This document shows positions 1 through 64,000 of a DNA stretch of 64,000 bases, piece after piece. Position 1 is the stretch's first letter; each line of letters starts with the position of its first letter. A program made the position numbers and the translations under genes. Source of the DNA: Embleya scabrispora (GTDB lineage Bacteria; Actinomycetota; Actinomycetes; Streptomycetales; Streptomycetaceae). A model generated the notes under the pieces. The model had not been told where the DNA came from, ran no database searches, and saw only the letters and a list, made by a program, of their open reading frames with translations. Location of the stretch: the NCBI RefSeq assembly GCF_002024165.1, contig NZ_MWQN01000001.1, positions 5,456,001-5,520,000 on the forward strand. Direction: 5' to 3'.

Positions 1-2
1 AC

Positions 3-1232
3 GTCGACCATCTGATCAACCACGCGCACGACCCGCTCTACCACGACGTCCTGATCATGGCGGTCGCCCGGACCCAGGACGACCCGTCGCGACAGCGGGA
101 GTTGCTGGACGGTTTGATCGCGCGAGCGGAGACGGACGAGGAGCATCGTGCCCGGTTGTGGCTGCTCGGCGTCGCGTGTGTGTCCGGAGCGGGCATGGTG
201 GACCCGGAGCCCGCGGCCCGGTTCCGGGAGGAGACCGCCAAGCTGCTGCCTCCGCAGGACGCGCGTGCGGCGGAGGATTTGGCCACCGCGGGGGAGTTCG
301 TGCTCGATCTCCTCGCGGACCTGACCCGGACGCAGCGAGTCTCGGACGAGATCGCGACGAATATCGTGCGGGTGGCGCGCCGAATCGGAGGCGAGGCGAC
401 GATCCCGCTGCTGCGTCGATTGTGTGACCGGGACTCGACCCGGATCCGCCTGCAACTGTTGGGAATGTGGGAAACCCTCACGGATCGGGAGCGCTACTAC
501 GAAACGGTCTTGACCCACGTCAGGATCGACGACTGTCATGTGCCGATCCCCGATCCGGCGGCTCTGGGACTGCTCGCCGGACGTCCGGACGTGCGGAGCA
601 TCAACCTCCCGGCCGAACTGTCGGAGCTTCCCGTGTCGGCGCTCGCCGCGCTTCCGCGGCTCGATGCGCTCGGAGTCGCCGACACCTCGATCACCGACCT
701 CGGCCCGCTGGCCGAACTGCCGCAGGTCACCTCGTTGACGCTCGGCCCCGCACAGCGCGCGGAGCCGGCGCTGTTGGCCCCCCTGCCGTGGATCACCGCC
801 TTGCACTTCAACGGTGACCGCTTGGTGGGGAGTGTGCGCGTCCTGCCGGAGGCGCCGAACCTGAGCCACATCTATCTACACGACACGGGCGTTCGAGACC
901 TGTCGGGTCTGACGAAGTACCCGAACCTGCGCATGCTGGGCATGGTTTCCACCCCGGCCACCGACCTGGGCGCACTACGCGACTCACCCACGCTCGAAAC
1001 GTTGCTGATCGACGGATCCCTGGTGACGGACCTCTCCCCGCTGATCGACCTGCCACGCCTTACCCACGTGGGCATCGCCGCGTGCCCGGTAACCGACCTG
1101 AGCCCCCTGGCCGACCTCCCGGCCCTGGAGTGGCTGCGGATCGACAAGACACAGCGGGACCACCTCGGCGCGCTCGCCGACCGGGTCACCGAAGGCCGAC
1201 TCGAACTGGACGTGACCGCGGACTTCGACTGA
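3..1232 (+). CDS. C-terminal part of an NLR/NACHT-like protein with leucine-rich repeats (5' end outside window)
   Basis: The frame is open from the first bases of the window, so this is the 3' part of a longer gene; the ATG at 57 is internal, because the residues before it (VDHLINHAHDPLYHD) continue the same helical region. About the first 170 visible residues are helical and resemble the segment that follows the NTPase in streptomycete NACHT proteins. From there to the end run roughly eight leucine-rich repeats of 21-23 residues, internalin-like, with the recurring pattern TDLSPLxDLPxLxxLxI. The Walker motifs would lie to the left and are not visible, so the NACHT/STAND assignment is inference from the C-terminal part. 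Proteins of this class are ligand-triggered oligomerising sensors, some of them antiphage; the repeats would be the sensing part. The next gene converges on it with 15 bases between. Confidence 0.7.
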   Translation, partial: VDHLINHAHDPLYHDVLIMAVARTQDDPSRQRELLDGLIARAETDEEHRARLWLLGVACVSGAGMVDPEPAARFREETAKLLPPQDARAAEDLATAGEFVLDLLADLTRTQRVSDEIATNIVRVARRIGGEATIPLLRRLCDRDSTRIRLQLLGMWETLTDRERYYETVLTHVRIDDCHVPIPDPAALGLLAGRPDVRSINLPAELSELPVSALAALPRLDALGVADTSITDLGPLAELPQVTSLTLGPAQRAEPALLAPLPWITALHFNGDRLVGSVRVLPEAPNLSHIYLHDTGVRDLSGLTKYPNLRMLGMVSTPATDLGALRDSPTLETLLIDGSLVTDLSPLIDLPRLTHVGIAACPVTDLSPLADLPALEWLRIDKTQRDHLGALADRVTEGRLELDVTADFD

Positions 1233-1247
1233 CCCCCTCGACCGGAC

Positions 1248-1583
1248 CTACTCCTCCGACGGCGTCGCCACCCGCAACCGGTTCCCGTCCGGATCCCGCA
1301 GGTGCACCTCCCGCGCCCACGGCTGCTCCTCCACCGCCACGCCGAATTCACGGGCCACCTCATCCACATCGGCGACCCACACATACACCAGCGTGTCCGG
1401 GCTCGCATCGCCCGCATGCTCGCTGAGAAACAGCTTCACCTCACCCCTCGCGACCTCCACGAAGGCCGGAAAGTGCGGCTCGAAGCGATGCTCCCACCGC
1501 TTGACGAACCCCAGACGGCCATACCAGGCAACGGACTCGGCGGCGTCGACCACGCGCAGGATCGGGATGGCTTGTTCCCTCAT
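1248..1583 (-). CDS. VOC / glyoxalase-bleomycin resistance family protein
   Basis: A single-domain vicinal-oxygen-chelate protein of 111 residues. It begins IPILRVVDAAESVAWYGRLGF, the usual first beta strand and helix of the fold, and ends with the typical VHLRDPDGNRLRV strand carrying the metal or ligand-side residues. Family members bind small ligands (bleomycin-type drugs) or act as glyoxalases and dioxygenases; nothing here fixes the substrate. I chose the ATG at 1583 because GAGGG lies 8 bases upstream and the family alignment starts there. An in-frame ATG at 1613, also with a GAGGA upstream, would add ten residues. It stands alone, convergent with the LRR gene and divergent from the aldehyde dehydrogenase. 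Confidence 0.82.
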   Translation of the reverse strand: MREQAIPILRVVDAAESVAWYGRLGFVKRWEHRFEPHFPAFVEVARGEVKLFLSEHAGDASPDTLVYVWVADVDEVAREFGVAVEEQPWAREVHLRDPDGNRLRVATPSEE

Positions 1584-1732
1584 AACAGACACCCTCGCAT
1601 CCCACTCCGACATCCGGCCGGTTCCTCGCCGAGTGCCGTGTCATCCGGGGGCCAGAGGGTAACGGCTCGGCGGAGGCCCGGGCGGCCCGCTCGGTGCCCA
1701 GCGCACGCACCATCCGCATCCGTGGAGGACCC

Positions 1733-3106
1733 ATGGCCATCGCGTCCGTCAATCCTGCTACCGGTGAGGTGATCGAGGAGTTCGCCGAGATGGGGGAGGT
1801 TGAGATCGATGCCCGGATCGGGCGGGCCGATGAGGTGTTTCGGGGGCATCGGGGGGACTCGTATGAGGCTCGGGCCCGGGCCATGCGGCGGGTTGCCGAC
1901 ATCCTGGATGCGGAGCGGGACGAGGTTGCGGCGGTCATGACCGCCGAGATGGGGAAGACGCTTGTTGCCGCTCGGGCCGAGGTGGGCAAGTGTGCTCGGC
2001 TGTGTCGGTTCTATGCCGAGCGGGCGGCGGGGTTTCTCGCGGACGAGCCGGCCGATGCCGAGGCCGTGGGGGCGCGGCGGGCCTATCTGCGGTATGAGCC
2101 GCTCGGGCCGGTGTTGGCGGTGATGCCGTGGAACTTTCCGTTGTGGCAGGCCATGCGGTTCGCGGCGCCGGCGTTGATGGCGGGCAATACCGGGCTGCTC
2201 AAGCATGCGTCGAACGTGCCGCGCACCGCGCTGTACATGGGTGAGTTGTTCACCCGCGCCGGCTTTCCCGAGGGGGCGTTCCAGACGTTGCTGATCGGGT
2301 CGAAGCTGGTCGAGCGGGTGTTGTCCGACCCGCGCGTGGTGGCCGCGACGCTCACCGGCAGCGAGGGGGCCGGGCGGTCGATCGCGGCGATCGCCGGGCG
2401 CGAGTTGAAGAAGACCGTGCTCGAACTGGGCGGCTCCGATCCGTTCCTGGTGCTGCCCTCCGCCGACGTCGAGGCCGCCGCGCGGACCGCGACCACGGCC
2501 AGGACCCAGAACAACGGGCAGAGTTGCATCGCGGCCAAGCGGTTCATCGTGCACGCCGACGTCTACGACGCGTTCGCCGAGGCGTTCACCGCGAACATGG
2601 CCGCACTGCGGGTCGGCGACCCCACCGCCGAGGGCACCGACGTCGGCCCGCTCGCCCAGGAGCAGGGGCTGCGCGACGTCACCGAGCAGGTCGAGGACGC
2701 CCGGGCCAAGGGCGCCCGGATCCGGTGCGGCGGCGAGCGTCCGGCCGGCCCCGGCTGGTACTACCCGCCGACCGTGGTCGCCGACCTGACCCCGGACATG
2801 CGGATGTACACCGAGGAGGTGTTCGGGCCGGTCGCCGGGCTGTACCGGGTCGCCGACCTCGACGAGGCGATCGACCTCGCCAACGCCACACCGTTCGGCC
2901 TCGGGGCCAACGCCTGGACCACCGACGAGGACGAACAGGCCCGCTGCATCGCCGAGTTGGCCGCCGGGGCGGTGTTCGTCAACGGCATGGTCACGTCCTA
3001 CCCGGAGCTGCCCTTCGGCGGGATCAAGTCCAGCGGCTACGGCCGCGAACTCGCCGCGCTCGGCATCCGCGAGTTCTGCAACGCCAAGACGGTCTGGGTG
3101 GGCTGA
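1733..3106 (+). CDS. NAD(P)-dependent succinate-semialdehyde dehydrogenase-type aldehyde dehydrogenase
   Basis: Aldehyde dehydrogenase of 457 residues, the length of the short GabD1-type enzymes that oxidise succinate semialdehyde to succinate in the GABA shunt. The general base is seen in LELGGSDPF (Glu231) and the nucleophile in NNGQSCIAAKRF (Cys265). The N-terminus IASVNPATGEV is that of the family. The start is the ATG at 1733, five bases after GGAGG; longer in-frame starts upstream lack a ribosome binding site. The gene runs convergently into the thioesterase, with only 14 bases between stop codons. Exact substrate is inferred from family resemblance, not shown by the sequence. Confidence 0.92.
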   Translation: MAIASVNPATGEVIEEFAEMGEVEIDARIGRADEVFRGHRGDSYEARARAMRRVADILDAERDEVAAVMTAEMGKTLVAARAEVGKCARLCRFYAERAAGFLADEPADAEAVGARRAYLRYEPLGPVLAVMPWNFPLWQAMRFAAPALMAGNTGLLKHASNVPRTALYMGELFTRAGFPEGAFQTLLIGSKLVERVLSDPRVVAATLTGSEGAGRSIAAIAGRELKKTVLELGGSDPFLVLPSADVEAAARTATTARTQNNGQSCIAAKRFIVHADVYDAFAEAFTANMAALRVGDPTAEGTDVGPLAQEQGLRDVTEQVEDARAKGARIRCGGERPAGPGWYYPPTVVADLTPDMRMYTEEVFGPVAGLYRVADLDEAIDLANATPFGLGANAWTTDEDEQARCIAELAAGAVFVNGMVTSYPELPFGGIKSSGYGRELAALGIREFCNAKTVWVG

Positions 3107-3120
3107 GCGGCGCGTCGGCG

Positions 3121-4002
3121 CTACCGCTGCCGGATCACCGCCTCCTGCACCACCGAGGCCACCAGCACGCCGTCGTGGTTGTAGAACTCGCCCATCGCCA
3201 GACCGCGCGCGTCCTGCGCGGACGGGGACGCCTGGGCGAACAGCAGCCACTCGTCGGCCCGGAACGGGCGCAGGAACCACACCGCGTGGTCGAGCGAGGC
3301 CATCTGGAGCGTCGCCGGGTTGGTGATGTACGGCTTCGCGGCGGTGCCGGCCAGGGTCAGGTCGGACATGTAGGTCAGCCCGCACACGTGCAGCAGCGGG
3401 TCGTCGGGCAGCTGCTTGGCGGCGCGCATCCACACCCGCTGGTGCGGGATGCCGTCGACCATGTGGGTGCCCGACGAGCGGTCCTCCGGGACGAAGCGCA
3501 GGTCCATCAGGAGCCGGGTCTGCGACTCCTCGTAGTGCGCGCGCTCCTCGGCGGACAACTTCTCGTACGGGTCCGGCAGATCCTCCGGCAGCGGTACGTC
3601 GGGCATCGCGCGACGGTGTCCGGGCGTCTCCTCGGCCACCTTGAAGGACGCCGACAGGGTGAAGATCGCCGCGCCGTGCTGTACGCCGGTCACGCGCCGG
3701 GTCGCGAAGGAGCGCCCGTCGCGGACCCGGTCGACCTGGTACACGATCGGCGCCGTGGTGCTGCCCGGGCGCAGGAAGTAGCTGTGCAGCGAGTGCACGT
3801 GCCGCTCCGGGACCACGGTGCGGCCCGCCGCGACCAGGGCCTGTGCGGCGACCTGGCCGCCGAAGGCGCGCAGCGGGGCGCCCGCGTGGCACCAGCCGCG
3901 GAAGATGTTCTCCTCGACCTGCTCCAGCCGCAGCAGGTCGAGGAAGGTCTCGGCCCGGCCCGGGCCCTCGTCGGCAAGATCGTGTTCGCTCACCCTGCCC
4001 AT
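3121..4002 (-). CDS. tesB: Acyl-CoA thioesterase II (TesB-like)
   Basis: Double-hotdog acyl-CoA thioesterase of 293 residues, the usual TesB length. The opening FLDLLRLEQVEENIFRG followed by RAFGGQVAAQAL is the hallmark first hotdog repeat. The second hotdog contains MASLDHAVWFLRPFRADEWL, where the Asp in SLDH is the conserved catalytic aspartate region, and the C-terminus has GEFYNHDGVLVASVVQEAVIR. It hydrolyses acyl-CoA to free acid and CoA in the cytoplasm. The ATG at 4002 has no clear Shine-Dalgarno; a GTG nine bases in (VSEHDLAD) is a plausible alternative. It lies 79 bases downstream of the penicillin-binding protein gene on the same strand, but I see no functional link. Confidence 0.92.
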   Translation of the reverse strand: MGRVSEHDLADEGPGRAETFLDLLRLEQVEENIFRGWCHAGAPLRAFGGQVAAQALVAAGRTVVPERHVHSLHSYFLRPGSTTAPIVYQVDRVRDGRSFATRRVTGVQHGAAIFTLSASFKVAEETPGHRRAMPDVPLPEDLPDPYEKLSAEERAHYEESQTRLLMDLRFVPEDRSSGTHMVDGIPHQRVWMRAAKQLPDDPLLHVCGLTYMSDLTLAGTAAKPYITNPATLQMASLDHAVWFLRPFRADEWLLFAQASPSAQDARGLAMGEFYNHDGVLVASVVQEAVIRQR

Positions 4003-4081
4003 GATGGACTACGGCCGCGCGGGGCGTCGCTCAGCCCGTCGACGACCGCCGGCGCCCCCGCTGCGCCGGCCGCTCCGTCGC

Positions 4082-5821
4082 TCAGCCCGCCGCACTCAGG
4101 AACGCCTTCACGATCGGCCCGGCCGACTGCCCGCCGGTCACCCCGCCCTCCACCCAGACCGCCACCGCGATGTCGCCGCGGTAGGCGACCATCCAACCGT
4201 TGTTGGGCCGACCGCCGCCGACCTCGGCGGTGCCGGTCTTGGCGCCCACGTCGCCGCCCAGGCCGCCGAGCGAGGCGTGCGCGGTGCCCTCGGTGACCAC
4301 CGCGCGCATCAGCGTGCGCAACTGCCCGCTCACGGCGGGGGACAACGAGCGCGGGGCCCGCCACAGGCCCTCCTGGTCGGTGAGCAGGTGCGGCTGGCGG
4401 AAGGTGCCGGACTTGGCGGTGGCCACCACCGAGGCCATGGTGAGCGGGTTCATCTGTACCTGCCCCTGGCCGATCATGTTCGCGGCCTTCATGGTGTCGT
4501 TCGACGCGGCGGGCACCCGGCCGTCGAACGAGACGATCCCGGTCTTCCAGTCGCCGCCGATGCCGAAGCAGTCGTGCGCCATGGTGGACAGGTCCGCGCC
4601 GGTGAGCTTGCCGGACAGGTTGGCCATGGTGGTGTTGCAGGACTGGGCGAACGCCACCTTGAAGCTGCCCTCCGGAAACGCGCGGCCCTCGGAGTTGGTG
4701 AACCGCATGCCCCCCGCGTCGGCCGATTCGGGGCAGCCCACCTTCTCGTCGAGGCCCACCACACCCTTGGACAGCAGCGTGGCGGCGGAGACGATCTTGA
4801 GCGTCGAGCCGGGCTGGGTGGTGGCCAGGAAGGCGTTGTTCTGGCCGGCGGCCGGATTGTTGGCCACCGCGACGATCTCGCCCGTACTGATCCGCACCGC
4901 CGCCAGCGAGGCGGTCCGCGACTCGCCCTTGACCGCCCGCTCGGCCGCCGTCTGGAGCTTCGCGTCGAGCGTGGTGGTGATCCCGCCGTCCCGGGGCGCG
5001 GCGGTGACCGGCTCGCCGAGCGTGGCGAGTTGTCTGACCGGGGTCCGGGTGGCCGCGTCGACCAGCCGGACCACGCCGCCCGGCTTGGCCTGCTCGCCGG
5101 GCTTGGCCTTGCTCGCCAGGCCGGTACGGATCGCCGCCAGGGACGGGTTGTCGGTCGCGGACAACGCCGTACCGTCCTTGGCCCGCAGCACGTCGCCGCC
5201 CACGCCGTCCTGGTTGGGCGCCAGTTCGAGCGAGGTGCCCGCGGTCAGCTCCGGGTGCAGCGCGGCCGGGGACCAGGCGACCAGGTAGCCGCGATCCGCG
5301 CTCTTGGCCACGTCGAGGGAGCCGGTGTACGACCAGTCGCCGGCGTGGCCGAGGGTCAACTTGGCGGTGAACGGCACCGGGACCGTTCCGTCCGGTCGCG
5401 CGGGGGCCGGTTCGCCCATCGTCAGCGTGCGGGCGGTGACCTTCAGCCCGTCGTTCAGGGCCGACAGCGCCGTGGACGCGGCGGTCGCGTCGCTGGTGAG
5501 CCGGGCGGCGCCGGCCCAGTTGCCCGCCTGCCATTCGCCGAGGAACAACCGCGCGGCGTTGCGCGGGCTCTGCTCGGCCCGGGTTGCGGTCTCGCTCGAC
5601 CGCGCGGTCGGCGTCGAGGCGTCGTCCTCCCGGAGGAACGAGTAGGCCCCATAGCCGGTGCCGAGGACCAACACCAACGCCAGGACCAGGAATATCCAAC
5701 CGCTCCGGCGGGCCGCCCCGCCGTGGTCCGCGTCCTCGTAGCCGCCTAATCGGCCGCCGTACTCACGGTCGTCGCGCGCTTCGCTCCGGTTGTGCTCCGC
5801 GTCGTGCATGCCCACCCCCAT
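4082..5821 (-). CDS. Penicillin-binding protein transpeptidase with MecA_N/NTF2-like domain
   Basis: Peptidoglycan D,D-transpeptidase of 579 residues, anchored by one N-terminal membrane helix (about residues 41-62) with the rest outside the membrane. Residues about 80-190 form the NTF2-like (MecA_N) domain; a linker follows; from about 280 comes the penicillin-binding fold. All three catalytic motifs are present: S339-T-L-K342, S394-C-N396 and K528-T-G. No transglycosylase domain is seen, so this is a class-B-like enzyme cross-linking glycan strands made by others. Streptomycetes carry several such paralogues and the division or sporulation role cannot be told from sequence. A second ATG at 5809 is an equally good start. 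Confidence 0.92.
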   Translation of the reverse strand: MGVGMHDAEHNRSEARDDREYGGRLGGYEDADHGGAARRSGWIFLVLALVLVLGTGYGAYSFLREDDASTPTARSSETATRAEQSPRNAARLFLGEWQAGNWAGAARLTSDATAASTALSALNDGLKVTARTLTMGEPAPARPDGTVPVPFTAKLTLGHAGDWSYTGSLDVAKSADRGYLVAWSPAALHPELTAGTSLELAPNQDGVGGDVLRAKDGTALSATDNPSLAAIRTGLASKAKPGEQAKPGGVVRLVDAATRTPVRQLATLGEPVTAAPRDGGITTTLDAKLQTAAERAVKGESRTASLAAVRISTGEIVAVANNPAAGQNNAFLATTQPGSTLKIVSAATLLSKGVVGLDEKVGCPESADAGGMRFTNSEGRAFPEGSFKVAFAQSCNTTMANLSGKLTGADLSTMAHDCFGIGGDWKTGIVSFDGRVPAASNDTMKAANMIGQGQVQMNPLTMASVVATAKSGTFRQPHLLTDQEGLWRAPRSLSPAVSGQLRTLMRAVVTEGTAHASLGGLGGDVGAKTGTAEVGGGRPNNGWMVAYRGDIAVAVWVEGGVTGGQSAGPIVKAFLSAAG

Positions 5822-5967
5822 GCGATGCCACCGGCTCCGGCGGCAGGGGCGTGAGTTTACGGGCCCGCCAAAGAGTCGGTGGGCTCAAAGGCCGTTTTGT
5901 CACCGAGGGGAAAGCGCACGTGTTCGAAGGGCGAGCCGTTCGGCGGCCCGAGGCGGACGCCCCGCGA

Positions 5968-6510
5968 TCACGTCGTCAGCAGCGCCGCCAGCCGGGTCGT
6001 CAGGTCGTCGGCCCGCGCCCCCATCACCCGGAACGACTCGATCGGCTCGCCCATCGGGTCGTCGAGTTCGTCGCCGGGACGGGCCAGTCGGTTCGCCGGT
6101 CGCCGCGCGTCCACCCCGGCCACCCAGTCGGCGAGCGGCAACGCGCGGCGCGGGCCGAACGCCTCGCCCAGGCGCACCAGTTCGCCGAGCAGGAAGGTGC
6201 GTGGCAGGGCGTCGGCGGCGAGCGCGTCGATCGCCCAGTGGTGCTCGCGGGACATGCCGATCACCAGGTCGGCGGCGCGCAGCAGGTCGGCGGTGAGCTT
6301 GCGGCTGCGGTGTGCGGGCGCGTCGATGCCGTACTCCGTCAGCACCAGGGCGCTGTTGTCCGCCATCGGCCGGGCGTTCCAGTCGATGGTGCCCGCCGAG
6401 GACACCTCGCTCGGCAGCGCGGACCCGGCCAACCGGCCGCGCAGCATGGCCTCGACGACGGGGGAGCGGCAGATGTTCCCGCTACATACGACCAGCACCG
6501 ATGCAGTCAC
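5968..6510 (-). CDS. Low-molecular-weight protein tyrosine phosphatase family protein
   Basis: A 180-residue phosphatase of the LMW-PTP/arsenate reductase fold. The P-loop VCSGNICRSP is intact (CX5R, with Cys near residue 9), and the general-acid region near the C-terminus is DPMGEPIESF, matching the family's D-P-x-G/S-x-x-x-x-F element. It dephosphorylates phosphotyrosine proteins; in bacteria such enzymes often oppose BY-kinases controlling capsule or exopolysaccharide export. A polysaccharide locus begins about 1.8 kb away but on the other strand, and no BY-kinase is visible, so that connection is speculative. The start is GTG at 6510 with AGGA nine bases upstream. Confidence 0.88.
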   Translation of the reverse strand: MTASVLVVCSGNICRSPVVEAMLRGRLAGSALPSEVSSAGTIDWNARPMADNSALVLTEYGIDAPAHRSRKLTADLLRAADLVIGMSREHHWAIDALAADALPRTFLLGELVRLGEAFGPRRALPLADWVAGVDARRPANRLARPGDELDDPMGEPIESFRVMGARADDLTTRLAALLTT

Positions 6511-6656
6511 GCCGCGGATCCTAGAACGCCGCGCGCGCGGTCCTCGGGCCGCCCCCGGGCCGGATTCCCGGTCGGACCCGGACGGGGATGACGGGTGATC
6601 AGTAGGCTGACCGCGCTGAGGGGGCCAGGAATCGGCGCAGGAAATGGGGCGAGGGC

Positions 6657-7955
6657 TTGTTCGGGATCATCCGGCCGTGCCGGCATCGACTGTCGGAGAA
6701 GTTGCAGAGCGAGTGGATGGCGCACCTGTGCGGCATGTGCCTGGCGCTGCGGGACGACCACGGGCAGGCTGCGCGCGTCGCCACCAACTACGACGGGTTG
6801 ATCATCTCGGTCCTGGTCGAGGCGCAGTCCGCCCGGCCGACCGCGGACGGACGACGCAAGGCCGGCCCCTGTCCGCTGCGCGCGATGCGCCGGGCCGAGG
6901 TGGCGATGGGCGAGGGTGCGCGGCTCGCGGGCGCGGTGTCCCTGGTGCTCGCGTCGGCGAAGATGCGCGACCACATCGACGACGGCGACGGGGTGTACCG
7001 GCGGCGCGCGGTCGCGGGCGGCGCGCGCCGGGTCGCCGAGCGCTGGGCCCGGCAGGGTGCGGGCACCGCGCTCGACGTGGGCTTCGATACGGCGGTGATG
7101 GTCGAGGCGGTGGACCGGCAGGTCGAGGTCGAGGCGCTGGCCGGGCCGGGCGTGTCGGTGCTGGTGGTGACCGAGCCGACCGAGACGGCCACCGGCGCGG
7201 CGTTCGCGCACACGGCGGTGCTTGCCGAACGGCCGGACAACGCCGAGTCGTTGGCCGAGGCGGGCCGGTTGTTCGGCCGGCTCGCGCACCTGCTCGACGC
7301 GGTCGAGGACATCCACGCCGACCGGGCGGCGGGCGCGTGGAACCCGCTGTTGGCCACCGGGACCGGGCCGGACGAGGCGTACCGGTTGTGCCGCGACGCG
7401 GCGACCGGGATCCGATTGGCACTGGCCGAGGTCGAGTTCGTCACCGGCGCGCTCGCCCACCGACTGCTCGTGCACGAGGTCGACGAGGCGATCGACCGGT
7501 CGTTCCGGCACGCGGGCTTCCCCGTCGAGAAACCCTCCTGCTCGGTCGGCGGCAAACACGGCGGCGGCTGCGCCAAGCACGGCGAGCGGGCCGAACCCCG
7601 GCTCGCCGCACGCCCCGACGGGTCCTGGCCGAACCAGCCGCCCAACCAGACACCCACCCAGCCGCCGCCCGGCAGCCCGTACGACCCGAACAGCCCGTGG
7701 GGTCCGCCCGGCGGCCCCACCCCGCCCCCGCCGCCGCCCGGCGGACACAACGTGTTCGTCGCCTGTGCGATCTGGGCCGGGTTGTGCTGTACCTGCCAGT
7801 GGTGTTGCCGGGAGACCTTCGAGGATCCGTGCACCGGTCAACAGCGGCAGGGGTGTTGCCACAAGTGCGACTGCGGGGACTGCTGCGAGGGATGCGACTG
7901 CTGCAGCAACTGTTGTGAATGCTGCGAGTGTTGCTCGTGCGACTGCGGCTGCTGA
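6657..7955 (+). CDS. DUF5685 family protein with proline linker and 25-cysteine tail
   Basis: A 432-residue protein whose first 300 residues match the actinobacterial DUF5685 type: it opens MFGIIRPCRHRLSEKL and has a CGMC pair near residue 25. I do not know its function. Residues about 320-365 are a proline/glycine linker (PPPPPPGG). The last 63 residues contain 25 cysteines in CC, CxC and CxxC spacing, ending CCSCDCGC, resembling a metallothionein or a metal-cluster/disulfide-rich module. The start is TTG at 6657, chosen because the family begins exactly there; GAGGG abuts it and AGGA lies 14 bases upstream, neither at ideal spacing. It is alone on its strand; the next gene starts 333 bases on. 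Confidence 0.85.
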   Translation: MFGIIRPCRHRLSEKLQSEWMAHLCGMCLALRDDHGQAARVATNYDGLIISVLVEAQSARPTADGRRKAGPCPLRAMRRAEVAMGEGARLAGAVSLVLASAKMRDHIDDGDGVYRRRAVAGGARRVAERWARQGAGTALDVGFDTAVMVEAVDRQVEVEALAGPGVSVLVVTEPTETATGAAFAHTAVLAERPDNAESLAEAGRLFGRLAHLLDAVEDIHADRAAGAWNPLLATGTGPDEAYRLCRDAATGIRLALAEVEFVTGALAHRLLVHEVDEAIDRSFRHAGFPVEKPSCSVGGKHGGGCAKHGERAEPRLAARPDGSWPNQPPNQTPTQPPPGSPYDPNSPWGPPGGPTPPPPPPGGHNVFVACAIWAGLCCTCQWCCRETFEDPCTGQQRQGCCHKCDCGDCCEGCDCCSNCCECCECCSCDCGC

Positions 7956-7971
7956 GCGCGCCCGACCGCGC

Positions 7972-8036
7972 GCGGGCGCTCGCGCCGATCTGTTCGCGGG
8001 CGCTCGTGCCGACCCGCACCCGGGCGCTCCCGCCGG
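7972..8036. repeat. Three 17-bp tandem repeats with 24-bp period
   Basis: GCGGGCGCTCGCGCCGA at 7972, a near copy at 7996 and a more diverged copy (CCGGGCGCTCCCGCCGG) at 8020, just after the stop codon of the DUF5685 gene. Function unknown. Confidence 0.6.
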
Positions 8037-8181
8037 GAGTGGCGTATCCGACAAGGTGTCGGAAAGCCTAGAAAATCCCCGAACTGGCATTCGACGGTAA
8101 AAACGCCCAACCGTAACGTCTTGGCAAAGCATCTTCGGTCCGATTGACCCTGCTTTCGCCGCCCAACCACGATCAGCGATG

Positions 8182-8209
8182 ACCGGGTGTCGTGCGATCG
8201 GCACCCGGT
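8182..8209. promoter_or_regulatory. Inverted repeat in operon leader
   Basis: Perfect arms ACCGGGTG and CACCCGGT separated by 12 bases, ending 79 bases before the first start codon of the polysaccharide operon. It could be an operator or a leader stem-loop. Confidence 0.4.
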
Positions 8210-8288
8210 GTCACCGATCTCGGGCCGGTTCCGCCGGCCCGATGCCGTGTGCTCTCCGGGGCACGCGGCAGACGGGAGGGGGCCGTTC

Positions 8289-9104
8289 ATGCACGACACG
8301 ACGCACGCGACGCACGCGAAACGCCCATTGCCCCGGATTGCCGAACTGCCCGGCGGCGCGCCGGTACGAGCCGGGCACGCACCGGCCGACCAGGTGTCCC
8401 GGGACCGGGTCACCCTGGTCGTGCCGGCCCGCAACGAGGCCCGCAATCTGCCCTGGGTGCTCCAGCAGATACCCGAAGGCGTCGACGAGGTCCTGCTGAT
8501 CGACGGGGACTCCACCGACGCCACCTCGCTGATCACCCGCCGCTACCTGCCGGCCGCCCGGGTCATCCCGCAGTCCGGCCCCGGCAAGGGCAGCGCCCTG
8601 CGCACCGGATTCCGGCACGCCACCGGCGACATCATCGTCACCATCGACGCCGACGGCAGCATGTCGCCGCACGAGATCCCGCACTACGTGCACTTCCTGG
8701 GCAACGGCTACGACTTCGTCAAGGGCTCCCGGTTCGTCGGCGGCGGCGGATCGCTGGACCTGACCGCGCTCCGCAGCCTCGGCAACCACGCGCTGATGGC
8801 CCTGGTCAAGCGGCTGTACGGATATCGGCTCACCGACCTGTGCTACGGGTTCTGTGCGTTCCGCCGGTGCTTCCTGGAACACCTGGACCTGCGTTCGACC
8901 GGCTTCGAGATCGAGGCCGAGATGATCGTCCGGGCCCTACGCGCCGGGCTGCGGATCGCCGAGGTACCCAGCCTCGAACTGCCGCGCCGGAGCGGCCGAT
9001 CCCACCTCAACGCGCTCCGCGACGGACACCGGGTGCTGCGCACCGTCCTGCGCGAGCACGCCGGCGCCGCCCGCCGCCCGGAGCGAGCGGGGGAGGACGC
9101 TTGA
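8289..9104 (+). CDS. GT2 family glycosyltransferase (DPM-synthase-like)
   Basis: A 271-residue cytoplasmic GT-A glycosyltransferase. The N-terminal strand VTLVVPARNEARNLPWVL, the nucleotide-binding LLIDGDSTDAT and the metal-binding DADG (TIDADGSMSP) are all present, followed by a C-terminal acceptor region with LTDLCYGFCAFRR. The closest class is polyprenyl-phosphate sugar transferases such as dolichol-phosphate mannose synthase, so a likely job is charging a lipid carrier, but it lacks the C-terminal membrane helices some of these have. ATG at 8289 follows GGGAGGGGG; in-frame codons upstream are rejected. It is the first gene of a six-gene run in which each gene overlaps the next by 4 bases. 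Confidence 0.92.
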   Translation: MHDTTHATHAKRPLPRIAELPGGAPVRAGHAPADQVSRDRVTLVVPARNEARNLPWVLQQIPEGVDEVLLIDGDSTDATSLITRRYLPAARVIPQSGPGKGSALRTGFRHATGDIIVTIDADGSMSPHEIPHYVHFLGNGYDFVKGSRFVGGGGSLDLTALRSLGNHALMALVKRLYGYRLTDLCYGFCAFRRCFLEHLDLRSTGFEIEAEMIVRALRAGLRIAEVPSLELPRRSGRSHLNALRDGHRVLRTVLREHAGAARRPERAGEDA

Positions 9105-10597
9105 CGCCCCACCGAGAGCCCGATCCCGACCCGAGGCCGCTGATCCCGAGGCAGCGCCCGGCCGAACCGAACGCCCCGCTGCCCGGCCCGCGCCCACCGG
9201 CCACGCCGACCCCGATCGCCATCCCGCGCCCGGCCACGCCGACCGCCGCCTCGCCGACCGCGGCCGAGCCCAGGGGCGAACCGCCGGCGTCACCCGCCGA
9301 GTCCGCCGGATCCTGCGAGCCGGCCGAGCCCGCCGCCGTCCCACCCGCCCCGCCCCCCGACCTCGTGCACGTCCGGGTCCTCGACCTCGCCGCCGACGCC
9401 GAGCCGAGGCTGAGCACCCCCGACGGCACCCCGGCCGACTGCCCCGCCGGCGCCGTACTCGCCCTGGTCCGGCACGCCGGCACCCCCGTCGGCCTGCTCG
9501 ACCTCGAACTGCCCACCCCCGGCCCGGAACGGCTGATCGCCTGCGCGACGGCCCGCTTCGGCACCCCCGCCGCGCCCGACCACGCCCCCGGACCGCCCGG
9601 GCCGCCCGCCCCGCGCGGCACGCCCCGGGTCAGCGTGATCGTGGCCACCCGCGAGCGGCCCGAACTGCTCGCCGCGTGCCTGCGCACCCTGTTGTGGCAG
9701 ACGTATCCCGACATCGAACTGATCGTGGTGGACAACGCGCCCACCACCGACCGCACCGCGAGCGTGGTCCGCGGCGGTTGCGCCGGCCTGGTGCGCTACG
9801 TGCGCGAGCCGCGCCCCGGACTGGCCCTCGCGCACAACCGGGGCATCGCGGTGGCCACGGGCGAGTTGCTCGCGTTCACCGACGACGACGTCCTGGCCGA
9901 CCCCGGCTGGATCGCGGCCCTGGTCGCCGGCTTCGCCCGCGCGGGCCGGCCCGCGTGCGTCACCGGCCTGATCCTGCCCGCCGAACTGCGCACCCCCGCG
10001 CAGGTGATGCTCCATCACCACGGAGGCTTCGCCAAGGGCTTCGAGCCGATCCTGTACGACCCCCAGGCGCCGCCCGCCGACCCGCTGTTCCCGTTCACCG
10101 CGGGCCGGTTCGGTTCGGGCGCCAACATGGCCTTCCGGGCCGACGTACTGCGCGCGATGGGCGGCTTCGACCCGGCCACCGGCGTCGGCACCCCCGCGCG
10201 CGGCGGCGACGACCTGCTCGCCTTCTTCCGCACCATCGTGCGCGGACACCGGATCGGCTACGAACCCGGCGCGCTGATCTGGCACCGGCACCGCGCCGAT
10301 CGGGCCGCGGTGGCCGCCCAGGTGCGCGGGTACGGCACCGGCCTGGGCGCCTATCTGACCGCCGCCGTACTGCGCGAGCCGCGCACCCTCGGCGCACTCG
10401 CCAGACGCACCCCCGACGGAATCCGGTACGCGCTGGCCCGGACCCGCGCGCCCGGGCGGCCCGACATCCCCTGGCCCGCCCGGCTGGCCGCGCTGGAGCG
10501 CCGTGCGCTGGCCGCCGGTCCGCTCGCCTACCTGCGCTCGCGGGTGCGGATGCACGGCGTGCGCACGCCCTGGGAGCAGGCGGAGTCCGGCCGGTGA
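9101..10597 (+). CDS. GT2 family glycosyltransferase with proline-rich N-terminus
   Basis: A 498-residue glycosyltransferase. The first 165 residues or so are low-complexity proline/alanine-rich and then a short unassigned segment; the GT-A domain runs from about 175 (RVSVIVATRERPELLAACL) with VVDNAPTTDRT and the metal-binding TDDDV, then GRFGSGANMAFRADVLRAMGGFD and GGDDLLAFFRTI, as in rhamnosyl/galactofuranosyl-type GT2 enzymes. The start is TTG at 9101, overlapping the previous stop as TTGA and sitting six bases after GGGGGAGGA; no ATG or GTG is positioned as well. It probably extends the lipid-linked glycan made in this locus; donor and acceptor sugars are unknown. Confidence 0.88.
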   Translation: MTPHREPDPDPRPLIPRQRPAEPNAPLPGPRPPATPTPIAIPRPATPTAASPTAAEPRGEPPASPAESAGSCEPAEPAAVPPAPPPDLVHVRVLDLAADAEPRLSTPDGTPADCPAGAVLALVRHAGTPVGLLDLELPTPGPERLIACATARFGTPAAPDHAPGPPGPPAPRGTPRVSVIVATRERPELLAACLRTLLWQTYPDIELIVVDNAPTTDRTASVVRGGCAGLVRYVREPRPGLALAHNRGIAVATGELLAFTDDDVLADPGWIAALVAGFARAGRPACVTGLILPAELRTPAQVMLHHHGGFAKGFEPILYDPQAPPADPLFPFTAGRFGSGANMAFRADVLRAMGGFDPATGVGTPARGGDDLLAFFRTIVRGHRIGYEPGALIWHRHRADRAAVAAQVRGYGTGLGAYLTAAVLREPRTLGALARRTPDGIRYALARTRAPGRPDIPWPARLAALERRALAAGPLAYLRSRVRMHGVRTPWEQAESGR

Positions 10598-11976
10598 TCC
10601 AGGCCGGGCTGCGCCGGTCGGCCCGACCCCGGGTGGACCCGCTGCTGCGCAACGGGCATGTGCTGACCGTGGGTTCGCTGCTGACCTCGGCGTTGGGCGC
10701 GGGCTACTGGGCGCTCGCGACCCGCTGGTACGGGGACGCGACGGTGGGGCGCACCTACGCGGCGGTGTCCGCGATGATGCTGCTCTCCGGCCTGGGCCAA
10801 CTCGGTCTGGCCAACGTGCTCGTGCGCTTTCTGCCGCAACCGGGCGCGGACCGGCGCGGGCTGATCCGCGCCGCGTACGCCGCCGCGTTCGGCGCGACCC
10901 TGGTGGCCGTTCTCGGCTTCCTCGCGCTGATCCCGCTGTGCGCGCCGGGCCTGGGATTCCTGCGCGAACCGGCGGCCGGCTGCTGCTTCGCGGCGACCAC
11001 CGTCGCCTACGCGCTGTTCGCGCTCCAGGACGGCGCGCTCACCGGCCTGCGCCGACCCGGCCTGGTGGTGGGCAAGAACAGCGGCTTCGCGATCGCCAAA
11101 CTGGTCCTGGTCGCCGTGTTGGCCGCGCTGTTGCCCACGCTCGGCATCCTGATGTCCTGGACGCTGGCCCTGGTGTCGACCCTGCTGGTGGTCGACACCC
11201 GGCTGTTCGCGCGACTGCCGCCCGCCCGGGAGCCCGCGCGGACGGCGGGCGTCACCCCGGGCCTCGACCCGCGCGTCACCTCCGGTCCGGCCGCGGGCGA
11301 CCACCGGCATCCGCCGACCCGGCACCCAACCCCCCACCCCGGCCCGCGATTTCGGCCCGGGCCCGGGCTGGTGCGGTACGCCGGGGCGGACTACCTCGGC
11401 ACGCTGTGCTGGCTCGCCGCGACCACCGTGCCGCCGATCATCGTGCTCGAACGTGTCGGCGCCCGGGAGAGCGCCTACTTCTCGCTGGCCTGGGTGGTGG
11501 CGAACACGCTCTACCTGGTCGGGCTCAACATGGGGGCGTCGCTGCTCGTCGAGGCCGCCGCCGGCACCGCCGGGCTCGCGGCCGGCTGCCGAAGAGTGCT
11601 GCGCCACACCGGGGCGCTGCTCCTGCTCGCGATCGGCGCCCTCGTCCTCGGCGCGCCGCTGGTGCTGCGCGTGTTCGGACCCGGCTACGCCCGCAACGGC
11701 GCCGGGCTGCTGCAACTGCTCGCCCTGTCCGCGCTGCCGCACCTGGTGGTCGCGACCGCGATCAGCGCCTGCCGGGTGTTGCGCCGGATGCGTGTCGTGG
11801 TCGCCATCCAGGCCGGCCTCGCGGCGACCGTACTGACCCTGACCGTCGTCCTGTTGCCCGTGCTCGGCCTGCTCGGCGCCGGCATCGCCTGGCTCGGCGC
11901 CCAGACCGCGACCGCCCTCGTGCTGCTCGCGGCCCGCCGGATCTGGCTCCCCACCGTTTCCGGGAGGCCCGCATGA
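10594..11976 (+). CDS. Polysaccharide flippase (Wzx/MATE-like oligosaccharide transporter)
   Basis: A 460-residue integral membrane protein with about 12 to 14 predicted helices, in two halves separated by a hydrophilic loop around residues 205-250. Features such as GRTYAAVSAMMLLSGLGQLGLANVLVRFLP and LNMGASLLVEAAA are those of the polysaccharide transporter branch of the MOP superfamily, which moves lipid-linked oligosaccharides across the membrane. The start is GTG at 10594, overlapping the upstream stop as GTGA. Translational coupling with the flanking glycosyltransferases makes export of their product its natural role. Confidence 0.88.
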   Translation: MIQAGLRRSARPRVDPLLRNGHVLTVGSLLTSALGAGYWALATRWYGDATVGRTYAAVSAMMLLSGLGQLGLANVLVRFLPQPGADRRGLIRAAYAAAFGATLVAVLGFLALIPLCAPGLGFLREPAAGCCFAATTVAYALFALQDGALTGLRRPGLVVGKNSGFAIAKLVLVAVLAALLPTLGILMSWTLALVSTLLVVDTRLFARLPPAREPARTAGVTPGLDPRVTSGPAAGDHRHPPTRHPTPHPGPRFRPGPGLVRYAGADYLGTLCWLAATTVPPIIVLERVGARESAYFSLAWVVANTLYLVGLNMGASLLVEAAAGTAGLAAGCRRVLRHTGALLLLAIGALVLGAPLVLRVFGPGYARNGAGLLQLLALSALPHLVVATAISACRVLRRMRVVVAIQAGLAATVLTLTVVLLPVLGLLGAGIAWLGAQTATALVLLAARRIWLPTVSGRPA

Positions 11977-14723
11977 CGGAGACCCCACCGCGCACCAGGC
12001 GCCTGGCCTGGGTGGCCATCCGCGCCGAGCAGGCCGCCGCCAGGCGGGCCCTGGTCCGCGCCCGCGGCGCCGGCCCTGCCGTCGACCGCACCCCGCCGCG
12101 CCCCACGCTGACCGTGGTGGTCTGCGCGTACACCATGGACCGCTGGGACGACCTCACCGCCGCCCTCGGCTCGCTCCGGGCCCAGGACGAGGCGCCCGCC
12201 GAGATCATCCTGGTCGCCGACCACTGCCACGAACTCGCCGCGCGCGCGAGCGCCGCCTTCCCCGACGTCACCGTGCTGCGCAACCGCGGCCGACGCGGCC
12301 TCTCCGGCGCCCGCAACACCGGCGTCGAGGGCGCGCGAGGCGACGTCGTGGCCTTCCTCGACGACGACGCCGTCGCCGAACCCGACTGGACCATGCGCCT
12401 GCTCGACGGCTACGCCGACCCGAACGTGCTCGGTGTCGGCGGCCGGATCCGACCCAACTGGGACACCGGCCGCCCGACCTGGTTCCCCGCCGAGTTCGAC
12501 TGGGTGGTCGGCTGCACCTACCGGGGCATGCCCGAACAGGCTGCGCCGGTACGCAACCTGATCGGCGCCAACATGTCCTTCCGGCGCAGCGTGCTGCTCG
12601 ACGTCGGCGGCTTCCGCACCGACCTGGGCCGCGTCGGCACCCGGCCGCTGGGCTGCGAGGAGACCGAGCTGTGCCTGCGCGCCGCGGCCCGACACCGCGG
12701 CGGCGTGCTCGGGTACGAACCGGCCGCCGTGGTCCGCCACCGGGTGCCCGCCGCGCGCACCACCTGGCGCTACTTCCGGGCCCGCTGCTGGGCCGAGGGC
12801 CTGTCCAAGGCGGCGGTCAGCCGACACGCCGGCACCGGCCGCGCACTCGCCTCCGAACGCTCCTACCTGGCCTCGACCATCCCGCGCGCCCTGGTGCGCC
12901 CGTTCGCCCCGGAACCGGGCCCGCCCAAGGCCACCGTCCCCGCGCTGGTCCTGGGCGTGCTCACCACCGCGCTCGGCTACGCCGCAGGTCGGGCACGCGG
13001 TCTGGGCCGGGACCCGCTGCCCACCCCCGCCGCGCTCGCGTTCCGCGCGTCCGGCCGGCTCGCCCTGCCGCTCGCCGCACTGCTGTGGATCCTGGCGATG
13101 CGGATGCCGGTCGCGGTGGACCGGATGGGCGGACTCGGGCTGCTCGACGTGCTGCCCGCCCTGTACTGGTGCGCACTGGCCGTGCTCACCGTCGGCTTCG
13201 CGGTGAGCCTGCTCGATCGCACCGCCCGGACCCGGCGCTACGCCCTGTACACCGGAGCCCTGGTGGCCATGCTGCACGCCACGCCGGCGGTGCTGTACGA
13301 GCACCTGCGCTACGCGTGGGCCTGGAAACACGTCGAGGTGGTCGACCAGTTCCTGCGCACCGGCCGGACCCTGCCGGACGCGGGCGAGTTGGCGCCCTAC
13401 CACCAGTGGCCCGGATTCTTCTCCGCCGCGGCCACGGTCGTGCGCGGGTCCGGCACGCCCGACGCGCTGACCATGGCGACCTGGTCGCCGCTCGCCTTCG
13501 ACCTGCTGCTGATCGGCCCCCTGGTCCTGCTCTACCGCACGCTCACCCGCAACCGGCGGATCGTCTGGGCGGCGGTGTGGATCTACTTCGCCACCGCCTG
13601 GGTCGGCCAGGACTACTTCGCCCCGCAGACCTTCGCGTTCGTCCTGTACGTGACCATCCTGGCGCTGGTCCTGGACCGCGACCGGCGCCCGCTCGCCACC
13701 GTCGGACTGTGCGCGCCTCTGGTGCTCGCCGTGGTGACGGCGCATCAGCTCACCCCGCTGATGCTCGTCGTCGCGCTGGGCGCGCTGACCTGCTCCCGCG
13801 CCCATCGGCCGGTCGCCCTCCCGCTGCTCGGGCTGACCGCGGTGGCCGTGCTCGGCTGGGACCTGACCGTGGCCCGACCCTTTGTTTTCGACCAATTCGG
13901 GTCCACCTGGGCCCAGTTCGGCGACTTCGAGTCGAACGCGCACGCCGGCATGGTCAATCTGGGCAGCGCCGAACCGGGACAGGTGCTGGTCGCCCGGGTG
14001 GACCGGGCGCTGACCGCGGGCGTCGCGCTGCTCACCGCCGCCGCGCCGATCCGCTGTCCGCGCCTGCGCCGCTCGCCCGCCATGCCGCTGGTGCTGGCAC
14101 CGCTGCCGCTGCTCGCGGCCGGTGCGTACGGCGGCGAAATTCTTTTCCGCGTCTACCTGTTCGCGTTGCCCGCCGCCGCCTTCCTGATCGCCGGATGGCT
14201 CGCCCCGCTGTTCGGCGACCGGGGCCGGCCGCGCCCGCGCGCGGTGTTGCTGCCGGTGCTGTTCGCGCTGCTGCTCACCGGGTTCGTGTTCGGCTACTAC
14301 GGCAAGGAGCGCCAGAACCACTTCGACGACGGCGAGATCGCCGCCCGGCAGGAGTTGGCCCGGGTGTCCGCGCCCGGCGATCTGATCGTCGCGGCGAGCA
14401 ACAACTTCCCCGGCGCCTACGCCGATTACGAGCGGCAACGACATCGCTGGTTCGCGATGGAGACGCCCGCCCTGCGCGAGGGGGTGGTGCGCGATCCGGT
14501 GGCCGGGCTGAGCGCGCTGGCCGACGAGTATCCGGGCGAGACGGCGTACCTGTTCCTGACCGCCGGTCAGCGGGCCGAGTGCGAGCAGACCGGACTGCTT
14601 CCGGCGGGCACCCTCGGCCGCATCGACCGCGCGCTGTCCACCGCGCCCCGGTTCACCCTGCTGCTGCGCGACCGGGACGCGGTGATCTACCGGATCGGCC
14701 CACGACCGGGACCCGTGCGATGA
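11973..14723 (+). CDS. GT2 glycosyltransferase fused to a polytopic membrane domain
   Basis: A 916-residue protein in two parts. Residues about 45-310 are a GT2 domain: LTVVVCAYTMDRWDDL, the metal-binding LDDDAVAEPDW, then IGANMSFRRSVLLDVGGF and GCEETELCLRAA. From about 315 to 790 there are around ten to twelve hydrophobic segments with conserved-looking loops (YHQWPGFF, VGQDYFAPQTF), and the last 130 residues are soluble (NNFPGAYADYERQRH). The membrane part resembles GT-C or polymerase-like proteins, so it may act as a lipid-linked sugar transferase or Wzy-type polymerase; this is inference. The frame is continuous with no sign of a frameshift. ATG at 11973 overlaps the upstream stop (ATGA) behind GGGAGG. 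Confidence 0.88.
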   Translation: MTETPPRTRRLAWVAIRAEQAAARRALVRARGAGPAVDRTPPRPTLTVVVCAYTMDRWDDLTAALGSLRAQDEAPAEIILVADHCHELAARASAAFPDVTVLRNRGRRGLSGARNTGVEGARGDVVAFLDDDAVAEPDWTMRLLDGYADPNVLGVGGRIRPNWDTGRPTWFPAEFDWVVGCTYRGMPEQAAPVRNLIGANMSFRRSVLLDVGGFRTDLGRVGTRPLGCEETELCLRAAARHRGGVLGYEPAAVVRHRVPAARTTWRYFRARCWAEGLSKAAVSRHAGTGRALASERSYLASTIPRALVRPFAPEPGPPKATVPALVLGVLTTALGYAAGRARGLGRDPLPTPAALAFRASGRLALPLAALLWILAMRMPVAVDRMGGLGLLDVLPALYWCALAVLTVGFAVSLLDRTARTRRYALYTGALVAMLHATPAVLYEHLRYAWAWKHVEVVDQFLRTGRTLPDAGELAPYHQWPGFFSAAATVVRGSGTPDALTMATWSPLAFDLLLIGPLVLLYRTLTRNRRIVWAAVWIYFATAWVGQDYFAPQTFAFVLYVTILALVLDRDRRPLATVGLCAPLVLAVVTAHQLTPLMLVVALGALTCSRAHRPVALPLLGLTAVAVLGWDLTVARPFVFDQFGSTWAQFGDFESNAHAGMVNLGSAEPGQVLVARVDRALTAGVALLTAAAPIRCPRLRRSPAMPLVLAPLPLLAAGAYGGEILFRVYLFALPAAAFLIAGWLAPLFGDRGRPRPRAVLLPVLFALLLTGFVFGYYGKERQNHFDDGEIAARQELARVSAPGDLIVAASNNFPGAYADYERQRHRWFAMETPALREGVVRDPVAGLSALADEYPGETAYLFLTAGQRAECEQTGLLPAGTLGRIDRALSTAPRFTLLLRDRDAVIYRIGPRPGPVR

Positions 14724-15064
14724 CCGGCCCGATCCGGACCCTGTGGCCCGCCGCCGCCGGATGGGCGGCGTTCGGCGCGCTCGAACTGCCCGCCGAACAC
14801 CCGCTGCGGGTCCTCGTCGTGGTCGCCTTCCTGGCCGTCGGGCCGGGCTACGCGCTCGCCGGCGATGGCGCGAGCGTGCCGGCCACGGCGGTGACCTCGG
14901 TGGCCGGCAGCGCGGCGCTGTGCGCGCTGACCGCCGAGGCCTACCTGCTCGCCGGCGCCTTCTCCGCCCCGCGCGTGATCGGCACCCTCGCCGGCCTGAC
15001 CACCACCGCGGCGCTGATCCGCGCCGTCGTGCGTACACACACCCGCCGAGAGGAGCTTCGATGA
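14720..15064 (+). CDS. Small membrane protein of the polysaccharide operon
   Basis: A 114-residue protein with three to four hydrophobic segments (for example AAGWAAFGALELPAEHP, VLVVVAFLAVGPGYALAG, and a later pair around 60-100) and a basic C-terminus. I do not recognise a family. It overlaps its upstream neighbour as ATGA at 14720 and its own stop overlaps the deacetylase start, so it is made together with them. It might be a small accessory subunit of the polytopic glycosyltransferase or flippase; the sequence alone does not show this. Confidence 0.75.
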   Translation: MTGPIRTLWPAAAGWAAFGALELPAEHPLRVLVVVAFLAVGPGYALAGDGASVPATAVTSVAGSAALCALTAEAYLLAGAFSAPRVIGTLAGLTTTAALIRAVVRTHTRREELR

Positions 15065-15900
15065 GATCCGAGGCCGCGGTACCGGTCCTGCTCTACCACG
15101 CGGTACGGGACGACCCGCCGCCGTGGATCGCGCCGTTCACCGTCACTCCGGCCGAGTTCGGCCGACACCTGGACCGGGTGTCGGCGAGCGGGCGGGTGCC
15201 GATCGGCCTGGACCGGTTCACCGAGGCCCTGCACGGCGGTCGCGACCTGCCCCGGGAGAGCGTGCTGATCACCTTCGACGACGGCTACGCCGACTTCGCC
15301 CGGTACGCGCTGCCGCAACTGGTCGAACGCGACCTGCCCGTGACGCTCTACGTCACCACGGACGCGCTGTGGCCCACCCCGAATCCGGTACTGCCGCCGG
15401 CCGCCATGCTCAGCTGGCGCGAACTGCGCCGGATCGCCGACGCGCCGGGCCTGACCATCGGCGCGCACGGCTGCACGCACCGCGAACTCGACACCCTCCC
15501 GATCGAGTCGATGCACCGCGAGATCGCCTGTTCGCGGCAGCGCCTGGAGGCCGAACTGGAGCGCCCGGTCACCTCGTTCGCCTACCCCTTCGGCTACAAC
15601 GACGCCGCCGTGCGGGCCGCGGTGCGGCACGCGGGCTTTCGTACCGCGATGGCGGTGCGCGACGCGCACAGCTCGCGCGAGGACGATCCGTGGCGGATCT
15701 CCCGGCTGATGGTGCGCGCGGACACCGGGCCGGACCGCCTGGACGCCTGGCTGGCCGGCGCCGGCCCCCGGGTCGCGCCGTTTCGGGACGGGCTGCCCAC
15801 GCTGGGCTGGCGGGCCTGGCGCCGGATCAGGGCCCGTCGGCGCGGCCGGCCCGATCCCCGGCACGAGCACTCCGATCCGGTGGCCGGCCGGGCCGGTTGA
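15061..15900 (+). CDS. Polysaccharide deacetylase (NodB homology domain, CE4)
   Basis: A 279-residue carbohydrate esterase family 4 enzyme. Motif 1 with the catalytic aspartate and metal-binding aspartate is TFDDGYADF; motif 2 with the metal histidines is IGAHGCTHRELDTL; motif 3 is FAYPFGYNDAAV. These remove N-acetyl groups from amino sugars by a metal-dependent mechanism. No signal peptide is seen (it begins MRSEAAVPVLLYHAVRD), so it either acts in the cytoplasm on a lipid-linked intermediate or is exported by an unseen route. ATG at 15061 overlaps the previous stop (ATGA) behind GAGGAG. Last gene of the six-gene coupled operon; its stop lies 34 bases from the convergent GH16 gene. Confidence 0.92.
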   Translation: MRSEAAVPVLLYHAVRDDPPPWIAPFTVTPAEFGRHLDRVSASGRVPIGLDRFTEALHGGRDLPRESVLITFDDGYADFARYALPQLVERDLPVTLYVTTDALWPTPNPVLPPAAMLSWRELRRIADAPGLTIGAHGCTHRELDTLPIESMHREIACSRQRLEAELERPVTSFAYPFGYNDAAVRAAVRHAGFRTAMAVRDAHSSREDDPWRISRLMVRADTGPDRLDAWLAGAGPRVAPFRDGLPTLGWRAWRRIRARRRGRPDPRHEHSDPVAGRAG

Positions 15901-15934
15901 GGTGACCGCCCGACCGGGGCCGGCGCGCGCGGAC

Positions 15935-16759
15935 TCAGCGCTCCCAGACCCGCACCGCCCGGATCCGCATCTCCGCGCCGGTCACCGTCTCGGGGACCGG
16001 CTCCGGGTAGCCCATCGCGAGGGTGAACAGCACCTCCATCGGCTCGTGCGGGACATGTGCCCGGTCGGTCACGGCGAACACCCGCTCGCCGTCGATCGAC
16101 CACGTCAGCCGATCCGGCCGCCAGTCGAGGGTGAACCGGTGGAACGCGCCGGACCAGTCGCGTTCGGGAGAGGCGTGCGTCTCCGCGTCCGGCCGGCCGT
16201 CGGGCCCGGTCCAGTGCACCGTGGCCCGGGCCAGGCCGTCCAGGCCGATCAGTTCGACCACGTCCAGTTCCGGAGGGGTGCGCTTGGCGGCGGGCATCAG
16301 CCAAAAGGCCGGGAACGAGAAAGGCTCGCGAGGCAGCCGCAGTTCGGCCTCGACCCGACCGTACGTGAAGGTGAATCTCGGCCGCCCCGACCAACTCGGC
16401 CGCCCGGTGGACAACATGCCCGAGACCCACGGGTAGGCCACGCCGTCCGAGCCGGTGGTGGGCCGGCGCGCCGCGGTCAGGATCGCCTGCCCGTCCCGCA
16501 CCCGGACCTGCTCGGGCAGGTACCACTGCTGCTCGTGGTTGCCCGCGTTGGTACAGCCGGCCACGTTCCAGTCGTAGCACGTCACCCAGCGCTCGGCGGC
16601 GAGCGCCGACCCGGCGAAGTCGTCGGCGAACAGCAGCCTCGGCCCCGCCGGCGGCGCCGACTCGCACCCCGCGAGCAGCAGCGCCGGCACCACCACCGGC
16701 AACACCGCGGCGAGCCGTCGGCGGACCCGCATCGCTCGACCCGTCCTCATCGAACCCAC
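15935..16759 (-). CDS. Glycoside hydrolase family 16 lipoprotein
   Basis: A 274-residue secreted lipoprotein: basic start, hydrophobic stretch AAVLPVVVPALLLAG and a lipobox LAGC at about residue 32. The rest is a GH16 beta-jellyroll; the catalytic signature ELDVVE (E-x-D-x-x-E) and the aromatic YGRVEAELRLP, FPAFWLMP and WTGPDG elements are intact. GH16 enzymes cleave or transglycosylate beta-1,3/1,4 glucans and galactans, so it may trim or remodel the polymer made by the facing operon. The GTG at 16759 is chosen because GAGGAG overlapping the ATP-grasp stop codon lies five bases upstream; ATGs at 16750 and 16732 are alternatives. Second gene of a two-gene unit. Confidence 0.9.
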   Translation of the reverse strand: MGSMRTGRAMRVRRRLAAVLPVVVPALLLAGCESAPPAGPRLLFADDFAGSALAAERWVTCYDWNVAGCTNAGNHEQQWYLPEQVRVRDGQAILTAARRPTTGSDGVAYPWVSGMLSTGRPSWSGRPRFTFTYGRVEAELRLPREPFSFPAFWLMPAAKRTPPELDVVELIGLDGLARATVHWTGPDGRPDAETHASPERDWSGAFHRFTLDWRPDRLTWSIDGERVFAVTDRAHVPHEPMEVLFTLAMGYPEPVPETVTGAEMRIRAVRVWER

Positions 16760-16768
16760 CCACTCTCC

Positions 16769-17977
16769 TCAGTGCCGCCGCCGGCGCACGGCCAGGGCGA
16801 GCGCGCGTACGGCCGTGACCGCCGCCGGCAGCGGATCGTCCAGCGCCAGCCAGGCCGCCTCCACCCCGCCGTGCCCCGGCGCGCGGCCGGGCGGCCGAGC
16901 CGCGCCGCAGCGCCCCCGGTAGGCCACGAACGCGGCGAGATCCAGGTGCTCGGCGACGTAGCGCCGACCCTCGCGCTGGCCACCCGAGGGGATCGGCCGC
17001 CCCGTCAGGTCCAGATGCAGCGCACGCACCACGTCGAGACCCCGCGCGGTCTCGAACATGCGGAACTGGGCGCCCACCCGGGGATTGAAGTCGACCAGCT
17101 TGTAGCGTCCGTCGCGCAGGTCGAGCCGCCAGTCCAGATCGGCCGGACCCCGGTAGCCGAGCGCCCGACACAGCCGGGCGGAACGGCGGGCAAGCCCCGG
17201 GTTGGCCAGCGCCCGGGCGTACGTGGTCACCCCCGCGTGCGGCGGCCAGGAGCGGAGCTTGAGACCGGTGAACACCGGCGCGCACCGGCCGTCCGGCGCG
17301 GCGTACAGGTGCACGATCCAGTCCTGCGCCGCCTCGCGCGGCACGTATGCCTGCAACAACACCCCGCGCGGCTCGCCGACCAGCGCGAGCAGCACGCGCC
17401 GGTCGTGGACCAGCGTGGTGCCCGGCACCACCGGCGCCCGCAGCCGATCCCACGGCGCGAGGTTCTTCACCACCACCGGAAAGCCCAACTCGGCGGCGAA
17501 CGCGACCAGTTGTCCACGGTCGGCGGGGAAGCGGGTGGCCGGCGCGGGGACCCCGTGGGCCAGGCAGCGCCGGTAGAGCCCGCGCTTGCCCGCCAGCCCG
17601 GCGGGCAGTTCCGGGTCGATCTTGGGCAGCAGGAAGCACTCCGCGAGGCGGTCCTGGGCGCCGGCGGCCAGCAGCGCCGCCTCGTCGTCGGTGGGCACCA
17701 GGACCGCGCGGGCGGGCAGTCGGCGGCCGATGCCGAGCAGTTGCTCCACCAGCGCCCGCGGGTCCTCCAGGCCGGTGGTGGGCCACACGTGCCGCCGACT
17801 CAGGTGCCGGGACAGGGCGGTGGGCGTGTACGCGTCCTCGACCACCGCGTGCACCGGCACACCCGCGCGCCCGAGCGAGCGCACCGCGCCGACCGAGCCC
17901 TGGTGCAGCGGATAGCGGCCGACCTTGAACAGCAGCGCGGGCACCGAACGATCCAGCTCGACTCCTCGGACAACCAT
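16769..17977 (-). CDS. ATP-grasp ligase-like protein
   Basis: A 402-residue protein of the ATP-grasp superfamily, which joins a carboxylate to an amine, thiol or similar via an acyl-phosphate. The N-terminal domain SVGAVRSLGRAGVPVHAVVED is the typical pre-ATP-grasp Rossmann-like part. The nucleotide-binding loop GFPVVVKNLAPWDR and the late metal-binding DLDWRLDLRDGRYKLVDFNPRVG (acidic and Asn ligands) are visible. I cannot name the substrate; relatives are often annotated as carboxylate-amine ligases. The start ATG at 17977 has GGAGG nine bases upstream; the longer frame to 18085 has no support. It shares a 94-base divergent promoter region with the flavin monooxygenase and leads directly into GH16, suggesting modification of the surface glycan. 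Confidence 0.85.
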   Translation of the reverse strand: MVVRGVELDRSVPALLFKVGRYPLHQGSVGAVRSLGRAGVPVHAVVEDAYTPTALSRHLSRRHVWPTTGLEDPRALVEQLLGIGRRLPARAVLVPTDDEAALLAAGAQDRLAECFLLPKIDPELPAGLAGKRGLYRRCLAHGVPAPATRFPADRGQLVAFAAELGFPVVVKNLAPWDRLRAPVVPGTTLVHDRRVLLALVGEPRGVLLQAYVPREAAQDWIVHLYAAPDGRCAPVFTGLKLRSWPPHAGVTTYARALANPGLARRSARLCRALGYRGPADLDWRLDLRDGRYKLVDFNPRVGAQFRMFETARGLDVVRALHLDLTGRPIPSGGQREGRRYVAEHLDLAAFVAYRGRCGAARPPGRAPGHGGVEAAWLALDDPLPAAVTAVRALALAVRRRRH

Positions 17978-17996
17978 CTCGTCGCCTCCCCGTCCG

Positions 17997-18026
17997 GACC
18001 TTTCTAGCAGCGCGAACCGACCTTTC
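17997..18026. promoter_or_regulatory. Direct repeats in divergent promoter region
   Basis: GACCTTTC occurs at 17997-18004 and again at 18019-18026, a 22-base (two helical turns) period, inside the 94 bases shared by the divergently transcribed ATP-grasp and flavoprotein genes. A site for one regulator controlling both directions is possible. Confidence 0.4.
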
Positions 18027-18071
18027 ACCGGATAAGCAAACAATCCACTCGAATATCCGAAGGGCACCGCC

Positions 18072-19250
18072 ATGACCGTGGCCATCGTCGGAGCCGGCCC
18101 CTACGGCCTCTCGCTCGCCGCCCACCTGCGCCAGCTCGGGGTGACCGCACGTGTGTTCGGCGAACCGCTGGAGAGTTGGCGGCGGCACATGCCGATCGGC
18201 ATGCTGCTGAAATCCAGGCCCGACGCCTCCTCGATCCCCGCACCCAGGCCCGGATTCACCCTGGCCTGCTTCCAACGCGCCCGCGGCGAGCGCCCGCTGA
18301 CGGGCGATCAGCCGGTGCCGCTGGAGCTGTTCGTGGCCTACGGGCGGTGGTTCGCCGACCGCCTGGTCCCGGACGTGGAGCGCGAGCGGATCACCGGCAT
18401 CGAGCCCGCCGGGCACGGCTTCGTGCTCGCCCGGGACGGCGGCCCGGACCTGGCGGTCGACGCGGTGGTGCTGGCCACCGGCCTGGCCGCGCACCGCTAC
18501 GTTCCGGCCGTGCTCGAACACCTCGGCGACGACCTGGTCTCGCACCCCGCGCAGCACCCCGACCTGGCCGAACTCGGCGCGGACCGGGACATCGTGGTGA
18601 TCGGCTCCGGCCAATCGGCCCTGGAAAGCGCCGCGTTGCTGCACGAGGGCGGCGCCGCACGGGTGCGGGTGTTCGGCCGCGCCGGGCGTATCCGGTTCGC
18701 CGCTCCGCCCCGGGCCCGGCGGCTCACCCCCGACTCGCCGCTGGGAGCCGGCTGGACCATCGCCGCCGCCGCGCGGGGCCAGGCCGCGTTCCGGCTGCTG
18801 CCCGCCTGCGTCCGGGTCGACCTGGCCCGGCGCATCCTCGGCCCGTCCGCCGCGTGGTGGTTGCGCGATCGGCTGGACGGGCGGGTCCCGGTCCGGGACG
18901 CGCAGACCGTCACCCGGGCCCGGCGCGAACCCGACGGGCGGGTGCGGATGTGGCTGCGGGACCGGACCGGCTATCAGCGCCAGGTACACGCCGACCACGT
19001 GCTCGCCGCGACCGGCTACCGGGTGGACCTGGCCGCCCTGGGCTTCCTGCCGCCGCCCCTGCGGCGCCGGATCGCCACGGTGGGCGGACTGCCCGCGCTC
19101 GACGCGTCGTTCGAGACCACCGTGCCCGGCCTGTACGTCACCGGCCCGCCCGCCGCCGCCACCTTCGGCCCGGCGATGCGCTTCGTCCACGGCGGCGACT
19201 TCGCCTCCCGCCGCCTCGCGGCGGTACTGGCAGCCCGCTTCCAGGCCTGA
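18072..19250 (+). CDS. FAD/NAD(P)-dependent monooxygenase (lysine/ornithine N-hydroxylase-like)
   Basis: A 392-residue flavoprotein with two dinucleotide-binding motifs: FAD site VAIVGAGPYGLSLA at the N-terminus and NAD(P)H site DIVVIGSGQSALESAALL near residue 178. LAATGYRVDLAALGFL is the late ATG-type motif of flavin-containing monooxygenases. The overall layout is that of the SidA/IucD/PvdA class, which hydroxylate side-chain amines, but no siderophore gene is nearby. Its position, divergent from the ATP-grasp gene beside the polysaccharide operon, suggests it modifies an amine-bearing group in that pathway; this is inference. ATG at 18072 follows AAGGG by seven bases. Confidence 0.88.
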   Translation: MTVAIVGAGPYGLSLAAHLRQLGVTARVFGEPLESWRRHMPIGMLLKSRPDASSIPAPRPGFTLACFQRARGERPLTGDQPVPLELFVAYGRWFADRLVPDVERERITGIEPAGHGFVLARDGGPDLAVDAVVLATGLAAHRYVPAVLEHLGDDLVSHPAQHPDLAELGADRDIVVIGSGQSALESAALLHEGGAARVRVFGRAGRIRFAAPPRARRLTPDSPLGAGWTIAAAARGQAAFRLLPACVRVDLARRILGPSAAWWLRDRLDGRVPVRDAQTVTRARREPDGRVRMWLRDRTGYQRQVHADHVLAATGYRVDLAALGFLPPPLRRRIATVGGLPALDASFETTVPGLYVTGPPAAATFGPAMRFVHGGDFASRRLAAVLAARFQA

Positions 19251-19264
19251 CCGCCGCCGACCCC

Positions 19265-19600
19265 CGCGGCGCGTCAGCGCCCACCACCTGAGCCCCCCAC
19301 GCGATCGACGCGCGCAGCGCGGAGAGCGGCGGAGCCGCAAAACTCGGCTGGGCGACCCGAAACGAAGCGCATGGCCACCCAGCCCCGATCGAGGAACCAC
19401 TTTCCTGCGGAGGAGCGGAAAACCCCCGCCGCCCCCCGTGGCGCGTCAGCGCCCACGACCCGGTCCGCCCACGCGATCGACGCGCGCAGCGCGGAGAGCG
19501 GCGGAGCCGCAGAACTTGGGTCGGATGGCCCGGAGCGAAGCGGAGGGACAGCCGACCCCGAGCGAGGGGCCACTTTTCTGCGGAGGAGCGAAGCGGGGGA
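19265..19600. repeat. Imperfect ~172-bp direct duplication
   Basis: Two copies, about 19265-19436 and 19437-19600, both opening with GCGCGTCAGCGCCCA (19269 and 19441, 172 bases apart) and sharing CGATCGACGCGCGCAGCGCG and a TGCGGAGGAGCG element. The two diverge in the middle. Only the second copy carries the long terminator-like stem at its end. Noncoding, between two convergent genes. Confidence 0.8.
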
Positions 19601-19620
19601 GCAGAAAAGTGGCCCCTCGC
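19562..19620. terminator. Bidirectional stem-loop terminator, perfect 20-bp arms
   Basis: Arms 19562-19581 and 19601-19620 are exact reverse complements (core GGGGCCACTTTTCTGC / GCAGAAAAGTGGCCCC) around a 19-base loop. It lies between the convergent flavin monooxygenase and FdhF-like genes, 25 bases past the latter's stop codon. Confidence 0.85.
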
Positions 19621-19644
19621 GAGCCGGCGCGAAGCGCCCAACAA

Positions 19645-21921
<2,277 letters not shown>

Positions 21922-22017
21922 GCGGGTGCTCCTGCGGCTCGAAGCGGTCGTATCGACACGACTCGACACGACCCTGATGCCCCGTACGTTACGCCCCCGG
22001 GTTTCGCCCACCGCAGC

Positions 22018-23193
22018 TCAGCGGCCCCGGAGCAGCACCGTCCCGCGGGCGGCCCCGTCCAGGCTCTCGGTGTGCAGCCGTTGCGGGGCCACCCCCAATT
22101 CGCCGGTCAGCCGGTGCGCGGTGGCCCGGACCAGGGCCGCCGACCCGCTGACGAACACGTCGTGGTCCGCCCAGTCGCCGTACCTGGCCAGCACGTCGGG
22201 CAGCGCGCCCTGGTCGCCCGCGAACGAGCGGTCGTGGGTGACCGCGGGGATCACGTTCAACCACGGGTACACGTCGGCCATCGCGGACAGCGCGCCCAGG
22301 TCGTACAGGTCCGTCCCGTACTTGGCGCCGATGAACACATGCGCGCGGTGCGCCAGCTGACGCTGCGCCATGTGCTCCACCAGCGCCTTGATCGGCGCCA
22401 GGCCGGTGCCGTAGGCCACGCACAACGTCCGGCGCAGCGTCTCGCCGCGCAACACCAGGCCGCCGCGCGCCGGGCCGAGCCGGATCCGGTCGCCGACCCG
22501 GGCCCGGTGTACCAGCGCGTTGCTCACCCACCCCGCCGGCACCGCCCGCACGTGCAGCTCCAGCCGGCCGTCGACGCGCGGGGCGTTGGCGATCGAGTAG
22601 TGCCGCCACACCCTGGGCCACCACGGGGTCTCCACCGTGACGTGCTGGCCGGGGTGGTAGGGCAGCGGGCGATTCGGCTCGACGGTGATCACCGCGATGT
22701 CCCGGCCGCGCGGCTCGTGGGCGGTGATCACCGCGTCCCACCACGCCGGCGCGTCCTCGGCGTCGTCGGCGGCGGCCTCGATCATCACCGCCGCCGCCCA
22801 CGTGTACACCTCCACCCAGGCCGCCTGGAGTTCCGGCGTCCAGCGTTCGCCCAGGTAGCGGGCCAGCGCGCCGATCAGCGCGCTGCCGACCGCGTCGTAG
22901 TGCTCGTCCAGCACCCCGTACTTACGGTGGTCCCGGCCCAATCCGCGCAGGTAGCGGCGTAACTCGTGCGGTTCGTCGCTGCTCGCGCCGACCCGGAGCA
23001 GCGCGGCGAGGAGGCGGTCGCGCTGGTGGTCCATGGCCGGCGGGAACAGCGCGCGCAGGTCGGGGCGGCGCAGGAACAGCAGCGCGTAGAAGTGCGAGAC
23101 CAGATCGTGCGCGGCGGGCGCGACGGCCTCGAGGCTGCCGCGGAGCAGATCGGCCCGGGAGGGATCGGGACTTCCGGACATGACGGACCGCAT
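22018..23193 (-). CDS. Flavohemoglobin-type globin-reductase protein
   Basis: A 391-residue two-domain protein. Residues about 10-145 are a globin, with the proximal-histidine region DHRKYGVLDEHYDAVG typical of flavohemoglobins. The remainder is a ferredoxin-NADP reductase-like module: FAD-binding WRHYSIANAPR (R-x-Y-S) and the NAD-binding CVAYGTGLAPIKALVEHM (G-x-G-x-x-P). Family members oxidise nitric oxide to nitrate in the cytoplasm. This copy deviates from canonical Hmp around the distal pocket, so other O2/NO or reductase roles are possible. ATGs at 23193 and 23181 are both usable. It may be co-transcribed with the molybdoenzyme gene 96 bases downstream. Confidence 0.88.
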   Translation of the reverse strand: MRSVMSGSPDPSRADLLRGSLEAVAPAAHDLVSHFYALLFLRRPDLRALFPPAMDHQRDRLLAALLRVGASSDEPHELRRYLRGLGRDHRKYGVLDEHYDAVGSALIGALARYLGERWTPELQAAWVEVYTWAAAVMIEAAADDAEDAPAWWDAVITAHEPRGRDIAVITVEPNRPLPYHPGQHVTVETPWWPRVWRHYSIANAPRVDGRLELHVRAVPAGWVSNALVHRARVGDRIRLGPARGGLVLRGETLRRTLCVAYGTGLAPIKALVEHMAQRQLAHRAHVFIGAKYGTDLYDLGALSAMADVYPWLNVIPAVTHDRSFAGDQGALPDVLARYGDWADHDVFVSGSAALVRATAHRLTGELGVAPQRLHTESLDGAARGTVLLRGR

Positions 23194-23319
23194 CCTCGTG
23201 TGCTCGGAGAGCGACCCGACAGCCGGACATGTACCACCGAAGCCGGAAACCGCCGGTCGCCCGAAGGGGAAGTGACCCGACAGTACGCGCCGGTCCGATT
23301 GCGGAGGGTGGGTAATGCG

Positions 23320-23353
23320 GTAAGCCCGCCGCGGGCAACCGCGACGGGCTTAC
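23320..23353 (-). terminator. Stem-loop terminator
   Basis: GTAAGCCCG at 23320 pairs with CGGGCTTAC at 23345, and inside it CGCGG pairs with CCGCG around a 4-base loop (one C/A mismatch). It starts 37 bases beyond the stop of the minus-strand solute-binding protein gene. Confidence 0.75.
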
Positions 23354-23390
23354 GCTTGAGGATTTCTTACGCCGTGTGGGTGACACCGCG

Positions 23391-25457
23391 TCAGGGGCGG
23401 TATTCGCTGAAGCTGCCCCCGATCCTCGCGTCCTGCTCGGCGCCGGCGACGACCGGGTCGGCGCCGCCCAGCACCTTTTCGGCGAAGTCCTTGAGCGGGA
23501 CGGCCGACCAGCCCGGTGCGGCCGGGTACGGCTTGCCCTGGGCGAGCGCGGTCAGCGTCGCGGCCCGGGCCGGGTTGGCGGCGCCCGAGGTGGTGGTCAG
23601 GCCGCCGAGCGCCGGGACCGTCTCGTTCTCGTTCGCCCAGCGCTCCTGCCACACCGACGAGGCCATCACCCGAAGCAGATTGGTCGCCCCGATCGGATGT
23701 CCGGTCTTCGCCGACACGGCCAGCACACCGGCCCACACGCCGACCGTCGCGGCCTTTCCGGCGGTGGTCCCGGGCATCGGGAAGGCGCCCAGGTTGCGGG
23801 CCGTCTCGGGGGAGGTGCGCAGCAGTTCGGCCACCACCCAGTCCGGCTGGATCGCCATCGCGGCCTTGCCGGCGGTGAGTACGGCGGTGATGGTGCCGGC
23901 CGGGTCCTTGTACTCCTCGACGTTCTTCGGCGCGCTCGAATAGGACTGGAGCTTTTGGAAGAACGCGATGCCCGCGCGGCCCGCGTCGGTGTTCAGGCGC
24001 CCGGCCCAGCGCTCGTTCTGCTGCACGGCTATCTCGCAGCCGTTCGCGTACAGGCACGCGGCGATCGTCTGCCAGGCCCGGCCGACCAGGTGCAGCGCCT
24101 CGAACTTCGGGTCGCTCGCATAGTGCTGCTCGAGCTTGTCCAACTGGGTGATCCACTCGTCGCGCGTGGTGGGCACCACGAACCCGGCCGGATCGCACAG
24201 CCGCTTGTCGTACACCACGACCGGGGCGTACACGTCCATCGGCAGCGCGTACAGCTTGCCGTCGACGGTGCAGGCGGCCCGGGCCGCCGGATGCCAGGCG
24301 TCCGCGTTCAACCGCTTCGCGTACGGGGTCAGGTCGAGCAGTGTGCCCTGCTTGACCCGGCGGGCCAGGCCCAGGCTGTCCACCTGGAAGAGGTCGGGGC
24401 CGTTGCCCGCGGCGAGTGCGGTGTCCAGCTTCGACGGGTCGGCGATCTCCTGGACCTCGCTGCGGAGGGTGCCGAGCGGGTCCACCTTGACCAGTGCGGC
24501 GGCCAGGTCGGTGTTGGTCTTCGCCTGGTCGACGCCCGGGGTGAAGAGCTTGTCCAGCCACATGGTGAGCGTGTACGGACCGCTCTCGGCGGTGGGCGGC
24601 TCGGGGGCGGTCGGCGGCCCCGGCGGCACCGGGGCGGGGGTGGTGGGATCCGGCTTGGGCGGCGGGGCGGCGCTCTTGTCGTCGTCCCGAGTGAGCAGCC
24701 ACGCCGTGACCCCGCCACCGGCCGCGACGGCCGCCGCGACCGAGCCGGCCACGATCATCCGGCGCCGGGAGGTGCCGGCGCCTCCGGCGGGCTGCGGCGG
24801 TTGCGGGCCCCAGCCACCGGGCGCGCTCGGGTACTGCGGCGGCCCGCCGGGGTAGTGCGGCGCGGCCCCCGGGTACGACGCGCCGGCGCCATACCGCGCC
24901 CCCTGGCCGGGGGACTGCGCGGGTTGCCCTGCCGGGTACTGCGGTGCCCGGCCGGGGTGCTGCACGGGCTGCCCTGCCGGGTACTGCGGTGCCTGGTTCG
25001 GGTATTGCGGTGCCTGGCCGGGCGGCTGTGCGGATTGCCCCGCCGGGTACTGCGGAGTCCGGCCCGGGGGCTGCGCGGATTGCCCTGCCGGGTATCGGGG
25101 TGCCTGGCCCGGGGGCTGCATGGGCTGCCCGGCCGGGTACTGCGGTGCCTGGCCGGGCGGGTAGCCCGGTGTCGCCCCCGCGGGCGGTTGCGGCACCGGG
25201 CCTGCCGGGGGCTGCACCCCCGGCGGGTACCCGGGGGCCTGGCCGGCCGAAAAGTGTGGGGCCGCGCCTCCCGGCCGGCCGGGAGGCGGGCCCGCCGGCT
25301 GTTGCCCCGCCGGCCCGCCGGCGACGTGCGCGGGCGGACCGGCCGGCTGCCCAGGGGGCGGCGGCACGGCCATTGGGGCATACGTGGGCCGAGGCGGTGG
25401 TTCGGCCGACGGGTCGTCGTCCCTCGACGCGGGTGGTTCCTCGTTCCACGACGACAC
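23391..25457 (-). CDS. Membrane-anchored solute-binding protein with proline-rich repeat N-terminus
   Basis: A 688-residue protein. Residues 1-220 or so are a proline/glutamine-rich tract with many copies of a PPGQAPQYPAGQ-type 12-residue repeat. Then comes SRRRMIVAGSVAAAVAAGGG, a single membrane segment with a twin-arginine-like flank, followed by an extracellular family-1 solute-binding domain (VVVYDKRLCDPAGF, AWQTIAACLYANG, GKAAMAIQPDWVV, GAFPMPGTTAGKAATVGVWAG). No transporter permease or ATPase gene is nearby, so a sensing or scaffolding role is more likely than uptake; this is inference. The start is GTG at 25457, seven bases after GGAGGAG, which is better than the ATG at 25490. It is paralogous to the next gene upstream and probably in one operon with it (97-base gap). 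Confidence 0.85.
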   Translation of the reverse strand: MSSWNEEPPASRDDDPSAEPPPRPTYAPMAVPPPPGQPAGPPAHVAGGPAGQQPAGPPPGRPGGAAPHFSAGQAPGYPPGVQPPAGPVPQPPAGATPGYPPGQAPQYPAGQPMQPPGQAPRYPAGQSAQPPGRTPQYPAGQSAQPPGQAPQYPNQAPQYPAGQPVQHPGRAPQYPAGQPAQSPGQGARYGAGASYPGAAPHYPGGPPQYPSAPGGWGPQPPQPAGGAGTSRRRMIVAGSVAAAVAAGGGVTAWLLTRDDDKSAAPPPKPDPTTPAPVPPGPPTAPEPPTAESGPYTLTMWLDKLFTPGVDQAKTNTDLAAALVKVDPLGTLRSEVQEIADPSKLDTALAAGNGPDLFQVDSLGLARRVKQGTLLDLTPYAKRLNADAWHPAARAACTVDGKLYALPMDVYAPVVVYDKRLCDPAGFVVPTTRDEWITQLDKLEQHYASDPKFEALHLVGRAWQTIAACLYANGCEIAVQQNERWAGRLNTDAGRAGIAFFQKLQSYSSAPKNVEEYKDPAGTITAVLTAGKAAMAIQPDWVVAELLRTSPETARNLGAFPMPGTTAGKAATVGVWAGVLAVSAKTGHPIGATNLLRVMASSVWQERWANENETVPALGGLTTTSGAANPARAATLTALAQGKPYPAAPGWSAVPLKDFAEKVLGGADPVVAGAEQDARIGGSFSEYRP

Positions 25458-25554
25458 GGTGCGGCTCCTCCGAGAGTGGGCGACAGGCATGGCCGGGTGC
25501 CATGCCTGCGCAAACCCTAGGCCGCGCGGTGACCGTTGCCGCCGGGGAGATCCG

Positions 25555-28053
25555 TCAGGTGGGGTCGACGCCGAATTCGCGGGCCACGATCGTGTTCGCC
25601 GCGGCGGCCGCCGCCAGTGGGTCGGTGCCGGCCAGCGTCTGCCGGGAGAGTTCGGTCAGCGGACGCTCCGACCACCCCGGGGCGACGGGATACGCCCGAC
25701 CGCCCACCGGCAGCGCGGACAGCGCGGCCTGGATCATCGGATTGTCCGACGGCACCGCTCGATCCAGGCCGCTGCGGACCGGAACCAGTCGGGCCTCCGT
25801 CGCGATCCGGGCCCGCCAGCGGTCGGTGGCGACCAGGGAGAGCAGGTCGATCGCCGCCTCCTTGAACAGGCTCGCCGCCGACACCGCCAAGACCGTGCCG
25901 CGCACCCCGACGGCGGCCGGCTTGCCCGCCGTGCGGCCCGGGATCGCGAACGCGCCCAGCACCGGGCGCAGCGCCGGATTCGCCGCCACCACCGCGTCGT
26001 ACAGCGAGGCGTCGGCGATCACCGAGGCGACGCCGCCCTTGGCGACGCGGGCCGTGGTCGCCGGGTCGTCGTTGCCCGCCCCGACCGCGTCCGGAGCGTA
26101 CGACTGGAGGTGTCGGAAGAAGCGGGCCCCCTCGACCGATCCGGGCAGGTCGAGCGTGCCGCGCCAGGCGTCGCCCTCCTGCACCGCGATGGTCCCGTCG
26201 TCCTCCCACACGCACGAGGCCAGTACCGGCCAGGCCCCGCCGGGTACGTACAACGCGCGATAGTCGGGGTTGGTCGCGTTGGCCTGGCGCAACTTCTCCA
26301 GGTCCGCGACCCACGTCACCCGGTCGGTCGGCACGCCCACCTGCGCGGCCTGGAACAGCCCCTTGTCGTAGAGCACCACGGGCACGCCGGCGCCCAGGGG
26401 CAGCGCCATGATCCGGCCCCCCGAGGTGACCGCGGCCCGCACGGCGGGGAACCAGCTGCCGCCGTCGAACCGGCTCTGCAGCGGGGTCAGGTCCATCACC
26501 AGGTCGGCCGCCTTGAACCGGGCCAGGGCGAGCAGGTCGAGCTCGAACACGTCGGGCCCGCGACCCGCGCGCAGCGCCTGTTCGAGGGCCTGGGTGTAGC
26601 CGGCCCTCGGCTGTACCCGACTGCCGATCCGCAGCCCGGAGCCGGTGGTGCTCATTTTGCCGAATTCCAGGCCGAGTTCGCCGAGCAGCGCGGCGGGGAC
26701 CAGGCTCTCCGTGGTCCAGACGGTGAGTTCGCGGACCGCGCCGGGCACGGCCGGCCCCGGCGTGCGTGCCGTCGAACTCGGCGCCGGCGCCGACGGCTTC
26801 GGGGCGGCCTTGGGCGTCTTGTCGCCACCCCGGCTCAGCGCCCATGCCGCACCGCCGCCGCCCAGGACGGCGGCGCCGGCCGCGACGGCGAGGAAGCCGC
26901 GGCGGGACTTGGCCCGGGAGGAGCCGGCGGCCCGGTGTGCGCGGGTGGGCGGTTCGCCTCCGGCGGGCGGTGCGGCGGATTCGGTTCGGGGCGCGCGGTG
27001 GGTCCGGGCCGGGGTGGTGGGCGGCGCCGGTTCCGGCTCGGGGACAGGCGGCGCGGCGGGGGAGGGAACGGTCGCGGGCGTGGGCTCGGGCTCGGCCGGC
27101 GGGGTCGCGCCGGGCGGCGGGGCCGGTACGGTGTCGGCCGCGTACGGCTCGCTGCCGGGCATCGGCTCGGGCGGCTCCCACGGGTTGGCCACCCGCTCGG
27201 CCACCCACGTCGCGGTGGCCGCGGGCAGCCAGCTCGGGCCGGGAGTGCCGGCCGCCACCCGGGCCACCTCCTCCGGACTCGGCCGCCGGTCCGGGTCCTT
27301 GACCAGGCAGGCCGCGATCAGGTCGCGCAACGACGCGGGCACGTCACCGAGTTCCGGCTCGCCCTCGGCGACCCGGTCGGCCGGCGAGCGCTCGTCGCCC
27401 CGGTCGAACGGGCCCGCGCCGGTCGCGGCGAACACCAGCACCGACCCGAGCGAGAACACGTCGCTCGCCGGACCCACCGTCAGATCCCGTACCTGCTCCG
27501 GCGAACGAAAGCCGGGGGAGTCGAGCACGGTGCCGATCACCACGCCGTCGGCGGTGACCGACGAGCCGAGCGAGGCGTGCGCGATACCGACGTGCGGCAG
27601 CCGCGGGCCGTTCGGATCGAGCAGCACCGCGCCGGGGTCGAGCCGGCCGTGGTACAGCCCGGCGGCGTGCAACAGGCCGAGCGAGGTCGCCAGTTCGCCG
27701 GCCAGCGCGCGCAGCGAATGGCCGGGGAGCAGGCCGTGCCGACGGACCGTCTCGGCCAGCGTCGGACCGGGCACGTGCGTGGTGGCGTACCACAGTTGCC
27801 GGCCGGTGGTGTCGGCGTCCAGGACCACGGCGGTGCCGGGACCGGGCAACCGCCGCGCGGCGTCCACCTCTTCGCCGAAGCGGGCGCGGAAGCCGGGATC
27901 ACGCCCGAGGTCGGCCCGGATCACCCGCACGACGACGGGGGCGTCGTCGGGCGCGGCGCCCAGATAGGTCCGAGCCGTGGTCCCTTCGCCGAGCCGGCCC
28001 ACCAATCGGTAGGCGCCAACGCTCGAAGGGTCCTCGTCGTGCAGCGGCCGCAT
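25555..28053 (-). CDS. Pseudokinase-transmembrane-solute-binding protein fusion
   Basis: An 832-residue protein. Residues 15-280 have the Hanks-type kinase fold: glycine loop GRLGEGTTARTYLG, helix-C glutamate near 62, SPGFRSPEQ for the APE segment. But the catalytic residues are gone: the VAIK lysine is Arg43, HRD-L-K is H135-G-R137-L-D139, and the DFG aspartate is His154. So it is a predicted pseudokinase. A proline-rich linker follows to about 385, then a Tat-like SRRGFLAVAAGAAVLGGGG membrane segment, then a solute-binding domain (VVLYDKGLFQAAQVGVP, GAFAIPGRTAGKPAAVGVRG) close to that of the downstream gene. Outside binding could be signalled to a cytoplasmic scaffold domain. ATG at 28053 has GGAG nine bases upstream; the frame extends to 28104. 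Confidence 0.88.
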   Translation of the reverse strand: MRPLHDEDPSSVGAYRLVGRLGEGTTARTYLGAAPDDAPVVVRVIRADLGRDPGFRARFGEEVDAARRLPGPGTAVVLDADTTGRQLWYATTHVPGPTLAETVRRHGLLPGHSLRALAGELATSLGLLHAAGLYHGRLDPGAVLLDPNGPRLPHVGIAHASLGSSVTADGVVIGTVLDSPGFRSPEQVRDLTVGPASDVFSLGSVLVFAATGAGPFDRGDERSPADRVAEGEPELGDVPASLRDLIAACLVKDPDRRPSPEEVARVAAGTPGPSWLPAATATWVAERVANPWEPPEPMPGSEPYAADTVPAPPPGATPPAEPEPTPATVPSPAAPPVPEPEPAPPTTPARTHRAPRTESAAPPAGGEPPTRAHRAAGSSRAKSRRGFLAVAAGAAVLGGGGAAWALSRGGDKTPKAAPKPSAPAPSSTARTPGPAVPGAVRELTVWTTESLVPAALLGELGLEFGKMSTTGSGLRIGSRVQPRAGYTQALEQALRAGRGPDVFELDLLALARFKAADLVMDLTPLQSRFDGGSWFPAVRAAVTSGGRIMALPLGAGVPVVLYDKGLFQAAQVGVPTDRVTWVADLEKLRQANATNPDYRALYVPGGAWPVLASCVWEDDGTIAVQEGDAWRGTLDLPGSVEGARFFRHLQSYAPDAVGAGNDDPATTARVAKGGVASVIADASLYDAVVAANPALRPVLGAFAIPGRTAGKPAAVGVRGTVLAVSAASLFKEAAIDLLSLVATDRWRARIATEARLVPVRSGLDRAVPSDNPMIQAALSALPVGGRAYPVAPGWSERPLTELSRQTLAGTDPLAAAAAANTIVAREFGVDPT

Positions 28054-28210
28054 GGCAGAAACTCCGTTTCGCTCACCGGTGTGAACGGTGCCGAAGTCTG
28101 CCATGAAGCGCGCCCGCTTCCGGCCACCCGTTCGGCGGCGCCCCCGCCGAGCCCGTCATATCCGTAAAACACCGGGCGGCGTGCCTCGGAGCGGCTCGCC
28201 CGCGCGGCAG

Positions 28211-28242
28211 GGGACCCGCGCGCGGCGCCGCGCGCGGGTCCC
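28211..28242. terminator. Perfect 32-bp palindrome, terminator
   Basis: A 16-base arm beginning GGGACCCGCGCGCGGC is followed without spacer by its exact reverse complement, 8 bases beyond the stop codon of the minus-strand acyl-CoA dehydrogenase. A very stable GC-only stem of the kind that ends transcription in streptomycetes. Confidence 0.85.
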
Positions 28243-28249
28243 GCCGTAC

Positions 28250-29407
28250 CTATCGCGACCGGGGCAGCCCCAGCCGGTGCTCCGCGATGTTGTTGCGCTG
28301 GATCTCGCTGGTGCCGCCGTAGATCGTGGTCACCGGCGCGTCCCGCGCGGCGTGGTCGACGAACCACGCGTCGCCCGGCTCGCCCAGCAGCCCCTCGGGT
28401 CCGGCCATGTCCAGGCACGCCTCCGCCGCCCGGTTGTAGGCCTCGCTCGCGTACAACTTGGCGATCGAGCCCTCGGTGGTGGGCAGGCCGCCCGCACTGG
28501 CGATCAGCGCCGGGCGCAGCGCGAGCAGTGCGGTGATCTCGTTGTCGATCGCGATCCGGGCCAGCCGCTTGCGCACCGCGGTGTCGTCCATCGCCCCGGT
28601 CTCGGTCGCCCACCGGGTGAACCGGCGCAGCAGCGACACGCCCTGGTTCATGTTGCCGAACACGCCCCGCTCGTAGGCCAGTGCCACCTTCATCACCTCC
28701 CACCCGCCGTGCACCTCGCCCAGCCGCCAGCGGTCGGCGACGCGGACGTCGGCGAAGTAGGTGATGTTGGTGCGGTCGCCGCCCATCGTCTCCACCGCCT
28801 GGAAGGAGATGCCGGGCAGGTCGGTCGGTACCAGGAACATGGTCAGGCCGCGATGTTTGGCCACGTCCGGGTCGGTGCGGGTCAGCAGGATCACGTAGCC
28901 GGCCTCGTGCACGAGCGTGGTGAACATCTTCTGTCCGTTCACCAGCCACACCGGCTCGTCCTCCGGGTCCCCGGGCACCCGTTCCGCACGGGTGGCCGCC
29001 GCCGCGACGTCCGATCCCGAGCCGGGTTCGCTGTAGCCGAGCGCCGCGATCGCCTCGCCCCGATGGAACCGGGGCAGTACCTCGGCCAGATGGAACGCGC
29101 TGCCGATCTGCTCCACGACCCCCGCCACCAGCATGGTGTTGGCCAGCCCGTAGAACGGCGCGTCGGCCAGCCCCAGTTCGTCGAAGAAGACGTACAGCTC
29201 CAACGGGTCGCGCCCGCCGGCCCGACCGGGTCCGGCCATGCCCTCGGCGATCACCCCGGTCGCGGCCAGCGCGCGGTGGAACTCCCAGTCGTGGAAGGTG
29301 CCGGTGCGCCGGGCCCGCTCGATCATGTCCTCGGTCAGGTGCTCGGCGACGAAGCCCCGGATCCACCGCCGGAACTCCTCCACCGATTCCTTGGGTCGAA
29401 AGTCCAT
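28250..29407 (-). CDS. Acyl-CoA dehydrogenase
   Basis: A 385-residue flavin-dependent acyl-CoA dehydrogenase. The FAD- and substrate-contacting GYSEPGSGSDVAAAATRAER and WLVNGQKMFTT, and the C-terminal TIYGGTSEIQRNNIAEHRLGLP, are all family signatures. Catalyses alpha,beta-dehydrogenation of acyl-CoA thioesters in the cytoplasm. ATG at 29407 shares one base with the stop of the upstream dehydrogenase (TGATG) behind GGAGG, so the two are translationally coupled and probably form a heteromeric ACAD as in steroid side-chain degradation (FadE-type alpha2beta2 pairs). The substrate is unknown; no other beta-oxidation genes are beside them. Confidence 0.92.
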   Translation of the reverse strand: MDFRPKESVEEFRRWIRGFVAEHLTEDMIERARRTGTFHDWEFHRALAATGVIAEGMAGPGRAGGRDPLELYVFFDELGLADAPFYGLANTMLVAGVVEQIGSAFHLAEVLPRFHRGEAIAALGYSEPGSGSDVAAAATRAERVPGDPEDEPVWLVNGQKMFTTLVHEAGYVILLTRTDPDVAKHRGLTMFLVPTDLPGISFQAVETMGGDRTNITYFADVRVADRWRLGEVHGGWEVMKVALAYERGVFGNMNQGVSLLRRFTRWATETGAMDDTAVRKRLARIAIDNEITALLALRPALIASAGGLPTTEGSIAKLYASEAYNRAAEACLDMAGPEGLLGEPGDAWFVDHAARDAPVTTIYGGTSEIQRNNIAEHRLGLPRSR

Positions 29408-30426
29408 CAGACGCCTCCCACCGCTCCGAAGAGATCGTCGGCCAGCGCCCGGTACTCCTCGTCCGGATCGCCCAGTACCAGCGGCCAGCCCCGCGCGCGC
29501 CGGAAGTAGAGCTGGATGTCGTATTCGAGGGTGACGCCGTATCCGCCGTGGAAGTGCACCGCGCGATAGGTCGTGGTCCGGGCCACCTCCGCCGCGGCCA
29601 GGAACGCCATCACCGCGAGCCGGCCCGCCTCGGCCGGATCGCCCTCGTCCGCGCACCACGCGGCACGCGCGACCAGCAGCCGGATCCCGTCCAGCGGCCC
29701 GACCAGGTCGGCCAGCCCCTGCTGGACCGCCTGGAACGCGCCGATCGGCCTGCCGAACTGTTCGCGCTCCAGCGTGTACGCCACCGCCGACTCCAGCGCC
29801 CGCTCGGCGAGCCCGGCCAGTGTGGCGGCCGTGTACAACTGCCACTCCCGGCGCAGCGCCGCGTGTCGCCGGGCCGCGTCCTCACCCCGCGCCAGCACCA
29901 CCCGCCCGCCCCGGTCGTCGCGCACGTACCGATCGGCCAGCGGCGCGGCCGCGTGGTTGACCGGCGCGGTCATCGGCGCCTCGCCCCGTACCGCGACGAG
30001 TTCGTCCTCGTCGAGCGCCACCACCACATCCGCCACCGCGCCGCCGGGCACCAGTCGGGCCAGCCCGTCCACGGTCGGCCGCAGCGCCGGTGCCGCGATC
30101 AGCGTGCCGTCGGCCACCCCGGCGCACCACGGCGTGTCGAGCAGCAGCCGGGACGCGGCCAGGTGTGCGCTGAGCGGCACCGGCGCAAGCACCCGACCGG
30201 CCTCGTGCAGCAGCAGGATCAGATCGGCGCGGCTCGCACCGCCGCCGCCGGCATCGTCGGGCAGCGCCATTCCGGGTACGCCCATCGCGGCCAGGCGCCG
30301 CCACAGATCGGCCGCGAAGCCGAGTGGTTCGGCCGCGCGTACCACGGAAATCGGGCATCGGTCCGTGAAGAACTCCGAAAAGGCGCTCCGTACCGCCTTT
30401 TGATCTTCCGTCGGTTCAAGATCCAC
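29407..30426 (-). CDS. Acyl-CoA dehydrogenase, shorter partner subunit
   Basis: A 339-residue acyl-CoA dehydrogenase-like protein, shorter than the usual 380. It begins VDLEPTEDQKAVRSAFSEFF and ends with the C-terminal helical domain LEREQFGRPIGAFQAVQQGLAD and VHFHGGYGVTLEYDIQLYFRRA. The mid-region FAD-binding 'E-P-x-x-G-S-D' motif is missing, which is typical of the partner subunit in heteromeric dehydrogenases. It overlaps the following dehydrogenase by one base, supporting a complex. GTG at 30426 is six bases after GGAGG, and the family N-terminus starts exactly there; the frame is open to 30495. Confidence 0.9.
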   Translation of the reverse strand: MDLEPTEDQKAVRSAFSEFFTDRCPISVVRAAEPLGFAADLWRRLAAMGVPGMALPDDAGGGGASRADLILLLHEAGRVLAPVPLSAHLAASRLLLDTPWCAGVADGTLIAAPALRPTVDGLARLVPGGAVADVVVALDEDELVAVRGEAPMTAPVNHAAAPLADRYVRDDRGGRVVLARGEDAARRHAALRREWQLYTAATLAGLAERALESAVAYTLEREQFGRPIGAFQAVQQGLADLVGPLDGIRLLVARAAWCADEGDPAEAGRLAVMAFLAAAEVARTTTYRAVHFHGGYGVTLEYDIQLYFRRARGWPLVLGDPDEEYRALADDLFGAVGGV

Positions 30427-30715
30427 CGGCGACCTCCGTTCACACCTCACCGCTCGCACGAGCCGGCCGGCGCACGCTAGCCGGTGTCGCCGCACCCTTC
30501 CATGGCATCGCGGGGGCGAAGTGACCGATGTGCCGGAGATCTCGATCCCATGACATTACTTGCCGGTAGCTGACTGGGAGGTTGCTCTTTGCGAAGATCG
30601 GCTGCCCGAGTGACATCCGACGAGAACAGTTGCTTTCCGCCGTGCGGGTCCTGGGGGATCGAGCCGATCACCCATACGATCCGAGGAATAACGGAAAGCG
30701 AAGGGAGAGCCCGCT

Positions 30716-31786
30716 GTGCGTGCATATCGCCACGTGGCGCTGGTGTTGATCGCCTTGCTGGGTGCGGCCCTGATCATCTTCCCGCTGGCCGCCGGCCTGC
30801 CGAAGAAGACGCAGGCCGTCGACGACCTGACCAATGCCTTCCGGCCCGCCTTCACGCCGCAGGCCATCGAGCAGAGCCGCACCGACCTGAAGACCATGAA
30901 CGAGATGCTGGAGCAGCTCCAGGCGGAGACGCTGCCCGGACTCGCCCAGCAGGCCGGGATTCCCACGCCCTCGCTGATCAACCTGATGGGCACCACCGCA
31001 CCCGAGGTCGGCAAGGGTCTCAAGGAGATCCCGACGATCATGCCGCGGTTCAACAAGCTCGCGGGCACGATGGACGCGCAGGCCGGGAACTTCCGTCAGG
31101 CGGACGACATCCCCTCCGCGGACGCGCCGAACACGGCGGTCACCTACCTCTATCTGATCCCGGGCATCGTGCTGCTCGTGGTGGGCGCCGGCGGGCTGCT
31201 GTTCTCCTTCGTCGGATCGCGCGCGGTGGGAAGCACGGTGTGCCTGGTGCTCGCCGCCGTGGTCGGCCTGGGCATGGTCGTGGGTACCTTCGCCACCGGC
31301 GTGATCGGCAAGACCAAGGCCTCCGAGAAGATGTTCACCGCGTTCCGGCCGACCTTCACCGACGCCGGGTACAAGCAGGCGCACGACGACCTGGACACGC
31401 TGGGCAAGATGGCCGTCGGGATGAAGACCAAGTCCATCCCGTCGATGGCCGCGCTCCTGCGCAAGCCGGTCCCGCAGTTCACCGCCGAGCTGGCCACGCA
31501 GTACCCCAAGGTCGGCAAGGGCCTCGCGGAGACGGACCGGATCCTGGCCAAGTTCAACGCCCTGGTCGAGAACATCGGCGCCAACATCGACACCTTCGAC
31601 AAGGCGGACAGCATCCCCAACAAGGACACCGAGGTCTCGGTCATGCCGTGGCTGCTGCTCGGCCCGGGTGCGGCGGTCCTCCTGCTGGCCGGCGTCGCGC
31701 TGGTGATCCAATTCACAGGGCGCGGCAACGGCTCCGCCGACCCGAACACGGGGGCGCCGAGGCAACCGTCCGGTGCGGCGGTCTGA
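30716..31786 (+). CDS. Membrane protein with duplicated ectodomain, unknown function
   Basis: A 356-residue protein that I do not recognise. It has four hydrophobic segments (about 7-27, 143-163, 170-192 and 310-331), giving two similar extracytoplasmic domains. The two are an internal duplication: FRPAFTPQAIEQSRTDLKTM near residue 42 matches FRPTFTDAGYKQAHDDLDTL near 210, and each ends with a PKVGKGL/PEVGKGL-type stretch and a '(A/D)xADxIPxxD' segment before the next helix. The soluble parts are helix-rich without cysteines. GTG at 30716 lies behind GGGAGA. It stands alone, divergent from the acyl-CoA dehydrogenases. Confidence 0.82.
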   Translation: MRAYRHVALVLIALLGAALIIFPLAAGLPKKTQAVDDLTNAFRPAFTPQAIEQSRTDLKTMNEMLEQLQAETLPGLAQQAGIPTPSLINLMGTTAPEVGKGLKEIPTIMPRFNKLAGTMDAQAGNFRQADDIPSADAPNTAVTYLYLIPGIVLLVVGAGGLLFSFVGSRAVGSTVCLVLAAVVGLGMVVGTFATGVIGKTKASEKMFTAFRPTFTDAGYKQAHDDLDTLGKMAVGMKTKSIPSMAALLRKPVPQFTAELATQYPKVGKGLAETDRILAKFNALVENIGANIDTFDKADSIPNKDTEVSVMPWLLLGPGAAVLLLAGVALVIQFTGRGNGSADPNTGAPRQPSGAAV

Positions 31787-31879
31787 CCGTCCGACGGCCA
31801 CACAGCGGAACCGTTCGTCAACCGTGTGTCTAGGTTGTCCGGATTATTCCGGATGTAGGACCAAAAGAAAGAAAAGACT

Positions 31880-31902
31880 GGTTCCCTGAATGTCCGGGAA
31901 CC
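31880..31902. terminator. Short stem-loop downstream of the duplicated membrane protein gene
   Basis: GGTTCCC at 31880 and GGGAACC at 31896 form a perfect 7-bp stem with a 9-base loop, 93 bases past the stop codon. It could be a terminator or part of the complex regulatory region that follows. Confidence 0.35.
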
Positions 31903-31931
31903 GGGTGTAAAGCGGCCCTTGGTCGATCGAA

Positions 31932-31943
31932 ATGCACGTGCAT
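31932..31943. promoter_or_regulatory. ATGCACGTGCAT palindromic operator, copy 1
   Basis: Perfect 12-base palindrome ATGCACGTGCAT, 190 bases upstream of the RsbW-like gene. An identical copy starts exactly 40 bases downstream and another lies upstream of the DUF397 gene. Confidence 0.7.
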
Positions 31944-31971
31944 CGGCGCGGTGCAGACGCAGAAATCGTCG

Positions 31972-31983
31972 ATGCACGTGCAT
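31972..31983. promoter_or_regulatory. ATGCACGTGCAT palindromic operator, copy 2
   Basis: Second exact copy of the palindrome; it ends six bases before the candidate -35 hexamer of the RsbW-like gene, the position expected for an activator or a repressor blocking polymerase. Confidence 0.7.
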
Positions 31984-31989
31984 CCGGTC

Positions 31990-32017
31990 TTGCAGTTGGG
32001 GTCGGCATCCTCATAAT
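31990..32017 (+). promoter_or_regulatory. Candidate sigma-70-type promoter of the RsbW-like gene
   Basis: TTGCAG (31990-31995) and CATAAT (32012-32017) with a 16-base spacer, in an unusually AT-rich pocket. Predicted transcription start is near 32024, about 98 bases before the ATG. Confidence 0.5.
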
Positions 32018-32026
32018 GAAGTGTGT

Positions 32027-32047
32027 GCATGTGCACGCGCATGTGCA
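32027..32047. promoter_or_regulatory. GCATGTGCA direct repeats at the predicted transcription start
   Basis: GCATGTGCA at 32027-32035 and again at 32039-32047 (12-base period). Each resembles the ATGCACGTGCAT palindrome and sits just downstream of the candidate promoter, so the promoter is bracketed by related sites. Confidence 0.5.
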
Positions 32048-32121
32048 TGGACGCTCTGTGAGGCGAGTCCTCTGGCGGCGTTCCCAACAGGCCGGGGACC
32101 AGTACCCGCTCGGAGGCACGG

Positions 32122-32625
32122 ATGACCGTCGCGAGTCCCGCAGGGTTCCGGACGTCGACGTTTCAGTGGATGGAGCCTCTGGCCGGGGATATGGGCCCAA
32201 CATCCGATATCGCGATACAAGCCCTCGCCGCACGCCGCGAGTCGGTCAAGGCCGCCCGTGACTTCACGCAGTCGGTGCTCGCCGGCTGGGGCGCCGCATG
32301 TCTCGAGGACGACCTCGCCCTGGTCGTGTCCGAGCTCGTCACGAACGCACTGTGTCACGGTCTGGGTGCGGGCCGCGACGACGCGACGGATGTCGCGCAC
32401 AACATCCAACTGGCGCTTCTGCGCAAGGGCGAACGCGTCATGTGCGCGGTGCAGGATCCGGGCGAGAGTCTGCCCGAGGCCCAGGCCGGCGGCGAGGACG
32501 AGGAGTCGGGCCGCGGGCTGTACCTGGTGGGCTGCTTCAGTGATTCCTGGGGCTGGTTCCCGTTGAACGGTATGGGGCGACGCACCGGAAAGGTCGTCTG
32601 GGCCATGTTCGAGATACGCGGCTGA
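32122..32625 (+). CDS. RsbW-like ATP-binding regulatory kinase (HATPase_c_2)
   Basis: A 167-residue protein with a GHKL ATPase domain of the anti-sigma/serine-kinase type. The N box is ELVTNALCHG, the G1 box DPGES, and the G2 box ESGRGLYLVG. Streptomycetes carry many such proteins; the type found beside DUF397 and XRE/DUF5753 genes belongs to the AbaA/WhiJ-like developmental sets and may bind or phosphorylate a partner regulator rather than a sigma factor. ATG at 32122 follows GGAGG by five bases. It has its own promoter region with four ATGCACGTGCAT-type sites upstream and an intrinsic terminator downstream (32758-32782). Confidence 0.88.
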   Translation: MTVASPAGFRTSTFQWMEPLAGDMGPTSDIAIQALAARRESVKAARDFTQSVLAGWGAACLEDDLALVVSELVTNALCHGLGAGRDDATDVAHNIQLALLRKGERVMCAVQDPGESLPEAQAGGEDEESGRGLYLVGCFSDSWGWFPLNGMGRRTGKVVWAMFEIRG

Positions 32626-32757
32626 TCCACACGTTCCGCAATATGGGGACCGCATTGCGTGGCGGCATTGTGTTGCAGGGAAGCGGCGAGTTTTAATTCA
32701 CATTCGCCGGCGGCAACGAATGCGGCGGTATCCGAGTCACCCGGCGCCAAGCGTTTA

Positions 32758-32782
32758 CCCGTCGATCCCGTCGACGGGTTTT
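32758..32782 (+). terminator. Intrinsic terminator with U-tract
   Basis: CCCGTCGA (32758-32765), five-base loop, TCGACGGG (32771-32778), then TTTT. This is a classical rho-independent terminator, uncommon in such GC-rich genomes, 133 bases after the RsbW-like gene. Confidence 0.8.
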
Positions 32783-33062
32783 CTGCATTCTTACGCCCGT
32801 TTCGTCCCGCGCGGCTTAAGCAGCTTTTACGCTTCCTTTGAAACCTTGAGGAATGCATGAGCCCTCACGTGTGGGTGAACTCCGGCTGCGCTATCATCGC
32901 CGTTGTACGCTGCAAATGCATGGTCAGATGCACGTGCATGCGTAAGTCGGACCGGTTTTGGAAGAAATTGCGACGGACCGGGACGAAGGAACGACACGTG
33001 CCGCAACCGGGGGGCGGGCGACCGCCGTCGGGTCGCTCGGCGAGAGGTCCAGGAGAAGCGTC
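32783..33062 (+). promoter_or_regulatory. Upstream region of the DUF397 gene
   Basis: A gene-free, relatively AT-rich stretch. It contains ATGCAT half-sites at 32853-32858 and 32916-32921 and the full ATGCACGTGCAT palindrome at 32928-32939. TATCAT at 32892 could be a -10 element, but I see no matching -35, so the promoter is not assigned. Confidence 0.4.
32928..32939. promoter_or_regulatory. ATGCACGTGCAT palindromic operator, copy 3
   Basis: Third exact copy of the 12-base palindrome found twice upstream of the RsbW-like gene, here 124 bases before the DUF397 start. An ATGCAT half-site lies seven bases to its left. Confidence 0.7.
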
Positions 33063-33299
33063 ATGCAGGCAACGCACAACGGGGTATCGGCGACCGCGCT
33101 CGACGGGGTCACCTGGCAGAAGAGTCGCCGCAGCAACTCGCAGGGAAATTGCGTCGAAATGGCCGCGCTGCCGGACGGCGACGTCGCGGTCCGCAATTCG
33201 CGCCACCCCGACGGGCCGGCGCTGATCTATACGCGCGCCGAGATCGAGGCGCTCATCCTCGGGGTCAAGGACGGGGACTTCGACAACCTGCTGGCGTGA
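33063..33299 (+). CDS. DUF397 domain protein (BldB/WhiJ-associated type)
   Basis: A 78-residue DUF397 protein. The diagnostic segment WQKSRRSNSQGNCVEMA followed by VAVRNSRHPDGPALIYTRAE is fully present. These small proteins are partners of XRE/DUF5753 regulators (WhiJ type) and modulate their DNA binding in streptomycete development; some pairs behave like toxin-antitoxin systems. ATG at 33063 is chosen because AGGAGAA lies eight bases upstream and the domain begins shortly after; the frame is open to 32958. The XRE gene lies convergently 49 bases downstream. Confidence 0.9.
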   Translation: MQATHNGVSATALDGVTWQKSRRSNSQGNCVEMAALPDGDVAVRNSRHPDGPALIYTRAEIEALILGVKDGDFDNLLA

Positions 33300-33348
33300 C
33301 GACCCGCCCGGGGCGCTCCACCCGGGTGGGTGTGCCCGACGGTGTCGG

Positions 33349-34215
33349 TCAGTTCTCCTTCAGGATGCGCTGGAGCAGATCCACGCTCTTGTCCGGCGGC
33401 ATACCGTCCACGCTCAACCGGTCCATCACCTCGGTGTACGCGTCCACCTCGTCCCGCTTGTCCAGATAGAGCGCGCTGGTGAGCTGCTCCAGGTAGACCA
33501 CGTCGGGGAGGTCGCTCTCCGGGAAGCGCAGCAGCAGGAACGGACCACCCTCGGCCGCGTGCGCGCCGAACCTGAACGGCATGATCTGAATCGTCACGTT
33601 GGGCAGGGCGGCCATCTCGATCAGGTGCCGGACCTGATCGCGCATCACGTCCCGGCCGCCGATCGGGCGACGCAGGGCCGCCTCGTCCAGCACCACCCAG
33701 AGTCTGGGCGGCTTGTCGCGGTAGAGGATCGACTGGCGCTGCATCCGCAGACCGACGCGCCGGTCGACCTCGGCCGCCGACGCCGAGGGTTGTCCGGCGA
33801 TCACCACGGCCCGCGCGTACTCCGGGGTCTGGAGCAGACCGGGGACGAACTGCACCTCGTAGGTGCGGATCACCGAGGCGGCCTCCTCCAGGCCCACGTA
33901 GACCTGGAACCAACTCGGCAGGATGTCGTTGTAGTTGTGCCACCAGCCCTGGGCGTTCGCCTCCGCCGCGAGGCCCAGGAGGGCGGCCCGCTCGGTCTCG
34001 TCGCCCACGCCGTACATGGTCAGCAGATCAGCCACGTCTCGCTCCTTGAAGCTGACGCGCCCCAGTTCCATTCGGCTGATCTTCGATTCGGAGGCGCGGA
34101 TCTCGTAACCGGTCTCCTCCCGCGTAATGCCCTTCGCTTCGCGCAGACGGCGAAGCTGGGAACCGAGGAGAATACGGCGAACCGTCGAGCCGCTCCCCGG
34201 CTGCGTTGCGGGCAT
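33349..34215 (-). CDS. XRE family regulator with DUF5753 domain (WhiJ-like)
   Basis: A 288-residue DNA-binding regulator. Residues 14-70 are a Cro/C1 helix-turn-helix (LGSQLRRLREAKGITREETGYEI then ASESKISRMELGR); the rest is the DUF5753 sensory domain (YEVQFVPGLLQTPEYARAV, ITIQIMPF-type strand TIQIMPFRFGAHAAEGGPF, YLEQLTSALYLDK). WhiJ and its paralogues repress development until relieved by a DUF397 partner. Here the DUF397 gene is convergent rather than in the usual tandem order. ATG at 34215 follows GGAGG. It is the obvious candidate reader of the ATGCACGTGCAT sites, though none is in its own upstream region. Confidence 0.92.
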   Translation of the reverse strand: MPATQPGSGSTVRRILLGSQLRRLREAKGITREETGYEIRASESKISRMELGRVSFKERDVADLLTMYGVGDETERAALLGLAAEANAQGWWHNYNDILPSWFQVYVGLEEAASVIRTYEVQFVPGLLQTPEYARAVVIAGQPSASAAEVDRRVGLRMQRQSILYRDKPPRLWVVLDEAALRRPIGGRDVMRDQVRHLIEMAALPNVTIQIMPFRFGAHAAEGGPFLLLRFPESDLPDVVYLEQLTSALYLDKRDEVDAYTEVMDRLSVDGMPPDKSVDLLQRILKEN

Positions 34216-34715
34216 CTGCTACCTCCGGCTGAATGGACCAGCGCATAGTATGCCGGCGCGTTGCCACGCGTCCTCGGATCATGGTTACAACAGCACTCTC
34301 TTGACGATGTGCCACCACCCACCCGGATCGACCATGTGCCGCACACTCGGCTTGTCATGTTCGGGCTCCGAGCCCCAGCCGCCCATGCTCGCACAGGTGA
34401 TACCACCTAATCGATGCCGTGGCACCGCGAATCCCCCTCTACCGACGGGTAATCCGGAAGTTTCCGACGAACCGACGGCCCGATACGCACGCTACGCGCG
34501 CGCTTGGTGACACGCGTCGCATCCTGGGCCGAGCGGGTGACGTGGGCGCACTCGTGCACTCGGGTGAGGCGGTCCGCTTCCTTTCGGCCGAACTCGTGGC
34601 CGAAGGCGGCACGAAAGCACTCCGGCGCCCGCGCCGAGACCACCCGAGAGACCACCCGAGAGGACCCCGACGACATCCGATTCCCGCTGTCGGACGGGCT
34701 GTCTACGGTCTTCAC
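34216..34715. promoter_or_regulatory. 500-base divergent intergenic region
   Basis: Upstream of both the XRE gene (minus) and the SWIM gene (plus). On the minus strand TACTAT (34250-34245) is a possible -10 for the XRE gene, 30 bases from its ATG, without a good -35. Around 34650 there is a short tandem GAGACCACCC repeat. Open frames here lack ribosome binding sites and family resemblance, so I assign no gene. Confidence 0.35.
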
Positions 34716-36146
34716 ATGTCCTCCCCGGTACATTCCTTCACCTATCTGCGGCCGTCCGCGCTCGGCGCCGTCGACGGCTCCCCCTCCCTCGGCCTGCAGA
34801 CCTGCGGCGGGCTCGGCTCGCGCGGCCTGGCCCCCTTCCCGCGCTTCTTCTCCGGCTTCCTGACCGCGCCCGAGGCGGCGGCCGGCGGCCTGCTCGCGGT
34901 CGCCGACGTCGCGGCGGCGCGCTACTACCAGCCGATGCGGCCCGGTTCGCTGGATCCGGTGGTCACCGGCAACGGGGACCGGCTGCGCTTCGAGTCGTTC
35001 TCCGCCTGCTGCGGGGTGCACGCGCGCCTCGACGTGCTGCCGGCCGGCATCGACGGCGAAATGTTCGGCACCGGCACCACCAACGTGGACGTCAACGCGC
35101 CGCTGCGCGAGGCGCTGGCCCGGGTCGGCGGCGCCGACCCGCTGCACCTGGCCGTCGGCCCCGACGACGTCACCGTCACCACCTTCGACGGCCCGGTGGT
35201 GGAGAAGAAGGTGCCGCTGCCCGAGCGCTGGCTGCGCGGCTTCGCCGAAGTCCAGGTGATCTCCGCCGGGTTCGACCTGCGCGCCGAGGTCGGCGCCGGC
35301 GAGGCGGTGCGCTTCCTGCGGGCGCTGCCGCGCGGCTCCCGGCAGGCGCTGTGGGCCGTCCCGGCCGGGCGCTCGCTGCGGCTGACCGCCCGCCCCGTGC
35401 CCGGCGCGGTGTGCCTGCCCGGGCCCGATCGCCTCCAGGCGCTCACCAGGCTGCTGCGGCACGCGCTCGCACTCCGTATATACGGACCCGCCGTACAGGC
35501 GCGCAGCACGGCCGTGTCGTCCGCCTGGGAGGTCGAACTGCCGGGCATGCGCCTGACGTTGACCCTGTCCCCGGACCCGGCCCGCGGCTTCTCCGGCGAG
35601 GGCGCGGTGCTCACCGGCCTGGCGGCGCACACGAGCGGCGCCGACGCGGACCTGATCTCCGCCCTGCTGGCCTGGGAACCCCGGGTCGAAATCGGCGAGT
35701 TGGCCGCCCGATCGGGTCTGGACACCGAGCGGGTGCGGGCCGCGCTGGTGCGCCTGGGCACCTCGGGCCGGATCGGCTACGACGTCGCCGAGGCGGCCTA
35801 CTACCACCGCGAGCTGCCCTACGACACCGGCAGCGTGGAGCGGATGAACCCGCGCCTGCGCGACGCGCACGCCCTGGTCGCGGCCGGTGCCGTCACGCTC
35901 ACCGGCGGCGGCGAACATGCCTCGGTGCGCAGCGGGGACCGTACCTACGGCCTGCGGTTGGCCGGTGACGGCAGCTGCACGTGTCAGTGGTGGGCCGAGT
36001 ATCGCGGCGGGCGCGGGCCCTGCAAACATCTGCTCGCCACGCAGATCGTGCGCGGCCGGGCCGGGGCCGACGCGGGCGGCGGCGCGATCCCCGGCACCGC
36101 GAACGGCGGCCCGACCGCGACCGAGGCCCAGGAGGCGAACCGATGA
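34716..36146 (+). CDS. SWIM zinc finger family protein
   Basis: A 476-residue protein with a C-terminal SWIM zinc-binding motif, CTCQWWAEYRGGRGPCKHL (C-x-C-xn-C-x-H), near residue 420. The N-terminus FTYLRPSALGAVDGSP and RFFSGFLTAPEAAAGGLLAVADVA matches SWIM proteins found in actinobacterial gene neighbourhoods with MoxR ATPases and VWA proteins; here the partner is only the DUF6493 gene that follows. SWIM domains bind DNA or protein. The ATG at 34716 lacks a clear ribosome binding site but is where family similarity begins; the open frame from 34419 is not supported. It overlaps the next gene by 4 bases. Confidence 0.85.
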   Translation: MSSPVHSFTYLRPSALGAVDGSPSLGLQTCGGLGSRGLAPFPRFFSGFLTAPEAAAGGLLAVADVAAARYYQPMRPGSLDPVVTGNGDRLRFESFSACCGVHARLDVLPAGIDGEMFGTGTTNVDVNAPLREALARVGGADPLHLAVGPDDVTVTTFDGPVVEKKVPLPERWLRGFAEVQVISAGFDLRAEVGAGEAVRFLRALPRGSRQALWAVPAGRSLRLTARPVPGAVCLPGPDRLQALTRLLRHALALRIYGPAVQARSTAVSSAWEVELPGMRLTLTLSPDPARGFSGEGAVLTGLAAHTSGADADLISALLAWEPRVEIGELAARSGLDTERVRAALVRLGTSGRIGYDVAEAAYYHRELPYDTGSVERMNPRLRDAHALVAAGAVTLTGGGEHASVRSGDRTYGLRLAGDGSCTCQWWAEYRGGRGPCKHLLATQIVRGRAGADAGGGAIPGTANGGPTATEAQEANR

Positions 36147-38956
36147 CCGACACCACATCGACCGACGCCCGGTCCACCGGCGCCGGCCCGACGGGCGGCG
36201 AGTCCGCGCGCGAGCCCCTGACATGGGAGCGGGTGCTCGCGGTCGTGGACGACCCGGGCCGGAACATGGACGACCCCGCGCCGATCGTCGCGCTGTTCGC
36301 GGGCCGCACCGAGGCCGAGCGCCGCGCGCTGTTGCCCGCCTACAAGGACGCGGTCCGCACCCGCCGCACCGGCGGCTTCGAGGTACGCCCGCTGCGTCCG
36401 CTGCGCCACGTCGGCGTCGCGCTCCTGGGCGGCCCCGCCGGCATCGCCCAGTGGCTGCTGCGCGAGGACATGACCTGGCCCGAGAAGTTCGGCCAGGAGG
36501 CGATATACACGATCCTCGCCGAGCGCGATCCGGCCTGGATCCCCGACATCGCCACCCGCATGGCCGCGCGGCTGCCGCTGGACCCCTGGGGCAATCAGTG
36601 GCACGTGGTGGACGCCCTGGTGCGCGGCGCCGGGCTGCCCACGCCGACCACGCCGGGCTTCGTGCTGCGCTGGATGTTCGAGGTGGCCGGCCGGTGGCGC
36701 GGCTCCGGGCGCCCGCTCGCCGAACACCTGGCCGCCGACCGCTACTTCCCGGACCTGATGCCCGCCCTGTTCGAGGTCGCCGGGGTCGGGCAGAGCCTGG
36801 ACACCCCGACCGGCGGGCCGAACGCCGTGCGGCCGGGCTGGGACACCGCGCTGGCCGCGCTCGCCGACGCCAAGACGATCGAGCGCGACGTGCTCCTGGA
36901 CGGCTGCCTGTCCCGGCTCCTGCGCGGCGAACGCCCCGGCGCACTGCGCGGGTTCATTCGCCTGCACGAGGCGCTGGCGCCCACCGACGACGAACTCGCC
37001 GCCCGCGCCGACGGCTACCTGCGGCTGCTGCCCGACGCGCCCTCCACGGTGGCCGCACTCGCCCAGGCCGCGCTGCGCCGGGTGGACGGCGCGGACCGGC
37101 TCGATCCGGAGCGGATCGCCGACGCGAGTCGCAGTGTGCTCTTCCGCGCCGAGAAGACCCTGGTACGTGCCCAACTCACCTGGTTGGGCACGGCGATCAA
37201 GCGGCACCCGGCGCACGCGGGCGTCCTGCTCGCCACCGCCTGCACCACGTTCGGCTCACCCGCCGGCGACCTCCAGGAACGCGCCGTCGCGCTGATCGCC
37301 AAACACGTGCGCACGCTGCCGCCCGACCAGGTCGACCTCGTGCTCACCGAGGTGCGCGACGCGCTGCCGATGCTCGGCGACGCGATCCGCCCGGAGGCGG
37401 CCGCGCTGATCGGGGAAAGCGGCGCGCCCGAGCCCGAGTTCGTGGTCCCGCTCGGCCCGCCGCCGCCGCGCGAGTTGCCGCCGCCGATCTCCTCCATGGC
37501 CGAACTGGTCGAGGAGCTGGCGGTGTTCTTCGGAAGCACCCCCAACCCGTGGGTCGACCCGCGCGGCCAGGCGACCGATCCGCTCGCGGTGGAGCGGATC
37601 GTGGCCGCCCTGCTGCGCGAACACGCCCGCGACCGCGAGGCGTTGCACGCCGCGCTGCTCCCGCTCACCGAGCAGCACGGGCACATCGTCCACCAGCAGT
37701 GGTTCGCCCGTCAGGTCCGGGGCGCGGTCGGCGCCATGGTGGCCGCCGCCACCGGTCACGGCGGCCGACAGAGCTGGTTCCGCAGCCTGTTCGGCAAGGG
37801 CGACGCGGCCGAGCACGACCTGATCCCCGGCGAGAAGCGCGACATCGAGCGGATCGCCCCGCCGCAACGTTTCCTGCTCGCCCGGCTGTACGAGGTCGGC
37901 ACCCGGTTGCGGGTGCCGCACTCCGGCCCCTACCTGGCCGAGATCGCCGACGCGAACGGCTTCGTGGACCCCGAGGCGCTGGTGACCGGCCTGGAGACGT
38001 GGGAGGCGTCCGGGCACAGTCCCTGGCGGCGCGACGTCGACCAGGCGCTGCTGCGGCTGCCGTTCGACCTCGACCCCGCGCTGATCGCCCGGGCCGGCCG
38101 GCTCACCTCGCCGGCGGGCCGGCGGTTGGCCCGGACGATGGTGGCCGGCGGCCCGGCCTCCGGGCTCGTCGGGCGCGGCCGATTCGAACGGATCCACCGC
38201 ACGTACTCCGCCCCGAAGGGCGGCTGGGTGCACAGTGACGGGCCCCTGGCCACGGTCGCCCCCGGCGACCCGGACACCGTGCCGGAGACCGCGCGGGCGC
38301 TGTACGGCCAGGCCGACCCGGGTGCCGCCGCGCGCACCGCGGCCTGGTCCGAGGACGCCGGGCCGGACCTGCACTGCTGGCCGCTGCTGCTGCCCCGGGA
38401 CCGGGACGTGATCGCGGCGCACCTGGCGATCTGTACCCAACGCGGCATCGACGGCACGAGTCGCGGTGCCGAGGTGCTGCCGGCGCTGGCCGAGTCGTTC
38501 GGTCCGCTGGGGCCGGGAATGTCGTTGGCGATGGCCTACGCGCTGGGCGCGCAGGCCGCCGAGGACCGCACCGGCGCGGTGGACGCGTTCGTGACGCTGA
38601 GCGCCCGGGACGACGCGTGGGACACCGAGGCGCTGGGCCGCGATCTGGGCGAGGCGGTGCGCGTCCGCGGCCTCAAGACCACCCGCGTGGTCGCCTCGCT
38701 GCGCGACGCGGCCCGGGCGGGGGCGACGGGCACCGTCTGGGGCACGCTGAGCGGCTTCCTGCCGGATCTGCTGGCCGGGACCAAGGCCACCGGGCTCGGC
38801 GACGTGCTCGCGCTCGCCGCGGAGACCGCGGCCGGTTCGGGCGCGCGCGGGGTGTCCATCCCCGGCCTGACCGAACTCGCCGACCGCAAGGGCTCGTCCC
38901 GGGCGGTGGTGGAGGCGCGCCGGCTGCGCAAGGTGCTCGGCGGCGAGACCGGCTGA
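36143..38956 (+). CDS. DUF6493 family protein, HEAT-like helical repeats
   Basis: A 937-residue cytoplasmic protein composed almost entirely of alpha-helical repeats, with segments such as LFRAEKTLVRAQLTWLGTAIKRHP and DLQERAVALIAKHVRTLPPDQ, resembling the DUF6493 family that accompanies SWIM zinc-finger proteins. No enzyme motif or membrane segment is seen. Such HEAT-like proteins usually act as scaffolds. ATG at 36143 overlaps the SWIM stop (ATGA) and follows GGAGG, so the two are co-translated. I expected MoxR ATPase and VWA genes next, as in related loci, but a terminator follows instead. Confidence 0.8.
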   Translation: MTDTTSTDARSTGAGPTGGESAREPLTWERVLAVVDDPGRNMDDPAPIVALFAGRTEAERRALLPAYKDAVRTRRTGGFEVRPLRPLRHVGVALLGGPAGIAQWLLREDMTWPEKFGQEAIYTILAERDPAWIPDIATRMAARLPLDPWGNQWHVVDALVRGAGLPTPTTPGFVLRWMFEVAGRWRGSGRPLAEHLAADRYFPDLMPALFEVAGVGQSLDTPTGGPNAVRPGWDTALAALADAKTIERDVLLDGCLSRLLRGERPGALRGFIRLHEALAPTDDELAARADGYLRLLPDAPSTVAALAQAALRRVDGADRLDPERIADASRSVLFRAEKTLVRAQLTWLGTAIKRHPAHAGVLLATACTTFGSPAGDLQERAVALIAKHVRTLPPDQVDLVLTEVRDALPMLGDAIRPEAAALIGESGAPEPEFVVPLGPPPPRELPPPISSMAELVEELAVFFGSTPNPWVDPRGQATDPLAVERIVAALLREHARDREALHAALLPLTEQHGHIVHQQWFARQVRGAVGAMVAAATGHGGRQSWFRSLFGKGDAAEHDLIPGEKRDIERIAPPQRFLLARLYEVGTRLRVPHSGPYLAEIADANGFVDPEALVTGLETWEASGHSPWRRDVDQALLRLPFDLDPALIARAGRLTSPAGRRLARTMVAGGPASGLVGRGRFERIHRTYSAPKGGWVHSDGPLATVAPGDPDTVPETARALYGQADPGAAARTAAWSEDAGPDLHCWPLLLPRDRDVIAAHLAICTQRGIDGTSRGAEVLPALAESFGPLGPGMSLAMAYALGAQAAEDRTGAVDAFVTLSARDDAWDTEALGRDLGEAVRVRGLKTTRVVASLRDAARAGATGTVWGTLSGFLPDLLAGTKATGLGDVLALAAETAAGSGARGVSIPGLTELADRKGSSRAVVEARRLRKVLGGETG

Positions 38957-38973
38957 GCCGGGCCGGGCAGGGT

Positions 38974-39027
38974 CGAGGCCGCAGTGCCGGACGAGTCGGG
39001 ATCGACCCGTCCGGCACCGCGGCCTCG
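38974..39027. terminator. Long bidirectional stem-loop terminator
   Basis: CGAGGCCGC-GTGCCGGACG-GTCG pairs with CGAC-CGTCCGGCAC-GCGGCCTCG around a GGAT loop, giving 23 base pairs interrupted by two A/C mismatches. It sits between the convergent DUF6493 and O-methyltransferase genes. Confidence 0.88.
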
Positions 39028-39065
39028 GCCCGCCGGCCCGGTGCTCGGCGTGCGCGCGGGACGGG

Positions 39066-39737
39066 TCAGTCCTCGTCGAGTGCCCTCACCCGCGCCAGGG
39101 TGATCCCGTCGGCGACCGGGAGCATCACCGGCTCCACCCGACGGTCGGCCTTCACATGCTCGTTGAACGCGTGCACCGCGGCCGGCGTCGGGTCGCCGTC
39201 CGGCTTCAGCACCTGCCCGCCGTAGAGCACGTTGTCCGCGATCAACAGACCGTTCGGCCGCATCCTCGGGACCAGCGCCTCCCAGTAGGAGATGTAGCCG
39301 TCCTTGTTCGCGTCGATGAACGCCAGATCGATGTGCGGATGCGAGGGCAGCGCGTCCAGCGTCTCCAGGGCCGGCGCGATCCGCAGGTCGATGCGATCGG
39401 CCACGCCCGCCTCCCGCCACGTCTCGCGGGCGATGTCGGTCCATTCCTCGGACACGTCGCAACACAACAACCGGCCGTCCGCGGCCAGCCCCTTGGCGAT
39501 GCACAGCGCCGAGTATCCGGTGAAGGTGCCGACCTCGACCGCGACCCGCGGCCGGACCACACCGGAGAGCAGCGTCAACAGCGCGCCCTGCTCGGCGGGC
39601 ACCTGGAGCCCGGCCAACCCGCCCATGCCTCTGGTGCGTTCGATCACCGTGCGCTGCGCCGGGTCGGGCGCGAGCGAGTGGTCCAGGACGTAGTCGTACA
39701 GCTCCGGGGTGACGCGCACCTGCTTGTCGAAGGACAT
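39066..39737 (-). CDS. Class I SAM-dependent O-methyltransferase
   Basis: A 223-residue methyltransferase of the catechol/caffeoyl-CoA O-methyltransferase class (Methyltransf_3). The SAM-binding motif I is AVEVGTFTGYSALCIAKGL, the metal-binding aspartate region is LAFIDANKDGYISYWE, and post-motif IADNVLYGGQVL matches the divalent-metal-dependent type. It would methylate a vicinal hydroxyl on a small aromatic or related acceptor. ATG at 39737 follows GAGGAG and begins three bases after the stop of the N-acetyltransferase gene, so both belong to one operon and may act on the same class of aromatic compounds. Confidence 0.92.
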   Translation of the reverse strand: MSFDKQVRVTPELYDYVLDHSLAPDPAQRTVIERTRGMGGLAGLQVPAEQGALLTLLSGVVRPRVAVEVGTFTGYSALCIAKGLAADGRLLCCDVSEEWTDIARETWREAGVADRIDLRIAPALETLDALPSHPHIDLAFIDANKDGYISYWEALVPRMRPNGLLIADNVLYGGQVLKPDGDPTPAAVHAFNEHVKADRRVEPVMLPVADGITLARVRALDED

Positions 39738-39740
39738 CGG

Positions 39741-40586
39741 TCAATTCTCCTCGGGTCGTTCCGGGCGCTCGGGCGGTTCGGGGAAGGCCGTGTCCCAGGG
39801 CAGCAGCAGCCCGAAGTCGCGGACCAGGAGCCGCAACACCTCGTGATCGTCGGCGAGCCGGCGCTCCTCGGTGGAGCCGTCGCTGCGCACCACGGTCAGC
39901 AGTCGGCCCACCACGTAGGCGCGCTCGTGCGGGCCGCTGCGCTGCACCCGCAGGGTGTGCCGGAACGGGGAGCCGGGATGGGTGGCGACGTACCAGTTCG
40001 CCACCTCGTAGTCGACCAACTCCCGGCGCTGGAGCGTGAACTCGTAGACGGTGAACCACCCGTCGTCGCCGTACACGGTCTGCAGCAGCCACCGGTCGTC
40101 CTCGCGCACCAGCCGGTAGCGCCACGCGCCCTGCGGGCTGGACACCCCCGGCAGCAGCGGCAGCGGCTCCAACAGGCCGCCGCTGCCGAAGCCGACGTCG
40201 GCGATGTAGGGGTGCGCCTCGCCGGGCACCTCGACCGCGAGCAGTATGTGGGTCAGCGGGCGGATCGCGTCGGAGCCCATCCGCACCCGCGCGGCCAGCC
40301 GGGTCACCCCGAAGCCCAGCGCCTCCAACACGCCCGCGAACAGCAGGTTGTGCTCGAAGCAGTAGCCGCCGCGGCCCTGCCGGACCAGCTTGTCCTCCAG
40401 GTCGGCCGGCTCCAGCGAGGGCACGCCGCCCAGGACGACCTCGACGTTCTCGAACGGGATGCCGACGACGTGCGCCAGGTGCAGCGAACGCAGCGTCGCC
40501 CACGTGGGCGCCCGCTCACCGGACCAGCCGATCCGGGCGAAGTAGGCGTCGAGGTCCGGATGGTGCTGATGGCGCTGTCGGCGCAA
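39741..40586 (-). CDS. nat: Arylamine N-acetyltransferase
   Basis: A 281-residue NAT-family enzyme. The catalytic triad is visible: Cys in GRGGYCFEHN, His in RPLTHILLAVEV, and Asp in YIADVGFGSGG. It transfers acetyl from acetyl-CoA to arylamines or arylhydrazines; in actinomycetes close relatives also form amide bonds in ansamycin biosynthesis, but no polyketide synthase is near. The start is TTG at 40586 with AAGGAG seven bases upstream, giving the family's normal N-terminus (DLDAYFARIGW); no ATG or GTG is available at that point. Co-transcribed with the O-methyltransferase. Confidence 0.9.
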   Translation of the reverse strand: MRRQRHQHHPDLDAYFARIGWSGERAPTWATLRSLHLAHVVGIPFENVEVVLGGVPSLEPADLEDKLVRQGRGGYCFEHNLLFAGVLEALGFGVTRLAARVRMGSDAIRPLTHILLAVEVPGEAHPYIADVGFGSGGLLEPLPLLPGVSSPQGAWRYRLVREDDRWLLQTVYGDDGWFTVYEFTLQRRELVDYEVANWYVATHPGSPFRHTLRVQRSGPHERAYVVGRLLTVVRSDGSTEERRLADDHEVLRLLVRDFGLLLPWDTAFPEPPERPERPEEN

Positions 40587-40754
40587 GAGCCGTCTCCTTC
40601 GGATCCGGCGCCCGGGTCCGGGCGTGGACCGATTCTCACACGCGTGTCCGCGCGGGTGGCACGGCTCGCGCGGCGTGCCACCCGATAGGTTCGGATCGGG
40701 TCGCACAGCGCCCCGGCCCGCGCCGTGCGGGCCCTCACGTGCACGGAGGTCGTC

Positions 40755-41168
40755 ATGAGCGAGCAGCAGCCGGAGTCGCCGTCGGCGGCGGACGAGCGCG
40801 CCGTCGAGGAGTTGGCCGGGCGCATGTTCGAGGCCGCTCGGGTCGGCGACGCCGAGACGCTGGGTACCTACCTGGACGGCGGGCTGCCGGCGAACCTGGC
40901 CAACGACCGGGGCGACACGCTGGTGATGCTCGCCGCGTACCACGGACACGCCGACGCGGTAAGGGCGTTGCTGGCGCGCGGCGCGGATCCGGACCGGGCC
41001 AACGACCGCGGTCAGACGCCGCTCGCGGGCGCGGTGTTCAAGAACGAGCCGGAGGTGGCGGCGGCGTTGTTGGCGGCCGGCGCCGACCCCGACGCGGGCA
41101 CGCCGAGCGCGCGCGAGACCGCGCGGATGTTCGGCAAGGAGGACATGCTTTCGGCGACCGGTGGGTAA
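40755..41168 (+). CDS. Ankyrin repeat protein
   Basis: A 137-residue protein with two to three ankyrin repeats: RGDTLVMLAAYHGHADAVRALLARGADPD followed by RGQTPLAGAVFKNEPEVAAALLAAGADPD. An acidic N-terminal helix (AVEELAGRMFEAARVGD) forms the first partial repeat. Small soluble ankyrin proteins bind partner proteins; some in streptomycetes sit beside catalases or toxins, but not here. ATG at 40755 follows GGAGG by five bases. A promoter must lie in the 168 bases it shares with the divergent N-acetyltransferase gene. Confidence 0.88.
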   Translation: MSEQQPESPSAADERAVEELAGRMFEAARVGDAETLGTYLDGGLPANLANDRGDTLVMLAAYHGHADAVRALLARGADPDRANDRGQTPLAGAVFKNEPEVAAALLAAGADPDAGTPSARETARMFGKEDMLSATGG

Positions 41169-41245
41169 CAAAACCATGACCCTCCGTCAGTTCCCGCTCG
41201 CGCCAGGGACAGCCGGGCGTGAGGGAGTCGGGGGAGGCGCACACG

Positions 41246-41920
41246 ATGTCCGACCAAGCCGCGATACCGCGACTCGACCTGGACGGATTCCCCACGGGCG
41301 CGGGGCTGCTGCACCTGAGATCGGATCTGCCCGAGGCCCTGGACGGCACGTTTTCCCCCTGGTGCGATCGACACCACGACGACCTGCTCAAGGTGCCCGG
41401 CTTTCGGCGCGCCCGCCGCTTCGTGCTGTGCGGCGCGTTCACCAACGGTGAGGCCGAGGTCGGGCCGCCGGCCGCGCGGTACCTGACCGTGTACGACCTC
41501 AAGCACGTGGGTGTGCTCCCCGCCGCGGGCGACGACGTGCACGACGCCGCCCGCACCCCGCTGCCGCCGGAACTGATCGGCGCGATCACCTCGTCCCGGC
41601 TGGACTGCCGCGAGGTGCGGCGCTGGCCGAACGTGTCGGCGAGCCGGCTGTTCCCGGCCGGCGACAAGGTGCTGCACCTGACCGCGCACGGGTCCGGCAC
41701 GGCGATGGGTCGCTGGTTGCACGAGGAGGCGGTGGCCGAACTCCTGCGCTCACCGGGCGCGGTGGGCCTGCGCTGGTTCGACGCGGGCAACGGCCTGCAC
41801 GTGCTGCTGTGCGAGGTGAGCGGCCCGATGTGGCCGCTGCCCCCGCACGTACCGCAGGACCTGGGCCCGGCGGTATGGAGCGGCTACCGCCAGGTGTATC
41901 TGGCCGACGCCCCCGCTTGA
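41246..41920 (+). CDS. Dimeric alpha-beta barrel-like protein, unknown function
   Basis: A 224-residue protein. The N-terminal half contains WCDRHHDDLLKVPGFRRARRF and ARYLTVYDLKHVGVL, the pattern of ferredoxin-like dimeric alpha-beta barrel proteins (EthD/DUF4286-like). The second half (ASRLFPAGDKVLHLTAHG, GLRWFDAGNGLHVLLCEVSGP) may be a second copy of the fold. No catalytic residue can be identified. ATG at 41246 lies eight bases after GGGGGAGG; a GTG at 41219 is in frame but less well placed. It stands alone, convergent with the M16 peptidase pair. Confidence 0.78.
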   Translation: MSDQAAIPRLDLDGFPTGAGLLHLRSDLPEALDGTFSPWCDRHHDDLLKVPGFRRARRFVLCGAFTNGEAEVGPPAARYLTVYDLKHVGVLPAAGDDVHDAARTPLPPELIGAITSSRLDCREVRRWPNVSASRLFPAGDKVLHLTAHGSGTAMGRWLHEEAVAELLRSPGAVGLRWFDAGNGLHVLLCEVSGPMWPLPPHVPQDLGPAVWSGYRQVYLADAPA

Positions 41921-41954
41921 CCGAGCGGCCGGGCCCAAGCCCCCGAAGTCGGCG

Positions 41955-43322
41955 TCACACCTCGGAGCGCACCACCTCGAACCCGGCCGCCTCCAGATCC
42001 GGAACCACCCGCGACGCGTCGCCCTCGACCACGACGGCCAGTTCGTCGGGCCGCAGATGGATCGCCGCCGCACGAGAGACCGCGGCCAGGTCGGTGGACC
42101 CGATCTCCGCGTACTCACGCGTCACGTGATCGTCCGGAAGGCCGTGCACGATCGCCTCGATCAACCTGCCGCCGATGCCGCCCGGCGTCTGCAGGTTGAT
42201 CGGCATGCTGCCCAGCGCGTGGGCACGGGTCGCGGCGAGTTCGTCGGCGGTGACCCCGTCGGAGTGCATCCGGCGGATCTCGGCGATCGTGTCTTCCACC
42301 GCCGCGGCGGTGACCTCGGTGTGCACCGCCGCGGACATCGTGAACGCGCCCGAACGGCGGCCGTGGCCGAAGCTCGCGTGCGCGCCGTAGGTGTAGCCCT
42401 TGACCTCGCGCAGCAGGTGGTTGAGCCGCGAGCCGAAGCTGCCGCCCAGCACCTCGGCGCACAACTCGACGGCGATCAGGTCCGGGGTCGAGCGCGGCGC
42501 CGCGGTGTGCCCGATCCGCAACACGGACTGCACCGCGCCCGGCCGGTCCACCACGATCGCCTGCCGGGTCGAGGGCGCGCCGGTGAACTCGGCGAGTTCG
42601 GCGGGCCGGCCGGTGCCGGTCGCGCCCGCGAAGACGATCGTGCCCAGCGCCTCGAGGTCGATCGTGTCCAGGTCGCCGACCACGGCCAGGGTGCCGGGCG
42701 CGGTCATCCGGTCCGCGTGGAAGGCCCGGATCGCGTCCGCGGTCAGCGCGGCGGCGGTGTCCGGGGTGCCGCCGAGTACCCCGCCGAGCCGGTGAGCCGG
42801 CCCGAACAGGGCCTGTCGGAAGGCGAGTTGGGCGCGGGTGCCGGGCTGCGCCCAGGCGGTCTTCAGGGAGCGCACGTGGTCGGCGAGGAAACGCTCGACG
42901 TCGGCGTCGGTGAAGGCCGGGCGGCGGATCGCCTCGGCGACCAGGTCCAGGCCCGCGGTGAGCCGGTCGGCGGGCAGGTCGAGGCCCACCTCCTGGGTCT
43001 CCCACCCGCAGGCGATCCGCCACTGCGCGCCGAGGGCCTCGACGGCCACGCCGAACGCGTCGGCGTCGCGATCGAGGCTGCCCTCGTCGAGCAGTGAGCA
43101 GGTGATCCGGGCCAGGCCGTCCAGGCCGACCGGTTCGTGCAGCGCGCCGCTTTCCATGACCGACTTGGCCCAGGCCAGGCGGTGTCCGGGCAGGTGCGCG
43201 CCGACCACCTCGCCGCCGGCCACGGTGACCCGGCGCACCTCGGGGAAGCGGTACGGGCGCGGCTCGGAGCCGGTGGGCCGCTCGGCGACCAGGGTGTGTC
43301 GGGTCCCGACGTGTGCGCTCAT
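41955..43322 (-). CDS. M16 family peptidase-like subunit, metal site lost
   Basis: A 455-residue member of the M16B processing-peptidase family. The fold is clear from the C-terminal half (LCAEVLGGSFGSRLNHLLREVKGYTYGAHASF, the substrate-binding R/Y motif region), but where an active enzyme has HxxEH this protein reads GLARITCSLLDEGS, so the zinc ligands and catalytic glutamate are missing. It is the alpha-type partner to the next gene's active subunit; actinobacterial M16B enzymes commonly work as such heterodimers in the cytoplasm. ATG at 43322 overlaps the partner's stop codon by 4 bases (ATGA). Confidence 0.9.
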   Translation of the reverse strand: MSAHVGTRHTLVAERPTGSEPRPYRFPEVRRVTVAGGEVVGAHLPGHRLAWAKSVMESGALHEPVGLDGLARITCSLLDEGSLDRDADAFGVAVEALGAQWRIACGWETQEVGLDLPADRLTAGLDLVAEAIRRPAFTDADVERFLADHVRSLKTAWAQPGTRAQLAFRQALFGPAHRLGGVLGGTPDTAAALTADAIRAFHADRMTAPGTLAVVGDLDTIDLEALGTIVFAGATGTGRPAELAEFTGAPSTRQAIVVDRPGAVQSVLRIGHTAAPRSTPDLIAVELCAEVLGGSFGSRLNHLLREVKGYTYGAHASFGHGRRSGAFTMSAAVHTEVTAAAVEDTIAEIRRMHSDGVTADELAATRAHALGSMPINLQTPGGIGGRLIEAIVHGLPDDHVTREYAEIGSTDLAAVSRAAAIHLRPDELAVVVEGDASRVVPDLEAAGFEVVRSEV

Positions 43323-44656
43323 GCGGCGGCCTCCGGCTCGTCCGTGTCGATCCCGGCGCCCGCCTGGGCGGCCTCGGGCAGGAACTCCAGCACGATGCGG
43401 TTGTCCGCGTGCAGGATCTGGCGGGCGACGCGGTGCACGTCGTCGGCGGTGACCGCGAGCAGGTGGTCGAGGTGGTCGCGGATCGACTCGGCGTCGCCGA
43501 AGCGGGTGGTGAAGCGGCCGATCGCGTCGGCCCGGCCGCCGGCGGTGGACAACTCGCGCAGCCAGTCGCCGGCGAGCATCGCCCGCACCCGGTCGAGTTC
43601 GGCCTCGGTCACCCCCTCGTCCGCCACCCGGTCGCACACCGCGACATAGGCGTCGAGGAGTTCGCCGGGTCCGGTGCCCTCGCTCGGCGCGCACGAGCCC
43701 ATCAGGACCGACTCGTGGTTGAGGTAGCCCCACGCGGACAGGAACGCGCCGCTGGACTGGGCCAGATTGCGGGCGGTGACCAACTCGCGGTACAGCCGGC
43801 TGCCCCGGCCGCGTCCGACGACCGCGGCGAGCACGGTCGAGGCGGGCCCGTCCGGGGTGCCGAAGCGCGGCGCCCGGTGGCACAGGAACAGGCGCGGCGT
43901 GGGCACGTCCCGGTACACCGTCACGTGCCGCCCGGCGCCGAAGCGGGCGGGCAGCGGGTCGGGGCAGGGCTGCGGGAAGGAGCCGCGCGGGGCGATCCCG
44001 CCGAAGTAGCGCTCGGCGAGTGCGACCACGCGGTCCGGGTCGACGTCGCCGACCACGGTCAGCACCGCGTTGTCCGGCGCGTAGTAGGTCTCGTGGAAGG
44101 CGGTGAAGTCGGCCAGTTCGGCGCTGTCCAACTCCTCCATCGAACCGATCGTGGACGTCGCGTAGGGGTGGCCCGGCGGGTAGGCCAGGGCTGTCATCTC
44201 CTCGCTCCAGGTCCCGTACGGCACGTTGTCGTAGCGCTGCCGGCGCTCGTTCTTGACCACCTCGCGCTGGTTGTCCAGGGTCTCCTGGGTCAGCGCGAGC
44301 GAGCCCATCCGGTCGGCCTCCAGCCACAGCGCGAGGTCGAGCCGGCCCGAGGGCACCGTCTGGTAGTAGTTGGTCCGGTCCGGGTTGGTCGAGGCGTTGA
44401 TCCCGTCGCCGCCGCAGCCCTCGACGGCGGCGAAGTGCCCGCCCTTGTCGACGTGCGCGGAGCCCTCGAACATCAGGTGCTCGAAGAGGTGGGCGAAGCC
44501 GTGCTTGCCCTCGACCTCGTGCCGCGAACCCACGTCGTACCAGAGGTTGACCGCGGCGAGCGGCACCGTGGTGTCGGGGCAGACCACCACACGCAGACCG
44601 TTGGCGAGCCTGGTCCGGTGCAGGGCCCACGGGAAGTGGGCGGAAGTTGACGGCAC
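43319..44656 (-). CDS. M16 family zinc metallopeptidase, active subunit
   Basis: A 445-residue M16B peptidase. The inverted zinc motif HxxEH is intact in GFAHLFEHLMFEGS and the third ligand glutamate is in NQREVVKNERRQRYDN, about 75 residues on. The C-terminal half carries the usual SRLYRELVTARNLAQS. It degrades peptides or trims pre-sequences together with the inactive subunit encoded downstream, with which it overlaps by 4 bases. The start is GTG at 44656, seven bases after GGAGGAG; the frame extends to 44752 without ribosome binding site support. Confidence 0.92.
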   Translation of the reverse strand: MPSTSAHFPWALHRTRLANGLRVVVCPDTTVPLAAVNLWYDVGSRHEVEGKHGFAHLFEHLMFEGSAHVDKGGHFAAVEGCGGDGINASTNPDRTNYYQTVPSGRLDLALWLEADRMGSLALTQETLDNQREVVKNERRQRYDNVPYGTWSEEMTALAYPPGHPYATSTIGSMEELDSAELADFTAFHETYYAPDNAVLTVVGDVDPDRVVALAERYFGGIAPRGSFPQPCPDPLPARFGAGRHVTVYRDVPTPRLFLCHRAPRFGTPDGPASTVLAAVVGRGRGSRLYRELVTARNLAQSSGAFLSAWGYLNHESVLMGSCAPSEGTGPGELLDAYVAVCDRVADEGVTEAELDRVRAMLAGDWLRELSTAGGRADAIGRFTTRFGDAESIRDHLDHLLAVTADDVHRVARQILHADNRIVLEFLPEAAQAGAGIDTDEPEAAA

Positions 44657-44737
44657 GTCAGGCTCCTCCGGGAGTGCGGCGATCGACGACGAACCGCCAT
44701 TGTTCCAGGCGGGCACGGTCGGCGGGCGCGACCCCGA

Positions 44738-44792
44738 ACGCACGACGACCACCCGCCCGGGCGCGTGCCCTGGGCGGGTGGTCGTCGTGCGT
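44738..44792 (-). terminator. Stem-loop terminator with perfect 21-bp arms
   Basis: Arms 44738-44758 and 44772-44792 are exact reverse complements (core GACCACCCGCCC / GGGCGGGTGGTC) with a 13-base loop, 28 bases past the stop of the SRPBCC gene. A partial extra copy of the right arm (GGTCGTCGTGCGT) follows at once in tandem. Confidence 0.88.
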
Positions 44793-44819
44793 GGTCGTCG
44801 TGCGTGCCGTGCCGGGGAG

Positions 44820-45248
44820 TTACTTGACGAGCGCGGCGAACTTGGCCAGCGACTCGATCAGCGCCTCCTGGGTGGCCTTGGTGACCTTGCCGGCCATCAT
44901 CTGTACCGCGCCGCCCTTGACCTCGGACTCGATTCGCAGGATCGAACCGTCGCCGGACGCCTCGACGATGAAGATCTCGGTCATGATCACGCCCATCGGG
45001 CCCTTGCCGTCGAGGGCGAGGGACTTGCCCGCCTCGACGTCCTTGATCGTCCACTTGATGTCCGCCGGGAAGCCCATCAGCTTCATCTTCTCGTCGTACG
45101 CCACGCCGGCTTCGAGCTTCTCCGGGGCGCCGTTCGGGAACTCGACGTGCGGGACCATCCATTCGCCGAAGACGCTGTAGTCGGTCAGCTTCGCCCACAC
45201 GGCCTCGGGACTGGCAGCGACCTCGACCTGCTCGTTGATGACGGGCAT
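44820..45248 (-). CDS. SRPBCC family protein
   Basis: A 142-residue START/Bet v1-like protein: MPVINEQVEVAASPEAVWAKLTD at the N-terminus, a beta sheet with VPHVEFPNGAPE and a long C-terminal helix AGKVTKATQEALIESLAKFAALV. The fold makes a hydrophobic cavity for lipids, polyketides or similar ligands; the ligand here is unknown. ATG at 45248 follows GAGGA by seven bases. It has a good sigma-70-type promoter (-10 TACGTT, -35 TTGACT) and a nearby symmetrical operator; a strong stem-loop follows. Monocistronic. Confidence 0.9.
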   Translation of the reverse strand: MPVINEQVEVAASPEAVWAKLTDYSVFGEWMVPHVEFPNGAPEKLEAGVAYDEKMKLMGFPADIKWTIKDVEAGKSLALDGKGPMGVIMTEIFIVEASGDGSILRIESEVKGGAVQMMAGKVTKATQEALIESLAKFAALVK

Positions 45249-45319
45249 GCGTGTGTCCTCACGGTTTCGATCTGTTTCGATCTGCGGAGAGCTTGCGGCT
45301 CGGAGCATGGAGTGCACGG

Positions 45320-45348
45320 AACGTACCGCCGATATGTGACACAGTCAA
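45320..45348 (-). promoter_or_regulatory. Promoter of the SRPBCC gene
   Basis: Read on the minus strand: TTGACT (45348-45343), 17-base spacer, TACGTT (45325-45320). This matches the principal-sigma consensus of streptomycetes and predicts a transcript start near 45313, about 65 bases before the ATG. Confidence 0.65.
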
Positions 45349-45368
45349 TGGTGTCGAGGAGTAAAAAG

Positions 45369-45380
45369 AGAACGTGTTCT
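45369..45380. promoter_or_regulatory. AGAAC-n2-GTTCT symmetrical operator
   Basis: Perfect 5-base arms AGAAC and GTTCT with a two-base centre, between the divergent SRPBCC and RecD2 genes, just upstream of the SRPBCC -35 element. The pattern is one base short of the T-n2-AAC-n2-GTT-n2-A motif of the TetR regulator KstR; the link is inference. Confidence 0.45.
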
Positions 45381-45418
45381 AGTTAGCGTGTCGCCCGCGT
45401 TGACTACGCTCGGGCGGC

Positions 45419-47674
45419 ATGACGAGCACGCTGCCGGGGATACCGCCCGGCCCGGAAACCGGGGCCGGGGGAGGGGCCGTCCTCGAAGCCGTGCTGGAGC
45501 GGATCACGTACCAAAACGACGAGAACGGCTGGACCGTCGCCCGGGTGGACACCGGCCGCAGCGGCACCGAACTGCTCACCGTGGTCGGCGCGCTGCTCGG
45601 CGCGCAGCCCGGCGAGTCGATTCGGATGCGCGGCCGGTGGGGCAGCCATCCGCAGTTCGGCAAACAATTCCAGGTCGAATCGTTCAGCACCGTGCTGCCG
45701 GCCACCGTGCAGGGCATCCGCCGCTACCTCGGCTCCGGGCTGATCAAGGGCATCGGCCCCAAGACCGCCGACCGGATCGTCGAGCACTTCGGGGTGCGCT
45801 CGCTCGATGTGATCGACGAGGACGCCACGCAGCTCATCCAGGTCCCGGGTCTGGGTCCCAAGCGCACCAAGCTGATCGCCGCCGCGTGGGAGGAGCAGAA
45901 GGCGATCAAGGAGGTGATGGTCTTCCTCCAGGGCATCGGGATCTCCACCTCTCCGGCGGTGCGGATCTTCAAGGAGTACGGCGACGCGTCGATCACCGTG
46001 GTGCGCACCGAGCCCTACCGGCTCGCCGCCGACGTGTGGGGGATCGGCTTCAAGACCGCCGACGCGATCGCCAAGGCGGTCGGGATACCGCACGACGCGC
46101 CGCAGCGGATCAAGGCCGGCCTGCAATACACGCTGTCCGAGGGCTCCGACAGCGGCCACTGCTACCTGCCCGCCGACGTCCTGGTCGACGCGGCGGTGAA
46201 GATCCTCGACGTGCCCTCCGACCTCGTGGTGCGCTGCCTGAACGACCTGATCGCGGAGGAGGGCGTGGTCTGCGAGGAACTGCCCGGCCCGGTCACCGTG
46301 TCCGGGACGCAGGGCGATCCGGTGCAGGCGGTCTACCTGGTGCCGTTCCACCGCGCCGAACTCTCCCTCGCCGGGCGGGTGCGCGCGCTGCTGGGCGCGC
46401 GCGAGGACCGGCTGGCCGCGTTCGCCGACCTGGACTGGACCCGGGCGCTGAGCTGGCTGCGCGGCCGCACCGGCACGGCGCTGGCACCCGAGCAGGAGCA
46501 GGCCGTACGGCTCGCGCTGACCAGCAAGGTCGCGGTGCTCACCGGCGGCCCGGGCTGTGGCAAGAGCTTCACGGTGCGATCCGTGGTCGAACTGGCCCGC
46601 GCGCGCGACGCGAAGGTGATCCTGGCCGCGCCCACCGGCCGGGCCGCCAAGCGGCTGGCCGAGCTGACCGGGTGCGAAGCGGCCACCGTGCACCGGCTGT
46701 TGCAGCTCCAGCCCGGCGGCAACGCGGCCTACGACCAGGACAAGCCGCTCGACGCCGACCTCGTGGTGGTCGACGAGGCGTCCATGCTGGACCTGCTGCT
46801 CGCCAACAAGCTGATCAAGGCGATACCGGCGGGCGCGCACGTGTTGTTCGTCGGCGACGTGGACCAGTTGCCCAGCGTCGGCGCCGGCGAGGTGCTGCGC
46901 GACCTGCTCGCGGCCGAACGGGTGCCCCGGGTGCGGTTGACCCAGATCTTCCGCCAGGCCCAGCAGTCGGGCGTGGTGACCAACGCACACCGGATCAACG
47001 CCGGCCGCCCGCCGGTCACCGACGGGCTGAACGACTTCTTCCTGTTCCCGGCGGAGGAGACCGAGGACGCGGCCACGTTGACCGTGGACGTGGTCGCCCG
47101 GCGCATCCCGCGCAAGTTCGGTCTGGACCCGCGCCGCGACATCCAGGTGCTCGCTCCCATGCACCGCGGCCCCGCCGGCGCCGGCGCGCTCAACCTGCTG
47201 CTTCAGCAGGCGCTCACCCCCTCGCGCGAGGGCCTGCCGGAGAAGCGGTTCGGCGGGCGCGTCTTCCGGGTCGGTGACAAGGTCACCCAGATCCGCAACA
47301 ACTACGACAAAGGCGCCAACGGTGTCTTCAACGGCACCGGCGGGGTGGTCGTCGCGCTGTCCCCCGAGGAGCAGAAGCTCGTGGTGCGCACGGAGGAGGA
47401 CGAGGAGGTCGACTACGACTTCGCCGAACTCGACGAGCTGTCGCACGCGTACGCGGTGACCATCCACCGCTCCCAGGGCAGCGAGTATCCGGCGGTGGTG
47501 GTGCCGGTGACCACGGGTGCCTGGATGATGCTCCAGCGCAATCTGCTCTACACCGCGATCACCCGCGCCAAGCGCCTGGTGGTGCTGGTCGGCTCGCGGC
47601 GCGCGCTCGGCCAGGCGGTGCGCACGGTGTCGGCGGGCAAGCGGTTCACGGGGCTGGCGCACCGGCTGCGCTAG
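45419..47674 (+). CDS. recD2: RecD2-like ATP-dependent DNA helicase
   Basis: A 751-residue superfamily 1B helicase of the stand-alone RecD2 type. It has the N-terminal OB-like and helix-hairpin-helix region (YLGSGLIKGIGPKTADRIVEHFG, QVPGLGPKRTKLI) that distinguishes RecD2 from RecBCD's RecD. Helicase motifs: Walker A GGPGCGKSFTVR, Walker B LVVVDEASMLD, motif III FVGDVDQLPSVGAG, and C-terminal motif VI YTAITRAKRLVVLVG. It unwinds DNA 5' to 3' in repair. The ATG at 45419 has no clear ribosome binding site. It converges on pssA across a strong stem-loop. Confidence 0.93.
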   Translation: MTSTLPGIPPGPETGAGGGAVLEAVLERITYQNDENGWTVARVDTGRSGTELLTVVGALLGAQPGESIRMRGRWGSHPQFGKQFQVESFSTVLPATVQGIRRYLGSGLIKGIGPKTADRIVEHFGVRSLDVIDEDATQLIQVPGLGPKRTKLIAAAWEEQKAIKEVMVFLQGIGISTSPAVRIFKEYGDASITVVRTEPYRLAADVWGIGFKTADAIAKAVGIPHDAPQRIKAGLQYTLSEGSDSGHCYLPADVLVDAAVKILDVPSDLVVRCLNDLIAEEGVVCEELPGPVTVSGTQGDPVQAVYLVPFHRAELSLAGRVRALLGAREDRLAAFADLDWTRALSWLRGRTGTALAPEQEQAVRLALTSKVAVLTGGPGCGKSFTVRSVVELARARDAKVILAAPTGRAAKRLAELTGCEAATVHRLLQLQPGGNAAYDQDKPLDADLVVVDEASMLDLLLANKLIKAIPAGAHVLFVGDVDQLPSVGAGEVLRDLLAAERVPRVRLTQIFRQAQQSGVVTNAHRINAGRPPVTDGLNDFFLFPAEETEDAATLTVDVVARRIPRKFGLDPRRDIQVLAPMHRGPAGAGALNLLLQQALTPSREGLPEKRFGGRVFRVGDKVTQIRNNYDKGANGVFNGTGGVVVALSPEEQKLVVRTEEDEEVDYDFAELDELSHAYAVTIHRSQGSEYPAVVVPVTTGAWMMLQRNLLYTAITRAKRLVVLVGSRRALGQAVRTVSAGKRFTGLAHRLR

Positions 47675-47743
47675 GGGTGGGCCGGGGCGGTCGGGCCGCG
47701 CGTGATCCGGCCCCGCGTGGGCCGGCTCCGGGCCCGGAAACGC

Positions 47744-47777
47744 CGGACGCCGCCACCCCGAGGGGTGACGGCGTCCG
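47744..47777. terminator. Bidirectional stem-loop between recD2 and pssA
   Basis: CGGACGCCG-C-CACCCC and GGGGTG-A-CGGCGTCCG form a 15-bp stem with one mismatch and a minimal loop, between two convergent stop codons. Confidence 0.85.
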
Positions 47778-47799
47778 AAGCGGTGGCGCGGGGTGCCGG

Positions 47800-48648
47800 C
47801 TAGCGGATCATCCGCAGGCCGATGCGCTCCACGCCCTTGCGGGCCATCGCCATCGCGGGCACGAGCAGGGCCAGGGTGACCTGGGTGGTCGCGCCCATGT
47901 TGAGCATCCATTCGCTGCCGGGCGCGTCGGCCGCCCAGGCGATCAGGCAGCTCATGCTCAGCCCGATCCCGGCCATGACCAGGATCGCCATGTTGCCCTG
48001 GGGCTTGGGGTACTCGATCCGACTGACCATCAGCCCGGACACGGCCACGATCAGCACCGCGGCCGGCGTGAACGGCAGGTCGAGCAGCACGATCGAGACG
48101 ACCGTCATCGCGCCCATCGGGATGGGCATGCCCTGGAATACCCCTGGACGCCCCGGCGTGGTCGCGAATCTGGCCAGCCGCAGGACACCGGCGATCAGCA
48201 CCGACAGCGCCACCAGTACCGCGGCCGGCGCCTGACCCGCGTTCACCGGCACGGCGGCCCAGGTGACCACGAAGAACGCCGGCGCGACACCGAAGGTGAT
48301 CACGTCCGCGAGGTTGTCCAGCTGCGCGCCGAGCGAGGACATCCGCAGCTTGCGGGCGACCATGCCGTCACACAGGTCGCACAACGCGCCGACCAGCATC
48401 AGCACCACGGCCGCCGCCATGCCGCGCTCGGCCGAGACGCCGACGTCGCCGCCGCGCTGCGCCATCACCGAGCAGGCGAGGAAGTAGATCGCCATGAACC
48501 CGCACGCCGCGTTGCCCAGTGTGAGCACGTCGGCGACCGAGATCCGCGAGGACAGGCACGCCTGCGGATCGTCCTCGACCGGGGTGCCCAGGATGTTCAG
48601 CTCGGCGACATCCAGGTCGGCCGTATCGTCGTAGTCAGTCCCGGTCAA
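47800..48648 (-). CDS. pssA: CDP-diacylglycerol-serine O-phosphatidyltransferase
   Basis: A 282-residue integral membrane enzyme of the CDP-alcohol phosphatidyltransferase family. The catalytic motif is complete: CDLCDGMVARKL followed by SSLGAQLDNLADVITFG (D-x2-DG-x2-AR-x8-G-x3-D-x3-D). Six or more hydrophobic segments. It makes phosphatidylserine from CDP-diacylglycerol and serine, which the upstream Psd then decarboxylates to phosphatidylethanolamine. The start is TTG at 48648, nine bases after GGAG, and lies inside the end of psd (14-base overlap), so translation is coupled. Confidence 0.93.
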   Translation of the reverse strand: MTGTDYDDTADLDVAELNILGTPVEDDPQACLSSRISVADVLTLGNAACGFMAIYFLACSVMAQRGGDVGVSAERGMAAAVVLMLVGALCDLCDGMVARKLRMSSLGAQLDNLADVITFGVAPAFFVVTWAAVPVNAGQAPAAVLVALSVLIAGVLRLARFATTPGRPGVFQGMPIPMGAMTVVSIVLLDLPFTPAAVLIVAVSGLMVSRIEYPKPQGNMAILVMAGIGLSMSCLIAWAADAPGSEWMLNMGATTQVTLALLVPAMAMARKGVERIGLRMIR

Positions 48649-49297
48649 GACGTGTCTCTCCCGCCGTCGTCCGTTGTCCCACGGTCACCGCGGGCTCGAC
48701 GCCCGGCGGCAGGTACACGTCCACGCGCGAGCCGAACCGGATCAGGCCGATGCGGTCGCCGCGGGCGACCTCGGTACCCGGCTCCAGATACGGCACGATG
48801 CGCCGCGCGACGGTGCCGGCGATCTGCACCAGCTCCACGTCGCCGATCGCGGTGTCGAAGATCCACACAACGCGCTCGTTGTGTTCGCTTTCCTTGTTGA
48901 ACGCCGGAACGAATCCGCCGGCCTTGTGCTCCACGGACTTCACGACGCCGTCGAGCGGCGCACGGTTCACGTGCACGTTCAACGGGCTCATGAACGTCGC
49001 GACCCGGGTGCGGCCGTCGGGCCAGGGGTCGATGCTCTGGACCACGCCGTCGGCCGAGGCGATCACGCCGTCGCCGATGACGCGCTCCGGGTCACGGAAG
49101 AACCACAGCATGCCACCGGTGAGCGCCAGCGTCGGCACGGCCGCGAGGGCCCAGCGCCGGTTGCGCAGTGCGGCCAAACCGGTCAACGCGCCGGTCACGG
49201 CCGTCGGCACCAGCCAGGGAGAAGCTCCCTTGGCCAGGCGCGGCCGTTGCGTCGGCACGAACCCCGCCGAAGCCGGCGAGGGGGAATCGTCACTCAT
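48635..49297 (-). CDS. psd: Phosphatidylserine decarboxylase proenzyme
   Basis: A 220-residue membrane-associated decarboxylase of the short actinobacterial type, converting phosphatidylserine to phosphatidylethanolamine. One or two hydrophobic segments near residues 30-70 and the conserved SPLNVHVNRAPLDGVV and FVPAFNKESEHNERV are seen. The self-cleavage site is LIRFGSRVDVYLP: cleavage between Gly and Ser makes the pyruvoyl cofactor on the C-terminal chain. ATG at 49297 follows AAGG; the frame extends to 49372. First gene of the psd-pssA operon. Confidence 0.93.
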   Translation of the reverse strand: MSDDSPSPASAGFVPTQRPRLAKGASPWLVPTAVTGALTGLAALRNRRWALAAVPTLALTGGMLWFFRDPERVIGDGVIASADGVVQSIDPWPDGRTRVATFMSPLNVHVNRAPLDGVVKSVEHKAGGFVPAFNKESEHNERVVWIFDTAIGDVELVQIAGTVARRIVPYLEPGTEVARGDRIGLIRFGSRVDVYLPPGVEPAVTVGQRTTAGETRLDRD

Positions 49298-49626
49298 CGA
49301 GAACCTTTGTCGGGGGGCGTGCCCGTCGGTAACGGGCGGCACTCGGCGGATGCTACCTAGACGGAGGGCCATCGCGCTTCCGGCGGTGATTGCTCACGAC
49401 GTACCGACTTTGCCCAAATCAGCGTAATTCGGACGCCGATCGAGTCATTTTCGGTCGTGGAACCGGTTGCCCGTATCCACAAGGTTGCCCTCCGCGCATG
49501 CCCGCTGTGAAGAGGCCGCGGGTCCCGCTCCCCGTACGCGGTCCGTGGCATCGATCACGTTGGCCGTAGCGTCCCTGTGGTGCCTGCCCCATGGTGAAGG
49601 CCAGGCCGGATCGTCACGAAACCGTG
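49298..49626. other. Intergenic region upstream of psd
   Basis: No gene seen. On the minus strand it must contain the psd-pssA promoter; I could not assign a convincing one. A small perfect stem (GTCACG at 49613, CGTGAC at 49623) adjoins the amidohydrolase terminator. Confidence 0.4.
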
Positions 49627-49659
49627 ACACGGCGGAGGGTCGGTGACCCACCGCCGTGT
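49627..49659 (-). terminator. Stem-loop terminator of the amidohydrolase gene
   Basis: ACACGGCGG-A-GGGTC, three-base loop, GACCC-A-CCGCCGTGT: 14 base pairs with one A/A mismatch, 33 bases downstream of the stop. Confidence 0.85.
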
Positions 49660-49691
49660 TCCAAGGGTAAGGGGAGTTATGTGACGTTCCG

Positions 49692-51392
49692 TCAGTTGGG
49701 CGGCGAAACAAGGCCGACCATCGTGCCCGGGCGCTCCCCGGTGGGCTCGGCGTCGAGCACGGTGGGCACGCCGCGCACGATGGTGGCCCGTACCCCGGCC
49801 GGTCCGCGCGTGAAGCGCCACGAGCCGTCCGGGTTGTCGTAGCGCTTCTCCTCCGGCCGCACCTCGATCTCGTCGAGCGCGAACACCACGAGGTCGCCGG
49901 CCAGGCCGGGGGCGATCACGCCCCGGTCGCCCAGGCCGAAGAAGCCGGCGAGCTTGCCGGTGAGGTTGTGCACCGCCTGCTCGACGCTCAGCAGGCCGGT
50001 GTCGCGCACGTAGCGGGTGAGCAGATAGACGTTCTCGCCGGAGCCGCAGAACAGTTGCAGGTGCGCGCCGGAGTCGTTGATGTTGGTCAGCGTGTGCGGC
50101 TCGGCGAACAGGCCGGCCACGACGGGCTCGTCGAACGCGTCCGGGATGCCGCGCAGGCAGGACAGGATCCCGTTGTGGCCGATCCAGGTGGCCAGCGCGT
50201 CGGAGATGTGCAGCCCCTCCCGGTCGGCGTACTCCTTGAGCGAGATGCCCAGCGGGCCGTGCCCGGTCTCCGAGATGGCCAGGATCAGCGACTCGGGGCG
50301 ATCCAGTCGAGATGTCGACGACGAGACCCGGTTGTCCCAGTCCTCGCGGGCCCGGGCCCGCCACTGCGGATCGGCCAGGGTGGCGAGCTTGGTCTCGGCC
50401 GGACCGTTGATCCAGTGGTTCCACGCGGCGACCCGCTGGAAGGTGAGCGCGCGCTCGAAGTTGAAGAACGGCTCCAGCGGTTTATGCGGCACGTTGGGCC
50501 AGAAGTCGACCCCGTCGGCGCGCAGCCTGCGGTGCAGCGCGATGGTCTGTTCGCGCAGGTAGTCCTCGCGAACGGTGGACGGGATGGCGGTCCACTGGGC
50601 CCGGATCCCGCGCGGCTTGCAGATGCGGGCGAAGCGCTCCACGTCGGCGTCGATGTTGTCCGGTTCGTTGAACCGGGTGATCAGTTGGAGGGTGGCCCCG
50701 GGGTGCCGGGCGAGCACGTCGGCCAGCGCCTCGAACTCGGCGTCCTCGGCGAGCCGGGTGGGCACGGGCTTGAGGTAGCGGTCCTTGTCGAAGACATTGG
50801 TCGACAAGCCGATAGCTCCATGAGTCAACGACTCGTCAAGCAGCGCGGCCATCTCGGCGATCTCCTCGCCGGTCGCCGCGCGCCCCCAGGACGCCTCCGC
50901 GCCCATCACCGTGGTGCGCAGGGTCAGGTGCCCGACGAACCCGGCCACGTTGACCGAGACGGCCTGACCCTCGACCGCGCGGCGGTACTCCGGCCAGCGC
51001 TCCCACGTCCACGGCACCTTGTCCTGGAAGGCGGAGAGGGGGAGGTCCTCCAGAAAGCAGAACAGATCGAGCACGGGCCCACGCGCACTCTCCCGCAACG
51101 GCGCCACCGACATCCCACAGTTGCCGAACACGACGGTGGTGGTGCCGTAGGCGGGCAACGGATCCAGATCCGGGTTCCACCACATGGCCCCGTCGACGTG
51201 CGTGTGCGCCTCGATGAACCCGGGCGCGACGTAGGCCCCGCCCGCCTCCACGACGCGCTCGGCGCCCCCGGCCGGCGCGAGCCCGGGCCCGACCTCCACG
51301 ATCACGCCACCCCTGATCCGCACGTCGGCGGGGGTGGGGGGCGCTCCGGTCCCGTCGACGACGGTGCCTCCACGTACTAGCAGATCGGCCAT
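49692..51392 (-). CDS. D-aminoacylase-like amidohydrolase
   Basis: A 566-residue amidohydrolase-superfamily protein of the N-acyl-D-amino-acid deacylase class. The metal-binding FIEAHTHVDGAMWWNPD (HxH), the downstream VFGNCGMSVAPL with the cysteine metal ligand typical of D-aminoacylases, and DLVVFALDEIEVRPEEKRYD near the C-terminus are present; it is longer than Alcaligenes-type enzymes (about 480). It hydrolyses amide bonds of small N-acyl or cyclic compounds; the substrate is unknown. ATG at 51392 follows GGGAGAA. Its leader contains four 10-base tandem repeats and a large palindrome, suggesting dedicated control. Monocistronic. Confidence 0.9.
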   Translation of the reverse strand: MADLLVRGGTVVDGTGAPPTPADVRIRGGVIVEVGPGLAPAGGAERVVEAGGAYVAPGFIEAHTHVDGAMWWNPDLDPLPAYGTTTVVFGNCGMSVAPLRESARGPVLDLFCFLEDLPLSAFQDKVPWTWERWPEYRRAVEGQAVSVNVAGFVGHLTLRTTVMGAEASWGRAATGEEIAEMAALLDESLTHGAIGLSTNVFDKDRYLKPVPTRLAEDAEFEALADVLARHPGATLQLITRFNEPDNIDADVERFARICKPRGIRAQWTAIPSTVREDYLREQTIALHRRLRADGVDFWPNVPHKPLEPFFNFERALTFQRVAAWNHWINGPAETKLATLADPQWRARAREDWDNRVSSSTSRLDRPESLILAISETGHGPLGISLKEYADREGLHISDALATWIGHNGILSCLRGIPDAFDEPVVAGLFAEPHTLTNINDSGAHLQLFCGSGENVYLLTRYVRDTGLLSVEQAVHNLTGKLAGFFGLGDRGVIAPGLAGDLVVFALDEIEVRPEEKRYDNPDGSWRFTRGPAGVRATIVRGVPTVLDAEPTGERPGTMVGLVSPPN

Positions 51393-51410
51393 GGGGCTTC
51401 TCCCTATTAC

Positions 51411-51440
51411 TGGTGATTGCTGGTGATCACTGGTGATCGC
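51411..51440. repeat. 10-bp tandem repeats in amidohydrolase leader
   Basis: TGGTGATTGC, TGGTGATCAC, TGGTGATCGC in direct succession, then a decayed CGGTGCCGGA. The 10-base period equals one helical turn, starting 19 bases upstream of the ATG. Confidence 0.75.
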
Positions 51441-51491
51441 CGGTGCCGGACCTGCCGGGGGGCGGGTACGGCTGGCAGCTTCCGGCTGGAT

Positions 51492-51514
51492 TTACGTTAC
51501 GTGTTGTAACTTAA
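51492..51514. promoter_or_regulatory. Large dyad operator upstream of the amidohydrolase
   Basis: TTA-n-GTTAC-n5-GTAAC-n-TAA, perfectly symmetrical in all stated positions, in an AT-rich pocket 100 bases upstream of the start codon. Size and form suit a TetR-like dimer; no regulator gene is adjacent. Confidence 0.6.
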
Positions 51515-51576
51515 CCTGGTGAACTATTCAAGGGGGGTGAGCGGTTGGCGCGGGAGAGGGGCGGAGCGGGACGGAG

Positions 51577-52288
51577 CGGGGTGACGGGGCGGGAGGAGGG
51601 CGGCCGGGTCGGGTCCTCCGCGTGGCCTTCGAGGGGGTCGGGCGCTTGCGGCGGGCGTTGCGCCTTGGGTTGCGGGTGGCCGGTGCGGGGTTTGTCCGGC
51701 GCCAGGGGCCGGCCGCCGCCGGCGCTCGGGGCTCCGAGACGGAGGGCTCCCGACGAGACGGGTGTGTTGGTCGGCGAAAACCGGCTGGCAACGGGGGGCA
51801 GGGAGGGCGGCCGGGTTGGGTCCTCCGGGGGGGCTTTCCCGAGTGGGTCTGGTGGCTTTCGGCGGGCGTTGCGCTTGTGGTTGCGGGTGGCCGGTGCGGG
51901 GTTTGTCCGGTGACAGAGGTCGGCCGCCGCCGGCGCTCGGGGCTCCGAGACGGAGGGCTCTCGACGAGACGGGTGTGTTGGTCGGCGAAAACCGGCTGGC
52001 AACGGGGGGCAGGGAGGGCGGCCGGGTTGGGTCCTCCGGGGGGCTTTCCCGAGTGGGTCTGGTGGCTTTCGGTGAGCGTTGCGCTTGTGGTTGCGGGTGG
52101 CCGGTGCGGGGTTTGTCCGGTGACAGAGGTCGGCCGCCGCCAGCGCTCGGGGCTCCGAGACGAAGGGCTCCCGACGAGACGAGCGGCTTGCTCACCGAAA
52201 ACCGGCTGGCAACGGGGGAGCGGGAGGGCGGCCGGGTTGGGTCCTCCGGAGGGCTTTTCCGAGTGGGTCGGGGCGCTTCGGGGGCGTT
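51577..52288 (+). repeat. Left half of mirror-image repeat array, about 3.4 units of ~210 bp
   Basis: Units begin near 51577, 51787, 51998 and 52208 (spacings about 210, 211 and 210); the last is cut at about 52288. Each has GGCGGCCGGGT, GGGTCCTCCG, GTGGCCGGTGCGGGGTTTGT, GCTCGGGGCTCCGAGACG and CGAAAACCGGCTGGCAACGG in that order. Unit boundaries carry a type A variant (GTCGGCGAAAACC) at the first two junctions and type B (CTCACCGAAAACC) at the third. Spacings that are not all multiples of three, and openness in several frames, argue against a coding repeat. Confidence 0.92.
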
Positions 52289-52640
52289 TGAAGAGGAGTT
52301 GGGGTTCGAAACCGGATCGCGATCGGTGGTTGTGGGCTTCGAGCTTCGGTGACCTGCGGTTTTGTGGTGTCGAGGGCGTAAGTAGGACGTCGAGTGCCGG
52401 TTTCGTGTGCCCCGGCCCCCTCGACGCCGCTGTGAAGACCGAATTCGCGCACTCACAGCCGATTTCAGGGGTTACGACCCCACCGAGGCCGTCGAGGAGA
52501 CCGAAAGTGCCCACCGGGCGCCGAAGCCGGATCCCGAGGCGCCCGAAACAGCGGCCACCCGCACTGACCTGCGGTTTTCTCCCACACCGAGGTTCCGGCA
52601 CCTGCGCAATCCGGGTTCGTGAACCTTCGTCAGCCACATG
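52289..52640. other. Core of the mirror-image repeat array
   Basis: About 350 bases unlike the flanking units. It contains a 14-base direct repeat, TGACCTGCGGTTTT, at 52350-52363 and 52565-52578. No convincing gene: open frames have no ribosome binding site or recognisable domain. Confidence 0.6.
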
Positions 52641-53340
52641 CCACCGCCCGCCGAAAGCCACCCGACCCACTCGGGAAGGTTGCCCGGAGGACTCGACCCG
52701 GCCGCCCTCCCTGCCCCCCGTTGCCAGCAGGTTTTCGGTGAGCAACGTGCTCGTCTCGTCGGGGTTTCGAGTCTTGGAGCCCCGTACGCTGGCGGCGGCC
52801 GACCCCTGTCACCGGACAAACCCCGCACCGGCCACCCGCAACCACACGCGCGACGCCTGCCGGAATCACCCGGCCCACCCGAAGAGGTGCCCCGGAGGAC
52901 TCGACCCGGCCGCCCTCCCTGCCCCCCGTTGCCAGCAGGTTTTCGGTGAGCAACGTGCTCGTCTCGTCGGGGTTTCGAGTCTTGGAGCCCCGTACGCTGG
53001 CGGCGGCCGACCTCTGTCACCGGACAAACCCCGCACCGGCCACCCGCAACCACACGCGCAACGCTCACCGAAAACCACCAGACCCACTCGGGAAAGCCCC
53101 CCGGAGGACCCAACCCGGCCGCCCTCCCCGCCCCCCGTTGCCAGCCGGTTTTCGCCGACCAACACACCCGTCTCGTCGAGAGCCCTCCGTCTCGGAGCCC
53201 CGAGCGCCGGCGGCGGCCGACCTCTGTCACCGGACAAACCCCGCACCGGCCACCCGCAACCCAAGGCGCGACGCCCGCCGGAAACGCCTGGCCCCCTCGG
53301 CGAGGCTCCGGCGGCAGGGCTGACCCGCTCCCACCCCCCG
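52641..53340 (-). repeat. Right half of mirror-image repeat array, inverted orientation
   Basis: The same unit in reverse orientation, with boundaries near 52725, 52933 and 53142 (spacings 208 and 209), the first and last units being partial or diverged. The junction variants are B, B, A reading outward, mirroring the A, A, B of the left half. The outermost unit shares the CCTTGGG-type variant (CAACCCAAGGCGC here) with the outermost left unit. It abuts the stop of the imine-reductase-like gene. Confidence 0.92.
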
Positions 53341-53345
53341 CCGTG

Positions 53346-54257
53346 TCAGCGCCCTTCGTTGCCACCGCCACCGGTCGGCGGGCGGCGGATGCCTTCGAAG
53401 ATTCGGGCGAAGCTTTCCTTGCCGTGGCCTGCTGTGATTTGGCGGTCGATCAGGTGTTGTACGACGGCGATTACCTCCGTGCCCACGCCCTGGTCTCGGC
53501 CGGCCTCGGCGATGGTGTCGACGGCGGCCTTGTTGAACGTCAGGCTCTGGGTTTCGGCCGTGTAGTCGGCGCTGTCGAAGTGCTCCGCGTGGCCCGCCAG
53601 GCCGCCGGTCATCGCGGTGAGCCAGGGGGCCGCCATCTCGGCGAACTCGGCTGCCGGGACGCCTTCGCTGCCGACCAGGGCGGCGCCGTAGGCGAAGCCG
53701 GCGAACATCGAGTACATCGAGCCGAGCAGGGCCAGGTCGTAGAGCGAGGCCAGGCCCGCGTCCTCGCCGAACCAGCGTGCGCCGCCGAGCAGTTCGAGCA
53801 GGTTGCGGTGGGTGTCGAAGGCCGCCTGCGAGCCGCTGTACAGGAGCGAGGCGACGGGCAGGCCGATCATCTCCGGGATGGCCATGATCGCGCCGTCGAG
53901 GTATTCGATCCCGTGTTCGGCGGCCCAGGTCGCGGTCTCCCGGGCCTGATTCGGGGTCACCGTGGTCACGTTGACCACCAGGCGGCCGGCGAGCGGGTCG
54001 ACCAGCGCGGCCAGCGTGTCGCGGACCGACGCGTCGTCGAGGAGGCACACCACGACCACCGGCGAGGCGCGGACCGCTTCGGCGGCGCTCGGGGCAAGCG
54101 TGACGCCGCCCTGGGCGACCAGGTCGTCGGCGCGGCCGGCGGAGCGGTTCCAGACGGTGGTGGGGTGACCGCCCCGGTGGATCGCGCCGGCGATGGCCCG
54201 GCCCATCGCGCCGAGGCCGAGGACGGTTACGGGGGTGTGGGGCTGCTGCGCGTTCAT
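53346..54257 (-). CDS. NAD(P)-dependent dehydrogenase, imine reductase-like
   Basis: A 303-residue beta-hydroxyacid dehydrogenase-fold protein. The Rossmann motif VTVLGLGAMGRAIAGA is at the N-terminus; VWNRSAGRADDLVAQG is the following cofactor-specificity region, where the arginine favours NADPH. The C-terminal all-helical domain has YDLALLGSMYSMFAGFAYGAAL. The conserved lysine of 3-hydroxyisobutyrate dehydrogenases is not seen where expected, which is the pattern of imine reductases, many of which come from streptomycetes. Natural substrate unknown. ATG at 54257 follows GGAGAA. The promoter region has a 7-base inverted repeat (54393-54417) and a G-rich tract. Confidence 0.88.
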   Translation of the reverse strand: MNAQQPHTPVTVLGLGAMGRAIAGAIHRGGHPTTVWNRSAGRADDLVAQGGVTLAPSAAEAVRASPVVVVCLLDDASVRDTLAALVDPLAGRLVVNVTTVTPNQARETATWAAEHGIEYLDGAIMAIPEMIGLPVASLLYSGSQAAFDTHRNLLELLGGARWFGEDAGLASLYDLALLGSMYSMFAGFAYGAALVGSEGVPAAEFAEMAAPWLTAMTGGLAGHAEHFDSADYTAETQSLTFNKAAVDTIAEAGRDQGVGTEVIAVVQHLIDRQITAGHGKESFARIFEGIRRPPTGGGGNEGR

Positions 54258-54285
54258 GGGTTCTTCTCCAGGTGTGACGAGGAAT

Positions 54286-54335
54286 GGGAGGGGAGGGGAC
54301 GGGAGGGGACGGGAGGGGAGGGAGTGGGAGGCGGG
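54286..54335 (+). promoter_or_regulatory. G-run tract with quadruplex potential
   Basis: At least eight runs of three or four G separated by one or two bases, built from repeats of GGGAGGGGAC, on the template strand of the imine-reductase-like gene's leader, 29 bases from its start codon. Confidence 0.6.
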
Positions 54336-54392
54336 CGAGACGTTGGTGTTCGGCGCCGGGATCCATCCTTGATCGACGCACTCCAGTCGACA

Positions 54393-54417
54393 AGTACCTA
54401 CTAATTTGTGAGGTACT
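54393..54417. promoter_or_regulatory. AGTACCT-n11-AGGTACT operator
   Basis: Perfect 7-base inverted repeat in an AT-rich stretch between the divergent imine-reductase-like and Ser/Thr-rich membrane protein genes; a second TACTAA occurs just to its right. HxlR/MarR-type sites in related loci look similar, but no such regulator gene is in the window. Confidence 0.5.
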
Positions 54418-54575
54418 AACGAATTGGTAAGTATCGAGGCGGGCAGCCATGGCGCCGGCCGTTCGTGTCGCCCTCCGGCTCGGAATCGGGGGAACTCCCC
54501 ACGTCCTGCGAACAGGTGGTCGGTTTTCGCCCGGACGTCTTTCGGCGTCCATCCGGGACCGGCACAATCGCCGCC

Positions 54576-55682
54576 ATGGCGATGATCGAGACCCGCGAAC
54601 CCGTCGGCGAGCGGCTGAAGTCCGGTGTGCTCGGGCTTCTTTCCGGCGGCGTGATCGGCGGCGCGCTGGGCTGCTTCGTGGTCGGGTGCATCCTGGAGCG
54701 CTGGCAGATCTGCGTGATCGGGGTCGGGCTCTTCCTGCTCAACATGGCCGCGTGGGCCGTCGGTGGGCGCGTCCAGCGGACCCGGGACGTCCGCGCGCCG
54801 GCCCGCCTTGCGCTGGCCGTGATCGAGAGCCGGCGCGCCCTCGGCAGCGATACGGCCGACATCCCGGTCGAGTTCGAGTTGACCGTGGCGCCGGACGAGC
54901 GCACGGCGTACCGGGTGAAGATGCGTCAGGACCTCAACCTGGTCGACATCCCCGACTACCGGCCGCGTGGGGTCGTGGTCGTGGAGTACCGCCCCGACGA
55001 CCTGTGGGACGTCAAACTCGTCACCGAGCCGACCGAGGAGTGGGCCCGGCGGGCGAGTGTGGAGACGGTGGACTCCGCGCCGGAGTCCGCCATGGTCGAG
55101 GCTCCGGCCGGTGACGGTTCGTTCTGCCTGCTCGCCACACTCGGCCTGCTGGTCGGCGCGGGGATCGTGGTGCTGCTCTTCCGGGCGGAACTGGCCGACG
55201 AGATCGGCGATTCGACTACGACGACCACGTCCTCCTCGTCCTCCTCCTCGTCCGAGACGACGGTCACGAGCAGCGTCTCGGCGAGTACGACCGTCTCCGG
55301 CACCGCGTCGTCCGACTCGATGCTGGCCGATGGGGAACTCCGCCGGCTGGTCGGTTCGCTGGTGAGCGGGATGCACACGGGCAATGCCGCCACGTTCACC
55401 ATCGACGAGCACGGGATCTCGATGAAGGGCGTGCTCGGCACCCCGGCCGACCCCGGCGCGGTGATCGACGTGAATACGCTGCCGCTGGAGCGGTTGCCCG
55501 CACTGGTACGCACCGCGCAGACCAAACTGGGCATCGCCGAGCCGAATTCGTGGCGGATCACCTTCGAGCCGGCCGCCGGCTCCGGGGCCGTGGTCATCCG
55601 GGTGACCGTGACCGGGTCCGAGGGGAAGGCGTCGCTGGAGGCGGATACCGAGGGCCGGATCACCAAGCGCAATCCGCGCTGA
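54576..55682 (+). CDS. Membrane protein with Ser/Thr-rich linker, unknown function
   Basis: A 368-residue protein that I do not recognise. Two hydrophobic segments near the N-terminus (about 15-65, GLLSGGVIGGALGCFVVGCI and CVIGVGLFLLNMAAWAVGG) precede a cytoplasmic-looking beta domain with VEFELTVAPDERTAYRVK. A third helix (LLATLGLLVGAGIVVLLF, near 190) is followed by a tract of Thr and Ser only (TTTTTSSSSSSSS) and then a soluble C-terminal domain. The tract is made of ACG/TCC/TCG codons and may vary by slippage. ATG at 54576 is chosen (next ATG two codons on); the frame extends to 54465. Confidence 0.78.
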   Translation: MAMIETREPVGERLKSGVLGLLSGGVIGGALGCFVVGCILERWQICVIGVGLFLLNMAAWAVGGRVQRTRDVRAPARLALAVIESRRALGSDTADIPVEFELTVAPDERTAYRVKMRQDLNLVDIPDYRPRGVVVVEYRPDDLWDVKLVTEPTEEWARRASVETVDSAPESAMVEAPAGDGSFCLLATLGLLVGAGIVVLLFRAELADEIGDSTTTTTSSSSSSSSETTVTSSVSASTTVSGTASSDSMLADGELRRLVGSLVSGMHTGNAATFTIDEHGISMKGVLGTPADPGAVIDVNTLPLERLPALVRTAQTKLGIAEPNSWRITFEPAAGSGAVVIRVTVTGSEGKASLEADTEGRITKRNPR

Positions 55683-55847
55683 GGTCGACCGGGCCGGTCC
55701 GTCGCGCTCGCGCCGGCACGGGATCATCGGGTTCGTGATCCGCCGTCACCGTCCCGCGAACCCGGGTGAATCCTTTTGCGCCCGCCGCGCCTCTCATGCG
55801 TGTGCGGACGACCACCTCGTCCGCCCGCATCCCATCGGGAGGACCCC

Positions 55848-55940
55848 ATGACCGTAGTCGTCATCGTCGTCGCGGCAGCCGCGCTGCTGCTGTGCGTGTG
55901 CACCGTCACGCTGCGCCGCCGGAGGCGTCAGCGTGGCTGA
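55848..55940 (+). CDS. 30-residue membrane peptide upstream of the ECF sigma gene
   Basis: A short open frame from ATG 55848, four bases after GGGAGGA, encoding a hydrophobic helix (VVVIVVAAAALLLCVCTV) followed by a strongly basic end (LRRRRRQRG). Its last eight bases overlap the GTG start of the sigma factor gene, so its translation would couple to it. It could be a leader peptide that sets sigma synthesis or a small membrane partner. Too short for gene finders; the ribosome binding site and overlap are the evidence. Confidence 0.6.
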   Translation: MTVVVIVVAAAALLLCVCTVTLRRRRRQRG

Positions 55941-56511
55941 CCACACCTGGCCCGGCGCGGTCCTGGTCGCCGCCGCGCAGCGCGGGGACGTCGACGCGCT
56001 CACCGCGCTGGTGCACGGCTCCCACCCGCACGTGCGCCGCTTCGCGCACACATTGTGCGCCACCCCCCAGGACGCGGAGGACGCCGCCCAGGAGGCGCTG
56101 ATCATCCTCTATCGCAAGATCGGCATGCTGCGCGCCTCGGGGGCACTGGCGTCGTGGATGTTCCGGATCGTCCGCAACGAGTGCCTGCGTCGCACGCGTG
56201 CCCTGGTCCACCACGCGTCGGCCGATGGGTCCGACCCGTTCGACATCCCGGGCGGCGCCGCGCGCTCCGCCGAGGAGGACGCCCTGCTGCGTCTGGAGGC
56301 CGAGCGGGTCGCGGCCGCCGTCGCGGCCCTGCCCGACGACCTGCGGCAGGTGCTGGTCATGCGGGACATCCAGGGGCTGCCCGGCCGGATGGTCGCCGAC
56401 CGGCTCGGGATCGGCACCGCCGCGATGAAGTCCCGCCTGCATCGAGCCCGTTCGGCGGTACGCGAGGCCCTGCGCGACGAGCCGTCCCGTAGTGAGGAGA
56501 ACCGACGATGA
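55933..56511 (+). CDS. ECF-type RNA polymerase sigma factor
   Basis: A 192-residue extracytoplasmic-function sigma factor. Region 2 has FAHTLCATPQDAEDAAQEALIILYRKI and ALASWMFRIVRNECLRRTR; region 4 has LPDDLRQVLVMRDIQGLPGRMVADRLGIGTAAMKSRLHRAR with the helix-turn-helix. No zinc-binding anti-sigma domain is encoded in the operon; the adjacent genes are a 30-residue membrane peptide before it and a small CPMCW membrane protein after it, which may be the regulators. GTG at 55933 is the start; its stop overlaps the next gene by 4 bases (ATGA). Confidence 0.92.
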   Translation: MADHTWPGAVLVAAAQRGDVDALTALVHGSHPHVRRFAHTLCATPQDAEDAAQEALIILYRKIGMLRASGALASWMFRIVRNECLRRTRALVHHASADGSDPFDIPGGAARSAEEDALLRLEAERVAAAVAALPDDLRQVLVMRDIQGLPGRMVADRLGIGTAAMKSRLHRARSAVREALRDEPSRSEENRR

Positions 56512-56888
56512 CGCCCGACTCGACTCCGACCACGCTCGCGAAGACACGCGCCGCCGAGCCCGATTCGGTTCGGCCGGCCGCCCACGACGCGCAGGCCGCC
56601 CTCGCCGCGCACGCCGTTCACGTCGTGCCCAAGCCCGGCGGCTTCGCCAGTGCCACCGTCCCGCGCCATCTGGCCCGGGGCGCCGTCGGGTTCGGCGCGC
56701 TCGTCGCGTCACTGGCCCTGCTGCCGGTCGCCGGTTGGGTGAGCCTGCTGCTCGCGCCGGTCGGCCTGCTCGCGTTGCGCGGTTGCCCGATGTGCTGGGC
56801 GATCGGCCTGATGGAGACCATCTCGGCCGGCCGGCTGCGCCGCTCCTGCGCGAACGGGAGGTGCGAACTCACCCGCCCCGCCAAGTAG
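56508..56888 (+). CDS. Small CPMCW membrane protein in ECF sigma operon
   Basis: A 126-residue protein with a hydrophilic N-terminus (1-45) and two adjacent membrane helices (about 55-95), the second ending in LRGCPMCWAIGLMETI, then SCANGRCEL. The helices resemble the YgaP/DUF2892 membrane module, where the cysteine segment is conserved. The CxxC and two further cysteines could bind a metal or sense redox state at the membrane and act on the co-translated sigma factor; this is inference from gene order. ATG at 56508 overlaps the sigma stop codon. Confidence 0.8.
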   Translation: MTPDSTPTTLAKTRAAEPDSVRPAAHDAQAALAAHAVHVVPKPGGFASATVPRHLARGAVGFGALVASLALLPVAGWVSLLLAPVGLLALRGCPMCWAIGLMETISAGRLRRSCANGRCELTRPAK

Positions 56889-56899
56889 GGGCCACGCGT

Positions 56900-56931
56900 C
56901 CGGCGGATCCTGCCGAGCCGGGATCCGCCGG
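56900..56931. terminator. Stem-loop terminator
   Basis: CCGGCGGATCC (56900-56910) pairs exactly with GGATCCGCCGG (56921-56931) around a 10-base loop, 12 bases past the CPMCW gene and between it and the convergent PhyH gene. Confidence 0.85.
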
Positions 56932-56942
56932 GCCGACCCCGG

Positions 56943-56976
56943 CCCAGGACCCGAGCCCCGCCCAGGACCCGAGCCC
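56943..56976. repeat. 16-bp tandem duplication
   Basis: CCCAGGACCCGAGCCC at 56943 and again at 56961, 18-base period, between convergent genes. Confidence 0.6.
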
Positions 56977-57026
56977 GGCCGGAAGCCCAAGCCCACCCCC
57001 GCAAACCGCGAAGACGCGGCCCGGCC

Positions 57027-58292
57027 TCACAGCCACGACATGGCGGACCCGTCATCGCTGTTGTCGTAGCCCGGGATCACGTGCTCGTAGGTCTCGTACG
57101 GGTTCGTGACGTCGAAGATGCGCGGGTTGTCGAACTGGACGTAAAGCGTGCGCCGACGGGCGGCCCCGGTCGCGGCCGGGCCCGCGTGCATCCCGCACCC
57201 CATGTGCACGGTCACATCGCCCGGTTCGGTGGTCATCCCCACCACCGGCAGCCGTGCCCACTGCTCCGCCGTGTAGCGCTCGTGCGCCACCGTGCCCCAC
57301 GAGCCCGCGAGCGCGTACAGCTGTGAACTGTCCTGGGTCACCGCATCGAGCCGGATGCCCACGTGCACGCGCGGACACGTGATCGGACAACCGCCGAGTG
57401 CGCAGTCCTTGTGCCAGGGCAGGTCCGGGATGGACAGCGGCTCGGGCGCGGTGCCGAACTCCTTGAGCACGGCGATCTGTCCGGAGTCCCGGTCGGTCAC
57501 CGCGACCACGTCCTGACCCGCGAGGCCGCACAACATGCGCACGGTCGGGTCGTCGGCCAGCGCGGCGATGCGCGGCGAGCGCATGCCCAGATAGGTCAGC
57601 CGGTAGGGCGAGCGCCGACCGGCCGGGTCCGCGGCCCACAACGAACCCCGGTCGCCGTCGCGGCACAACCCGCGAATGCGGTCGACCTCACCGGCCAACT
57701 CCTCGACCCGGTCCGCGTCGAAGACCTGACGTACCACCAGATAGCCGGTGGTGCGCAGGAAATGCGCCATCTCATCCGGTTCGTCCCGAGTGGTGAAGTC
57801 GCGGTGCAGGTCGATCGGCCGATCCGCCAGGTCGCGCAGATCGAGGGCCTCGGGGTGGTAGATCGGCGTGCCGGAGTACATGCAGCGGATCGCCGGCTCC
57901 CAGGTGTCCCAGTCGGCGAAGGTGCCGCGTACGAAGCGCACCGCGTGCGACTCGACCAGGCCGCGGCTGGTGCGCAGTTCGTACAGGTAGTCCTGCCACG
58001 CGCCGGAGGCCAGCTCGACGACCAGTTCGGCGTCCGCACTGACCCCCGGCACGATGCGCACCTCGCCCCGGTCCTCGACATAGCTGTACGCCGAACCGTC
58101 GGGCATGCACAGGGCGATCGGGGCGCGGCCGGCCACGTCCCAGGCGACCCGTTCGCCGAGCCCGCCCTCGAGGCGACGCGGCAGTTCCACCCGATGGAAC
58201 GAATCGAAGCACACGACCGGCCAGCCCAACACACTGAACGTGCCTCGGTCGGCGTCGTGCGCCACCGCCGATCCCGCGCCCGCTATCCCCAT
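57027..58292 (-). CDS. PhyH-type Fe(II)/2-oxoglutarate-like oxygenase with SCP2-like N-terminus
   Basis: A 421-residue protein in two parts. Residues about 30-120 (RVAWDVAGRAPIALCMPDGS, ELVVELASGAWQDYLYELRTS) look like a sterol-carrier/SCP2-type lipid-binding module; residues about 170-400 resemble phytanoyl-CoA dioxygenase (TTGYLVVRQVFDADRVEELA). The 2-His-1-Asp iron site is visible as LPWHKDC and, near the end, HMGCGMHAGP; several cysteines surround the first motif. It would hydroxylate a hydrophobic, possibly carrier-bound substrate. ATG at 58292 follows GGGGAGGA; the frame extends to 58343. Located downstream of the giant regulator on the same strand. Confidence 0.85.
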   Translation of the reverse strand: MGIAGAGSAVAHDADRGTFSVLGWPVVCFDSFHRVELPRRLEGGLGERVAWDVAGRAPIALCMPDGSAYSYVEDRGEVRIVPGVSADAELVVELASGAWQDYLYELRTSRGLVESHAVRFVRGTFADWDTWEPAIRCMYSGTPIYHPEALDLRDLADRPIDLHRDFTTRDEPDEMAHFLRTTGYLVVRQVFDADRVEELAGEVDRIRGLCRDGDRGSLWAADPAGRRSPYRLTYLGMRSPRIAALADDPTVRMLCGLAGQDVVAVTDRDSGQIAVLKEFGTAPEPLSIPDLPWHKDCALGGCPITCPRVHVGIRLDAVTQDSSQLYALAGSWGTVAHERYTAEQWARLPVVGMTTEPGDVTVHMGCGMHAGPAATGAARRRTLYVQFDNPRIFDVTNPYETYEHVIPGYDNSDDGSAMSWL

Positions 58293-58404
58293 TGCCCCGT
58301 CCTCCCCGTTGTGCACCCGGCACACCGGCCGGGTCGTCACCAACGGTAGGCAAACAGCGTCAGAACAGCGTCAGAGCAGCGCGAAAGCGCAAGGTGACAG
58401 CCAG

Positions 58405-61400
58405 TCAGCTCCCCAGCGGTACGCCGGTGTCCGGCGACTCCCCGAGCAATCGCACCGCGTCCTGAAGCGTACGCTCCGCGTGTCCGGGCAGGCCCAGTTC
58501 GACGCAGCGCGCGTGTGCCGCGGCGAAGTGCGCGCGGGCCGCGGCCTCGTCGCCGACCAGCGCGGACAGGCCGCCGAGCACCCGGCGCACCGGGCCGAGC
58601 GAGGAGCCGGTCCAGTCCAGGTGGTCCGCGTACGGCGCCAGCGCTTCGGCCACGAGCAATCCCCGCTCGGTGTCGCCCAGTTCCAGGGCCACCTCGCCGA
58701 GCCGCATCAACGAGCCGGTCCACAGCAGGTCCACCGGGATGGTCGCGAAGCCCGGTACGCACAGGGCGTGGAACTCCTCGCGCGCAGACTTGGGATCCGC
58801 CGACGCGGACGCCGCCCAACACGCCTGTACCCGCCACCAGGACACGTCCCGGGACCAGCCGGCCGCCACCCCCGCCCGCCGCGCCATCACGCCCAGCCGG
58901 CCCTGCTCCCAGCGCACCGCCAGGATCTGCGACAGGTTGAACGAGCGCACCGCCTCGCGCGGCAGCCCCGAACGGCGGGCCAGCCGCAGCGCGTCGGCCA
59001 GTACGTCCGCGGCCCGCGCGGTGCGTCCGCGCAGCAACTCCAGGCCGCAGCGGTAGATCAGCACCTCCCACGTGAACCACGGGTGGCGCAACCGGCGGGC
59101 GACCCGCTGCGCCTGCGCGTACTCGCGCTCCGCGGCCGGGATCGCGCCGCACACCACCAGGTCGTAGGCCTGGTTCAAGTGGCTGCGAAACAACGACTCC
59201 TGATCACCGGTCAGCCCGGACAACACGGTCAACTCGCTGCTCATCCGCAGCCGCTCCTCGACCAGGTCGGGCCCGGACGCGGCCAGGTGGTGCGCCTCCA
59301 GGCCCTGGGCCAGCGCATCGTGCGAGCCCGATTCGCGGGCCGCCTCCAGGGCTTCGTAGAGCATGCTCAGCCGGGCCTCGCGGTCCTGTCCGAAGGTGAG
59401 CGCCACCGCGAGCGCGGCCAGCAGCAGCGAGCGCAGCGCGATGTCGGCGGGCAGCGCGGACGCGATCGGCAGCGCGGCCAGCGCCTCGCGCAGCAGGGCG
59501 ACCAACTCCAGGTCCACGCCCACCTGGTACACCTGCCCCAGGCGGACCATGGCCAGCGCCACCCGGCCGAGCCGACGCGAGTCGGAGAGCGCCCTGGCCT
59601 CCTCGGCGGCGCGGCGCAGCACCTCGCGGCAGCGCCGGTCGCCGCACCGGTCCAGCGCGGCGCCGCGCGAGAGCAGCAGGTCGCAGCGGGTCTCCGGGGC
59701 GGGGTCGGTGACCATCGGCAGCACCTCCAGGGCCTGCCGGTAGTGCTCGGCGGCGACCTCGAACGCGCCGCCGTCGCGTGCCTCGTCGCCCGCCCGGCGG
59801 GCGTAGTCCAGGGCCCGGCGGGCCTCGCCGAAGCGGCAGGCCAGTCGGAAGTGGTGGGCCAACTCGGGCAGGTGGGCGTCCCGATCGCCCCGGGCCTCCA
59901 GCGCGAGGCCCACCTTGCGGTGCAGTTGCAGGCGGCGCGCGGTGGGCAGTTCCTGGTAGAGCGTGGAGCGGACCAGGGCGTGGACGAAGGTGAAGCGGCC
60001 CGGGCGGTCGGTCTCCTCGCCGCGCACCACGTGCGCGCGTTCCGCGTCGTCGAGCGCGTCCACGACGGTGTCGAAGCCGCCGGGGTGCACCGCCGCGACC
60101 AGGTCGATGTCGAACGCCGGACCGACCACCGCCGCCACGGTCAGCGCCTCCAGGGTGGACTGCGGCAGACCGAGCAGCCGTTGGCGCAGCACGTTGCGCA
60201 CCCGGCGCGGAACATCGGCGGGCACGCTCTTCCCCAGCGCCGACCAGTCGCTGACGTCGGCCCACTGGCGCAGCAGTTCGGTCGCCAGGAGCGGATTGCC
60301 GTCGCTGAGTTCGCGCAGTACGTGGGCCCGGACGCCCTCGGCACGCGGCGGCAGCGGGCCGGCCAGTACGTGGGCCAGTTCGACCAGGGCGGCCACGTCC
60401 AGGCCGCCGAGCGGCACATGCAGCGGGTGCAGGTCGCGGTAGAGGTCGGCGATCAGCCGGGTCATCGGATGCACCGAGCCCAGACCGGTGTCCCGGAAGG
60501 CGATCACCATCACCGCGCGGGTGCCGACCAGGGCGCGGGCGACATGCCGCAGCATCAGCATGGTCGAGGTGGAGGACCAGTGCACGTCGTCGAGCAGCAG
60601 GATCAGGTCGCGCTCGCCGGCGGCGTGCCGGAACACCCCGGCGACCGCCTCGAACAGCCGATAGCGCTCGGTGTCCGAGTCGGGCGGCCCTTGCGGCTGG
60701 GTCAGGCCCGCGGGCTCCAGCGGCAGTTCGGGCAGCAGCCGGTGCAACTCGCCGCCCAGGTCGCCGACCCGCTCGCGCAGTTCCTCGGCCGCCACGTCGC
60801 CGAGATGGGCGCGCAGCATGGTCACGAACGGTTGGAAGGGCGCGGCCACGCCCTCGTCGCTGCGTCCGGTCAGCACCAGAGCGTCCCGGCCGGCGCGGGT
60901 GGCGAACTCGCCGAGCAGAAAGGACTTGCCGATGCCGGCGTCGCCGCTGACCAGGATCACCCGCGAGCCGACCTCGGCCCGGGTGGACTCCTCGAGCAGG
61001 CGCAACTCGGCGGAGCGGCCCACGATAGGCCCGGGCGCTCCGTGCGGGAACACGTCGTGCGCCGAGCGGGTCGGGGCGGGCGCGGGCGGCGCGTCCAGGC
61101 CGGGGGTCGGTGAGGCGAAGCGGGCGGCGGGCGCGGGCACCGGCAGCGGTTGCGGCGTGGCGTCGCCGAGCAGGCGCAGGAACGCCGACTCGGTCTCGGG
61201 CGAGGGGCCCACGCCCAGTTCGGAGTTGAGCAGCCGCCGACACCGCTCGTAGGCGCGCAGCGCGGCCGCGCGGTCGCCGCCGGCGGCGTGCGCGGTCATC
61301 AAAAGGCGGTGGCTGCTCTCCCGGAACGGGTCCAGGTCGACCAGTTGGGCGGCGCGGGTCACGGCCGCGTCGGCGCGGCCCAGGTGCAGTTCGGTGGTCA

Positions 61401-61917
61401 CCGACACGGCGAGCGCGCGCAGTCGGGCCGAACGCCAGCGGGTGCGGCGCTCGTTCACCCAGTCGCCGTCCAGGCCGGGCAGAAACGGCAGGGCGAGGAT
61501 CTCGTGCGCGTCGTGCGCGCGGGTCCTGGCCTGCGCGAACGCGCCGTGCACGGCCAGTGCCTCGGCCTCGATCAGGGCGCTTTCCGCGGCCTCCACGTCG
61601 ACCTCGGTCCCCTCGGGCAGGGACAACACGTAGCAGCCGGCCCGGTGGCGCAACACCGACGACGCGTCGTAGCCGGCCTGCCCCAGGAAGCCGCGCACCC
61701 GGCTGAGCACCCCGCGCAGCGCGCCCTCCCACGACTTGGGGGCCTGCTCGGGCCACAGCAGCGCGGCCAACTCCTCGCGCGGCACCGGGTGTCGGCGGCC
61801 GAGCGCGAGTGCGGCGAAGACGAGCCGGGCCTGCGGTCCGCCCAGCAGGTCCTCCGCGGCGCGACCCGCGGGGCCGTCGACGCAGACATGGCCGAGAACA
61901 CGTACCCGGACCACCAT
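58405..61917 (-). CDS. SARP-type regulator with BTAD, AAA/NTPase and TPR domains
   Basis: A 1170-residue large SARP/AfsR-like transcriptional activator. Residues 1-90 form the OmpR-like winged helix (VRVLGHVCVDGP, WEGALRGVLSRVRGFL); 95-245 are the BTAD (LPFLPGLDGDWVNERRTRW, AYERCRRLLNSELGVGPS). An NTPase follows with Walker A VSGDAGIGKSFLLG and Walker B DLILLLDDVHWSS, and the C-terminal half is TPR-like helical repeats. Such proteins activate secondary metabolite or developmental genes by binding direct heptamer repeats. ATG at 61917 follows AGGAGGGGGG; the frame extends to 62007. No biosynthetic cluster is visible beside it; the nearest candidates are the PhyH and hydrolase genes. Confidence 0.9.
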   Translation of the reverse strand: MVVRVRVLGHVCVDGPAGRAAEDLLGGPQARLVFAALALGRRHPVPREELAALLWPEQAPKSWEGALRGVLSRVRGFLGQAGYDASSVLRHRAGCYVLSLPEGTEVDVEAAESALIEAEALAVHGAFAQARTRAHDAHEILALPFLPGLDGDWVNERRTRWRSARLRALAVSVTTELHLGRADAAVTRAAQLVDLDPFRESSHRLLMTAHAAGGDRAAALRAYERCRRLLNSELGVGPSPETESAFLRLLGDATPQPLPVPAPAARFASPTPGLDAPPAPAPTRSAHDVFPHGAPGPIVGRSAELRLLEESTRAEVGSRVILVSGDAGIGKSFLLGEFATRAGRDALVLTGRSDEGVAAPFQPFVTMLRAHLGDVAAEELRERVGDLGGELHRLLPELPLEPAGLTQPQGPPDSDTERYRLFEAVAGVFRHAAGERDLILLLDDVHWSSTSTMLMLRHVARALVGTRAVMVIAFRDTGLGSVHPMTRLIADLYRDLHPLHVPLGGLDVAALVELAHVLAGPLPPRAEGVRAHVLRELSDGNPLLATELLRQWADVSDWSALGKSVPADVPRRVRNVLRQRLLGLPQSTLEALTVAAVVGPAFDIDLVAAVHPGGFDTVVDALDDAERAHVVRGEETDRPGRFTFVHALVRSTLYQELPTARRLQLHRKVGLALEARGDRDAHLPELAHHFRLACRFGEARRALDYARRAGDEARDGGAFEVAAEHYRQALEVLPMVTDPAPETRCDLLLSRGAALDRCGDRRCREVLRRAAEEARALSDSRRLGRVALAMVRLGQVYQVGVDLELVALLREALAALPIASALPADIALRSLLLAALAVALTFGQDREARLSMLYEALEAARESGSHDALAQGLEAHHLAASGPDLVEERLRMSSELTVLSGLTGDQESLFRSHLNQAYDLVVCGAIPAAEREYAQAQRVARRLRHPWFTWEVLIYRCGLELLRGRTARAADVLADALRLARRSGLPREAVRSFNLSQILAVRWEQGRLGVMARRAGVAAGWSRDVSWWRVQACWAASASADPKSAREEFHALCVPGFATIPVDLLWTGSLMRLGEVALELGDTERGLLVAEALAPYADHLDWTGSSLGPVRRVLGGLSALVGDEAAARAHFAAAHARCVELGLPGHAERTLQDAVRLLGESPDTGVPLGS

Positions 61918-62329
61918 GCGACGGACCCCCCTCCTGCTGTCGTCGGTGCGACGACCGATTCCCCGGCGCCGGTCCGGGAGCGGTTCGAAGGACCCCGCGC
62001 GCCACATCGTACGAACCGAACGGTGCGCCCGGCGGCCAATTGCGCCGGCGCCCAGGTCACAACCCGGCCAATCGCTTGATCCCTACCAGGGTTTGTCGCA
62101 AGCTTCGATCCGCACCCGCGCGCTCCCGAACGGGCGGTCGATCGGGCGGTCGGACGGGTCCGTTCGCGGGGCGGGTCGTCGGCGTGGACGATCGGCGGCG
62201 GGGCAGACGGTGGGTGGGCCCGGACACGCGGGTCCGACGGGTTGTCGACGGGATCGATGGGTTCGGTGGGATCGAGCGGGTGACCGGGGACGGTCGGGCC
62301 CGTTCGCATCCGGGCGGGGAGGAGCAGGG
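61918..62329. promoter_or_regulatory. Divergent promoter region with GGGCGGTCG repeats
   Basis: 412 bases between the SARP-type regulator (minus) and the hydrolase (plus). GGGCGGTCG occurs at 62132 and 62144, with related GGGTCC at 62156, a 12-base period. SARP sites are direct repeats, normally at 11 or 22 bases, so an autoregulatory site is possible but the spacing differs. No gene or -35/-10 pair assigned. Confidence 0.4.
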
Positions 62330-63208
62330 ATGAGCCTGGACGATTGGCAGTTGCCGCCCGCGCGGGAGGGGCGGCCCGCGCCGGAGGAGTTGGAGGCGCG
62401 GCGTCGCGGCACGGCGGCGTACCGCGAGGAACCCGAGGAAGGGGTGGCGGTCGCCCGACGCCTGGTGGGCGGCGTGCCGTGCACGTTCCTGGAGGTGCCG
62501 GTCCCGGCGCTGACGCTGCTCTACTTCCACGGTGGCGGCTATCGCATGGGCGACGCCGAGGGCTGGCTGGGGATCGCGTCGCGGATCGCGCTCGCGGCCC
62601 GGGCGCGGGTGATCCTGGTCGAGTACCGGCTCGCGCCGGAGGCGCCGTTCCCCGCCGCGCTGCACGACGCGGCGAGCGTGTACGACGCGCTCGTGACGGT
62701 GGAGGAGGAGGGCCTGGACGCGGCGCCGTTCGTGGGCGGCGACTCGGCGGGCGGCGGGCTGGCGGCGGCGCTCGCGATCGCGGCCCGGGGTGCGCGGGTG
62801 CCGATGCCGGCGGGCCTCGTGCTGTTGTCCGCGTGGTTGGACCTGACGGTGACCAAGCCCACATACGACTCGAACGCGGCCACGGACCTGTTCATCTCGA
62901 AGCGGTCGCTGCGCGAGGCCGCCGAGATCTACCTGCAACTGCACGACCCGAGCGACCCGTTGGCCTCCCCGCTGTTCGCCGACCTGTCGGGCCTGCCGCC
63001 GATACTGCTCCTGGCCTCCTGCCACGAGGCCCTGCTCGGCGACACCACGGCATTCGCCTCCCGAGCCGCCGCGGCCGGCGTCCCGGTCCAGGCCCACCTG
63101 GTCCCCGACGTCCCCCACGCCTGGCCCGCCATCGACCCGGAAATCCCCGAATCCACCACGGCCATCGGCACGATAGCCCGATTCCTGACGACGACGTCGG
63201 CGCCCTGA
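62330..63208 (+). CDS. Alpha/beta hydrolase of the hormone-sensitive lipase family
   Basis: A 292-residue HSL-type esterase. The oxyanion-hole motif YFHGGGYRMG and nucleophile motif VGGDSAGGGLAAALA are intact; the catalytic acid is replaced by the family's frequent glutamate variant (ASCHEALLGD) and the histidine is in VPDVPHAWPAI. It hydrolyses short- to medium-chain esters in the cytoplasm (no signal peptide). ATG at 62330 follows GGGGAGGAG. Divergent from the SARP-type regulator, which may control it. Confidence 0.92.
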   Translation: MSLDDWQLPPAREGRPAPEELEARRRGTAAYREEPEEGVAVARRLVGGVPCTFLEVPVPALTLLYFHGGGYRMGDAEGWLGIASRIALAARARVILVEYRLAPEAPFPAALHDAASVYDALVTVEEEGLDAAPFVGGDSAGGGLAAALAIAARGARVPMPAGLVLLSAWLDLTVTKPTYDSNAATDLFISKRSLREAAEIYLQLHDPSDPLASPLFADLSGLPPILLLASCHEALLGDTTAFASRAAAAGVPVQAHLVPDVPHAWPAIDPEIPESTTAIGTIARFLTTTSAP

Positions 63209-63393
63209 CGCCAAGCCGGGAGCCGGCCGGCCCGGGGCGCGCGGCCGGCCCGGCCCGAGGCCAGGGAAGGCCGGCCCGCGCACCCGAGGCAACGGTGGGC
63301 GGTGGGCGCGACCTTCCCGGAGCCCACCGAGGCCCCACCGCCACCCGGCTCGGCGCGAGGCTCCCGGCGAGGCCGTGTGGCCACGAGCACGGC

Positions 63394-64000
63394 ATGATCG
63401 GAGCCGTGAGTTCCATCGAATACGTCCTGCCCCTCGTCGCCCACATCGAGAAGGACGAGCCCCCGGCCCGTACCGACGCCCTCGAGGCCGCCGCGCGGGC
63501 GGTTCTCGTGCTGCTCGCCGACGTGCGCTCCACCGACCCCGAAGGGGACTGGCACGAGGTCGTCGAGGCCTGGCAGGGGCATCGGATCCGCAAGGTGGTG
63601 CGCCGGGCCCGTGGCGGCGAGTGGCGTCGCGCCGGTGCCCTGCCCGGGATCACCGTGGCCCACCGCACCGCCGAGGTCCGGGTGTATCCGCCCATTCCGC
63701 TGGACGGATGGCCCAAGGATCTGGCCAGGTTGCAGGTCTCCGGCACCGACCTGGACGAGCCGGCGCCGCCGCCCGCCGCCGACCCCGGGCAGCCGGTGTT
63801 GTGGTTGAACCCGTCCCTGGAGATGACCGCCGGCAAGGCCATGGCGCAGGTCGGGCACGGCGCGCACATCGCCTGGATGGGGCTCGGTCCGGGTGCGCGA
63901 AAGGAGTGGGCCGCGCGTGACTTCGACCTCGCGGTTCGAGTCGCCGACCCCGCCGCATGGCCCGCGCTCGCCGGCAGCGGCCGGCCCGTGGTGCGCGACG
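63394..64000 (+). CDS. Peptidyl-tRNA hydrolase PTH2-family protein (3' end outside window)
   Basis: The frame is open from ATG 63394 (or GTG 63406) to the window edge, about 202 residues, so the gene is truncated. Residues about 20-110 form an N-terminal extension seen in actinobacterial relatives (EAWQGHRIRKVVRRARGGEW, TAEVRVYPPIPLDGWPKDL). From about 127 comes QPVLWLNPSLEMTAGKAMAQVGHGAHIAWMG, whose lysine and 'MGKGKAxAQxxHA'-like pattern match the active-site region of PTH2 peptidyl-tRNA hydrolases, which release peptides from stalled peptidyl-tRNA. Divergent in sequence from archaeal PTH2, so activity is an inference. Neither start has an ideal ribosome binding site. Confidence 0.8.
   Translation, partial: MIGAVSSIEYVLPLVAHIEKDEPPARTDALEAAARAVLVLLADVRSTDPEGDWHEVVEAWQGHRIRKVVRRARGGEWRRAGALPGITVAHRTAEVRVYPPIPLDGWPKDLARLQVSGTDLDEPAPPPAADPGQPVLWLNPSLEMTAGKAMAQVGHGAHIAWMGLGPGARKEWAARDFDLAVRVADPAAWPALAGSGRPVVRD

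Follow-up and report, generated by a model that had tools for sequence, protein, structure and literature searches.

A pseudokinase joined to a sugar-type solute-binding domain in Embleya scabrispora and its partly degraded relatives

We analysed a window of 64,000 nucleotides (C1:5456001-5520000) from the genome of Embleya scabrispora, a soil actinomycete. The features discussed here are listed in Table 1. The central gene lies in an ORF open over 25555-28104 of the reverse strand, with an ATG at 28053 and a GGAG 8 bases ahead of it. The N-terminus MRPL is shared by the receptor and its six orthologues, so the ATG at 28053 is the conserved start. From the N-terminus to the C-terminus, the protein consists of a kinase fold, a Pro-rich linker, a single weak membrane helix and a sugar-type solute-binding protein (SBP) domain. 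This fusion had been proposed in the first-pass annotation, and both the Pfam matches and the structure models bore it out.

Table 1. Features of the receptor locus (positions in the window)
Feature	Position	Strand	Evidence or remarks
Pseudokinase-SBP receptor gene, 832 aa	25555..28053	-	ORF and start; PF00069 and PF01547; 6 orthologues elsewhere
Kinase-fold domain, residues 15-264	27262..28011	-	Pfam; AlphaFold2 pLDDT 89.6; PknA/PknB matches, Z about 24-28
Arg43 replacing VAIK Lys	27925..27927	-	Arg in 4/4 Embleya-type rows, Lys in 3/3 related-genus rows
HGRLDP, residues 135-140, replacing HRDLKP	27634..27651	-	HGR in 7/7 branch rows; Asp in 26/26 other rows
His154 replacing DFG Asp	27592..27594	-	H/H/G/T in Embleya-type rows, Asp in 3/3 related-genus rows
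Activation-segment insertion, 4 residues (176-179)	27517..27528	-	Common to 7/7 branch rows
Pro-rich linker, residues 289-384	26902..27189	-	31% Pro over 289-385
SRRGFL twin-arginine-like motif and weak G/A-rich membrane helix, residues 383-409	26827..26907	-	
SBP_bac_1-type solute-binding ectodomain, residues 434-832	25558..26754	-	Pfam; AlphaFold2 pLDDT 90.6; MalE-type Z 36-42
Sister gene, SBP without kinase	23391..25490	-	Pro-rich at the N terminus; carries an SRRRMI motif and a weak helix
14-bp perfect GC hairpin between ACAD2 and receptor gene	28211..28242	.	
Strong hairpin downstream of sister gene	23317..23355	.	
Conserved neighbour, FdhF/YdeP-family molybdopterin oxidoreductase	19645..22011	-	TIGR01701, 969 bits

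The sister gene codes for an SBP paralogous to that of the receptor (38% identity); neither a Pfam match nor a kinase domain was seen in it. A start at the GTG at 25457, behind a GGAGG, may be better placed than the one listed. In all three Embleya loci where both genes were readable, the sister stood directly downstream of the receptor gene. The hairpin on the ACAD2 side, which has no T-tract and is absent from the terminator scan list, is a possible upstream boundary of a receptor-sister unit, and the hairpin behind the sister gene a possible downstream one. We found none of the genome's 93 places matching the ABC permease family PF00528 within the window, the closest of them starting at 5353787 and 5749042. 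The earlier statement that no ABC transporter genes lie nearby was thus borne out for permeases. In contrast, a free SBP at C1:2263246 adjoins permeases at 2261212 and 2262039.

The kinase-fold domain matched PF00069 with E 8.8e-18 (65.1 bits against a cut-off of 31.7), and its AlphaFold2 model matched M. tuberculosis PknA (4x3f_B) with Z 27.6 and rmsd 2.6 over 252 residues. Structure prediction confirmed the fold; in the phmmer alignment R43, HGR and HVG face the Lys, HRD and DFG of PknB (3f61). The first-pass annotation had put Arg43, Arg137 and His154 at the places of the VAIK Lys, HRD Asp and DFG Asp, with numbering that proved exact from the start at 28053. Arg137 of HGRLDP is the substitute for the catalytic Asp. 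The glycine loop (GEGTTA), the helix-C Glu (Glu62) and the APE segment (here SPE) are retained, as had also been noted. Therefore, all three residues expected of an active Hanks-type Ser/Thr kinase are replaced, and the protein is a pseudokinase in the general bacterial sense, i.e. a kinase fold without at least one of the three catalytic residues.

We compared seven members of the branch, this receptor included: four of Embleya type (among them one catalogued under Streptomyces sp. SID3343) and three from a related genus. They are syntenic across the two genera and form one clade both in the kinase tree (100/98) and in the SBP tree (100/99). The reading frame is open in all seven, in L012 visibly only up to the contig end. 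Catalytic-loop Lys139 and Asn142 are absent in every member, while Glu23, Gly136, Arg137 and Arg183 are identical throughout; column 177 of the activation-segment insertion is a gap in all 26 rows outside the branch. All three catalytic residues are substituted in each of the four Embleya-type members. The first-pass annotation had looked to orthologues for conservation of its three substitutions: Arg137 is conserved in 7/7, Arg43 on the Embleya side only, and His154 is not conserved. Orthologues with intact catalytic residues, which it had named as evidence against its reading, turned up in half measure, the Lys and DFG Asp being kept and the HRD Asp lost in 3/3 syntenic related-genus orthologues.

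Because HGR and the missing Lys and Asn are common to 7/7 members, and Lys43 and the DFG Asp are still present in the related genus, we infer that the losses began with the residues of catalysis (the HRD Asp and the Lys and Asn of the catalytic loop) and reached the nucleotide site afterwards, and then only on the Embleya side. Judging from their residues, the related-genus orthologues may still be able to bind ATP and, as they keep Lys43 and the DFG Asp, ATP binding is perhaps general to the branch.

Orthologues were sought with the SBP domain in 21 genomes and then with alignment A1 in 200 family genomes (the best 9 candidates per genome, rows to about 1e-59) and 394 class genomes (the best 4 candidates per genome, limit 1e-70). 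All fusions among the matches listed, recognised as long frames with a kinase in them, came from genus codes g1 and g2; SBP_bac_1 fusions of greater divergence could have escaped these searches. Viral contigs yielded no relative. Of 72,556 plasmid records 197 matched, none at 80% coverage, the best being from Embleya sp. NBC_00888 (74%). The kinase tree was built from rows of at least 50 bits without L013. L010 was set aside as a duplicate of L009. Alignment A5 leaves out the own-genome kinases of L024, L029 and L030 (two rows) and the L064 and L065 rows.

Purifying selection acts on the pseudokinase domain, though somewhat less strictly than on an intact paralogue. For four pairs of sequences its omega (NG86) was 0.10, 0.28, 0.28 and 0.23, compared to 0.16-0.20 for the intact paralogue L002. 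For the E. scabrispora pairs, the values for the dead and the intact domain were 0.28 versus 0.18-0.20 by NG86 and 0.11-0.12 versus 0.03-0.04 by YN00.

The ectodomain has the fold of ABC transporter SBPs: the match to PF01547 (SBP_bac_1) had E 2.5e-11 (44.6 bits against a cut-off of 26), and the AlphaFold2 model matched MalE (3uor_A) with Z 42.2. The fold matches span maltose, beta-glucoside, sulfoquinovosyl and UgpB proteins and do not fix the ligand class. Trp608 of the receptor aligned to Trp177 of the 7c6z series; of the positions W41, W67, E117 and W177 named in the titles of entries 7c6x-7c71, only W177 is kept, as read by eye from the profile alignment. Therefore, carbohydrate is only the likeliest ligand class, and the predicted ligand is most likely a small solute of the oligosaccharide type.

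We also found two intact kinase-SBP paralogues, one in genome G004 (L066:14186-17044) and one in Embleya sp. NBC_00888 (L064:8001-10637). They share with the receptor a related kinase, the SBP clade and the type of anchor, but their catalytic residues are present and the activation-segment insertion of four residues is absent. The G004 paralogue sits after the oxidoreductase gene, at the same locus as the G004 pseudokinase. Receptor, sister and intact-fusion SBPs, 12 in all, fell into one clade (100/100), separate from 25 free SBPs (23 loci, L078-L100, and one each from the E. scabrispora genome and G004). The idea of a transporter SBP bereft of its partner genes was rejected, since these SBPs form a clade of their own. 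The SBP tree used rows of at least 80 bits, and a clade row from G003 ends at its contig end before any anchor. The tree program issued a composition warning for seven rows (all six pseudokinase SBPs and one sister SBP) and a long-branch warning for the joining of the two intact fusions. The kinase tree places the intact fusions beside the dead branch without firm support (75/95), in a group that also holds L005. With half-intact orthologues and two intact paralogues, the receptor is therefore best seen as a derived, catalytically dead offshoot within a family of active receptors.

Kinase-SBP fusions with another SBP family, as well as families of bacterial pseudokinases, are already known, and the pseudokinase-SBP_bac_1 receptor is a variant of these. 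With kinase, transmembrane helix and SBP in one chain, it agrees with the NCBI description 'bifunctional serine/threonine-protein kinase/ABC transporter substrate-binding protein'. Two examples of the latter from Streptomyces cadmiisoli (WP_112443064.1 and WP_112443384.1) likewise have an N-terminal kinase, a linker, an RR motif, a weak helix and a C-terminal SBP ectodomain; however, their SBP is a Peripla_BP_6 domain, and Lys, HRD and DFG are intact in both. AfsK (NF053615) was the best NCBIfam match, with 167.7 bits; membership was rejected given a cut-off of 1300 bits and a match to profile positions 3-425 of 809.

A review (PMC12599244) stresses how little is known of what most bacterial pseudokinases do. 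The actinobacterial pseudokinases ActPs1/Act1 and ActPs2 are described there as changed at three catalytic residues, and the words 'solute' and 'substrate-binding' do not occur in its main text, nor is an SBP ectodomain mentioned for them. The receptor resembles ActPs2 in its beta-3 Arg, and ActPs2 kinases likewise have transmembrane regions on their C-terminal side. On the other hand, ActPs2 is described with an Asn for the HRD Asp, mostly a DFG deletion, and insertions of 32 and 250 aa in about 90% of members; of these hallmarks the receptor, with HGR and HVG and no large insertions, shares the beta-3 Arg alone and was not assigned to it. Compared with ActPs1 by description only, three residues are changed on the Embleya side and one in the related-genus orthologues; the Act1 example U5EIF8 reads VVVR / Hqrlrads / EIG. 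An actinobacterial precedent for SBP-controlled kinase signalling is GlnH-GlnX-PknG, for which PMC6069109 and PMC9769921 propose that an extracytoplasmic SBP controls Ser/Thr-kinase signalling across the membrane, although there three separate proteins, an amino-acid ligand and an active kinase are involved. In a search of titles and abstract openings, mostly outside subscription papers, none of the papers listed appeared to describe a pseudokinase-SBP receptor.

Since the catalytic residues are lost and the domain is nonetheless kept by selection, signalling is probably by partner binding rather than phosphate transfer. Taken whole, the best explanation, which we hold to be reasonably probable, is a single-span sensor that signals via a non-catalytic kinase-fold domain. 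An atypical active enzyme, binding nucleotide and phosphorylating, AMPylating or glutamylating through Arg43, Asp139 or other residues, would suit the Lys43 and DFG Asp of the three related-genus orthologues; the review's main text also describes a beta-3 Arg pseudokinase modelled with ATP, and other activities for SelO and SidJ (PMC12599244). We consider such an enzyme improbable, as no member of the branch retains the HRD Asp or the Lys and Asn of the catalytic loop, metal-binding residues are also lost on the Embleya side, and residue 139 differs between the two sides (D in the Embleya type; S, A or G in the related genus). Even less credible is a decaying gene whose kinase part is a leftover, with function confined to the SBP or absent altogether. 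Stepwise loss of catalytic residues, constraint that in two of three matched pairs is looser than on an intact paralogue, and a poorly conserved linker (57% identity to E. scabrispora) would agree with decay, but the frames are open in all seven members, omega of the kinase domain is well below 1, and four residues are invariant.

The receptor could also work only as half of a heteromeric pair, with the adjacent SBP paralogue in Embleya or with an intact kinase-SBP paralogue, a mode known from pseudokinase/kinase co-receptors. The constant position of the kinase-less sister, the hairpin-bounded unit in the window and the intact kinase-SBP at the G004 locus all point this way. However, two of the three related-genus genomes (G028 and G038) have no second SBP of the clade in the 19.5 kb examined and no second clade-strength match among the matches listed, and the sister and intact-fusion SBPs group together at only 93/83. 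We regard obligate pairing as a real possibility, at somewhat less than even chances.

For the single-span sensor, the following course of events can be proposed. The receptor would stem from the duplication of an active kinase-SBP receptor. On the outside, its SBP domain would bind a small solute and close around it, and closure would be passed through the short helix and the flexible Pro-rich linker to the cytoplasmic kinase-fold domain. The latter, presumably unable to transfer phosphate, would serve as a binding or allosteric module for a cytoplasmic partner, perhaps one of the cell's many intact kinases. The input side is an SBP, soluble and open to assay, and the same ectodomain family occurs in matched versions with an intact, a half-degraded and a fully degraded kinase; therefore, the role of a dead receptor kinase is directly testable here. 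A broader picture, which we find rather doubtful, is a two-genus family of Tat-inserted sugar receptors, where the duplicate with losses in fixed order became a non-catalytic subunit and the other copy stayed an active kinase or shed its kinase. If true, it would offer a natural series from an active receptor kinase to a pure binding receptor with the same sensor.

The membrane anchor follows the linker as a single charge-free stretch at about 386-407. The helix is weak (KD18 1.61), with Arg408 and Lys residues behind it. An RR motif ahead of a weak helix that is in turn followed by positive charge is the pattern of an internal Tat signal, for which Rieske (PMC5449189) serves as a comparison case. 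This sequence pattern suggests that the ectodomain is inserted by the Tat system, probably in the folded state. If the internal twin-arginine anchor is real, receptor kinases would join the list of Tat-assembled proteins, and Tat assembly would explain folded propeller and SBP ectodomains outside the cell. The first-pass annotation had mentioned neither the twin-arginine motif nor the adjacent sister gene without a kinase. We also observed that the stretch named for L015 in the helix scan is a low-complexity region and probably no helix.

Seven proteins made up the receptor branch: the pseudokinase fused to a solute-binding domain (SBP) in this genome and its orthologues in Embleya hyalina and E. 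scabrispora (the nearest public relatives, 96% and 79%), in Streptomyces sp. SID3343 (gene cut by a contig end) and in three genomes, G004, G028 and G038, that belong to the same family but to a different genus (g2). In Pfam, the receptor matched PF00069 with 65.1 bits (cut-off 31.7) and PF01547 with 44.6 bits (cut-off 26); the genome has 59 PF00069 matches. With the start at 28053, the residue numbers of the first-pass annotation (Arg43, Glu62, Arg137, His154) were reproduced exactly.

Features of the receptor locus (window positions)
Feature	Position	Strand	Remark
Pseudokinase-SBP receptor gene	25555-28053	-	832 residues encoded
14-bp perfect hairpin	28211-28242		upstream of receptor
Strong hairpin	23317-23355		downstream of sister gene
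356-aa protein gene	30716-31786	+	divergent; beside receptor in both genera

The model of the kinase domain, built from a 33-row alignment, reached a mean pLDDT of 89.6 and fell below 50 solely in the activation loop (162-176). The best solved match among the 1000 chains ranked highest by Foldseek was M. tuberculosis PknA (4x3f_B, Z 27.6, rmsd 2.6, 252 residues), with Z about 24-26 for PknB, so the kinase fold proposed in the first-pass annotation was borne out. The SBP model (36-row alignment, pLDDT 90.6) matched Xanthomonas MalE with Z 42.2 (3uor_A, 376 residues, rmsd 2.5); proteins that bind maltose or beta-glucosides were numerous among its matches, at Z 36-42. The nearest solved sequence in the SBP profile alignment was the protein of 7c6z, entitled beta-glycosides-binding. 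Trp608 of the receptor aligned with Trp177 named in the 7c6z series and was invariant in 36 of 36 rows; W41, W67 and E117 of the titles in that series were not kept in the receptor SBP, as judged by eye from the alignment.

The state of the active site was read from 33 aligned kinase domains (the seven branch members, one intact kinase-SBP paralogue and 25 kinases of this genome). The HRD Asp was replaced by Arg in all seven members and was Asp in the 26 other rows; the seven had also lost the Lys and the Asn of the catalytic loop. Also common to the branch were Glu23, Gly136, Arg137, Arg183 and a four-residue insertion in the activation segment. The VAIK Lys was Arg in the four Embleya-type rows (SID3343 included), and Lys in the three g2 rows and in 25 of the 26 others. 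Likewise, the place of the DFG Asp held H, H, G and T in the Embleya-type rows, and Asp in the three g2 rows and 25 of 26 others. The single exception outside the branch at both sites was L023, itself pseudokinase-like. Of the three residues that had all been called lost, only one is missing throughout: Arg137 is the conserved mark of the branch, Arg43 is confined to the Embleya side and His154 is not conserved. These rows answer the refuting condition posed in the first-pass annotation, orthologues with intact catalytic residues: two of the three are present in every g2 orthologue, and all three were found together in no orthologue. In the simplest order suggested by these sequences, the catalytic base would have been lost first, ahead of the split of the two genera, and the nucleotide-site residues later, on the Embleya side.

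L023 (G000:C1:1729300-1732500, 246-2120, minus strand) is a second pseudokinase-like paralogue in this genome. Its VAIK Lys is Arg, the helix-C Glu is lost and the DFG Asp is Gly, with the HRD Asp retained (HGD); Pfam gave no domain besides the kinase.

The dead kinase domain had NG86 omega values of 0.10, 0.28 and 0.23 between this protein and those of E. hyalina, E. scabrispora and SID3343, respectively, and 0.28 for the hyalina-scabrispora pair. The values were 0.30-0.52 for the linker, 0.15-0.26 for the TM and SBP part, and 0.16, 0.20 and 0.18 for one intact control kinase (L002) compared across this genome and those taken as E. hyalina and E. scabrispora. With YN00, the dead domain gave 0.05-0.12 and the control 0.03-0.04. 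Therefore, the dead domain is clearly constrained, though less than the single intact control in most comparisons.

The members share a conserved locus with genes for a membrane protein (at 30716), for two acyl-CoA dehydrogenases, for the receptor itself, for a globin/FAD reductase and for a molybdopterin oxidoreductase of the FdhF/YdeP family. The 356-aa membrane protein had several helices by eye and no Pfam or NCBIfam match. The 19.5 kb examined in G028 gave no match to the dehydrogenases or the globin, and there the receptor adjoins the oxidoreductase gene; thus the most persistent set is receptor, oxidoreductase and membrane protein. The Embleya locus is also present in SID3343, with protein identities of 78-91%, and this strain may in fact belong to Embleya under a wrong name. 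In the assembly of E. hyalina NBRC 13850 the receptor locus occurs twice (L009, L010), on two contigs with identical coordinates; either the assembly doubled it or the duplication is real and very recent.

In three loci (this genome, E. hyalina and E. scabrispora) a sister gene lies directly 3' of the receptor; its product is rich in Pro, spans the membrane once, carries a paralogous SBP (38% identity) and lacks a kinase. The two genes, enclosed by the hairpins, may form one transcription unit; a consensus scan of the minus strand, which says little in this organism, listed no terminator at either hairpin and no promoter of the sigma-70 type. Beyond the oxidoreductase gene, G004 has a second kinase-SBP fusion (L066:14186-17044; PF00069 120 bits, SBP_bac_8 84.7 bits) with Lys, HRD and DFG intact. 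Another intact fusion was found in Embleya sp. NBC_00888 (L064:8001-10637, on a 5.7-Mb replicon).

In the SBP tree (37 rows), 12 SBPs, from six receptors, four sisters and the two intact fusions, separated as one clade (100/100) from 25 free SBPs. The six receptor SBPs formed a clade (100/99), and the sister and intact-fusion SBPs grouped at 93/83; for this tree the program flagged the long branches that join both intact fusions and an unusual residue composition in seven rows. The simplest history would be a single fusion and a duplication, after which the kinase decayed in one copy and the other kept or lost its kinase domain. The kinase tree (40 rows) neither confirms nor excludes this history: the seven branch members formed one clade (100/98), but its neighbours lacked firm resolution, and the intact fusions joined only in a 75/95 group that included L005.

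In the favoured mechanism, ligand binding would close the SBP, the signal would cross the single helix and the flexible linker, and the kinase fold would then alter the binding of a partner. The closest working actinobacterial precedent for SBP-to-kinase signalling is GlnH-GlnX-PknG (PMC6069109, PMC9769921), and non-catalytic roles of bacterial pseudokinases covered in a review include the EssB/YukC scaffold and MviN recruiting FhaA (PMC12599244). An obligate pair of receptor and paralogue is less likely than a receptor addressing a general partner, because G028 and G038, two of the three g2 genomes, showed no second SBP of the receptor/sister/intact-fusion clade among the genome matches listed or in 19.5 kb of the locus. 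Kinase-SBP fusions as such are already known. Both NCBI-named fusions read from Streptomyces plasmids carry, unlike the receptor, Peripla_BP_6 ectodomains; in this genome, L014 (G000:C3:826000-829500, 291-2468, minus strand) joins an intact kinase to an SBP of the amino-acid type (SBP_bac_3), and L006, L007 and L008 are kinases with PQQ propellers. Ectodomain swapping is thus ordinary in this kinase family. Among the papers listed in our literature searches, judged by titles and the openings of abstracts, none appeared to describe a conserved branch of pseudokinases that carry an SBP_bac_1 ectodomain.

The receptor helix, G/A-rich and of low hydrophobicity (a weak KD score of 1.61 over 18 residues), has SRRGFL before it and Arg and Lys behind. 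RRGF or RRRF was present in all eight kinase-SBP fusions of the clade with a readable anchor. We scanned 18 other kinases among the 59 PF00069 matches with Pfam; counting the receptor, an SBP or PQQ-propeller domain was present in 6 of 19 and absent in 13. An RRx[FLMVI] motif preceded the helix in 5/6 kinases with such a domain vs 3/13 without (Fisher p 0.04), and motif plus weak helix (KD18 < 2.2, a threshold chosen once the data were seen) occurred in 5/6 vs 0/13 (p 0.0005), both p values being descriptive only since the rows are paralogues partly picked once the motif was known. In the remaining one of the six, L016, a propeller is present, but neither helix nor motif was found. The Streptomyces Rieske protein has an internal Tat signal whose helix is low in hydrophobicity and is followed by positive charges (PMC5449189, PMC13186574). 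From the motif and helix we infer that the receptor may use Tat.

Five receptor kinases whose ectodomain is a propeller or an SBP (L006, L007, L008, L065 and L014, the last with RRRLL) carry an internal motif resembling RRx[FL]L ahead of a weak helix, a combination that differs from most kinases with a small or no recognised ectodomain; they are possible candidates for Tat-inserted receptor kinases. By eye, the Embleya linkers showed no IIEAELVDDDEPLPPRA-like acidic stretch; one is present in all three g2 linkers (L066, about 8000-8400; L101; L102), which vary elsewhere, and it could be a docking motif there.
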